The notes under the pieces were generated by a model. The model was given only the letters and a program-made list of their open reading frames with translations, was not told the origin of the DNA and did no database searches. Positions 1 to 32,273 of a DNA stretch of 32,273 bases are shown here, piece after piece. The DNA is taken from positions 1 to 32,273 of the forward strand of contig CAIMTB010000154.1 in NCBI GenBank assembly GCA_903844265.1, in the 5' to 3' direction. The number at the start of each line of letters is the position of its first letter. Positions within the stretch are counted from its first letter, which is position 1. The stretch is from an uncultured Verrucomicrobiota bacterium (GTDB lineage Bacteria > Verrucomicrobiota > Verrucomicrobiia > Limisphaerales > CAIMTB01). The translations under genes were made by a program, and so were the position numbers.

Positions 1-235
1 CCCGTTTACGGTTCACCGCCACTCCCTCGTTCTCCAGCAGTCTGAGCAACCGACGGCTTCCGTACACCGGGTGCTTGAGGTTCAGTTCATCAAGGCGTCG
101 CATGATCGCCAGGTTCTCCGCCGTCTCCGGCTGGCACTCGTAGTACACGCTGCTGCGCGCCACGCCGAGCAGGTCGCACTGATCCCGAATGCTGAGCTCT
201 TCCTTCGGGTCCACCAGCGCACGGAAGTCGCTCAC
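1..235 (-). CDS. IS3-family transposase OrfB (partial, N-terminus only)
   Basis: Reading from GTG at 235 gives a protein beginning VSDFRALVDPKEELSIRDQC and continuing through LLGVARSSVYY and HPVYGSRRLLRLLE. This is the typical N-terminal HTH_21-type region of IS3 OrfB, which precedes the DDE integrase core. The reading frame is open to the window edge, so the catalytic residues are not visible. The GTG overlaps the OrfA stop (GTGA). The natural product is probably an OrfAB fusion: a -1 slip on the A8G run in OrfA leads directly into this frame without a stop. Confidence 0.85.
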   Translation of the reverse strand, partial: MSDFRALVDPKEELSIRDQCDLLGVARSSVYYECQPETAENLAIMRRLDELNLKHPVYGSRRLLRLLENEGVAVNRKR

Positions 236-528
236 AATCCCAGTTGCTTGGACTTTTTTTTCATGAAGTCCAAATCGACACTCAGTTCCCCGATCTTCTG
301 GTGCAGATCGGCAACCAACCGCTCGGTGTCCTCCCCGGCCTTCCCGGCGGTTTCGAAGAGTTCGGGCAAGCGATCCCGGATGACCGCCTTCCACTGGCTC
401 ACCTGTACCGGATGCACGGAATACTCCCGGGCGATCTGGGCCACCGTCTTGATGCCCAGGACGGCCTCCATGCCAACCTTCGCCTTGAATGCTGCGCTGT
501 GTCTCTTTCGCTTTGCTTTGGTGCTCAT
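232..528 (-). CDS. IS3-family transposase OrfA (helix-turn-helix protein)
   Basis: The protein is about 98 aa from the chosen ATG at 528 (MSTKAKRKRHSAAFKAKV). An upstream in-frame ATG at 561 is possible but would add a non-family leader. It shows the IS3 OrfA pattern: a basic N-terminus, a helix-turn-helix with IAREYSVHPVQVSQWK, and a C-terminal leucine-zipper-like segment ending LDFMKKKSKQLGL. It binds the IS ends and, after frameshifting, forms the N-terminal part of the transposase. The codons for MKKK create an A8G slippery run. The frame appears intact, so the element could be functional if its 3' half is. Confidence 0.85.
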   Translation of the reverse strand: MSTKAKRKRHSAAFKAKVGMEAVLGIKTVAQIAREYSVHPVQVSQWKAVIRDRLPELFETAGKAGEDTERLVADLHQKIGELSVDLDFMKKKSKQLGL

Positions 529-601
529 TTGTCTGATCACGTTGTGATTGATCAGACCCACAAAACCATAACTTAACGACTGGTCCGAAAACAGGGGTCC
601 A

Positions 602-667
602 CTTCAGCGCGATGCCTCGGGTCCGCTGCGATCCGACTCAAATGTCGACTGTCAATGTTTGACCCCA
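602..667. repeat. Repeat family 1, copy A (right part only, cut by the IS)
   Basis: The 25-bp right terminal repeat is at 643-667 (TGTCGACTGTCAATG... ending GACCCCA). It is identical to the right end of copy C at 11535-11559 and one base different from copies B and D. The ~40 bp before it (CTTCAGCGCGATGCC...CGACTCAAA) resemble the right interior of copy C. No left terminal repeat is visible. The IS end at 601 directly abuts the remnant, which suggests the IS disrupted this copy. Confidence 0.75.
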
Positions 668-689
668 AGCGACCCCTCCCTGCTGGGCG

Positions 690-1195
690 CTGAGACCGAC
701 TTCAAGCTGCGGGCCTAACTCGCCAAGTTCCTCCAGCCTCTCGGAGTTCTCGGCCCGCACACCGCGATCCATCTGGTGGCCCAGGCCGTGAGCATAGAAG
801 ACGACCGGGAATCGCCCTGGGTCCGCGGCGACCAGCGCGTCGGCGGCCGCGAACTCGACGATAGCGGGCACTCGACTGGCGTAGGTTGCGCTCCAGTAGG
901 CGGAGCGTTCCGCGAGCGGCCGATCCAAGTAAGGGGCCGGCCTGGGACCGGTTTGAGTTTGGGCGGGATACCAAACGGTGACCATGAACGAACTGTTTGT
1001 TCGGATATTGAATCGGTTGGTGCGCGAGGCGTCCGTCAGCATCCGCGACACTGTGCCCACCGCATGGGGGGTCGGTCGGCGCCGGAAAGGCGGTGCTGAA
1101 ATCATTAGTCGGCGTGCGGTAGAAGCGCACCGGAGCGTTCGCGGACGCCTGGTCCACGAACGCCACGATGTTGGGGAGGAGCGGTTGCCGATGCG
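690..1195 (-). pseudogene. Decayed alpha/beta-hydrolase (PAF-acetylhydrolase/dienelactone-hydrolase-like) fragment
   Basis: Two minus-strand frames together resemble the N-terminal half of a secreted PAF-acetylhydrolase-like enzyme. The first frame (from ~1195) reads LLPNIVAFVDQASANAPVRF and runs to ~1070. The second continues with HAVGTVSRMLTDASRTNRFN, a FMVTVWYPAQ strand, a proline-rich linker and FPVVFYAHGLGHQ, the region that forms the oxyanion hole in this fold. The switch falls at a run of six G at 1066-1071, so a one-base indel or a sequencing error could explain it. Similarity stops soon after HGLG, before any nucleophile-elbow GxSxG, next to repeat copy A. No start codon context is evident. 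Family assignment rests on motif recall. Confidence 0.6.
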
Positions 1196-1215
1196 GCGGG
1201 CCGCCCCGGGTGCAG

Positions 1216-1818
1216 TCATTTTCCGGGCTTCCCGGGAAGCTGCAGGACCCCGTCGTAAGTCCAAGTGGCGACCCCGGCGTACGAGTCGCAGAAGCAATCT
1301 GCGCCGCAGAAGAAGAATGCGCCGTTGATCTCGCCGCTCCCTCGCGCGTTCTGGAGGCTTCCGGTGCCGCCCGTGATCGTCACGTCGTAGTGCAGCAGGT
1401 TCATGCTCGGGGTTGGTTTCGGGTCTTTCGGATCGGCATCGGCCCAGCCGGCAACGTCCGCGTGGAGTTCATCGCCGGCCAAAGTGGTGATCGTCAGCGT
1501 GCCCGCGATGCAGAAGTAATGCCGTCCCTCGCAGGCCGTACCGGCGTCGATCTTGACGGCGAACCGCGCCGTGCAGTTTCCGAGGTTCGACAACTGAACC
1601 ACGCCCCGAACCTCATGGTTCCACGGGAAGACGGGATTCCCACCGGCATCCCACAAAGGCGTCAGGTTGAACGCCGTGCCGGCGTTTCCTTTCATGGCGC
1701 TTGTGGTGGTCTTTGCTCGCGGTGGGCCCGCTTGGAGGGCGCTCTGCGAGAGAGCTAGCAGCATCAGCGCCGCCGCGAAGATCCTGCCAAGGTTTGATGG
1801 GATGGTGCGCTTGCGCAT
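1216..1818 (-). CDS. Secreted protein of unknown function
   Basis: This is a ~200-aa exported protein. The start MRKRTIPSNLGRIF gives a standard signal peptide (basic n-region, hydrophobic AAALMLLALSQSALQA, AxA-like cleavage near residue 29). An ATG six codons earlier (1836) is also possible. The mature part is rich in beta-strand-forming sequence and glycine, with cysteines in GNCTARF, TACEGRHYFC and FFFCGADCFC that could form disulfides. The segment DVTITGGTGSLQNARGSGEI recalls the TGxFxGAxGxG signature of dirigent/allene-oxide-cyclase-like barrels, but this is only a resemblance. It ends in a basic LPGKPGK tail. A promoter-like block matching the one before the kinase gene lies ~60-80 nt upstream, suggesting co-regulation by the ECF sigma factor at 5505-6257. 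Confidence 0.75.
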   Translation of the reverse strand: MRKRTIPSNLGRIFAAALMLLALSQSALQAGPPRAKTTTSAMKGNAGTAFNLTPLWDAGGNPVFPWNHEVRGVVQLSNLGNCTARFAVKIDAGTACEGRHYFCIAGTLTITTLAGDELHADVAGWADADPKDPKPTPSMNLLHYDVTITGGTGSLQNARGSGEINGAFFFCGADCFCDSYAGVATWTYDGVLQLPGKPGK

Positions 1819-1897
1819 GAGTTGGATGTCGAGCATAGGCGTGACTTTCGGAGGTGAGGGTTCTTGGTTTCTGTTCGTCGGCGATGGCTCGCCACTT

Positions 1898-1935
1898 CCT
1901 ACCGCAGGGGAAACCGCGGAAGGTTACAGGGAATA
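1898..1935 (-). promoter_or_regulatory. Putative ECF-type promoter, copy 1
   Basis: On the minus strand GTAACCTTCC is followed, 16 nt after AACCTT (1925-1920), by GGTAGG (1903-1898). The same two boxes with the same spacing, in a ~47-bp block matching at about 37 positions, occur upstream of the kinase gene at 5419-5457. Position (60-80 nt before the start) and the AAC-containing upstream box fit an ECF sigma promoter. No transcription start is known. Confidence 0.5.
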
Positions 1936-1991
1936 ATGGTCGCCATTTGAACAGCTGCGGCACGCTCCGCTGCCGGAGCCCGGCGAGAGCA

Positions 1992-2091
1992 GGATGGGCC
2001 TTGGGTTCTTGGCCCATCCGGTGGCCGAGCGTCCGGTCCGGATTTCGGACCCCGCCCATCGGCTTCCACGCCGTCAGGCATTGCCGACGGC
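1992..2091 (-). terminator. Cluster of three hairpins after the kinase gene
   Basis: Three inverted repeats lie immediately downstream of the kinase stop codon. The first is GCCGTC/GACGGC (2070-2091, 10-nt loop), the second GGTCCG/CGGACC (2035-2051, 5-nt loop) and the third a perfect 9-bp stem GGATGGGCC/GGCCCATCC (1992-2019, 10-nt loop). None is followed by a clear T-run on the minus strand, so intrinsic termination is uncertain. They could equally stabilise the mRNA 3' end. Confidence 0.4.
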
Positions 2092-2094
2092 CTT

Positions 2095-5000
2095 CTAGCG
2101 CTCCGCTTTCCCGGCTCCGGCAATCCAGACCCGCGAGGAATCCCCGCTGGTGGAAACCAACCGGCTCCCGTCGGGTGAGAACGCGAGCATGCCGATCCAG
2201 GTGAGGTGCCCGTACAGGACCGCGATTTCGCGCCGGGTCGGCAGGTTGATGAGCTTGAGTATCCCGTCCTGGGTTCCTATCGCCAGGGTCCTGGCATCGG
2301 GCGAGATGGCAACCGAAATAACATTGCCCGCCTCGGGCTGCAGTTCATCGGACTGATCCGTATCCACGTTCCAGATGTGCACACGACCGTCAAGGCTACC
2401 CACGCAGAGGATGTGAGTGCGGGGCACCCAGGCGATCGCCCGGGCGGCCAGGTGGGACCGGGTTGGGAACCGCGCCGGGCGCCAGGAGCGCACGTCCAGG
2501 ATGTGGACGGACCCCTCCTCCCCCACACCCGCTAAGAATTGGCCGTCATGCGAGAAACCGAGGGACAGGAGAGGCTTCGCCGCGGTGGGACCCGGAGCCC
2601 AGATTCCGCGCCGCCGCCAGTCGGTCGTTTCTCGAACGTCGACCACGCCCGGATCCCCCGCGGAGCTAGCCGAGCCCCGACGGAGCGCGAGCCATTGGCC
2701 ATCGGGGGAAAAGACGATGTCCCCGTCCACCACCGTGTCGACGTCTTGGTCGGGAAGTCGTGCCAGGGAACGCGCGTCCCAGACACCGAACCTGTTCGTG
2801 CCGAAGACGCCCACGATCCGCTTGCGATCTGGGGAAAAGGCGGCGTGGCTGACCGGCAGTGTGGCGAGAGTTTGTTCGGATTCGACGTCGCGGATCACCG
2901 CCTGACCCTCTTCTTCTCGGATATTCCGTCGGCCGTCCGGGGAGAAGCCCGTTCCGAGTGCGGTGAAATTGTCGGTTTGCGCGTGCCGGCTATCGAGCGT
3001 GCGAACGTCCCAGAGTTTCACGGTCCCGTCGACGCTGCCCGTGACGAGGAGTTGGCTGTCGGGGGTGAAATCGACGGTCCAGATCCTTCCAACGTGACCC
3101 CGGAGGGTCAGGGGTCTGCCGGCGCGGCTGGATGGGTCCGCGACCTTGACTGTTCGATCCCGGGAGCCCGGCGCCAGTTGGGACAGGTCCCAGAGCTTCG
3201 CGGTATGATCGCGAGACCCGGAGGCGAGCCATCGTCCGTCGGGGGAAAACGCGACTGAGTCGACCGGGCCCTCGTGCGAGCCGAGCGTATTGCTTTCGTC
3301 ACCGGTGACGCGCCACAGTCGCACGGAATGATCCAGCGAGGCGCTCGCCAACCATTGGCCGTCCGGTGAAAAGCGGACGCACGACACGATATTCCCATGA
3401 CGCAGGAAGGACCTCAGGGGGCGTCTGGAAGCCAGGTCCCAGAGCATGATTGATCCATCCGCATGGGGCGTGGCCAGCAAGCGGCCATCCGGGGAGAACG
3501 CAGGCTTCCAGGCATTCGAGGTGTGGCCTTGCAGGTCGAGGAGCTTCGAGTGGGTGTGCCCGTCCCAGATCACGATCTGTCCCGGAAGAGTGCGATTGTA
3601 GAGCCCCCCCTGGTGGGCGGTCGTGACAATGAGACGATCGTCCGGGCTCCAAGCCGCTGCGAAGGGCGCGCACGTGGCCTGCCCCATCAGGTGGGTGATG
3701 AGCGTCCGGCGGTCGAGATCCCAAACATCGAAGCGCTCCCAGTTGGTGGACGACACCAGGCGTTTTCCGTCGTTGGAGAAGGCGACCCCATAGACCCAAC
3801 CGGACTGCGATTGCAGGACCCCAACTTCCTGCCGGGTCATGAGATCCCAGAGGCGGATCCGCCCATCGAGCTCCCCGGTGGCGACCAACCTGCCGGCAGG
3901 AGAACAGGCGAGGCCAAAGACCTGCCGGGCCGCGGGTGGGAGGGTCGGTCCTCCTGGAAGCGTGTCCAATGCGCGTTCCCGGCAGAGCGCGTCGAGATAG
4001 TACCATTCGAAGCCGCGCCGTTCCGGTCGGCCTGGCTTGGGGCGCTGATTCTCCAGCAGGGTCCCGGGCAGCCGGAAGTTGCCGCGTTCCCAGGCTGCGA
4101 ATGCCATCGAGGTTTCCGCCACATACAGGTTCGCCTCCGCCTTGTTGCGTTCCGTCCGCAGGTGCAGGGAGAAGGCCGTGGCGCCGATCGCGAGAGTCAG
4201 GAGGAGGACCAGGGAAGCACCGGCCAGGGCCGCGACGGCGGGACGCCTTCGCATCCACTTGCGCAGGCGTTGGAAGTTCGTGCTGGCCCGCGCCTGGATG
4301 GTTTCGTGGCGCGACCAGCGTTCCAAGTCCTCGGCGAATCCCTCCGCGGAGCCGTAGCGCAGCGCCGGGTCCTTCTCCAGGCACTTCAGGCAGATCGTTT
4401 CCAGGTCAGGATCGACGGCGGGATTGAGCAGCGAAGGCCGACGCGGGTCCTGGTCGAGAACCTGCCGGATGGTTTCCATCGAGGTCCCGCCGCTGAACGG
4501 CGGGGAGCCGGTCAGCATCTCGTAGAGCACGGTGCCGAGTCCGTAGACGTCCGCCGCGGTGGTGACGTCCTTGGTCTGTCCTCGCGCCTGTTCCGGGGAC
4601 ATATAGGCCGGTGTGCCCAGAACCGCGTTGGTGTGGGTCAGGGTGCTTTCCTTCTCGATCAGTTTGGCGAGGCCGAAGTCGGTCAGGTGCGGCACGCCTT
4701 GCGCGTCCATGAGGATGTTGCCGGGCTTCAGATCCCGATGGAGCACCCCGCGCTGGTGGGCGTAGTGGACGGCACGGGCCACCGTGGCCATGAGGCCCGC
4801 GGCTTCGGAGGGAGGATAGGCGGTGGAGATGGTGGGTTCGCCGGGGCTGGGTGGCGCGGAGGATCGGCGAGCGGCTTCGACCGAGGTCATTCCGCGCCGG
4901 TGGCCGCGACTGGCGAGGGCGTCCCGCAGGGTGGGACCTTCGACCAGATCCATGCTGAAGTAGTGCAGGCCTTCGTGCGCGCCGATTTCGTGGATCGGGA

Positions 5001-5379
5001 CGATGTTCGGGTGCATGAGGCTGGCGGCGGCCTCGGCCTCGGCCTTGAAGCGCTTGACGAGGTCGTCCGTGGCGAAGGTGCCGGCGCTGATGACCTTGAG
5101 GGCCACCAAGCGATTCAGGCTGACTTGGCGTGCCTTGAAGACGGTGCCCATCCCGCCGCGCGCGATCTCCTCCAGGAGCTCGTAGTCAGCGAAGTAACGC
5201 GCCCGGCCGGACAGGAACTCCGAGGCACGAGGCGCGGTTTGAGGTGGCGGATCCGCTGGGGAACCGACGGCTGTCGCCTCGCCGTCCTTGGAGAGGCCGA
5301 GGGAGAGGAGGCATCGGATGCAGAGGCCGCGCGGAGCATCCTTCGCGATGGGTTCGCCGCAATCGGAGCAGATTTCCAT
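2095..5379 (-). CDS. Membrane Ser/Thr protein kinase with N-terminal zinc ribbon and C-terminal WD40 propeller
   Basis: This 1094-aa protein is a Hanks-type kinase fused to a WD40 sensor domain. Residues 4-23 form a CxxC...CxxC zinc-ribbon-like motif. The kinase domain (~66-355) has the glycine loop [14 protein letters not shown]95 in VALKVI, catalytic HRDLKPGN (D216), DFG at 234-236 and [11 protein letters not shown]. All key residues are present, so it should be active. A ~35-residue Ser/Pro insertion sits at about 155-190. A single transmembrane helix (about 380-405) separates the cytoplasmic kinase from a distal region with many WD40 repeats ([21 protein letters not shown] type), extending to the C-terminus. 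It would phosphorylate proteins in response to a ligand at the propeller; the target is unknown. An ECF sigma factor gene lies 125 bp upstream on the same strand, an arrangement common in Verrucomicrobiota and Planctomycetota. A promoter-like block directly precedes the gene. Confidence 0.93.
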
Positions 5380-5418
5380 GGAGGGTTTGGCGGGCGTTGT
5401 GAGGGACTCCTGCCATTC

Positions 5419-5457
5419 CCTACCGCAGGAGGAACGGCGGAAGGTTACCGGAGATAT
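5419..5457 (-). promoter_or_regulatory. Putative ECF-type promoter, copy 2 (kinase gene)
   Basis: On the minus strand GGTAACCTTCC is followed by GGTAGG (5424-5419), with 16 nt between AACCTT (5446-5441) and the downstream box. The block is ~79% identical to that at 1898-1935. It lies between the sigma factor gene and the kinase start at 5379, giving a predicted leader of about 30-35 nt. This implies that the kinase can be transcribed separately from the sigma gene. Confidence 0.5.
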
Positions 5458-5504
5458 GTAGGTCTCGATGTCGAGGAATCATGGCGGGTGCTTCGGAGAG
5501 CGAG

Positions 5505-6257
5505 TCATCGGCCGAGGACAGTCTGGAGATGGCGGATCTCCTGCGTGGCCTCCTCCGGTGTCGCCACGGTCCGGGCGATCTCCTGGCGCAGCAGTTCGCC
5601 GTAGCGCTTTCGCAGCCGATGAACGGCGACCTTCACCGCGCCCTCGCTGATGCCGAGACTGGCCGCGACCGCCGCGTGGGGGATCAGGTTCTTGTCGCCG
5701 GAGAGGAAGGGCTGCAAGTGTTCGAAGACCCTCGATCGTTCCGGGGCCTCGTGCTCTTCGCGCAGGCGGCCCAAGGCCTGGTCAAGCAGGGTCAAGGCCC
5801 ACCGGCGCTCGAACAGGTGCTCGGGGGTGCGGTTGTCTTCGAGTTCAAGCGCGTAGCGCGCCTCGGCATCAAGGTCGTCGAGGGAGAAATGGACCTTGTC
5901 GCCGCCGCGCTTCTGGGCGCGGGCGCGATCCCATTCGTTGGCGAGAAAGTGGTTGAGCGCTGTGAGCAGGTAGGAGCGGAATCGGCCCCCTTCGCGGGTG
6001 ATCTCGCGTAAGTGGCTTTTCTCCAGGAGGCGCGCGAAGAACGCCTGCGTGAGATCTTCGGCGGCATGGCGGTCATGCCCTCGCCGTCGGATGTAGGCGT
6101 ACAGCGGATACCAGTAGGTGCGGCACAGTCCCTCAAGCGCTTCGGTCGCCTGCGGCGACTCCCCAAGTCCGGCCGCCAGGACAAGGCTCCAGTGAGTCGT
6201 GTGGAACCCCGCCCCGCCCAAGGATCGATCGGGGGCGTTTTCGCCGTGTAGCGCCAT
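5505..6257 (-). CDS. ECF-type RNA polymerase sigma factor
   Basis: From ATG at 6257 (MALHGENAPDRSLGG) this is a 250-aa sigma-70-family protein. The N-terminal part carries TTHWSLVLAAG, then region 2 with YWYPLYAYIRRRGHDRHAAE and DLTQAFFARLLEK. Region 2.4-like sequence includes RFRSYLLTALNHFLANEWDR. Region 4 has a helix-turn-helix in LGISEGAVKVAVHRLRKRYG. It is longer than minimal ECFs because of an acidic linker (~120-165). The frame stays open upstream for another ~100 codons, but that stretch translates repeat copy B, so the later start is chosen. It would direct RNA polymerase to a small regulon, perhaps including the two promoter-like blocks at 1898 and 5419. No anti-sigma gene is adjacent; the kinase is the likely regulatory partner. 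Confidence 0.9.
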   Translation of the reverse strand: MALHGENAPDRSLGGAGFHTTHWSLVLAAGLGESPQATEALEGLCRTYWYPLYAYIRRRGHDRHAAEDLTQAFFARLLEKSHLREITREGGRFRSYLLTALNHFLANEWDRARAQKRGGDKVHFSLDDLDAEARYALELEDNRTPEHLFERRWALTLLDQALGRLREEHEAPERSRVFEHLQPFLSGDKNLIPHAAVAASLGISEGAVKVAVHRLRKRYGELLRQEIARTVATPEEATQEIRHLQTVLGR

Positions 6258-6322
6258 GGACGAACGATGAGGCGGATCGATAGGGTCGACGAGCCTCGTT
6301 AAAGGTCCAATGACCGGGGTGA

Positions 6323-6586
6323 TGGGGTCAAACATTGACTGTTGACATTTCCGCATTTCCGTATTGATGCGACGTGCGGTCCCCGCCCGTTCCACGCCGT
6401 CAGCAGTCCGGGGTCGGCAACAACGAATCCCCTGCGCCGGCGCCACAGGCTTCAAGCCACGCACCTCGCGCACGATCTCCACCAATCGCGAAACCAGGAG
6501 GCGTGGGGCCATCTGAAGTTGTGTCCGCACCCGCTCGGGTCGAGCGGCGATTCGAGTCAAATGTCAACTGTCAATGTTTGACCCCA
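6323..6586. repeat. Repeat family 1, copy B (264 bp, longest copy)
   Basis: The left end (6323-6347) and right end (6562-6586) are 25-bp inverted repeats with one mismatch. The interior has two recognisable modules. The left module (TTCCGCATTTCCGTATTGAT...CAGTCCGGGGTCGG) is shared with copy D. The right module (ACCAATCGCGAAACC...CGTGGGGCCATCTGAAGT) is shared with copy C. The element occupies most of the gap between the sigma factor and the helicase-partner gene, whose stop codon is 13 bp beyond the right end. No protein is credibly encoded. Confidence 0.9.
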
Positions 6587-6599
6587 ATCGTTTCCCAGG

Positions 6600-8462
6600 T
6601 CAGGCGACTGGGCTGAGGTAGCCGAATTGCTCGAGTCGCTTGTTCAGCTTGCGGAGGTCACCTTGGCGGACCGCGATGCGCAGGCCTTCGACCTTGAGCA
6701 CGATCTCCCGCAGGATAGGGTCGGTAGCAAGATGGCGGCGGAGTTCCTCGTCGTCGGCGAGCTTGAGGACGACGAACTCCGGTTCCGGTTTCAGCGGGGC
6801 GACGCGGGCGAGCGTCCGGGAGAAGAAGTCCTCCCAGAGCGTGGGGGGCCGGTCGGACACGACCCGACGAAAGAGCCGGATGCGTTCCTCGATGTCGGCG
6901 CGGGTGGCGCATCCACCGAGGAGGGACTTCGCAGTCAGGCGGTAGCGGCCCGGGGCGAAGGGTTCGAGTAGCCTCTCCAGCGCCAACCGGGTGAGAGCGT
7001 CCGCGTCGAGGCAGGTTGCGAGCAGGCGGGTTTCGTCGAGGATCACACGATGGGTTTTCGCGGGACCGGCGTCGATCTCCCAGGACTTCCGCCGGCCGAG
7101 AACGAATTCCCCCCAGCCCGTCAGTCGGACGTATCTGAGCCCGTCGAACGGGCTCAGATAGTGCTTTCCGGGGAGGTGGCGGGTCACTCGCCTGGGGGGG
7201 TCATAGGCGATTTCCGCCATTCCGAGGGCGGCGAGGAGGAAGGCGTAACCTTTGAGCAAGGGAGCGGCGACGAGTGGGAAGATTTCGTCGCCGCCGACGA
7301 GGAAAGTCTTTTCCCATGGGTTACCCTCGGCCCTGAGGTTCGCTTGGAACCTGGTAGCGTCCGGCGGGAACAGGCTGGGGGATTTCTCGCGCAGGAGGTG
7401 GTAAGTGGCGATGTTCTCCCACGAGACCCACTGTCCGGGCGGGAACTTTGCGAAGAAGGCCGGGAGCGCCTTCACCGATGGCGGATGGTAGTCGAGCCAG
7501 CGGTTGCGGGGACTGTCCAGATGTCCGAGCAGTTCGGCGTGCAGAAATGTCGGCAGGACCAGCATCTTTCCCAGGGCCGTCCGCAGCAGTTCCGGCCGAT
7601 CCGGGTTGGCGAGGATCTCGGCCCGTTCCTTCGGGTCCAGAAGGGAGGTTCCGACCGTCAGCAACCGGGACCGGAGGACGGCCAGATCGGTCTCGTCGGC
7701 ATCGGGAAAAAACTCGGGTCCTTGGATCATCTCGCGGACGGCGTGGATGGAGGGCAGGGTGACCCGGTCGGACTTGGTGCGCTTCAGGTGGCCCTGTTCG
7801 ATGAACCCGAGGACGAGACGGAGGTCGGCGATTCCGTAGGGGCCGGCGGCGGAGCGAATCCCGGCTTTGGCGGGCAGGTCTGCGATCGGGTTCAGTTCGT
7901 AATCCGGCGGGGACGGAAGGAAGTTCCGGAAGCACTGCCGGACTTCGATTGGCAGCGACGCGAGCAGGTCCTTCTTTTTCGGCGGGCCGGACTGGCTACC
8001 GTAATAGCGCCATTGACCGGATCGACCGCTGTGGACCATCAGGAAGCCGTGCTCGGGCAGCAGGAGGTACGGTTCGTAGATCCGCTGCTCCCCGGGATTC
8101 TCGATGGCGACCGGAGAACCGATGGCTTCCTCCAGCGCCGCAAGGTTGATCGCCTTCGACCAGGTGAGGGCGGCGATGGCCTTTTGGGTGGGGGAGGGCA
8201 GCCTTTCGTAGAAGCCAAGTCCCAGTTTCGGGTCGCGCAGCACCGCCGTGAGGAGGGTCGCCAGATAGGGCTTCTTGGGCTTCTTATCACGTGCCGCCAC
8301 GTCCTTGCGCTCCGGCGGGGGTAGTTTGTCTGGATGCGCCTCGGCAAGCGGTTGGAGGCTCGTCTCGTACAGCCATTGGAGAAACGGCGCGGAGCAACAG
8401 CGGATCGCCACCGTCTCGAGCGGCGCCTCCAGCATCATCTCGACCTCGTGGAACATGACCAT
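6600..8462 (-). CDS. Uncharacterised partner protein of the SNF2 helicase
   Basis: From ATG at 8462 (MVMFHEVEMMLEAP; an alternative ATG is at 8456) this is a ~620-aa soluble protein. The start lies only 8 nt after the helicase stop, so the two are almost certainly co-transcribed. No signal peptide, membrane segment, zinc motif or nuclease motif was recognised. The C-terminal third (LLEPFAPGRYRLTAKSLLGG followed by an ADIEERIRLFRRVV segment, then a strand-rich EFVVLKLADDEELRRHL tail) faintly recalls the XPB/Ssl2-type helicase-associated domain found in some bacterial proteins, but this is a weak impression. Tight coupling suggests that it forms a complex with, or targets, the helicase. The coding frame remains open upstream into the helicase gene, but that extension is out of frame with the helicase protein and is not used here. 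Confidence 0.8.
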   Translation of the reverse strand: MVMFHEVEMMLEAPLETVAIRCCSAPFLQWLYETSLQPLAEAHPDKLPPPERKDVAARDKKPKKPYLATLLTAVLRDPKLGLGFYERLPSPTQKAIAALTWSKAINLAALEEAIGSPVAIENPGEQRIYEPYLLLPEHGFLMVHSGRSGQWRYYGSQSGPPKKKDLLASLPIEVRQCFRNFLPSPPDYELNPIADLPAKAGIRSAAGPYGIADLRLVLGFIEQGHLKRTKSDRVTLPSIHAVREMIQGPEFFPDADETDLAVLRSRLLTVGTSLLDPKERAEILANPDRPELLRTALGKMLVLPTFLHAELLGHLDSPRNRWLDYHPPSVKALPAFFAKFPPGQWVSWENIATYHLLREKSPSLFPPDATRFQANLRAEGNPWEKTFLVGGDEIFPLVAAPLLKGYAFLLAALGMAEIAYDPPRRVTRHLPGKHYLSPFDGLRYVRLTGWGEFVLGRRKSWEIDAGPAKTHRVILDETRLLATCLDADALTRLALERLLEPFAPGRYRLTAKSLLGGCATRADIEERIRLFRRVVSDRPPTLWEDFFSRTLARVAPLKPEPEFVVLKLADDEELRRHLATDPILREIVLKVEGLRIAVRQGDLRKLNKRLEQFGYLSPVA

Positions 8463-8470
8463 GGCGGGGC

Positions 8471-11281
8471 TTATCCGAGGATGTGGTCGATGTCGGCCTC
8501 GCTGAGCGACTTGAGGTCGACGCCGTCGCTGCCGATGATTGCGTCGAACAGCTGTCGCTTCCGGCGCTGCAGTTCCACGATCTTCTCCTCGACCGACTCG
8601 CGGACGATGAGGCGGTAGGTGAAGACGGTGCGATCCTGGCCGATGCGGTGGGCGCGGTCGATCGCCTGAGCCTCCGCCGCCATGTTCCACCAGGGGTCGA
8701 AGATGAACACCGTGTCCGCCGCGGTGAGGTTCAGCCCGAGACCACCGGTCTTGAGCGTGAGGATGAATACCTTGATGTCGTCGCGGCTCTGGAACTGTCG
8801 CACGAGGGATTCCCGGTTCACGGTGGCGCCGGTCAGGGTCAGGTGGCCGATGCCGCGTTCGGCGAAGTCAGCCGACAGCAGGTCGACGGCGGCGAGGAAA
8901 TTGGTGAAGACGAGAACCTTGTGTCCATTGAGCACGGCGTCCTGGACGGTTTCGACGAGGAGTTCGCGCTTGGGCGAAACGATGGCGCCTTCGCTCTTTT
9001 CCTCTGGAATGCTGGCCAGTTGACGCAGTTCGAGGAGGGCTTCGAGGACGAAGAAGCGGCTGGCGTGCAGGCCGTCCGTGGCGATCCGCTGCGCGAGGGT
9101 TTCGCGGTAGAAGCGGCGACGGCTTTCATACAGGCGCTTCTGTTCGGGGCTCATGTCCACGAAGAGCGTCTGCTCGACCTTCTCGGGCAGTTCCTTAAGC
9201 ACGTCCCGCTTCAGGCGTCGCAGCATGAACGGGTAGATCTTCCGCCGCAGTTCCCTCGCCGCCTCCCGGTCGTCCTGCTGCTGGATCGGGACAGCGTACT
9301 GGCGGTCGAAATCGGCCCGGGAACCGAACATCGCCGGATTGAGGAAACGGAAGAGGGCATAAAGTTCGCCCAGATGGTTTTCGACGGGGGTGCCGCTCAA
9401 GGCAAGGCGGTGCTGGGCGCGAACCATGAGCACCGCTTTCGAGGTCTGGGTGTCGGTGTTCTTGATGGCCTGGGCTTCGTCGAGGATCGCGTAGTGGAAC
9501 TCCCGTCCGACGAACTGCTCCACGCTCCCGCGCAGCGTCCCGTAGGTCGTCAGAACCAGATGACCCTTCATGGCCTCGTCCAGATCGCGGTTCGCGCCGT
9601 GGAATACGCCGCAACGCAAGGAGGGGCAGAAGCGCTCGATCTCCCGCTGCCAGTTGAACAGCAGGCTGCGCGGCATGACCAGCAACGAAGGCCGGGTCTC
9701 GGCCGGGTAAATCGTGGACAGCAGGGCGATGGTCTGGACGGTCTTGCCCAGCCCCATGTCGTCCGCCAGACAGCCGCCCAGTCCATGGAGGTGGAGGTAG
9801 GCCAGCCATTTCAGCCCGGCCAATTGGTACGGGCGCAAGTCGGCGGCGATGGGCGGTGAGGGCTGCTTCTGGTCGGCCAGGGAGTTGAATCCGAGGAACA
9901 CCTCCCGCGCCCGGGCGAACGGCGCGTTTTCGGCGTTGGCGTCGATGAGTTCCTCGACGGCGGGAAGATCGAAGAACGAGACGCGGACGCCCTGTTCGTG
10001 GCGGCGGAAGAGGCGGCTCAGCTTGGCGACGTAATCGGCATTCATGACGGCCCGGGTGCCGTCGGCGAGGGTGATGCAGGATTCCTTGCGGTTTTCCGCG
10101 AGCACCTCCATCAGCGAAAACCGCTCGCCTTCGATCTCCACCTCCGCGGTCCCGTCCAGGTAGTCGATGCCGTATCCGAGGTTCAGCTTCAACTTGGGCG
10201 TCACCGGCTTGATCCGGTACGCGCGCAGCTTTTCCGCGCCGAACAGGGTGTAGCGACGCGCCAGATCGCCGAGTTCGCGGGCGAGAAAGCGCGCGGCGAG
10301 GCCCCGGTCGATCACGAAACCGTGGTCGTCCGCGTACACGAACCCGTCGGGCCGCGCTCCGAGGTCCTTATCGTGGCGGTGCAGGGTGCGGGTCAGGTCC
10401 TGGCGGGCTTCAACCAGGGAGTCGTAGATGACCTCGCGCACCACGACGGTCTTCTCGACGTCGTTGAGATGGGCCACTCGCGAGATGTCATGCCGCTGCA
10501 CGAAATCGGCCGACAACCGGGGCAGCGAATGGACCAGCCCGAAGTGTAATTCGCCCGTCTCGTCGACGGTGCGGAAGAGGACCGCCGCGCGGGCATGCAC
10601 CGGCTCGCCGGCTGCGACGGTGTGTTCGCCGTAGCGGAGTTCGACCCCGGTGAAGTGGGAATAGAACAGCGCCAGACACCGTTCCAACATCGTCTCGGGA
10701 AAGGAGGCGGCGAAAAGCGCCAGACGCCGGTGGTTCTCCCCCACCGGGGCCGTTCCCAGGATACGGTCTCCGACCAGGACATGGGATTCGTTGAGGAACC
10801 GCAGTTCATCTCCGGTCGCGAGGGCTTCTCCGTCCCGGACCAGGGTCAGGCGGCCTTCGATCCAGGACCCCTTGGGGGCAAGCTCGAGCCGGATTGTGGC
10901 GGTCCCCGGTTCGAACCGGACAGGCTGGCGGTCGGGGCCAAGGACCGGAGCGCCGGCACGCAGGAGCCAGATTAGGTGCTCATGGCGGTGCAGGTACGCG
11001 TGTTCCGCGGAGCGCTCCCAGCCCACGAGCTCCTGCTGGCGCTCCTCGACGGCGGCCAGCGCCTTGAGCAGATCCCGAAGTGGGCCCCGGGCGGAGCGGT
11101 AGTCGAAGGGCCGGGGCCGCCCTTGGCTGTCGGTCACCTCCAGATAGGCTCCCTCGTCGTCGAACGCCAGGCGGACCGTGGCTTCTCCCTCGGTGATGGC
11201 ACCCGGGCCTGGCCGTTCTCCCGATCGTCGCAGGGCGACAAAGAGCGGCGGTTCGGCTTCATTTTCTTCCAGCGGAAACAT
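8471..11281 (-). CDS. SNF2-family DNA-dependent ATPase/helicase
   Basis: A 936-aa protein with a complete SNF2 motor in its C-terminal half. Motif I is DDMGLGKTVQTIAL near residue 510, motif II ILDEAQAIKNT near 600 and motif III LALSGTPVENHLGELYALF near 627. The helicase C domain has LVFTNFLAAVDLLSADFAER, LKTGGLGLNLTAADTV and motif VI QAIDRAHRIGQDRTV near 872. The C-terminal tail KIVELQRRKRQLFDAIIG is typical of bacterial SNF2 proteins. The N-terminal ~450 residues are a poorly conserved beta-rich region. Such proteins translocate on double-stranded DNA and remodel protein-DNA complexes. There is no SWIM zinc finger, nuclease or methylase fused or adjacent. The gene leads a two-gene unit with 6600-8462, and the unit is bracketed by repeat copies B and C. 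Confidence 0.93.
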   Translation of the reverse strand: MFPLEENEAEPPLFVALRRSGERPGPGAITEGEATVRLAFDDEGAYLEVTDSQGRPRPFDYRSARGPLRDLLKALAAVEERQQELVGWERSAEHAYLHRHEHLIWLLRAGAPVLGPDRQPVRFEPGTATIRLELAPKGSWIEGRLTLVRDGEALATGDELRFLNESHVLVGDRILGTAPVGENHRRLALFAASFPETMLERCLALFYSHFTGVELRYGEHTVAAGEPVHARAAVLFRTVDETGELHFGLVHSLPRLSADFVQRHDISRVAHLNDVEKTVVVREVIYDSLVEARQDLTRTLHRHDKDLGARPDGFVYADDHGFVIDRGLAARFLARELGDLARRYTLFGAEKLRAYRIKPVTPKLKLNLGYGIDYLDGTAEVEIEGERFSLMEVLAENRKESCITLADGTRAVMNADYVAKLSRLFRRHEQGVRVSFFDLPAVEELIDANAENAPFARAREVFLGFNSLADQKQPSPPIAADLRPYQLAGLKWLAYLHLHGLGGCLADDMGLGKTVQTIALLSTIYPAETRPSLLVMPRSLLFNWQREIERFCPSLRCGVFHGANRDLDEAMKGHLVLTTYGTLRGSVEQFVGREFHYAILDEAQAIKNTDTQTSKAVLMVRAQHRLALSGTPVENHLGELYALFRFLNPAMFGSRADFDRQYAVPIQQQDDREAARELRRKIYPFMLRRLKRDVLKELPEKVEQTLFVDMSPEQKRLYESRRRFYRETLAQRIATDGLHASRFFVLEALLELRQLASIPEEKSEGAIVSPKRELLVETVQDAVLNGHKVLVFTNFLAAVDLLSADFAERGIGHLTLTGATVNRESLVRQFQSRDDIKVFILTLKTGGLGLNLTAADTVFIFDPWWNMAAEAQAIDRAHRIGQDRTVFTYRLIVRESVEEKIVELQRRKRQLFDAIIGSDGVDLKSLSEADIDHILG

Positions 11282-11398
11282 GTCAGGGGGTTGCTTTCGG
11301 CGTTTGGGATGGGCCTTCCGCCGGAAGCTGCCTGACTCTGGTCGCGCTGGAAACGGTGGACTTTTCGGTTCGGCTGGTCGTCACGGAGGCGATGGCGA

Positions 11399-11559
11399 TG
11401 GGGTCAAACATTGACTGTTGACACTTGCGTGTCGAGACGCCGTGCCACCTCGACCAATCGCGAAACCGGGAGACGTGGGGCCATCTGAAGTGGCCTCAGC
11501 GCCGCGCGATGCCGCGAGGCGCGCTCGACTCAAATGTCGACTGTCAATGTTTGACCCCA
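11399..11559. repeat. Repeat family 1, copy C (161 bp)
   Basis: The left end is 11399-11423 and the right end 11535-11559, a 25-bp inverted repeat with two mismatches. Relative to copy B it lacks the left module (TTCCGCATTTCC...) but keeps the right one (ACCAATCGCGAAACCGGGAG, GTGGGGCCATCTGAAGT). It fills the divergent gap between the helicase start and the propeller-protein start, so it may carry or separate their promoters. The remaining ~118 bp before the helicase start hold no recognised feature. Confidence 0.9.
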
Positions 11560-11603
11560 ATCGTTTTGCAACTCCCGAAGCCTCTCGCCAACGTGCTCAA
11601 CGC

Positions 11604-12962
11604 ATGAAGCGCCACCCCCTGACTCCCTTCCTGGCCCTGTTCAGCGCCGCAGCCATGACAGTCGCCGCGCAGTCCTTCGACTGGCCGCAGTGGCAGGGCC
11701 CCGACCGGAACGCAACTTCGAAGGAAGCCGGGTTGCTCAAGCAATGGTCGAAAGACGGCCCGCCGCTAGCCTGGAAGATCCAGGGACTTGGCGGTGGCTA
11801 CGGCGCTCCGTCCGTTGCCGCGGGGCGGATGTTCGGCATGAGTAGTCGTGGCGAGGACGAGGTTGTCTGGGCTCGATCCGAGGCGGATGGCAAGGAAGTG
11901 TGGGGTGCGCGTCTGGGTCCGGCTCTGACCGAAGGAGCGCCGCAGGGAAAGGAGGGTGCAGGGTGCGCACCGACGGTGGATGGCGAGCGGCTGTATGTTC
12001 TGGGCTTGGGCGGCGACCTGGCCTGCCTGCAAGTGCAGGACGGCAAGATTGTCTGGCGACGCAGTGTGGCCAATGATTTCGGCGGGATACTCCCGACTTG
12101 GCGATACAACGAATCGCCACTTGTTGACGGCGACAAAGTCGTCTGCACGCCGGGAGGCAAAGACGCGACGATCGTCGCCCTGAACAAGTTGACCGGCGAA
12201 ACGATCTGGAAGACGGCAGTGACCGAGCCTTCCGGCGGCAGTTCCGGCGGCCCGGGCGGGGGACGCGGAGGCGGGCGTCCCGGCTTCAGGGACTCTGGAG
12301 CTTCCTATTCCTCGGCCATAGCGATCGATTTCGGGGGGCAGCGTGAATACGTGCAGTTCACCTCGAAGGCGTTGGTCGGCGTCGCGGCGTCTGACGGGAA
12401 GTTCCTCTGGCGGTATGACCGGCCTGCCAACCGGATGGGTATCCACTGTTCGACGCCCATCTACCAGGAGGGTCTGGTTTTCGCCGCCTCGGCCTACGGG
12501 GCTGGAGGTGGGCTGGTGAGGCTGGGCAAGGATGGGAACGGCGGCATCAAAGCCGACGAAGTCTGGTTCTCCAAGAACATGGAAAACCACCATGGGGGCG
12601 TGTTGGTCTTGGATGGTTGCCTCTATGGCAGCAACGGCGGCAACGGCGGTGGCTACCTCGTCTGTCTCGATTTCGCGACCGGCGACGTCTTGTGGAACGA
12701 GCGCGACGCGGACAAGCGACGTGTGACGAAGGGCTCCGTCGCGCTGGCGGACGGGCGAATCTACTATCGCACCGAGGAGGGCACCGTTCTGCTGGTTGAG
12801 CCCAGCCGGAAGGAGTATCTTGAGCGTGGGCGCTTTGAGCAGCCCGACCGCACGAAGCAGCCGGCCTGGACTCATCCTGTCATCGCAAACGGACGACTCT
12901 ATATTCGCGATCAGGACACACTCTTTTCCTACAACGTGCGGGCCGATGGGGTCAAACATTGA
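11604..12962 (+). CDS. Secreted PQQ-like (quinoprotein-type) beta-propeller protein
   Basis: From ATG at 11604 the product is 452 aa with a signal peptide (MKRHPLTPFLALFSAAAMTVAAQ). The mature start SFDWPQWQGPDRNATSKE is the hallmark of the PQQ-like outer-membrane-biogenesis/propeller family abundant in Planctomycetota and Verrucomicrobiota. Repeated blades follow, for example GKEVWGARLG, DGKIVWRRSV, TGETIWKTAV, DGKFLWRYDR and TGDVLWNERD. A Gly/Arg-rich loop (PGGGRGGGRPGF) sits near the middle. Such proteins act in the periplasm as scaffolds or sugar/alcohol-oxidation-related propellers; no catalytic residues can be assigned. The last residues GVKH are encoded by repeat copy D, whose left end provides the stop codon, so the native C-terminus after LFSYNVRAD was replaced or trimmed by about a codon or two. 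Confidence 0.9.
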   Translation: MKRHPLTPFLALFSAAAMTVAAQSFDWPQWQGPDRNATSKEAGLLKQWSKDGPPLAWKIQGLGGGYGAPSVAAGRMFGMSSRGEDEVVWARSEADGKEVWGARLGPALTEGAPQGKEGAGCAPTVDGERLYVLGLGGDLACLQVQDGKIVWRRSVANDFGGILPTWRYNESPLVDGDKVVCTPGGKDATIVALNKLTGETIWKTAVTEPSGGSSGGPGGGRGGGRPGFRDSGASYSSAIAIDFGGQREYVQFTSKALVGVAASDGKFLWRYDRPANRMGIHCSTPIYQEGLVFAASAYGAGGGLVRLGKDGNGGIKADEVWFSKNMENHHGGVLVLDGCLYGSNGGNGGGYLVCLDFATGDVLWNERDADKRRVTKGSVALADGRIYYRTEEGTVLLVEPSRKEYLERGRFEQPDRTKQPAWTHPVIANGRLYIRDQDTLFSYNVRADGVKH

Positions 12963-13083
12963 CTGTTGACAGTTCCGCATTTCCGTATTGATAGGACGTG
13001 CGGCCCCCGCCCGTTCCATGCCGTCATCAGTCCGGGGTCGGCTGCGATTCGAGTCAAATGTCAACTGTCAATGTTTGACCCCA
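12947..13083. repeat. Repeat family 1, copy D (137 bp)
   Basis: The left end is 12947-12971 and the right end 13059-13083, a 25-bp inverted repeat with one mismatch. It keeps the left module of copy B (TTCCGCATTTCCGTATTGAT, CCCGCCCGTTCCATGCCGTC) and lacks the right module. The element lies between two convergent genes. Its left end overlaps the last codons of the propeller gene, and its right end lies 14 bp from the rhamnosidase stop codon. A bidirectional transcription-termination role is possible but unproven. Confidence 0.9.
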
Positions 13084-13097
13084 CTTTCGTAGGAGGG

Positions 13098-15860
13098 TCA
13101 CGGCACTTCGCTGGTAAACTCGTACGTTCCGGACCCGACCGAGAGCACTGCCCGATCCCCCTCCTGGCTCAACAGCCGGATGCCTTTGGAGGCCTCGAGC
13201 CTTCGGCCGCCCTCGAGGATCACCGAGCTCGGCCGTGCGGGGAGATGCACGACGGCGATGGTGTTGGCGGGCACCGTGATGCCGAGGCGCAGCCGGCCCT
13301 CGTGACGTTCCCAACCGGATACAATGCGTCCGCGGATGGAATCGTATTCGGCCTTCGCGAATCGGAGATCGCCGACGATCTCCGGGTGCAGGACAAACCG
13401 TTTGAATCCAGGCCCCGCGGGATCGGGTCGGATGCCGGCCAGTGCCTTGTAAAACCAGGCGCTGACATCCCCGAACATGACGTGGTTGTGCGACTCGGCG
13501 CCGCCCCACTGTTCCCACAGCGTGGTTGCCCCCTGGCGCAGCCACCAGATCCAGCCTGGTTGATCGGTCTGGCTGACCACCGCATACGCGCGGTCCGCGT
13601 GGTCGGTGTCGAGCAGGGCATTCAGGAGGTATTTCGCACCCAGGATCCCGGTGTCGATGTGGTTCCCGGTCCGGTCCAGCGCTGCCAGCAGGTTGGCCGT
13701 CGCCCGGTCCTTGTCCGCTGGATCCACCATCCCCTGATAGAGAGCGCAACTCAGCGCGGTCTGGCTCCCGTTGTCGTAGAGTCCCGTGTCAGGATGTTGA
13801 AACCGGGCCTGGAACGCGCGTCGCACGTTCTCCGCGAGATCCTCGTATCGGGCGGCGTCCGCGGTGTTCCCCAAAATCCGGGCCGCCTCCGCGACAATCC
13901 GGGCATCGACATAGTAGTACGCTGTGGAGGTGATCGCCGCCCCGGTCTGGGTCTTCCACGGTGCCCAGTCGTTCAGCCCGCTCTCGATGATCCCATGCTT
14001 GGCGTGGCTCGAGAGATAATCGACGTAGCGTCGCATGCCCTCGTAGTGTCGCCGGAACATTTCCGTGTCGCCGAAGTACAGATGCGCGTAGTGCGGTATC
14101 AGGAGGTAGGCGCTGTCCCATGCCGGGCCGTTGCCCCAGGCATAACCCCAGCCGCCCGTGGGCACGATGCCCGGCAGTTCACCCGTCGGCCGCTGCTCGT
14201 CGCCGAGATCGTCGACCCATTTCGCCTGCACGGTCACGGGGAGGAAATTGAAGTTCGCCTGCTCCGCCGCCAGATGCGCGTCGCCGGTCCAGCCGTTCTT
14301 CTCCCGATGCGGACAATCCGTCGGGATTCCCTGCAGATTGCTCAGGTAGGCCCACCGCGTCGCCATCTGGATCCGGTTGAGATCGGGATTCGAACATTCA
14401 AAGGAACCTGCTGACGGAACCGCGGAGTGGATGAAGTGCGCGCGAATGGTGTCCGGCCCCGGCCTGAGACCCGTGACCTCCACATACTGAAAACCGTGGT
14501 AGGCGAACCTCGCGTGCCATCGCTCAACCCCCACTCCCTTCAGGATGTAGGTGTCTGTCTGGAAGGACTGGTCCTTCCCCTGGCTCTTGATGTGCTGCTC
14601 GATGTCGCGCGTGTCCAGCTTGCCGTCCGGCGAAAGCCGCTCGCCGTAACGCATCCGCACCGGGGTCCCGGGTGGTCCCGAGACATTGAGTTCAGCGAAC
14701 CCGGCCAGGTTCTGACCGAAGTCGACGACATAGACGCCGGGTGTGGGCTCCGTGATCCGCGCGGGCGGCAGCGTCCGTTCGCTTCGAATCGATGGCATGG
14801 CCTGGGCGCGCAGGACCCCCTTCGGCGCCGCCACGACCTTCGCCAAAGCCCACCCCACGTCGTTGTCCCCGGCCGTGTCCCAGCCCGTCTTCTCGAGACG
14901 CGCATCGTACGTCTCACCCCCGTAGATGCTGTCGAAAACCACCGGGCCCGTCGACGTCCGCCAGGTTGCGTCGGAGAGTACCGTCTCCATTCGGCCGTCC
15001 GCGTATTCGATGTGCAGCTGCAGCAACAGCCGGGGCGCCATGCGCCACGGGGCCTCGTGGAAATTCCAGACGGCGCGGGTATGGCAGTTGAACCAGCCCG
15101 TTCCCAGCATCACCCCGACCGCATTGGGTCCGGGACGCAGCCACGGGGTGATGTCGTGGGTCACATAGAGTACCCGCTTGTCGTACCGCGTGTACCCCGG
15201 GTCCAGGACACTGTCCGAGACCGGGTGCCCATTGACGGTCATGTCGCAATACCCGAGACCACAAACGTAGGCGCGTGCCCTCAGCACTTTGCCGTTCACC
15301 TCGAATCGTTTTCGCAACATCGGCGCCGGCTGGTACTCGGTCCCTTCGGTCCGCCCGATCCACGAGGCTTTCCAGTCCTTCGGTCGCAGCAGGCCCATCT
15401 CCCAGCGCCCGACGCCGCTCCACTCGGACGCCTGGCCATCCTGATCCCACGACCTCACCCGCCAGACGCAGGCCTGGCGCGACGCGAGTTCACGTCCCGA
15501 GTAGCGGATATGGAGCGTCTCGTCAGACGTGACACGGCCGCTGTCCCACAAGTCCGCCTTGCCCGGCTTCAGCGAGTCTTCGCGTGAAGCCACGAGGATC
15601 TGATAGGCGGACTGCCGCTGGTCCCTCTCCTTCGACGTGACGATCCAACTCAGGCGTGGTTGAGGCGCGTCGAGTCCAAGCGGGTTTTCAAGGTACTCGA
15701 CACGAAGCCGCTCCGCGGTCAACCGCGCGAAAACGGGCGATGCGGACTGGAGCAGTACCGCGACACACATCAACGCACGCCACGTTCCGCAGGCAGGAAA
15801 GCCTGGAACGATCCGGGTCGATGACCTTGAAAAATCCAGCGCAGGGAGAAGCGGTTTCAT
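13098..15860 (-). CDS. Secreted alpha-L-rhamnosidase (GH78)
   Basis: From ATG at 15860 the protein is ~920 aa. A further in-frame ATG at 15896 would add a non-signal leader. The N-terminus (basic start, WRALMCVAVLLQSASPVFA) looks like a long signal peptide. Next comes an N-terminal sandwich with NPLGLDAPQPRLSWIV, then the lectin-like domain GYCDMTVNGHPVSDSVLDPG at ~200-245. The (alpha/alpha)6 catalytic domain has PTDCPHREKNGWTGDAHL (~511-528), which includes the Asp/Glu motif used as general acid in GH78, and later WEQWGGAESHNHVMFGDVSA (~783). A C-terminal beta-sandwich ends the protein. It would release terminal alpha-L-rhamnose from polysaccharides or glycosides outside the cytoplasm. No transporter or sugar-catabolic gene is adjacent. 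Confidence 0.95.
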   Translation of the reverse strand: MKPLLPALDFSRSSTRIVPGFPACGTWRALMCVAVLLQSASPVFARLTAERLRVEYLENPLGLDAPQPRLSWIVTSKERDQRQSAYQILVASREDSLKPGKADLWDSGRVTSDETLHIRYSGRELASRQACVWRVRSWDQDGQASEWSGVGRWEMGLLRPKDWKASWIGRTEGTEYQPAPMLRKRFEVNGKVLRARAYVCGLGYCDMTVNGHPVSDSVLDPGYTRYDKRVLYVTHDITPWLRPGPNAVGVMLGTGWFNCHTRAVWNFHEAPWRMAPRLLLQLHIEYADGRMETVLSDATWRTSTGPVVFDSIYGGETYDARLEKTGWDTAGDNDVGWALAKVVAAPKGVLRAQAMPSIRSERTLPPARITEPTPGVYVVDFGQNLAGFAELNVSGPPGTPVRMRYGERLSPDGKLDTRDIEQHIKSQGKDQSFQTDTYILKGVGVERWHARFAYHGFQYVEVTGLRPGPDTIRAHFIHSAVPSAGSFECSNPDLNRIQMATRWAYLSNLQGIPTDCPHREKNGWTGDAHLAAEQANFNFLPVTVQAKWVDDLGDEQRPTGELPGIVPTGGWGYAWGNGPAWDSAYLLIPHYAHLYFGDTEMFRRHYEGMRRYVDYLSSHAKHGIIESGLNDWAPWKTQTGAAITSTAYYYVDARIVAEAARILGNTADAARYEDLAENVRRAFQARFQHPDTGLYDNGSQTALSCALYQGMVDPADKDRATANLLAALDRTGNHIDTGILGAKYLLNALLDTDHADRAYAVVSQTDQPGWIWWLRQGATTLWEQWGGAESHNHVMFGDVSAWFYKALAGIRPDPAGPGFKRFVLHPEIVGDLRFAKAEYDSIRGRIVSGWERHEGRLRLGITVPANTIAVVHLPARPSSVILEGGRRLEASKGIRLLSQEGDRAVLSVGSGTYEFTSEVP

Positions 15861-15943
15861 GCCAGCGCAAATGCGCGTGGACCACGCTCCCGTCATGCCT
15901 CGCGCCCGTCAACGAAGTGGGGACCGGCACCTCCATGGCTGCG

Positions 15944-16057
15944 GTGCATCCACGAGTGGCGGTGGTGACGGCCTCTCCGAGGGCGCCGTGCCTGGGTGCG
16001 TCCGCGAAGGACGGCGCGCAGCGGAGTGCGCGCCCTACCGTCAATCTGTGGATGCAC
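15944..16057 (+). repeat. Repeat family 2, copy 1
   Basis: The stretch is bounded by the 10-bp inverted repeat GTGCATCCAC (15944-15953) and GTGGATGCAC (16048-16057). The conserved core runs from GTGCGTCCGCGAAGGACGGC (15996) through GCGCAGCGGAGTGCGCGCCC to the right end. The core recurs inverted at 28652 and in direct orientation at 29398. It sits in the divergent gap between rhamnosidase and the ABC-F gene. Such GC-rich, dyad-containing blocks behave like REP elements. Confidence 0.8.
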
Positions 16058-16129
16058 CCCCATGGCTTCGAAGAGTGGAAGATCGATTGAATCCGGCGCC
16101 GAAGAACCGTCATTGTCCCCACCCAAGAA

Positions 16130-18064
16130 ATGCTGACCTTCAGTGGACTCACCAAAGCCTACGGCGGACGGACCCTTTTCGCCGATGCCTCCCTCGCGCT
16201 GATTGCGGGCGACCGCGTCGGTCTCGTCGGCCCCAACGGCGCCGGCAAATCAACGCTGTTCCGAATCCTGCTCGGGCAAGACACTGCCGACGAAGGCACG
16301 ATCTCGTTTTTCCGGGGCATGCGAGTCGGCGTGCTTCCACAGGAAAGCGCGCCGGCAGGGGACGAAAGCGTCCTCGACCTCGCGCTTGGCCATGGCGCCC
16401 CGATCGGGCATGGGACCGACAGCGCGGCAGCCGCGGATGACATGCACCACGTGCATGTGGACGGCGAGACCATCGCCCGCGCCAAGCGGATCCTCTCTGG
16501 ACTGGCCTTCCGGGAAAGCGACTACGACCGACCGGCGCGGCAGCTCAGCGGTGGTTGGGTCATGAGGGCGCACCTCGCGCGGCTTCTGGTCTCGGAACCC
16601 GACCTCCTGATGCTCGACGAGCCGACAAACCACCTCGATCTCGAGGCGTTGTTGTGGGTTCAGGATTATCTCCGGTCCTACCCGGGCGCGCTGCTTCTGA
16701 TCTCGCACGACCGTGAATTCCTGAACCAGCTCTCCACGCATATCGTCGAATTGCGCCAGACGCGGCTCTTCAAATACACCGGCAACTACGACAGCTACCT
16801 CCGCCAGCGCGAGACCACCGAGGCCGCGTTGCTGGCCGAGGCCAAAGCCCAGCAGCGCCGCATCGATCAGCTTCAGGACTTCGTCGATCGCTTCCGCGCC
16901 AAGAACACCAAGGCCGCCCAGGCCCAAAGCAAACTCAAGCAGATCGAGCGCATCCGCGAGGGCATGGTCGAGATCGTCGGCAGCGACGCCGCCATGGGAG
17001 ATTTCCGATTCCCCCAGCCCGAACGAAGCGGCCTCCGTGTCATCCGTGCTACCGGAGTGAAATTCGGCTACGGCGACGTGCGCATCTACGAGAACCTCCA
17101 GTTCGAGGCTGAGCGCGGCCAGCGCATCGTCCTCGTCGGCCCGAATGGGGCCGGCAAATCCACCCTTCTCAAACTGCTCGCCGGTGTCCTGAAACCCCAG
17201 GCCGGCGAATGCCAGACCGGCCACAACGTCCGGGCCGGCTACTTCGCACAGTACCGCCTCGACACCCTCAAGCCCGAGCGCACCGTGCTCGAGGAGGGCT
17301 ATGACACCCCCCAACGCGTGACCGAGACCTTTGTCCGGACCGTGCTCGGCAGCTTCCTCTTCCGCGGCGACGACGTGTTCAAGAAAGTCGCCATCCTCAG
17401 CGGCGGCGAGAAAAGCCGGCTGGCCCTCGTCAAACTCCTCCTCGACCCGCCCAACCTGCTGTTGATGGATGAGCCGACGACCCACCTTGACCTCGCCAGC
17501 GTCGATGCGCTCGTCGAAGCCCTCAAGCAATACGAGGGAACGCTGATCTTCATCAGCCACGACGTGCACTTCATCCGGTCGATCGCGACCCACGTCGTCC
17601 ATGTCCGCTCCGGCCTGCTCACCCAGTTCACCGGGGGCTACGACTATTACCTCGAGAAGACGCGCCAGGCGGCGCGGGCAGGCCTCGTCGGAAATGCCTC
17701 CGCCCCCGCTGCCCCCACCCGTCCCTCCCCAGCACCCAGGCAGAATACCGTGGCACCGGCCCAGGATTTGGACGCTTCCCCGCGCAAGGAACAGAAGCGT
17801 GTCGATGCCGAGGCCCGGCAATCGCGCACCCGGGACCGGCGGCAGCTCCAGAAGAACGTCCAGGAACTGGAGGCAGAGATCAGCAGGCTGGAGGCTCGGG
17901 AGAAGGAATTGGTCACGGACCTGGAACGTCCGGAGACCTACAACACCCCGGGCCTCGCCATGGCCGTGAACCGGGAGCTGCAAGACATCCACGTCCGCCT
18001 CCCCGCACTTCACGCGGACTGGGAACAAGCCGCTGGAAAACTCCAGGCCTTCGAAGCGTCCTGA
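16130..18064 (+). CDS. ABC-F family ATPase (ribosome-associated type)
   Basis: A 644-aa cytosolic protein with two ABC ATPase domains and no membrane segments. Domain 1 has Walker A GPNGAGKST (~34-42), signature LSGGW (~138) and Walker B LLMLDEPTNHLDL (~160). Domain 2 has Walker A GPNGAGKST (~337), LSGGEKSRLAL (~423) and LLLMDEPTTHLDL (~443). The linker rich in Lys/Arg/Gln (AKAQQRRIDQLQDFVDRFRA) is the P-site-tRNA-interaction motif region of ABC-F factors. The C-terminus (~560-644) is a Pro/Ala linker plus a coiled coil, as in Uup/YheS-like members. These proteins act on stalled ribosomes or in ribosome assembly. Domain 1 contains a His/Asp-rich insertion (ADDMHHVHVDGE, ~103-115) that I do not recognise. 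Confidence 0.93.
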   Translation: MLTFSGLTKAYGGRTLFADASLALIAGDRVGLVGPNGAGKSTLFRILLGQDTADEGTISFFRGMRVGVLPQESAPAGDESVLDLALGHGAPIGHGTDSAAAADDMHHVHVDGETIARAKRILSGLAFRESDYDRPARQLSGGWVMRAHLARLLVSEPDLLMLDEPTNHLDLEALLWVQDYLRSYPGALLLISHDREFLNQLSTHIVELRQTRLFKYTGNYDSYLRQRETTEAALLAEAKAQQRRIDQLQDFVDRFRAKNTKAAQAQSKLKQIERIREGMVEIVGSDAAMGDFRFPQPERSGLRVIRATGVKFGYGDVRIYENLQFEAERGQRIVLVGPNGAGKSTLLKLLAGVLKPQAGECQTGHNVRAGYFAQYRLDTLKPERTVLEEGYDTPQRVTETFVRTVLGSFLFRGDDVFKKVAILSGGEKSRLALVKLLLDPPNLLLMDEPTTHLDLASVDALVEALKQYEGTLIFISHDVHFIRSIATHVVHVRSGLLTQFTGGYDYYLEKTRQAARAGLVGNASAPAAPTRPSPAPRQNTVAPAQDLDASPRKEQKRVDAEARQSRTRDRRQLQKNVQELEAEISRLEAREKELVTDLERPETYNTPGLAMAVNRELQDIHVRLPALHADWEQAAGKLQAFEAS

Positions 18065-18088
18065 CCCGGAGTCCAATTCAGGCGCGAC

Positions 18089-18922
18089 CTACGCGACCGT
18101 GACGACCGGCGACCCGAAGTGGAACGCCCCATAGCCGACCACCTCTTCCCGCCGCCTCGCGGTGTCTCCCGAGTTCCGCAGGTCCACCGCGGCCGCCTTC
18201 AACCGGTGTCCTGCGGCCGCCTCGAGGAACCCTCGGATGGCTCGGAACCCGCACGCGCGCCGCGGCGTCAGCTCGATGCTGGTGAGGCTCTCAATCGAAT
18301 TGGCCGTGCCTTGGTCGAACCGGCGCGCCGAGTCGTAGTCGAGGAAGTGGCTGAGGTCGGAGCTGATCACGAACCGCGTTTCATCACCGCCCCAGAGCGC
18401 ATCGATCACCGCGCGGATCCGCGCGTCCGTCTCCCGGCCCACCACCAACGGCACGATGGTGAACTCACGCAGGACAACCTGAAGGAACGGCAGTTCCACC
18501 TCGAGGCAATGCTCTGGAGTGTGGGCTGCATCGTAGACAATCACCCCGGGGAGCTGCAGGGCCTGGGCGATCGCGGCTGAATCCAGCCCCACATCCCCGA
18601 GCGGCGTCGCCATCGCCCGGGTTCCCGGTAATGCCATTCCCCGGAAATCCAGCCAGTGTGACGGCCCCAGCAAAACCACCCGCCTGATCTTGTCCGCCTC
18701 CGCCGCCCACGGCGCGAAGGCCGACGCGGCCACCGCCCCGGAAAACGAAAAGCCCGCGTGCGGCGCGATGATCGCCTTCGGATTAGGGATCAAACCCGGC
18801 TTCGCCGCGGCCAGGAATTCCTCCACCATGCCGGATAACATCTCCGATGACTGCGGGTAAAAGCGCCCGGCCTGGACTGCAGGCCGTACCTTTTGCGAAG
18901 GCGCTTTCATGGAGGCAAACAT
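18089..18922 (-). CDS. amrB: MEMO1 family protein (AmmeMemoRadiSam system protein B-like)
   Basis: A ~277-aa protein of the MEMO family, related to class III extradiol dioxygenases. It carries VRPAVQAGRFYP at the N-terminus, then AIIAPHAGFSFSGAVAASAF, VVLLGPSHW, HTPEHCLEVELPFLQVVL and VISSDLSHFLDYDSARRFDQ. The histidines in APHAG, GPSHW and DLSHF match the metal-site pattern of the family. The start is uncertain: ATGs at 18943, 18922 and 18910 are all in frame, and the family core begins only after the last. In many genomes this gene accompanies an AMMECR1 protein and a radical-SAM enzyme (AmmeMemoRadiSam). Neither is seen here, so this copy stands alone in the window. It converges with the ABC-F gene, 24 bp apart. 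Confidence 0.88.
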   Translation of the reverse strand: MFASMKAPSQKVRPAVQAGRFYPQSSEMLSGMVEEFLAAAKPGLIPNPKAIIAPHAGFSFSGAVAASAFAPWAAEADKIRRVVLLGPSHWLDFRGMALPGTRAMATPLGDVGLDSAAIAQALQLPGVIVYDAAHTPEHCLEVELPFLQVVLREFTIVPLVVGRETDARIRAVIDALWGGDETRFVISSDLSHFLDYDSARRFDQGTANSIESLTSIELTPRRACGFRAIRGFLEAAAGHRLKAAAVDLRNSGDTARRREEVVGYGAFHFGSPVVTVA

Positions 18923-18943
18923 CACTTCGTGTAGCCATGACAC

Positions 18944-19252
18944 GCCATTTTACTTCTTCAAGTCAAACATCGTGCCTCCCCGCCAGAACCGCGGCCCGAA
19001 GGGTGCGGTGCCTGCACAGGTCGACGGCAGGGCGCGCCGCCCTTCCGGGGGATGCCCCAGGGCAGGGCGCCCTCGGAGAGGCCGCCCTGCGACCGACAAT
19101 TCGGGGATGGCTCGAAGGGTGGGCCCGATGAAAATCGCCTGTTCCCGGCGAGGGTGTCGGGGGTAGTCTTGGGGTCCCGGATCCTGAGGATCGTCGCCCG
19201 GATGTAAGGGTGGTGCAGGACGTCGGGATGGCATCCACAAGAGACGCGAGGC
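18944..19252. other. Divergent intergenic region with GC-rich dyad (19062-19090)
   Basis: This ~310-bp gap separates the divergently transcribed MEMO and LeuB-like genes. It contains a perfect 8-bp stem GCAGGGCG/CGCCCTGC (19062-19069 and 19083-19090, 13-nt loop), preceded by GGCAGGGCGCGCCGCCCTTC, a REP-like GC-rich stretch. No convincing coding frame or promoter was recognised, though both genes must have promoters here. A Shine-Dalgarno-like GAGG precedes the start of the LeuB-like gene. Confidence 0.5.
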
Positions 19253-20356
19253 ATGAAGAGCTACGATATTGCAGTCATTGGTGGCGACGGCACGGGACCT
19301 GAGGTCACGCGCGAGGCCCTCAAGGTGGCCGAGGTCGCAGGCCGGAAATTTGGGTTTTCACTCAATTGGCACCCGTACGACTTCGGTGGCGACCGCTTTC
19401 TCCGGACAGGTGAGGTCCTCCCGGATAGCGCCGTGGATGAATTGAGGAAGTACCGCTCAATCTACCTTGGCGCGGTGGGGCATCCGCAGGTGAAGCCGGG
19501 CATTCTCGAGAAGGGAATTCTCCTGCGGCTCCGATTCGAGTTGGAGCAGTACATCAACCTGCGTCCGGTGAAGCTGTACCGGGCCCAGGATTGTCCGCTC
19601 AAGGACAAGGGGCCGGAGCATGTGGATTTCATGGTCATCCGTGAAAACAACGAGGGCCTCTATGCCGGTGCCGGCGGCAATCTCTTCAAGGGTACCCCTC
19701 ACGAGGTCGCGATCCAGGAATCCATCAACACCCGGCGCGGCGTGGATCGTTGTCTCGCATACGCCTTCGAGGTTGCGAAGAAACGTCGCGGCGGCCAGGC
19801 ATGGAAGGGCCTGAAGCCCGAGGACGTCGAGGCAGGCAAGCGTTCGCAACTCACCCTGTGCGGCAAGACCAACGTGCTCACCTACGCGTTTGACCTCTGG
19901 TGGCGCGGCTTCCAGGAAATGGCGCCAGCCCATCCCACGGTCAAGAACGAGTACGCGCATGTCGACGCGATCTGCATGTGGTTCGTGAAGAACCCGGAGT
20001 GGTTCGACGTGATCGTCACGGACAACATGTTCGGCGACATCATCACCGACCTCGCCGCGATGATCCAGGGCGGCTTGGGTGTCGCCGCAGGCGGCAATAT
20101 CAATCCCGAGGGCACTTCGATGTTCGAGCCGATGGGTGGCAGCGCGCCGAAGTACACCGGGCTGAACGTCATCAACCCGCTCGCTGCCATCAATGCCGCC
20201 GGGATGATGCTCGATTTCCTGGGCGAAACCGCCGCGGCCGAAGCCATCGAGAACGCCGTGGTCAAGATCATCAATACCAAGATCCAGTCGCTGGCCGCCG
20301 GACGCATGGGCTTCGGCACCACGCAGGTGGGCGATCTCGTCGCCGCCGCGATCTGA
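19253..20356 (+). CDS. 3-isopropylmalate dehydrogenase-like beta-decarboxylating dehydrogenase
   Basis: A 367-aa member of the isocitrate/isopropylmalate dehydrogenase family. It has the N-terminal IAVIGGDGTGPEVTREAL, the substrate-helix region ILLRLRFELEQYINLRPVKL, IRENNEGLYAGAGG, the catalytic Lys in CGKTNVL, and the metal-binding segment VIVTDNMFGDIITDLAAMIQ. It ends with the NAD-site motif EPMGGSAPKYTGLNVINPLA. The enzyme oxidises and decarboxylates a 2-hydroxy-3-carboxy acid with NAD. LeuB (leucine biosynthesis) is the most likely role; a tartrate/D-malate dehydrogenase-like role cannot be excluded, because QYINLRP differs from the usual LeuB substrate helix. No leuA/C/D genes are nearby. 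GCGAGGC just before ATG gives a plausible ribosome-binding site. Confidence 0.88.
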   Translation: MKSYDIAVIGGDGTGPEVTREALKVAEVAGRKFGFSLNWHPYDFGGDRFLRTGEVLPDSAVDELRKYRSIYLGAVGHPQVKPGILEKGILLRLRFELEQYINLRPVKLYRAQDCPLKDKGPEHVDFMVIRENNEGLYAGAGGNLFKGTPHEVAIQESINTRRGVDRCLAYAFEVAKKRRGGQAWKGLKPEDVEAGKRSQLTLCGKTNVLTYAFDLWWRGFQEMAPAHPTVKNEYAHVDAICMWFVKNPEWFDVIVTDNMFGDIITDLAAMIQGGLGVAAGGNINPEGTSMFEPMGGSAPKYTGLNVINPLAAINAAGMMLDFLGETAAAEAIENAVVKIINTKIQSLAAGRMGFGTTQVGDLVAAAI

Positions 20357-20410
20357 TATCCACGACAACCCGCCGGGACTCCACCGGTTTGCGGGAGGGC
20401 ATCCCTGACG

Positions 20411-20872
20411 ATGGCGCTTCCGGGTGACACTTTTGGCGATCGCCATTCGGGCCTCCTGGAAGCGCTCCGAGGGATTGCCGATCCGCAGGCACGGTTGTCC
20501 TGGGTGATCGATCAATCCGGACGACGCGGTGGGGTGGACCCCGTCGTCCGGTCGGAGTCGAACGAGATCAAGGGTTGCGCTTCCCGCCTGTGGCTGGACG
20601 CCGCCTTCGAGAGGGGGCGATGCCGATTTCGTTCCGATTCCGAGTCGGCCATCCTGAAGGCCATAACGGGTTTGTTATGTGAACTCTACGACGGCCTGTC
20701 CCCGCATGAGGTCATGGTCGGGGAGCCGGGGTTTCTTGAGAGGACGGGGTTGCTGGATTCGCTGACGGAGAACCGGCGCAGGAGCCTTGGAAAGGTGCGC
20801 GCTGCGATGCGCGCTTTCGCCGCCGAACGCGTTGATCGCGTTGATGGCGTTGATCGCGATGCCATCGCCTGA
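20411..20872 (+). CDS. sufE: SufE-like sulfur acceptor for Fe-S cluster assembly
   Basis: A 153-aa SufE-family protein. The N-terminal helix region is followed by RLSWVIDQSGRRGG, then EIKGCASRLWLDAAFERGRC with the invariant acceptor Cys in the GCxSxxWL motif, and the C-terminal LYDGLSPHEVM and LTENRRRSLGKVRAAMRAFA typical of the family. SufE takes persulfide sulfur from the cysteine desulfurase SufS and passes it to the SufBCD scaffold. No other suf gene is in the window. The last ~15 residues (RVDRVDGVDRDAIA) come from a short tandem repeat of GTTGATCGC/GTTGATGGC units at 20830-20865, a non-conserved extension. It is tightly linked to the downstream TatD gene (7-bp gap). Confidence 0.9.
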   Translation: MALPGDTFGDRHSGLLEALRGIADPQARLSWVIDQSGRRGGVDPVVRSESNEIKGCASRLWLDAAFERGRCRFRSDSESAILKAITGLLCELYDGLSPHEVMVGEPGFLERTGLLDSLTENRRRSLGKVRAAMRAFAAERVDRVDGVDRDAIA

Positions 20873-20879
20873 GGGCACC

Positions 20880-21875
20880 ATGGCCCTGTACGACGCTCAC
20901 AATCATCTCCAGGACGGGCGATTCCTGGGTCGTCAGGACGAACTCGTGGCGGCATGCCGCGACGTGGGTGTGGTCCGGATGGTGGTGAACGGATCTTGCG
21001 AGAAGGACTGGCCGGCGGTCGCCGAGATCGCGCGCCGATATCCGGACCTGGTGGTCCCGTCGTTTGGGCTTCACCCGTGGCATGTTCACCAGCGGACTCC
21101 GGCGTGGTTTGATGAGCTGCGGCGGAATCTTGATGACGTTCCCGGCGCGGTCGTGGGTGAGATTGGAATCGATCGTTGGATCCTGGAGTGCCCGCCCTCG
21201 GCTCGGGCGGCGGTGTCACCTGAAATCGCCGGGTTGACTGCGGCCGCGTTGCCCGAGCAGGAGGAGATCTTTTCAGTCCAGATCGCGCTCGCCACGGAAC
21301 GTAACATCCCAGCGAGCATCCATTGCCTCCAGGCGTGGGGACGGATGCACGATCGCCTCCGCGGCGGGCCGCGGCCGGCGTGTGGATTTCTTCTGCACAG
21401 CTACGGAGGGCCCATCGAGCTTGTCGAGCCCTTGACCCGACTGGGGGCTTACTTTGGTTTTCCAGGCTATTTCCTCCATGCTCGTAAGGCGCGTCAACGG
21501 GCCGTCTTCCGTGCTGTCCCCGCTGCGCGGCTCCTGGTCGAGACGGACGCACCCGACCAGCGCCTGCCCGCCACCGCGGAATGGCATGTGGCACATGAGC
21601 GGGTCGAGGGGCCGGTTCTCGGTGCGATGGCAGCACCGTCCACCGAAGCGCAACTTGGTATGTCATCGGGCGATTCCCGGCCTCTCCCCGGGATGATCGA
21701 GGGCTGGTCGCCCAGGATTCTTGCGGGGGGTGCAGGGCAGATGCTGAATCATCCGGCGGATCTCGCCCTCGTTTATGGCGGGTTGGCTTCATGGCTCGGA
21801 GAATCACCGGAGATCCTGGCCGCAAGGGTGGGGGAGGCATTCGAGACGCTTTTCGGTCGTGCCAAGGCTCATTGA
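20880..21875 (+). CDS. TatD-family metal-dependent hydrolase
   Basis: From ATG at 20880, preceded by GAGGGCACC as ribosome-binding site, the product is 331 aa. TatD motifs are in order: DAHNHL (HxH metal site), VPSFGLHPWHV, GEIGIDRWI with the metal-bridging Glu, SIHCLQAW, LHSYGG and LLVETDAPDQ with the catalytic Asp. Members are Mg-dependent DNases or 3'-exonucleases, or general amidohydrolases. It is longer than the usual ~260 aa because of an insertion after GEIGIDRW (ECPPSARAAVSPEIAG) and a ~65-residue insertion after ETDAPDQ (AEWHVAHERVEGPV through GWSPRI). It is co-transcribed with sufE. Its stop codon overlaps the convergent gene 21869-22858 by a few bases. Confidence 0.9.
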   Translation: MALYDAHNHLQDGRFLGRQDELVAACRDVGVVRMVVNGSCEKDWPAVAEIARRYPDLVVPSFGLHPWHVHQRTPAWFDELRRNLDDVPGAVVGEIGIDRWILECPPSARAAVSPEIAGLTAAALPEQEEIFSVQIALATERNIPASIHCLQAWGRMHDRLRGGPRPACGFLLHSYGGPIELVEPLTRLGAYFGFPGYFLHARKARQRAVFRAVPAARLLVETDAPDQRLPATAEWHVAHERVEGPVLGAMAAPSTEAQLGMSSGDSRPLPGMIEGWSPRILAGGAGQMLNHPADLALVYGGLASWLGESPEILAARVGEAFETLFGRAKAH

Positions 21876-22858
21876 GGCGGGCCGGTCGGTCCGGGTCGAG
21901 GCACGGGCTCGTCAATGAGACGCAATCGTTCCTGTGCATCAGGTGGGGGTCGGACCGGCAGAATCGTGGGACCCGTCGCGACCGCGTGCAGGTCGGCGAA
22001 CAGTGTGGGATCGGTCACGCCCGCAATCTGTTCGAAGCTGGCCTCAAGGACGTTCCTGAACGCGTCGATGCCCGCACGGCTTGCGGCGATGTCAGCTTGG
22101 AACTGGGTCCGCGTGTCCGGGCCTGTCTCCGGCTCCTTCATCCAGTCGATGCGGGCGGACTCGATGGCCTCGTGGCGTTGTTCGCAGAAGCCGAGCAGGG
22201 CAAGGTCCTCGCCTGCGCGGAGCACCAGGGGGAATCCCTCGAGGCCGTGGTCTCGGAGAATTCCGGCGACTCGTTGCAGGGCCTCTGTGCCGCCTTGGAT
22301 CCTCCGGTTGTATTCGTAGACGAACTGGCCTTCGGGGGTTGGAGCGAGCAACTCGGGTCGCCCGGTCTTCGGTTGGGTACGGATATCGAGGCTGAACAGC
22401 TGTTGATAGAACGCTGTGTTGGTGACTCCAAACTCCAACTCGAGATGGAGTCGTTCCCGGTCGTTCAGCGCCTCAAGGTATGCCGCCCGGGCGAGCTCGT
22501 TGCCACGGGTCAGGCGCCGGAACTCTGCGGCCTGCCAGCCCGCTCGAAAGGCGTGGTGCAGTGCCGACGGATTGATCTCGAAGCGCTTCATCAGGTCGGT
22601 GACACGGTCCAGATCCGTACCGTCTCCCGCCAGGGACCCCTCGCCCGCGGGTCTGTCGTCCTCTTTGGGCGCAAGACCTGGCGGTAGGCCGGGGGTGGGT
22701 GCCGGGGCCGGTCCGCCTGGTGAGGCGTTCCGGCCCCGACTGGGTTCATCGCCGTGGGTGCCTGGGGGAGCGGGCAGGGTCGTCGGGCGGACAATCCAGG
22801 CCACGGCGAGCAATACCGCGACCCCGAGTACGATCCATGTTATCGGCGATCGTTTCAT
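21869..22858 (-). CDS. Membrane-anchored protein of unknown function
   Basis: A 329-aa protein with an uncleaved N-terminal anchor (MKRSPITWIVLGVAVLLAVA, then WIVRPTT) and a Pro/Gly-rich linker to about residue 75. The rest is a mostly helical, charged domain (DLDRVTDLMKRFEINPSALH to VRPPPDAQERLRLI). No enzyme motif was recognised. The internal segment RNELARAAYLEALNDRERLHLE-like helices suggest a helical bundle. Topology predicts the bulk outside the cytoplasm. The gene starts 9 bp after the exported protein 22868-23650 and probably shares its transcript. Its 3' end overlaps that of the convergent TatD gene by 7 bp. Confidence 0.75.
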   Translation of the reverse strand: MKRSPITWIVLGVAVLLAVAWIVRPTTLPAPPGTHGDEPSRGRNASPGGPAPAPTPGLPPGLAPKEDDRPAGEGSLAGDGTDLDRVTDLMKRFEINPSALHHAFRAGWQAAEFRRLTRGNELARAAYLEALNDRERLHLELEFGVTNTAFYQQLFSLDIRTQPKTGRPELLAPTPEGQFVYEYNRRIQGGTEALQRVAGILRDHGLEGFPLVLRAGEDLALLGFCEQRHEAIESARIDWMKEPETGPDTRTQFQADIAASRAGIDAFRNVLEASFEQIAGVTDPTLFADLHAVATGPTILPVRPPPDAQERLRLIDEPVPRPGPTGPPQ

Positions 22859-22867
22859 GCGTAGGCC

Positions 22868-23650
22868 TTAGATGGCGGGTCTCATCGGCGGTAATGCAAA
22901 CGCGGCGGCGATCCAGAGCGAGGTCACGGCATTCGGCTGGATGGAATTTGGGAGACTCAGGACCGTGGCCCCGTTAGGCGCTATGCTGAAGAGCAGGCTT
23001 GCGATGCCCGCCGGGGGTGGGTTGGCCCCGGTGTCGCATGGGGCTTCGCTGGGCACCGGGGCGTGTCCAAGCCCGAGGGCCAGGATATAGCCGGCTGGTT
23101 TCACGGCGGGTATCTTTGAGTAACTGTGCCGGGCCAGCAGTTTGGTGTTCACGAGGCGACGGTATTCGACTCCTATCTCAGCATTGGAACAGGATTCCGA
23201 CAGGTCGCGCAGGACAAATTCGAACGGGGCCTGGCTGCTCGACGAGGTCTGTGGAAGGCCGGCGTTCGTGTATCCGACGTTGAGAAGGCGGAAGTAGGAC
23301 AGCCCTCCGGTGGTCGGATTGGGTACAACGGACAGGGTTTCGTACTGGCGGATGCTGGCCACCCGTTTCAGGCGGCTGTCCGAGTAGGAAAGCAGGTCGA
23401 TGGATATCTCGGAAATCCCGAGATCATTGGCTGATGTTCCGTTCCCGGACCCGACCAGCGAGAGAATGGCTTTCTTCAGCTGGTCGTAGGTCTCGGTCAC
23501 GGCGAGCGATGTGCCGGTCTCGACCGCGGTGCGGGCGAGAAGCCGGCCCAGGATCGGTCCAAGCGCGGGCAGTGCCTTCGCCTGGGGTCCGACAAGGAAG
23601 CAGGACAAGAACGAAACACAGATGAGAATCCGAATGATTGCGTGGTGCAT
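22868..23650 (-). CDS. Exported protein of unknown function
   Basis: A 260-aa protein with a signal peptide (MHHAIIRILICVSFLSCFLV, then GPQAKA with an AxA-type site). The mature region begins LPALGPILGRLLARTAVETG and continues with a coiled SYDQLKKAIL-like helix, then Ser/Thr-rich beta-type sequence with few cysteines. The C-terminus (ATVLSLPNSIQPNAVTSLWI followed by AAAFALPP) is hydrophobic. No family was recognised. Start choice is supported by AAGAAGT just before the ATG. It is the first gene of a likely two-gene transcript with 21869-22858, and a hairpin lies immediately upstream in the leader. Confidence 0.75.
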   Translation of the reverse strand: MHHAIIRILICVSFLSCFLVGPQAKALPALGPILGRLLARTAVETGTSLAVTETYDQLKKAILSLVGSGNGTSANDLGISEISIDLLSYSDSRLKRVASIRQYETLSVVPNPTTGGLSYFRLLNVGYTNAGLPQTSSSSQAPFEFVLRDLSESCSNAEIGVEYRRLVNTKLLARHSYSKIPAVKPAGYILALGLGHAPVPSEAPCDTGANPPPAGIASLLFSIAPNGATVLSLPNSIQPNAVTSLWIAAAFALPPMRPAI

Positions 23651-24039
23651 ACTTCTTAGCGGGTGGAAGGGATGACTTCCACCAACCTCCTTGGAGCGTG
23701 TTTAAGTCGGCTCGTCGCGGATAAGTCAATGGCTTTATGTGGTGATTGCGAGAAGTCCAAAACAACCCAACTGATGGCCCGCCCTGGGGCGACGGTGGGC
23801 CGCCATCATGGCCTGGAAATCCCCGAGCGGGGCGCGCGGGGAGGCCTATTCCGATGGGTCATCCGTAGGGAATTCCGGTATCCGGCCACTGGGTAGGGAA
23901 AGTGAAGCGGATCAACCACCGAATCCGGGCACAAGTTAAACAGTAGCAAAACAGGGGGACAGGTCCTTTATGCAAGACGCCGACGTGACGTCGGAGCTGC
24001 GTGAAGCGGTGGCGGGCTTGGGTGGGACGGGGTGAAGGG
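23651..24039. other. Intergenic region with two dyads, no gene seen
   Basis: This ~390-bp gap lies between the livF 3' end and the start of the exported protein; both flanking genes are on the minus strand. An 8-bp stem GGTGGAAG/CTTCCACC (23662-23683, 6-nt loop) sits about 12 nt before the exported-protein start and could be a leader hairpin. A perfect odd palindrome CCGACGT-G-ACGTCGG (23980-23994) lies downstream of livF and could bind a protein or help end the liv transcript. The stretch ACAGGGGGACAGGTCCTTTA (23951-23970) resembles ends of REP/IS-type elements. No credible coding frame was found. Confidence 0.45.
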
Positions 24040-24753
24040 TCAGCCGCCGAGGTAGGCGCTTCGGACCTGGGGATCTGCGCGAAGGGTGGCCGAGTCGTTC
24101 TCGAGAAGGATCCGGCCTGTCTCCATGACGTAGCCGCGGTGGGCAACCTCCAGGGCGAGGTTGGCGTTTTGTTCGACGAGGAGGACGGTGATTCCGCGCT
24201 CGCGGTTGATCTCGGTGATCTTTTGGAAGATCGCCTTCACGAGGAGGGGGGCAATGCCGAGGGACGGTTCGTCGAGCATCAGAAACCTGGGTCGCCCCAT
24301 CAGGGCGCGTCCGATGGCGAGCATCTGCTGCTCGCCGCCCGACAGCGTCCCGGCGATCTGGCGCTCACGTTCCTTGAGGCGGGGGAACAGGGAGAAGACG
24401 TAGTCGAATTCGCGGGCGATTGCGGTGCGGTCGTGCTGGAGGTAGGCCCCCATCTGGAGGTTCTCGTGCACGGTCAGGTTGGCAAAGATCATGCGACCCT
24501 CGGGCACGTGCCCGAGACCCAGGCGGACGATCTCGTGGGGCGGCAGGTTGGCGATGGGCTTGCCGTCGAAGACGACGGTGCCGGCCCTTGCCCGGACCAG
24601 TCCTGAGAGCGTGCGGAGGGTGGTGCTCTTGCCCGCGCCATTGGCGCCGATCAACGTGACGATCTCACCGGGCGCGACCCGGAGCGAAACGCCATGGAGG
24701 ACGCTGATGGCGCCATAATTGACGTGGAGATCCCTGACTTCGAGGAGGCTCAC
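24040..24753 (-). CDS. livF: Branched-chain amino-acid ABC transporter ATPase LivF
   Basis: A 237-aa ABC ATPase starting with GTG (24753), whose codon overlaps the livG stop. It has Walker A LIGANGAGKST (~34-44), the Q-loop region, signature LSGGEQQMLAIGRAL and Walker B FLMLDEPSLGIAPL, with the H-loop replaced by LLVEQNAN as usual for LivF. Its ~235-aa length and the GLGHVPEGRMIFANLTVHEN segment are diagnostic for LivF rather than LivG. With LivG it powers uptake through LivHM at the inner membrane. It is the last gene of the liv operon. Confidence 0.95.
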   Translation of the reverse strand: MSLLEVRDLHVNYGAISVLHGVSLRVAPGEIVTLIGANGAGKSTTLRTLSGLVRARAGTVVFDGKPIANLPPHEIVRLGLGHVPEGRMIFANLTVHENLQMGAYLQHDRTAIAREFDYVFSLFPRLKERERQIAGTLSGGEQQMLAIGRALMGRPRFLMLDEPSLGIAPLLVKAIFQKITEINRERGITVLLVEQNANLALEVAHRGYVMETGRILLENDSATLRADPQVRSAYLGG

Positions 24754-25550
24754 GGTCGGTGGCTTGGGGGAGGGTTGTCGGGGGAGTGCTCCTCGCCGAG
24801 GTAGGCTTCGATGACCTTGGGGTTTCGACGGATCTCGCCGGGCGATCCCTCGGCAATCTTCACCCCGTAGTCCAGAACGGCGATGCGTTCGCAGAGGTTC
24901 ATGACGAGTTGCATGTCATGTTCCACGAGGAGGACGGCGAGATTGAAGCGCGTGCGGATGGACCGGATGAGGTCGGCCAACTGCGATTTCTCCGTGGGAT
25001 TCATGCCAGCTGCAGGCTCGTCGAGGAGCAGCAGTCGTGGTTGTGTCGCCAGCGCGCGGACGATCTCGAGTCGGCGTTGGTCCCCGTAAGGCAAGCTGCA
25101 CGCCTGGACGTCCCGCACCTCGTCGAGATTGAAGATTTCGAGCAGCTCATGGATCCGTTGCGCGACGTCCCGTTCTCCACGCTGGAACTCCGAGCCGCGC
25201 CACAGGGCCTGGGCGATGCCATGCGGGTGGTGCAATGCCATCGCCACCCGGACGTTGTCGAACACCGTCAGGCTGGCGAAGAGCCGTATGTTCTGGAATG
25301 TGCGGGCTATGCCGTGCGCTGCGAGTTGGTGGGGCTTGAGTCCCGCGGTGGGGGAACCTTGGAACGTGATCCGCCCCTCGGTCGGCTGGTAGACTCCGGT
25401 GATGAGATTGAACGCGGTGGTCTTGCCGGCTCCGTTGGGGCCGATGAGACCGAAGAGCGCATTGTCAGGGAGGGCGAGGTCGACCTCGGAAACGGCCGTG
25501 AGTCCGCCGAAGCGGATGGTCACACGCTCGAGTTCGAGGATGGCAGGCAT
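24750..25550 (-). CDS. livG: Branched-chain amino-acid ABC transporter ATPase LivG
   Basis: A 266-aa ABC ATPase. It has Walker A LIGPNGAGKTTAFNLITG (~35-52), GIARTFQNIRLFASLTVFDN diagnostic of LivG, a degenerate signature segment SLPYGDQRRLEIVRAL, Walker B LLLLDEPAAGMNPTE and LLVEHDMQLVMNLCERIAVL. The C-terminus has a short proline-rich tail after IEAYLGEEH. It pairs with LivF to hydrolyse ATP for the LivHM permease. The start codon overlaps the livM stop by one base (TGATG), and its stop overlaps the livF start, indicating translational coupling. Confidence 0.95.
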   Translation of the reverse strand: MPAILELERVTIRFGGLTAVSEVDLALPDNALFGLIGPNGAGKTTAFNLITGVYQPTEGRITFQGSPTAGLKPHQLAAHGIARTFQNIRLFASLTVFDNVRVAMALHHPHGIAQALWRGSEFQRGERDVAQRIHELLEIFNLDEVRDVQACSLPYGDQRRLEIVRALATQPRLLLLDEPAAGMNPTEKSQLADLIRSIRTRFNLAVLLVEHDMQLVMNLCERIAVLDYGVKIAEGSPGEIRRNPKVIEAYLGEEHSPDNPPPSHRP

Positions 25551-26485
25551 CAGGCTTTGACCCTCTTCCCTCCCACAAAATTGAAGAGTCCCTGAGGCCT
25601 TGAGAGCATGAGGATGATGATGAGCAGGGAATAGAGAATCATGCGGTAATCCGAGAATCCACGGAGCAGTTCAGGGAGGAGGGTGAGAAGGATGGCGGCG
25701 ACAGCGACGCCGGCGGTACGGCCCATGCCGCCGAGGATCACCATCACGACGATCTCGATGCTTCGCATGAAGTCGAATCCGGTCGGGCTGAGAAAGACCT
25801 TGTGATGCGCGTAGAGACCGCCCGCGACCCCGGCGAAGAACGACCCGATGGCGAACGCGGTGACTTTATACCGGGTGGTATTCACGCCCATCGCCCCGGC
25901 AGCGATTTCGTCGTCGTGGACCGCGAGGAAACCGCGGCCGTAGGTCGAATTCACGAGGGCCGCGACGACATAGATGGTGATTGCCGCGGTTCCCCACGCC
26001 CACAGGAAGTTCGTGTAGTTGGGGATGCCTTTGAGGCCGCTGGCAGCGCCGGCGGGTTCGAAGGTCTGGAAGAAGACGCGGATGATCTCTCCGAAGCCGA
26101 GCGTGACGATGGCCAGGTAATCCCCGCGAAGCCGGAACGACGGGATTCCGACACCGATGCCGGCGAGGGCGGCGAACACGCCGCCGGCGAGCAGGGACGC
26201 GGCGAAGACCAGCGGTGTCAGGGCCTGGGGAATCCCGGCCTTGTGTGCGGCGATGGTGAGCATGGCGGACACATAGCCACCGATGGCCATGAAACCGCAG
26301 TGGCCGAGTGAGAACTGGCCGGTATGGCCATTGATCAGGTTGAGGCTGACGGCCAGGACGATGTTGATCGCGACGTCGATGGAGACGCCGAGGTAATAGC
26401 GGTTGGTGTAGCCTGTGAAGAGGTGGAGCAGGGCGGAGGCGGCGAGGCCTGCGAGCAACCATCGTTTGGCGCCGGCAATCTTCAT
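25550..26485 (-). CDS. livM: Branched-chain amino-acid ABC transporter permease LivM
   Basis: A 311-aa multi-pass inner-membrane protein. It carries the LivM-type sequence SLNLINGHTGQFSLGHCGFM near residues 50-70, GDYLAIVTLGFGEIIRVFFQ with the cytoplasmic coupling region, and a C-terminal MVILGGMGRTAGVAVAAILL segment followed by the last membrane helix. It forms the transmembrane channel with LivH. The start (ATGA) overlaps the livH stop. The length is typical for LivM proteins that lack a long N-terminal extension. Confidence 0.94.
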   Translation of the reverse strand: MKIAGAKRWLLAGLAASALLHLFTGYTNRYYLGVSIDVAINIVLAVSLNLINGHTGQFSLGHCGFMAIGGYVSAMLTIAAHKAGIPQALTPLVFAASLLAGGVFAALAGIGVGIPSFRLRGDYLAIVTLGFGEIIRVFFQTFEPAGAASGLKGIPNYTNFLWAWGTAAITIYVVAALVNSTYGRGFLAVHDDEIAAGAMGVNTTRYKVTAFAIGSFFAGVAGGLYAHHKVFLSPTGFDFMRSIEIVVMVILGGMGRTAGVAVAAILLTLLPELLRGFSDYRMILYSLLIIILMLSRPQGLFNFVGGKRVKA

Positions 26486-27393
26486 ACCTTCTCGACCTGG
26501 GCCCGGCCGAGGAGTCCGGCGGGACGGAATAACAGGATCAGGATCAGGACCGCGAACGCGATGCCATCGCGGTAGTTCGACAACCCCTGGACGCCTCCGG
26601 CGAACGTCTCGACCACGCCGAGGACGATGCCGCCAAGCGCGGCGCCGGGCAGGTTCCCGATGCCCCCAAGAACCGCGGCCACGAAAGCCTTCAGGCCGGT
26701 CTGGACTCCCATGAGCGGTTCGATCTTCGTGTAGCTCATGGCGAAGAGCACGCCACCGGCTCCGGCGAGGGCGGACCCCAGAGCGAAGGTGAACGAGATG
26801 ATGCGGTTGATGTTCACGCCCATCAGCGCCGCGGCCTGCTCGTTGAATGAAACCGCCCGCATCGCCGTGCCCACCTTGGTGGATTGGACCACAAATGTGA
26901 GCCCTGCCAGCAGGACCGCGGTGAGCACGAACACCACGATCTGTGTCGTGCCGATCGCCACGCCTCCGATGTCCAGCGTCCGGGCGTCGAGCAGTTGGGG
27001 AAAGGTCCGGGGCGAGGGGCCAAACACGAGCCGGTGCTGGCTGGTGAACTCGATGAGGAGCGACACCCCAATGGCGGTGATCAGGACGGTGAGCCGGGGG
27101 CGTCGTCGCAGGGGGCGATAGGCAAGGTATTCGATGGTGACGCCGATGACCGCGCAGATGGCCATCGCGGAGAGCAGGACGACGACGGCGCCTGCGACCG
27201 AGCCCGATGGGAACACGCGCGCCACGATGGGGGCGAGGTAGTAGCCGGCGAAGGCGCCGAGCATGAAGACGTCGCTGTGCGCGAAATTGATGAAGCGCAG
27301 GACGCCGTAGACCATCGTGTAACCCAGCGCGATCAGGGCGTAGATCGCGCCGAGGGACAGGCCGTTCAGGAGTTGCTGGAGGAACTCCGTCAT
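26482..27393 (-). CDS. livH: Branched-chain amino-acid ABC transporter permease LivH
   Basis: A 303-aa integral membrane permease. It starts MTEFLQQLLNGLSLGAIYAL, continues with ALGYTMVYGVLRFINFAHSD (the LivH signature near residues 21-42) and has the coupling segment MRAVSFNEQAAALMGVNINR near ~180. It ends with GLKAFVAAVLGGIGNLPGAA and a final helix. With LivM it makes the membrane pore. The ATG lies 4 bp after the livK stop. All five liv components are in one operon, so the substrate is probably a branched-chain amino acid, though urea/amide systems share this architecture. Confidence 0.95.
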   Translation of the reverse strand: MTEFLQQLLNGLSLGAIYALIALGYTMVYGVLRFINFAHSDVFMLGAFAGYYLAPIVARVFPSGSVAGAVVVLLSAMAICAVIGVTIEYLAYRPLRRRPRLTVLITAIGVSLLIEFTSQHRLVFGPSPRTFPQLLDARTLDIGGVAIGTTQIVVFVLTAVLLAGLTFVVQSTKVGTAMRAVSFNEQAAALMGVNINRIISFTFALGSALAGAGGVLFAMSYTKIEPLMGVQTGLKAFVAAVLGGIGNLPGAALGGIVLGVVETFAGGVQGLSNYRDGIAFAVLILILLFRPAGLLGRAQVEKV

Positions 27394-27397
27394 CCGG

Positions 27398-28555
27398 TCA
27401 CGGCGCGATGGTCTCGAGGTATTTCAGCTTCCCACCCTCGACCCGGAGGATCACCGCGGACTTCGAGGCGTCGCGGTTCGGGTCGATGGTGATCTTGCCG
27501 GTGACGGCGTCGTAATCGCGCGTGGCGGCGAGGGCGTCGCGGACCTTGGCTGGTTCTGCTGAGCCTGCGCGCTTCATGGCATCGGCGAGGATCATGGCCG
27601 AGTCGTAGCCGAGCGCGGCCATGGCGTCTGGGGAGCTGCCGTACGCCTTCTTGTAAGCGTCGACAAACTGGCGGCTGCGGGGCGAACCGACGTCGGGATG
27701 ATAATGGGTGGAGAAGTGGGTGCCCTCGACCGCGTCGCGCCCGATCTCCATCAGCTTGTCGGATTCCCAGCCGTCGCCGCCGAAGATCGGGACGTTGAGG
27801 CCGAGTTGCTTGGCCTGGATGCAGATCAGTGCGACGTCCGTGTAGTAGCCTGGAAGAAAGAGTGCCTCGGGATTGGAGGCCTTGATCGCGGTGAGTTGGC
27901 CCTTGAAATCGGTGTCGCCGCCGTTGAAGTCGAATTCCGAGGCGATGGTGCCGCCGTTGATGGCGTGGCGTTCCTTGAAGAATTTCGCGAGGCCCTTGCT
28001 GTAGTCGCTCTTCACGTCGGTGAAGATCGCCACGCGTTTGGCCTTCAGCGTGTCCTTGGCGAAGTTCGCCATCACCGTTCCCTGGAACGGGTCAATGAAG
28101 CAGACCCGGAAAATGTAATCGCCGGTCTTGGTCACGTCCGGGTTGGTGGACGACGGCGAGATCATGGGGATCTTGGCGTTTTGGCAGACGGGTGCGGCTT
28201 CGAGAGATCGGGACGAGGCGACTTCGCCGAGGATGGCGACGACGCCGTCGCGGGCGATGAGTTTATTGACGACCGTCTGGGACTCGCCGGCCTTGGACTG
28301 GTTGTCCTGGGTGATGAGCTCGAGGCTTTTCCCCAGCACACCACCGGCTGCGTTGAGTTCCATCACGGCCAATTCGGTGCCGTTGTGGGAGGATTGGCCG
28401 AAGGTGGCTTCCTTGCCGGTGAGCGAGGCAAATTCACCAATCCGGAGGGTGGCCGAGTTGGTGCCGCCTCCGCCGGGTCCGCAGCCGGAGAGCAGGAGGG
28501 CGGCAAGGAACCCTGCACTGGCGGTCCAGGCGTGGAGAAAATGGCGTCGGTTCAT
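27398..28555 (-). CDS. livK: Branched-chain amino-acid-type substrate-binding lipoprotein LivK
   Basis: A 385-aa periplasmic-binding protein. The N-terminus MNRRHFLHAWTASAGFLAAL continues into LLSGC, a lipoprotein signal with the lipid-attachment Cys around residue 25, and is followed by a Gly-rich tether. The mature part shows the type I fold: LRIGEFASLTGKEATFGQSS, GVVAILGEVASSRSLEAAPV, PMISPSSTNPDVT, and a second lobe with FLPGYYTDVALICIQAKQLG and ALGYDSAMILADAMKRAG. The RR pair near the N-terminus is Tat-like, but Sec/lipoprotein export is more likely. It is the first gene of livKHMGF. The ligand cannot be fixed from sequence. Confidence 0.93.
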   Translation of the reverse strand: MNRRHFLHAWTASAGFLAALLLSGCGPGGGGTNSATLRIGEFASLTGKEATFGQSSHNGTELAVMELNAAGGVLGKSLELITQDNQSKAGESQTVVNKLIARDGVVAILGEVASSRSLEAAPVCQNAKIPMISPSSTNPDVTKTGDYIFRVCFIDPFQGTVMANFAKDTLKAKRVAIFTDVKSDYSKGLAKFFKERHAINGGTIASEFDFNGGDTDFKGQLTAIKASNPEALFLPGYYTDVALICIQAKQLGLNVPIFGGDGWESDKLMEIGRDAVEGTHFSTHYHPDVGSPRSRQFVDAYKKAYGSSPDAMAALGYDSAMILADAMKRAGSAEPAKVRDALAATRDYDAVTGKITIDPNRDASKSAVILRVEGGKLKYLETIAP

Positions 28556-28651
28556 GGGCGGGTGGGAGGCGGGCGCTGGCGTTTCCGGGGGTGCAAGCTA
28601 GGAGAACGGTCCCGCGCTTTCAATGGAAAGCCCGGGGGGCCTTGCAATGCC

Positions 28652-28699
28652 GTGCATCCACCGATTGAAGGTAGGGCGCGCACTCCGCTGCGCGCCGTC
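28652..28699 (-). repeat. Repeat family 2, copy 2 (inverted)
   Basis: GTGCATCCAC (28652-28661) leads into GATTGAAGGTAGGGCGCGCA, CTCCGCTGCGCGCCGTC. This is the reverse complement of the core of copy 1 with few differences. It lacks the GCGAAGGAC portion and ends around 28699. It lies between the livK start and the SET gene's 3' end, so it sits upstream of the liv operon. Confidence 0.8.
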
Positions 28700-28717
28700 G
28701 GGTGCCGTCGATCGCAC

Positions 28718-28739
28718 GGCGGGCAAGGGACTGCCCGCC
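28718..28739. other. GC-rich hairpin between SET gene and liv operon
   Basis: A perfect 8-bp stem GGCGGGCA/TGCCCGCC with a 6-nt loop lies ~56 nt downstream of the SET-gene stop on the minus strand. No T-run follows. It may act as a terminator for the SET gene or be part of the neighbouring repeat. Confidence 0.4.
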
Positions 28740-28794
28740 CTGCTGACTGTGGCGAAACTACCGGATCCACCGCTCGCCATGGATCCGACCTCCC

Positions 28795-29334
28795 CTACAA
28801 CTCCGTCGCGACCTCGGTCGGGGTCGCGTCCTTGGCGAGTTCGAGTCGCACTTGCTCCTGGAATTCTTCCGCGACGATGTAGCCGAGGCAGTCGGGTGCG
28901 CCGCAGGCACACGGGTAATCGCGCCACTCGGAGATGTCGTAGCCGTAGTTGAAGGTCAGTTCCTCGTCGGGGCCAAGGTCTCGAAGGGCGACGAGAAAAA
29001 TGCGGTCGTCCTCCTGCTGTGCCTCGCAGTTCGGACTACAACTGTGGTTCAGGAAGCGCGCCGGGTTCGAGGGGACGTCGCCGTCGATGTCCCATTCGTC
29101 GTTGATCGTGAAGATGAACGGGTTTCCCTCGGTGCAGAGCGCGGCGGACTCGGCCTTGGACACCCGGCGCCCGACATACTCGATGAAGCGGGTTCCGGAG
29201 GGAATCGGGGCGCGCGCGAAGCCGCCGCGTCCGTGGATTCCGGAGGTGCGGAGTTCGACCCATTCATTCACGGGCTCGGGAGGAGCAGGTGAGTCGGGGC
29301 TTGGCTTGGTTTCTGGAGGTGTCGTCGGATCCAC
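28795..29334 (-). CDS. SET-domain protein (lysine methyltransferase-like)
   Basis: The recognisable protein begins around NEWVELRTSGIHGRGGFARA and contains a full SET core: GTRFIEYVGRRVSK, then FLNHSCSPNCEAQQ (the NHSCxPN cofactor/active-site motif) and EELTFNYGYD with the catalytic Tyr region. A post-SET-like cluster CACGAPDCLGYIV follows, which with the NHSC cysteine could bind zinc. The C-terminus is a short helix. These enzymes transfer methyl from S-adenosylmethionine to protein lysines, and bacterial targets are unknown. The start is uncertain. The frame stays open to an ATG at 29481, but that part translates repeat copy 3 (CIHRLTVPHSAARRPSPTHP). GTG at 29334 is used here, and GTG at 29271 also fits the domain border. 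Confidence 0.85.
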   Translation of the reverse strand: MDPTTPPETKPSPDSPAPPEPVNEWVELRTSGIHGRGGFARAPIPSGTRFIEYVGRRVSKAESAALCTEGNPFIFTINDEWDIDGDVPSNPARFLNHSCSPNCEAQQEDDRIFLVALRDLGPDEELTFNYGYDISEWRDYPCACGAPDCLGYIVAEEFQEQVRLELAKDATPTEVATEL

Positions 29335-29397
29335 GCGGGGCGCAACGACGCCAGAGAACGGCTGCGGGGGCAAGCGGTGAGACGGAGATGTGGCGGG

Positions 29398-29455
29398 GTG
29401 CGTCGGCGAGGGACGGCGCGCAGCGGAGTGCGGTACCGTCAATCTGTGGATGCAC
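29398..29455 (+). repeat. Repeat family 2, copy 3
   Basis: GTGCGTCGGCGAGGGACGGC continues through GCGCAGCGGAGTGCGGTACC and GTCAATCTGTGGATGCAC. It matches copy 1 (15996-16057) with a 4-base deletion (GCGCCC to G-like change) and a few substitutions. It lies between the divergent SET and oppD genes and reads into the apparent N-terminus of the SET frame. Confidence 0.8.
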
Positions 29456-29574
29456 GGTGGCGGTGGTCCCGTGGATGGCATTTGTTGCTTCCGTCGATTG
29501 CGGTGGCGATTCTGGCGGCTGGGTTGTCGGTGCAGAGCGTGTCCAATGCTGCCAGAACACCCGCCCCAGCATGA
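29446..29574 (+). CDS. Possible small membrane peptide or 3' remnant before oppD
   Basis: An open frame of 42 codons starts at a GTG inside repeat copy 3 and ends in a TGA that overlaps the oppD ATG (ATGA at 29571-29574). The peptide has a basic Trp/Arg-rich start (RWRWSRGW) and a hydrophobic stretch LLLPSIAVAILAAGLSV, then SNAARTPAPA. The stop/start overlap is typical of translational coupling, so this may be a real short gene or the tail of a gene truncated by the repeat. No Shine-Dalgarno or homology is evident. Confidence 0.3.
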   Translation: MDARWRWSRGWHLLLPSIAVAILAAGLSVQSVSNAARTPAPA

Positions 29575-30539
29575 CGCTTCTAGAAGTAGAGAATCTCGAG
29601 GTCGAATTTCGATCCGGCGGCGGCTGGGTCCGTGCGGTGGACGGGGTGTCTTTTGGGATCAGCGCCGGTGAGGTCGTCGGGTTGGTGGGCGAAAGCGGGT
29701 CTGGCAAGAGTGTCACGGCTCTGAGTCTGGCCCGCCTGTTGCCGTCGCCTCCGGCGCGGTATGCGGGGGGGAAGATAATCCTCGGCGGGCAGGACGTGTT
29801 GGAATTGCCGGAGTCCCGGCTCCGGAGCATTCGCGGCGGGGTGGTGGGCTATGTCTTCCAGGACCCGGGCGCATCCTTGAACCCCGTGTCCAGTGTGGGC
29901 GCGCAGATACTCGAGGTGTTGCGGGTGCATCGTCGGGACAAGGCGAACGCGGCGGAGGTGGTGCGCCTGCTGCAACAGGTGGGGATTTCGGCGCCGGAGA
30001 CCCGGGCGCGGGATTTTCCGCACCAGCTGAGCGGTGGGATGCAGCAGCGGGTGACTATTGCGTTGGCTTTGGCGGCGCGGCCCCGGTTGCTGGTCGCGGA
30101 TGAGCCGACCACGGCGCTGGACGTGACCATCCAGGCGCAGATCCTGAGTTTGTTGAGGGACATCAATCGTGATCTTGGAATGGCCATTCTGCTCATCACG
30201 CACAATCTCGGACTGATCACGGACATGGCCGACCGGGTTCTGGTGATGTACGCCGGCCAGATCGTGGAGTCAGGACCGGCGAAGGAGGTGCTCCAGCATC
30301 CGCGCCATCCCTACACGCGGGCGCTGATACGGTCGGTGCCGCAGCTGGGCCTGGATGTGGCCCGACTGACGGCAATTCCAGGGGCGCCGCCCAGCCCGGG
30401 AGCGTGGCCCGGCGGGTGTCGGTTCCATCCGCGCTGTCCCGAGGTGCGGGAGGATTGCCGGGTGGAAGTGCCTGCGTTGGCGCGTGTGACGAATGACCCT
30501 GCGTCCCGGTTTTCGCGCTGTCCCTATTCCAGCGGATAG
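29571..30539 (+). CDS. Oligopeptide/dipeptide ABC transporter ATPase OppD/DppD
   Basis: From ATG at 29571 (MTLLEVENLEVEFRSGGG) this is a 322-aa ATPase. It has Walker A LVGESGSGKSVTALSLARLL (~39-58), YVFQDPGASLNPVSSVG, signature HQLSGGMQQRVTIALALAAR, Walker B LLVADEPTTALDVTIQAQIL and the switch His in LLITHNLG. The C-terminal oligopeptide-transporter tail has CRFHPRCPEVREDCRVEVP with the conserved cysteines that can hold an Fe-S cluster in DppD-like proteins. With OppF it drives peptide (or nickel/sugar) import. The matching permeases and binding protein are not in the window. Confidence 0.92.
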   Translation: MTLLEVENLEVEFRSGGGWVRAVDGVSFGISAGEVVGLVGESGSGKSVTALSLARLLPSPPARYAGGKIILGGQDVLELPESRLRSIRGGVVGYVFQDPGASLNPVSSVGAQILEVLRVHRRDKANAAEVVRLLQQVGISAPETRARDFPHQLSGGMQQRVTIALALAARPRLLVADEPTTALDVTIQAQILSLLRDINRDLGMAILLITHNLGLITDMADRVLVMYAGQIVESGPAKEVLQHPRHPYTRALIRSVPQLGLDVARLTAIPGAPPSPGAWPGGCRFHPRCPEVREDCRVEVPALARVTNDPASRFSRCPYSSG

Positions 30540-30557
30540 GTTTTCTGCTTGTCAGCC

Positions 30558-31547
30558 ATGTCACTTCTCAAGGTTGGGGATTTGAAGGTCCATTTCCCGG
30601 TGAAACCCGGGATGTTTCGTCGCGCGCACCAACACGTCCGGGCTGTCGACGGGGTGAGTTTCGAGGTTGCCCCGGGAGAGACGGTGGGGCTGGTGGGCGA
30701 GAGCGGGTGCGGCAAGACGACATTGGCGCGGGCGACCATTCGCCTGTTGAAGCCGACGTCGGGCCGGGTGGAGTTCGACGGTGTGGACATCACGACGCTT
30801 GGCGACCGGGCGCTTCGGCCGATGCGGCGGCGATTCCAGATGGTGTTCCAGGATCCCTACGGCTCGCTGAACCCGCGCATGACGGTGGAATCGATCCTGG
30901 GGGAGGCGATCGACATTCATCGACTGGCACCGAACGCGGCGGTGCGGCGGGATCGGATCGCGGCATTGCTGACGGACGTGGGGCTCGACGCGGATCATGC
31001 GCGCCGGTACCCGCATGAATTCAGCGGGGGTCAGCGGCAGCGGATCGGGATTGCGCGCGCCCTGGCGGTGGAGCCGCGCCTGCTCGTCTGCGACGAGCCG
31101 GTGAGCGCGCTTGATGTGTCGGTGCAGGCGCAGATCGTGAACTTGCTGCAGGACCTCCAGGATCGTCACGGGTTGGCTTACCTCTTTGTGGCCCACGACC
31201 TGGCGGTGGTGAGGCATATCAGCCGCCGGATCCTGGTGATGTACCTCGGTCGGGTCGTGGAATCCGGCGAGGCAGCCTGCGTATGCGGGGACCCGAAGCA
31301 TCCCTACACCCAGGCGTTGATATCGGCGGTACCGGTGGTGGATCCGGCCTCGAAGCGGGTCCGGATCGTCTTGGGCGGGGACGTGCCGTCTCCGATCAAC
31401 CCGCCGTCGGGTTGCCCTTTTCATCCGCGCTGTCCTGTCGCGGAGGCCCGGTGCCGACAGGAGGTGCCCGCGTTGCGGGAGGTGGCGTCCGGTCGAAGCG
31501 TGGCCTGCCATGCGGTGGAGGTTCGGGGGCCGGGACTTGGGTGTTGA
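30558..31547 (+). CDS. Oligopeptide/dipeptide ABC transporter ATPase OppF/DppF
   Basis: From ATG at 30558 the protein is 329 aa. It has [20 protein letters not shown], the OppF-type insertion [17 protein letters not shown], Walker [41 protein letters not shown], signature [20 protein letters not shown], Walker [21 protein letters not shown] and [11 protein letters not shown]. The C-terminal [20 protein letters not shown] segment carries the family cysteines. It lies 18 bp after oppD and forms the second ATPase of the importer. The pair lacks linked oppB/oppC/oppA here. Confidence 0.92.
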
Positions 31548-31611
31548 TCTGGGGTGCTGGCATTCTGGCGGGTTCCTGGCCCGGGCAGGTGCCGAGGGAT
31601 TCCGGAAGCCG

Positions 31612-31705
31612 GATCCTCAAGCTGGATGCGGATGTTCCGATAAAGCACGCGGGAGCCGGCGACGAACGGTACGAAGCTGGCGAGGTGGAGCGGCGGGCGC
31701 CTCAT
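31612..31705 (-). pseudogene. Possible C-terminal remnant of a secreted DUF1080-like protein
   Basis: The minus strand reads PPLHLASFVPFVAGSRVLYR then NIRIQLED. The GSxVLYRNIRIQ ending is reminiscent of the last strand of DUF1080 (3-keto-disaccharide hydrolase-type) domains. No upstream or downstream part of such a gene is in frame, and the fragment is only ~30 codons. This is a weak assignment. Confidence 0.2.
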
Positions 31706-31717
31706 AAAACCCCGCCG

Positions 31718-31763
31718 GACGGCATGGATGCCGTCAGTACAAACCAAACGCCCCACCCGGGGC
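31718..31763 (+). promoter_or_regulatory. Two hairpins in the leader of the right-edge reading frame
   Basis: A perfect inverted repeat GACGGCAT-GG-ATGCCGTC (31718-31735) is followed by GCCCC-ACCC-GGGGC (31750-31763) and, 12 nt later, by the strong ribosome-binding site of the next frame. The pair may act as the terminator of oppF or as a structured leader. No known riboswitch class was recognised. Confidence 0.35.
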
Positions 31764-31784
31764 CACTCATGGAAGGAGTGAACC

Positions 31785-32273
31785 ATGCAACGCAGTACTT
31801 CAGGTCTGGCGGCGATGGCGGAGCCGCAGTATTCGACGGAATCCGACGAGCGAGAGTCGTCTCGTGACGGGAATTTTCTTCCCCAGAACGGGTGCAAAAA
31901 TTCCCACCACCGATCCTTTGGCGCCGATTTGGAGGAATTGGGCTCACTCTTTCCGGGTAGAAACCGACGCCGTGCAGGGCGATCCGGGCTGGCATACGCA
32001 GTGCTTCCAGGTGCTTACATGAAGGCTGGAGAAAGCAGGAATGGCTCGATGGGAATGGCCGAGGCCGCGACAATGTGCCCGGACGAGCGTTCAACCTGGT
32101 ATTCCGCGGAGCAGCCCGGGTTTCGCCGCGAACTGAATGTCCTGCCCGCCCCGCAATCGGCACCTGAGTGCGAACTTCAGCTTCGCACCAAGCCGGAATT
32201 CGCCCGCGCGGTGTCCCGAATTCCGGCAGTTGTCGCAAGCCTGAGGGCGTCACGGTCAACGCCTATGACAGGG
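31785..32273 (+). CDS. Open reading frame of unknown function running off the right edge
   Basis: ATG at 31785 is preceded by GGAAGGAGTGAACC, the clearest Shine-Dalgarno sequence in the window. The frame is open for 163 codons up to the edge. The product begins MQRSTSGLAAMAEPQYSTES and contains SFGADLEELGSLFPGRNRRR and PDERSTWYSAEQPGFRRELN. It is Ser/Arg/Glu-rich, with no signal peptide, membrane helix or known motif. Base composition looks somewhat less GC-rich than the neighbours. It could be a mobile-element leader (for example ahead of a group II intron or transposase gene), a fast-evolving gene, or a chance frame. Only the sequence beyond the edge can decide. Confidence 0.45.
   Translation, partial: MQRSTSGLAAMAEPQYSTESDERESSRDGNFLPQNGCKNSHHRSFGADLEELGSLFPGRNRRRAGRSGLAYAVLPGAYMKAGESRNGSMGMAEAATMCPDERSTWYSAEQPGFRRELNVLPAPQSAPECELQLRTKPEFARAVSRIPAVVASLRASRSTPMTG

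Follow-up and report, generated by a model that had tools for sequence, protein, structure and literature searches.

The first 13.1 kb of the window (the whole stretch of DNA that was analysed, 32,273 nucleotides) contains seven exact copies of a 17-bp element end, TGGGGTCAAACATTGAC, against 1.4e-6 expected in the window from base composition. One lies at 651-667(-) and the others form the inverted pairs 6323(+)/6586(-), 11399(+)/11559(-) and 12947(+)/13083(-), the paired arms being 88-96% complementary over 28-32 bp. These ends belong to four copies, A to D, of one family of elements. The copies and the features that they touch are as follows, LE and RE denoting the ends on the 5' and 3' sides of the transposase gene described below.

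1..606, minus strand: part of an insertion sequence, presumably of IS3 type; terminus TGAAGTGGACCCC.. at 606; ORF at 232-561
607..667, minus strand: copy A, remnant of one element, with only the LE kept, exact at 651-667
6323..6586, minus strand: copy B, 264 bp; RE at 6323, LE at 6586; 28-bp ends 96% complementary
6354..6518, minus strand: transposase C-terminal coding remnant within copy B, located by tblastn
11399..11559, minus strand: copy C, 161 bp; RE at 11399, LE at 11559; 32-bp ends 88% complementary
11604..12962, plus strand: propeller (PQQ_2) gene, PF13360 E 1e-34; stop codon within copy D
12947..13083, minus strand: copy D, 137 bp; RE at 12947, LE at 13083; 28-bp ends 93% complementary

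The first-pass annotation had described A to D as four inverted-repeat copies, non-coding and lying only in gaps between genes. B, C and D are indeed complete and share their ends, but A has a single end and its element sequence is limited to 607-667. It matches bases 1-61 of the full-length element at 80% over 61 bp and L022 with one mismatch, the similarity stopping at 607. On the other side of that point, the ORF at 232-561 scores just under the cut-off for HTH_Tnp_1 (PF01527, E 5e-5, 23.9 bits against 24.1); this sequence is presumably of IS3 type, with 606 as its terminus. Copy A is half an element, severed at 606/607 by this IS3-type insertion sequence. A search of the window for further ends at up to 3 mismatches found none, so that the last 19 kb is free of them, as had been claimed.

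The full-length element and its Y1 transposase

Two types of end can be distinguished, LE TTGACAGTYGACA and RE TTGACTGTTGACA in the forms found in the window. Because they differ, the elements have a direction, which in B, C and D follows the minus strand. The genome-wide search for the ends that had been proposed gave 136 matches at up to 2 mismatches, and none for a reversed control pattern. Dozens of copies therefore lie beyond the window, and they are clumped (judged from a hand-typed list of 71 places against a uniform expectation that takes no account of contig ends). The positions of A to D between the kinase/sigma unit, the SNF2 unit and the propeller gene hold, but with so many clumped copies elsewhere the bracketing of gene units is partly mere position. 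Loci were taken from 100 of the 136 places and contain 125 ends at up to 3 mismatches, so some copies fall outside the counts based on 125 ends, and L016 3-152 and L017 578-727, which have a common flank, may be a single locus counted twice. Among 51 paired elements, 50 span 83-270 bp, and 48 join an LE to an RE when base 18 is the sole criterion.

The genome-wide matches include a full-length element of 1,121 bp (C435:4335-5455, equivalent to L010 1836-2956), in which the same two ends enclose an intact gene for a Y1 (HUH) tyrosine transposase. It is the one intact copy found with these ends, in a genome estimated to be 92.6% complete. The reading frame has 367 codons from a TTG, or 353 from an invariant Met15. 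Its product matches PF01797 above the cut-off (E 2.5e-10) and the REP-associated tyrosine transposase model NF047646 below it (55.8 bits against a curated 80). The transposase, P0001, carries the motifs NHYH, VFQG and YIHLNP; in an alignment of the family NHYH is present in 9/9 sequences and a tyrosine at the catalytic position in 8/9. A profile of the nine sequences (positions 254-349) matches DnaA C-terminal domains (E 2.8e-4), as does L112 with PF08299 (E 3e-11) and, under the cut-off, L106 (0.006) and L101 (0.11); P0001 alone gave no such match at E 10.

The interiors of the small copies point to this element. Copy B matches its bases 941-1121 at 71% over 189 bp (E 1e-24) and includes the coding remnant, 49% over P0001 residues 308-362 (E 9e-11). 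Copy D matches bases 1048-1121 at 73% over 82 bp, and its LE matches at 87% over 47 bp. Copy C matches bases 941-979 at 79% over 39 bp, and its LE matches L113 at 88% over 41 bp. L022, L023 and others can likewise be traced to such an element by interior homology. Judged by these alignments, B and D are evidently internal-deletion derivatives of a full-length element of this kind, and C less clearly so. The copies are non-coding in that they hold no working gene, although B keeps its transposase remnant. Their shortness, inverted ends, lack of a working gene and homology to a 1,121-bp relative are the features of MITEs.

Overall, A to D are very probably non-autonomous, MITE-like copies of a TIRtron, an element of about 1.1 kb whose ~28-bp inverted ends enclose a single gene for a Y1 HUH tyrosine transposase; the family to which this transposase belongs has a DnaA-like domain at its C terminus. 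The earlier proposal that a transposase acts on them in trans is thereby supported, since an intact Y1 gene lies between the same ends and the small copies are deletion derivatives of such an element. Inverted ends of this length are usual in DDE elements, and the copies could on that ground be MITEs of an unrelated insertion sequence in which the Y1 gene travels only by chance. We find this scarcely credible: inside B, D, L022 and L023 the sequence is homologous to that of the Y1 element, no target duplication is present, and at five further loci Y1 genes have cognate ends on either side. At these loci, relatives' transposases lie between their own GGGGTCA-type ends, namely TGGGGTCACATCTATATTTTTGATAT (G002:C38), GGGGTCACATCTCTGATTTTGACA (G002:C96), GGGGTCAGATCTCTGATTTTGACAA (G001:C56) and GGGGTCAGGTCTCAACATTCAACATTTGCCT (G043), and also at G002:C164. 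The paired inverted ends around relatives' genes were found in L098, L100, L101, L106 and L096, and none were among the repeats listed for two further transposase loci, L097 and L099. A second Y1 gene in the same genome (C482) is not favored as the mobilizer, because a histidine replaces its catalytic tyrosine and no paired ends were seen with it; three short Y1 fragments (C204, C42 and C174) were scanned for the element end and had none. Integron attC sites were considered on sequence alone and set aside.

TIRYTs, TIRtrons and REPINs

TIRYTs and TIRtrons are an already known kind of mobile DNA, and the present elements are another family of that kind. For Di Nocera et al. 2013 (PMC3733652), a TIRYT is a Y1 transposase resembling RAYTs and placed between long inverted repeats that have no relation to GTAG REPs; some ends carry a GGGGWSAS motif, and some genomes hold repeated families of terminal inverted repeats. 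Our elements resemble TIRYTs in having a Y1 transposase flanked by non-GTAG inverted repeats, in a repeated family. Their end, GGGGTCAA, agrees with that motif as given there at 7/8 positions, the last S being unmatched, whereas the congeners' GGGGTCAC and GGGGTCAG fit it. Quentin et al. 2018 (PMC6006769) gives the inverted repeats of its cited TIRYT examples as GGGG[AT][CG]A[CG] and characterizes TnpA-Y1 subclass 2.1 (Bertels group 1) by the motifs NH[YF]H, FQ and Y[IV]HLNP and a DnaA-C/HTH-like C terminus, with a median length of 238 amino acids. P0001 has all of the key motifs given there, and the family profile matches the DnaA-like C terminus, but at about 350 residues the protein is longer than that median. 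The chemistry expected is the Y1 HUH chemistry of IS200/IS605 elements such as IS608, likewise without target duplication; class 1 (see PMC6006769) differs in having Y---Q and small subterminal hairpins without inverted ends of this sort.

REPINs are paired inverted units between genes. For Bertels and Rainey 2011 (PMC3116915), they are miniature mobile bacterial DNA tied to a Y1 transposase, and so resemble our elements, which however have no GTAG-type REP. Each end here can form the hairpin GTCAA-ACA-TTGAC four bases from its tip, preceded by the foot TGGG; the fold is predicted to be weak (-2.7 kcal/mol for LE), and for the RE strand the most stable fold has other pairings. A Y1 transposase, a short hairpin near the tip and inverted pairs spanning 83-270 bp between genes would all suit canonical REPINs, in which REPs of GTAG type are paired and which belong to an ordinary REP-associated tyrosine transposase. 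That identity is nevertheless highly improbable. The hairpin foot lacks GT[AG]G, the inverted ends extend to the element tip, and the ~350-residue protein has the FQ and YIHLNP motifs of subclass 2.1 and, in the family profile, a DnaA-like C terminus; Quentin et al. 2018 report that subclass 2.1 genes lack REP-like sequences in their vicinity.

In the literature searched, the term TIRYT occurs in two papers, and among the titles listed on RAYTs or miniature inverted repeats in Verrucomicrobiota none deals with this TIRtron family. To the TIRYTs of Di Nocera et al. 2013 it adds small copies traced to internal deletion, two distinct ends and capture of gene stops; a link between elements and rearrangement is a possible further addition. 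In this family the source gene is intact, its derivatives number in the dozens, and the descent of one from the other can be read directly. A single protein and two oligonucleotides would thus suffice to test the question raised by Di Nocera et al., whether TIRYTs make and move families of terminal inverted repeats.

Element flanks and gene borders

Target duplications had been named as something to look for. Direct duplications of 4-7 bp were absent from all 48 elements compared (48 of the 51 pairs, the other 3 having less than 25 bp of sequence beyond one end). Duplications of 3 bp occurred in 2/48 (0.5 expected) and of 2 bp in 0/48 (1.5 expected). Clean pairs of filled and empty sites were absent beside conserved genes in congeners G001-G004, in G085/G087, and among 45 joined flanks compared with the fetched loci, where two matches spanned the join, one of them weak (77%) and the other a tandem duplicate; insertion itself is accordingly something that we infer. 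We propose that the transposase recognizes the ends and would act on the small copies in trans. These may be excised and inserted in single-stranded form, with no duplication of the target, where (G)CAA-like sequence lies on the flanks. The borders read CAA|..|TTG, which may be either target or part of the end. Hairpin targets were tried and rejected, the joined and folded flanks of the 48 elements being no stabler than cross-paired flanks.

With genes modeled by a simple codon-usage caller, 39/125 ends have a stop codon within 30 bp, 3 have a start nearby, and just 2/125 are found deeper than 60 bp within a predicted gene. The copies in the window had been described as confined to gaps, but copy D overlaps the propeller gene by 16 bases. 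That gene terminates at D's own TGA, and its modeled C terminus is ..RADGVKH*. Gene stop codons are supplied in this way by 18/125 ends, D included; two of the 18 genes score low (L006 13193-14128 and L088 1076-1285), and for one a second homologue, L125, was excluded because its frame was unhelpful. Translation that runs into an end terminates at base 16 in one frame and, if the end has ..TTGA, at base 23 in another; a gene that receives an insertion in its last codons is thereby given a new stop. This shows how such elements can alter protein C termini. Intergenic positions, many of them at gene 3' ends, are presumably where a copy is least harmful and so persists.

The closeness of 39/125 ends to stop codons would also suit conserved transcription terminators or other regulatory structures that are not mobile. 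We regard this as exceedingly improbable in view of the homology to a transposase gene, the patchy presence of the elements, their absence beside the homologues of neighboring genes in G001 and G002, and an Rfam search of the window that returned no match.

Rearrangement and distribution in relatives

The first-pass annotation had offered as its alternative that the elements are sites of recombination at which gene cassettes are exchanged. On such a reading, copies would recombine ectopically, or take part in one-ended transposase events, and so shuffle gene units. For the window this is not shown. What speaks for it comes from G087 and G085, two sister species of another genus whose aligned blocks are mostly 85-92% identical. 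The flanks of the G087 element 724775-724877 lie on different G085 contigs (left on C13, right on C29), the alignments ending 8 bp before the element, and those of 999243-999334 lie on C12 and C15; elements 874753 and 577089 coincide with length differences of 25 kb and 7.8 kb. Counting only junctions with both arms fetched, disrupted gaps were commoner at elements (4/5) than elsewhere (8/132; Fisher 1.7e-4), and remained so with five hand-counted run ends added (4/5 versus 13/137, p 7e-4). The sample is small and partly selected, since the seed elements 724775 and 999243 decided which contigs entered, and the latter was picked when its G085 alignment was already known to stop inside the element; without these two the comparison is 2/3 versus 13/137 (p 0.03). 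Ends at up to 3 mismatches were absent from the G085 arms on C13, C29 and C15, which gives no sign of a simple exchange between two copies present in both species, and in the fifth case a lone end is common to both species in an intact gap. Misassembly in either genome could also break the alignments. Neighbors of a conserved gene also vary among the window's congeners where no clear end is present (in short flanks, mostly <1 kb).

For these reasons we consider it unlikely that the elements serve as cassette borders. It is slightly less likely again that element-linked joining of unrelated flanks, by transposase or by recombination between copies, breaks and rejoins gene neighborhoods every few kilobases and re-terminates the genes touched. 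Were it so, miniature elements would help to break and rejoin gene neighborhoods in these bacteria. The elements may have a side role in rearrangement, as the small and partly selected sample from a second genus suggests.

The two findings that had been named as counting against mobility can be compared with the relatives. Where a comparison could be made, the positions were not conserved: homologues of the genes adjoining B (in G001) and D (in G002) have no end beside them. That the copies are MITEs of a known element placed regardless of genes is largely true as to the known kind, but gene borders are respected. L016, used as a query for homologues, returned just 12 short weak matches. Distribution of the elements is patchy: exact ends occur in 6/320 genomes of the order, the genome studied here included, and two species of another family have 71 and 83 exact ends, while two of their congeners have 0.

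Repeat copies in the window and across the genome

Seven exact copies of TGGGGTCAAACATTGAC occur in the window, all before position 13,084, against 1.4e-6 matches expected from base composition. The shared inverted ends proposed in the first-pass annotation are therefore real and, with none beyond 13,083, confined to the first 13 kb. Paired ends, claimed for all four copies, are present in B, C and D, but A has a single end:

Copy A, 651-667, single end
Copy B, 6323-6586, paired ends
Copy C, 11399-11559, paired ends
Copy D, 12947-13083, paired ends

The match of A to a related element (locus L022) breaks off at 606, where an insertion sequence terminates, which accounts for the missing second half of A. 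Assignment of this insertion sequence to the IS3 type rests on an orfA-like HTH (PF01527, slightly below cut-off) and on the terminus at 606, which we take to be an IS3-type end. The 40 bp adjoining A (678-717) are 89-95% identical to two places in the congener G001 (C3) and one in the congener G003 (C309).

The genome to which the window belongs as contig C154 (6.0 Mb, 671 contigs) contains 68 + 68 ends with ≤2 mismatches, and a reversed control pattern had no match genome-wide. Loci fetched for the 100 places listed of these 136 held 125 ends (≤3 mismatches), which form 51 inverted pairs and leave 23 unpaired. Fifty pairs measure 83-270 bp and one 1,121 bp; in 48 of the 51, with base 18 as the criterion, one end is of the LE type and one of the RE type (the types at the 5' and 3' sides of the transposase gene described below). 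The elements are clumped, with 22 neighbouring pairs ≤2.5 kb apart versus 2.0 expected under uniform placing. Along L007 1349-7622 (C63), L080 345-3673 (C308) and L011 1767-4790 (C559), one element lies in nearly every inter-gene gap, separating single genes at a cassette-like spacing of 1.3-1.8 kb.

The full-length element and its derivatives

A transposase gene between the same ends, which the first-pass annotation had suggested looking for, was found at one place: inside the 1,121-bp pair (C435:4335-5455) lies a Y1_Tnp gene whose final codons and stop fall inside RE. Its product, P0001, scores over the cut-off for PF01797 and reaches 55.8 bits, below the cut-off of 80, with the NCBI REP-associated tyrosine transposase model. 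A DnaA-like C-terminus was detected with the family profile (E 2.8e-4) and in some relatives individually; P0001 searched alone gave none at E 10. Di Nocera et al. 2013 (PMC3733652) gave such transposases the name TIRYT and called the whole unit a TIRtron; GGGGWSAS is found in part of the TIRs, and certain genomes contain TIR families in repeated copies. Quentin et al. 2018 (PMC6006769) assign 20/26 TIRYTs to subclass 2.1, with the motifs NH[YF]H, FQ and Y[IV]HLNP; P0001 resembles this subclass in having all three. We file the window repeats and the C435 element as a TIRtron family with MITE (gene-less) derivatives.

Over 189 bp, copy B is 71% identical to bases 941-1121 of the full-length element (E 1e-24), and it retains coding resemblance to P0001 residues 308-362 (49%, E 9e-11). 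Identity to the full-length element is 76% over 183 bp for the L022 element, 73% over 82 bp for D, 80% over 61 bp for A and 79%, over 39 bp only, for C. Judged from these alignments, the small elements are internal-deletion derivatives of an element like that on C435, and their divergence shows that not all are recent. A second RAYT-like gene (G000:C482; L002 784-1983, L099), 48-50% identical to P0001, has the catalytic Tyr replaced by His (ARHMHLNP) and no paired ends among the repeats listed; it is probably dead or domesticated.

Insertion sites and gene borders

Border counts were based on our own simple gene caller. Of 125 ends, 39 lie ≤30 bp from a stop codon and 3 from a start. The claim that elements occur only in gaps between genes mostly stands, since just 2/125 ends lie >60 bp inside a gene, but it does not extend to D, which supplies the stop codon of the propeller gene. 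An element end provides the stop in 18 cases, at base 16 of the end in 12/18 (C-terminus ..GVKH*, once ..GVKP*) and at base 23 in 6/18 (..GSNIDY/C/S*, once ..GSNLDC*). Homologues of three such genes (L118-L120, L126, L127) terminate about ten residues or less from the insertion point, and those of a fourth (L128, L129) extend much further. The scarcity of ends near starts is the outcome expected from selection against damage, and targeting need not be invoked.

Among 48 elements, none shows a 4-7-bp target duplication and two a 3-bp duplication, versus 0.5 expected. Upstream of LE, G stands at -4 in 37/48 and C at -3 in 34/48, and the first six bases 3' of RE are rich in pyrimidines. At exact ends (n=31) in DNA fetched from G085 and G087, two genomes of one genus in another family, C stands at -3 in 31/31, A at -2 in 24/31 and A at -1 in 29/31. 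This flank bias may represent target sequence or part of the end itself. Four bases in from its tip, LE forms the hairpin GTCAA-ACA-TTGAC (-2.7 kcal/mol); for the RE strand, the most stable fold has a different pairing (-3.0). From membership of the Y1 HUH family, excision and insertion would be expected to proceed as single-stranded DNA. In three cases (L017 711/739, L025 3621/3642, L090 1185/1214) the RE tip and its purine-rich flank are partially duplicated in tandem, which may be a trace of faulty end processing.

Relatives and a possible link to rearrangement

An end with ≤1 mismatch was found in 3/58 genomes and an exact end in 6/320 genomes of the order, each figure including the window's own: 91 exact ends there, 71 in G085, 83 in G087, 3 each in the congener G002 and in G097, and 1 in G003. 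No exact end occurs in G086 or G088, although both belong to the same genus as G085 and G087. Transposases of the congeners and G043 are 36-64% identical to P0001. Those at L098, L100, L101 and L106 each lie within 1,060-1,074 bp bounded by GGGGTCA-starting ends that differ from, yet are related to, those of the window. The closest homologue in G002 (C164) is a fifth bounded transposase, with ends TGGGGTCAAACATCAAC and TGGGGTCAGACATTGAC; the genes at L097 and L099 have no comparable end pair among the repeats listed. Named protein relatives come from the Verrucomicrobia MAGs ADurb.Bin006 (57%) and Pedosphaera sp. (68% over 74 residues), with further ones in a Nitrospina MAG (30%) and a Deltaproteobacteria MAG (a 20-residue match); on this showing a verrucomicrobial host is probable. 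A Pedosphaera MAG has a 301-bp element with near-identical ends (L113 987-1287) and also a fragment that matches the N-terminal part of the transposase at 68% identity. G057, of the same order, has 21 transposase matches, many fragmentary, and is another genome rich in such transposases.

In the short flanks fetched, the congeners have little in common with the window around conserved genes, so that no site lacking the element could be lined up with its counterpart. When congeners were compared with one another, in ten comparisons at six genes, the match likewise covered one gene only, save one 37-bp hit. Ends with ≤5 mismatches at congener loci were few, at chance level by our estimate. None adjoins the homologue of the gene next to B (G001, L109) or that of the gene next to D (G002, L110), the latter having one weak match on its other side.

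G085 and G087 were compared over 173 kb of G087:C1, in aligned blocks mostly 85-92% identical. Contig switches or large length differences fall at 4/5 element-bearing gaps versus 8/132 other gaps (Fisher 1.7e-4), or 13/137 others with five hand-counted run ends included (p 7e-4). Excluding two seed elements, one picked after an earlier alignment had already hinted at a break, leaves 2/3 (p 0.03). The fifth element is a lone end common to both genomes, its gap intact. Plain exchange between two old copies does not fit, since the G085 arms on C13, C29 and C15 have no end; misassembly is a possible source of the junctions, and we treat the link between elements and rearrangement as a lead. G087 also contains other interspersed repeats of ~170-220 bp with a different end type (L131 12821-12987, L136 10469-10688), which have dozens of matches on both strands of G085.

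Follow-up and report, generated by a model that had tools for sequence, protein, structure and literature searches.

ECF sigma factors that are activated by a kinase have been established for the ECF43 group, in which the acidic motif of region 2.2 gives way to a Thr (PMC8999054, PMC13147305). Activation by phosphorylation has been proposed for kinase-associated groups, which, ECF43 aside, retain a DAED-like motif (PMC8999054). Kinase-linked ECF sigma factors are numerous in Planctomycetota and Verrucomicrobiota, and in the literature searchable here we did not find their promoters and targets described; the same applied to any promoter or target of the ECF59, ECF61, ECF62 and ECF217 groups.

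Here we present the analysis of a 32,273-nucleotide stretch of DNA from an uncultured Verrucomicrobiota bacterium (the whole stretch is called the window), in which an ECF sigma factor gene is followed by a Ser/Thr kinase gene and a gene for an exported protein. Two similar blocks precede the kinase and exported-protein genes, and sequence comparisons across relatives indicate, with a probability that we put at roughly 0.9, that both are ECF promoters read by the adjacent sigma factor.

Organisation of the locus

All three genes are on the minus strand, with the sigma factor gene first, then the kinase and exported-protein genes. The features of the locus, including the two candidate promoters, are as follows:

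5505-6257, minus strand: ECF sigma factor gene; 250 aa; sigma2 + sigma4; Pfam PF04542/PF07638, NCBIfam sigma70-ECF
5410-5456, minus strand: putative kinase promoter; -35 GTAACCTT at 5441-5448, 16-nt spacer, -10 GGTAGG at 5419-5424, about 40 nt 5′ of the kinase ATG
2095-5379, minus strand: Hanks-type Ser/Thr kinase gene; 1094 aa; Pfam Pkinase + WD40
1889-1935, minus strand: putative promoter of the exported-protein gene; -35 GTAACCTT at 1920-1927, -10 GGTAGG at 1898-1903
1216-1836, minus strand: exported-protein gene; 206 aa, signal-peptide-like N-terminus; dirigent/AOC-barrel-like by predicted structure
713-1090, minus strand: PAF-acetylhydrolase-like gene remnant; aligns with L178:13811-15130 over 126 aa (52% identity)

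The product of 5505-6257 has sigma2 and sigma4 only, as ECF (group 4) sigma factors do, and the Sigma70_r2, Sigma70_ECF and sigma70-ECF profiles cover residues 39-219 of 250. It also contains a conserved N-terminal TTxWS segment and a conserved C-terminal tail, and its closest named relatives come from Verrucomicrobiota, mainly Limisphaerales/Pedosphaera MAGs. A Hanks-type kinase gene adjoins the sigma gene, which defines a kinase-associated ECF. The kinase comprises an N-terminal zinc ribbon, a kinase domain (residues 66-346), one likely transmembrane helix and C-terminal WD40 repeats; the HRDLKP and DFG motifs and the zinc ribbon can be read in its translation.

For the exported protein, an eight-strand barrel was predicted with a pLDDT of 73. 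The best PDB matches in Foldseek were plant dirigent proteins, followed by the cyclase PloI4, pyocyanin demethylase and allene oxide cyclase, with probabilities of 0.9-1.0 and TM values of about 0.3-0.4; the top match had a probability of 1.00, an E value of about 1e-3 and a TM of about 0.4. The protein had no Pfam match, the dirigent family PF03018 included, and two of its relatives matched Pfam dirigent weakly, below threshold. Bacteria are known to have dirigent-like domains (PMC9344732). As a working label, we say that the protein looks like a dirigent/allene-oxide-cyclase-type barrel.

Elements delimited by 28-nt inverted repeats (GGGGTCAAACATTGACNGTNGACATTT) occur at 6323-6586, 11400-11558 and 12948-13082, with a single end at 640-667, and the 115 copies of this repeat in the genome point to a MITE-like family. 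The copy directly upstream of the sigma gene may influence sigma expression. By eye, IS3-type transposase coding is seen at positions 1-560 (minus strand), close to the end of the contig, and it may be connected with the truncated state of the hydrolase gene.

Two similar blocks precede the kinase and exported-protein genes

An earlier note on this DNA, made from the letters alone, had described two 47-bp minus-strand blocks with about 37 matches. This identity was reproduced (37 of 47 positions, in register) between 1889-1935 and 5410-5456, whereas the coordinates given for the second block, 5411-5457, were one position off and yield 17 matches. Between the two upstream gaps, 45-mers matched at up to 37 of 45 positions, whereas 2000 shuffles gave 29 at most, and an independent repeat search also returned the pair (45 nt, 82%). 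Both blocks contain GTAACCTT-N16-GGTAGG and, as the note had it, AACCTT and GGTAGG lie exactly 16 nt apart in each. In addition, 8 of the 10 central spacer positions are alike in the two sites (1898-1927 and 5419-5448), beyond what sigma recognition requires.

The note had also proposed scanning the genome, on the grounds that a motif common inside coding regions would speak against a promoter. In the assembly (6.0 Mb, 671 contigs, 92.6% complete), the motif with its spacing freed to N14-18 gave four matches, two of them the window sites, compared with three in the reversed control; the other two were devoid of the remainder of the core. When an 18-position core was searched with up to three mismatches, only the two window sites fell below three mismatches, and matches with three mismatches were at control level. 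The site is thus not common in coding DNA, and no third core copy with fewer than three mismatches was found.

A promoter type shared by kinase-linked sigma loci

Homologues of the sigma factor were found in 52 of the 58 genomes searched across the order, a single genome having as many as 43 and its own genome 10. Of the first 55 loci, 41 had a zinc-ribbon Ser/Thr kinase gene directly after the sigma gene, as did 91 of 125 in a larger set. Among the 41 sigma-kinase gaps, GTAAC-N20-GTA was present in 10, while 0.05 were expected from shuffles, and none had GTAAC and GTA at spacings of 18, 19, 21 or 22. A second spacing class, GTAAC-N17-GTA, was observed in three of the 41 gaps (L022, which is the same as L070; L040; and L042); the corresponding sigma factors may have a different geometry, and these gaps were kept out of the matrix argument.

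A promoter matrix was built from 86 sigma-kinase gaps, the window being excluded, and reads roughly TGTAACCTTt-N9-TTtCTTNNGTAAcGGGTGgAA. In the window, the site of the exported-protein gene had the best score (23.8), followed by the kinase site (23.4), and the next position scored 6.4. In the reversed control of 1.76 million positions, none reached 23 and one reached 15. A matrix trained without the window thus ranked the two blocks first and second, far above the rest, and the proposal that their conservation is regulatory is largely supported. Among held-out gaps, 25 of 47 scored at least 8, compared with none of 141 control regions. A clear site was missing from about half of the sigma-kinase gaps, which means that promoters are variable or located elsewhere. 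No site of this type was found upstream of the sigma gene (5505-6257).

Genome-wide, 20 exact consensus matches occurred in 146 genomes, about 15 of them at zinc-ribbon kinase genes and mostly right behind a sigma gene. The raw count of the loose consensus GTAACN13TTCYTNNGTA over these 146 genomes was not above the reversed control; its signal is where the matches fall rather than how many there are. The family-wide sequence model gave four matches in the whole genome of the window. Two are the window sites, a third (C92:5363) lies at a different sigma-kinase locus and the fourth (C391:11692) is probably a false positive. Two further observations concern this promoter type. Most kinase promoters have a conserved GGGTGRAA following the GTA (columns 30-41, past the -10), which may be a start-region or ribosome-binding signal. 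On contig C92 of the same genome, an ECF-type site (L042:5359-5398) precedes a gene whose 649-aa product is an exported NHL-like protein; two other sigma-kinase pairs of this genome lie next to it.

The exported protein recurs in related modules

The earlier note had stated that nothing else connects the two genes. This does not hold, because relatives conserve both the gene order (sigma, kinase, exported protein) and the second promoter. In four genomes (G001, G002, G101 and G139), a homologue of the exported protein is encoded 3′ of a sigma gene and a WD40 kinase gene, in the same order; in G012 the homologue is divergent, beside the sigma gene, and at a second G139 locus (L174) the contig end cuts the kinase. 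There is a further module at L189 and a more distant one in G042 (L071). The majority of these homologues have their own ECF-type promoter. The upstream site is GTAACTTTGGTCCGCCATTCCTTCGGTAGC in G001, GTAAGGTTTTCCCGGTTTTCCTGTTGTAGA in G139, GTAACTTCCGCCCCGTTTTCCTTTAGAACC in G012 and GTGACCTC..TTTTCCTGTGGTAAC in both G101 and the second G139 locus, and the G002 site has a spacing longer by one base. A distant additional copy in G139 (C241:21021) had no site upstream.

In G002, a third promoter copy (L178:15176-15215) precedes an intact PAF-acetylhydrolase-like gene (Pfam PAF-AH_p_II), a relative of the remnant in the window. In other modules the second site lies before other proteins, several of which have signal-peptide-like, Tat-like or pilin-like starts; those at L070:8475 and L200 were observed to have a type IV pilin-like N-terminus (FTLIELLVVIAIIAILA).

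Correspondence between sigma residues and promoter bases

We compared 17 automatically chosen pairs of kinase site and second site with sites of different loci. Variants of the -10 were shared within a locus (p, 0 of 20000) and so were those of the -35 (6 of 20000), while spacer and downstream bases showed no such sharing; a pair set assembled by hand agreed. Over 92 sigma/site pairs, with statistics that only partly remove shared ancestry, the strongest covariation linked sigma2 residue 107 with -10 column 21 (Z 18.9; N with T, D with C), residues 86, 90, 103 and 110 of sigma2.3-2.4 with -10 columns 22-24, and residues 206, 209, 210 and 213 of sigma4.2 with -35 columns 1, 2 and 5 (Z up to 13.3). 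No spacer or downstream column reached a Z of 5. As the sites were picked by a matrix that is blind to the sigma factor, the test is not circular, and the covarying positions have the arrangement expected from physical ECF-promoter contacts. The window sites have AAC in the -35, a fixed spacing, a short -10 and bases that follow sigma residues, as ECF-type promoters do.

Each second site was then used to rank 197 sigma factors, its cognate pair being omitted from the counts, and the cognate sigma factor stood at a mean percentile of 0.07. This leave-one-out ranking is not fully blind, since the full set had served to choose the residue pairs. There were two clear failures, one L044 site and L128, both at a neighbouring sigma gene. 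The window sigma factor was 7th of 197 for its own second site. Against the pairing, its D110 usually goes with T, yet both window sites have G at that position. The small regulon of kinase and exported protein that the note had put under this sigma factor is backed by the promoter matrix, the pairing and the genome-wide rarity of the sites.

A proposed circuit and the role of the kinase

In the circuit that we propose, the WD40 part of the kinase, probably outward-facing, would sense something outside the cell, and the kinase would activate the sigma factor, most likely by phosphorylation. The sigma factor would then transcribe more kinase, creating a positive feedback, together with an exported effector, the small barrel protein. 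The comparisons above support the promoters, the sigma-promoter pairing and the conserved module; we infer the external signal, the phosphorylation and what the exported protein does. That the sigma factor is activated by its partner kinase appears somewhat probable to us. As the sigma gene has no such promoter, any feedback would pass through the kinase gene and not through autoregulation of the sigma gene.

In region 2.2 of the family, position 68 is always D and position 65 is acidic in 89%; the window sigma factor has AAED. With these acidic residues kept, phosphorylation, if any, should act elsewhere on the sigma factor. Ser/Thr residues are invariant or nearly invariant at positions 21, 24 and 230 and could be targets of the kinase. 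The C-terminal tail past sigma4 (residues 226-244) was observed to be kept in nearly all homologues (T230, E240, R242, L244), and it is possible that it serves as a kinase docking or phosphorylation segment.

The promoters might also be as described while its own abundance or an unlinked anti-sigma factor controls the sigma factor, the kinase being merely a target. The retained acidic residues favour this alternative, given that they make a phospho-switch of the ECF43 kind unnecessary for core binding. However, the sigma-kinase linkage is tight across the order, the conserved Ser/Thr residues offer possible phosphorylation targets, and an unsystematic look noticed no recognisable anti-sigma gene adjoining the sigma gene. 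We hold this alternative to be rather unlikely, with an appreciable chance of being correct.

Other readings of the blocks

Three further readings concern the blocks themselves, and each appears far less probable. In the first, the sites are ECF promoters whose main reader is a different paralogue; the genome has 10 same-family matches and, for Pfam Sigma70_ECF, 18. However, when the window was withheld from training, the window sigma factor scored +4.6 for the exported-protein site while five paralogues, out of the other nine in this genome, scored from -5.0 to -8.8; moreover, the window sigma gene adjoins the sites, as in relatives. The adjacent sigma factor, which the note had named as the obvious candidate, is thus the best match among those tested in its own genome, and we consider another reader improbable.

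Slightly less credible still, the blocks could be an operator for a dimeric repressor or an RNA hairpin, as they contain an imperfect inverted repeat (CCTTCCGC-N10-GCGGTAGG) whose arms pair at 7 of 8 positions in each window site. In relatives, however, the halves pair no better than mismatched halves (2.46 compared with 2.58 of 8), and the conserved positions are those of sigma contact rather than the repeat arms, so that the operator has no support across the family. The least probable reading, a recent promoter copy or other duplication without shared control, would account for the likeness of the spacers, which sigma recognition alone does not require, but the sequence beyond the blocks is unrelated and other loci have paired sites with unrelated spacers and yet matching -35 and -10.

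Implications

The locus and its relatives define the promoter and supply local targets, along with a residue-to-base code open to testing. This code could predict the sigma factor from the promoter or the reverse in genomes with up to about 40 paralogues. The locus and its relatives also point to exported proteins as an output of these sensor kinases. On balance, we lean towards the view that Verrucomicrobiota genomes contain many parallel cassettes of sensor kinase, sigma factor and exported effector, insulated from each other by a readable residue-base code (residues 107 and 103 with the -10; 209, 210 and 213 with the -35) and many with their own adjacent exported effector. The window would be one of them, with a dirigent-like effector. 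Feedback through the promoter of the kinase gene, adjacent exported targets and the residue-base code were not found described in the literature searchable here.

Comparison with known systems

The exported protein resembles dirigent/AOC proteins, including bacterial dirigent-like proteins and PodA, in its predicted eight-strand barrel and its GGTGxxxxARG motif, and differs in lying below the Pfam dirigent cut-off and in a TM-score of only about 0.4.

Classical autoregulated ECF promoters (-35 AAC, -10 CGT) are similar to the window type in their AAC-containing -35, short -10 and fixed spacing (PMC8103513). In contrast, the window type has GTA/GGTA as the -10, with a conserved TTCYT before it and GGGTGRAA after it, and its feedback would go through the kinase gene instead of the sigma gene.

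Among kinase-associated systems, the ECF43 pairs EcfP/PknT of Vibrio parahaemolyticus and EcfK/PknS of Xanthomonas citri likewise have a sigma gene beside a transmembrane Hanks-type kinase, and ECF43 targets act at or outside the envelope, like the exported target in the window (PMC8999054, PMC13147305). ECF43 sigma factors have a phosphorylated Thr in place of the acidic DxxD/DAED of region 2.2, whereas the window family keeps acidic residues. Membership in ECF43, and with it the ECF43 phospho-switch, was rejected, as the uncharged QTTA/STTA is replaced by AAED in the window and D68 is invariant. In addition, the kinase gene in the window itself bears the promoter of the sigma factor, and a second target is often next door. 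The planctomycete groups ECF59, ECF61, ECF62 and ECF217 also have the sigma gene beside a Ser/Thr kinase gene (PMC8999054). Altogether, the window system is a variant of the known pairs of ECF sigma factor and Ser/Thr kinase that lies outside ECF43.
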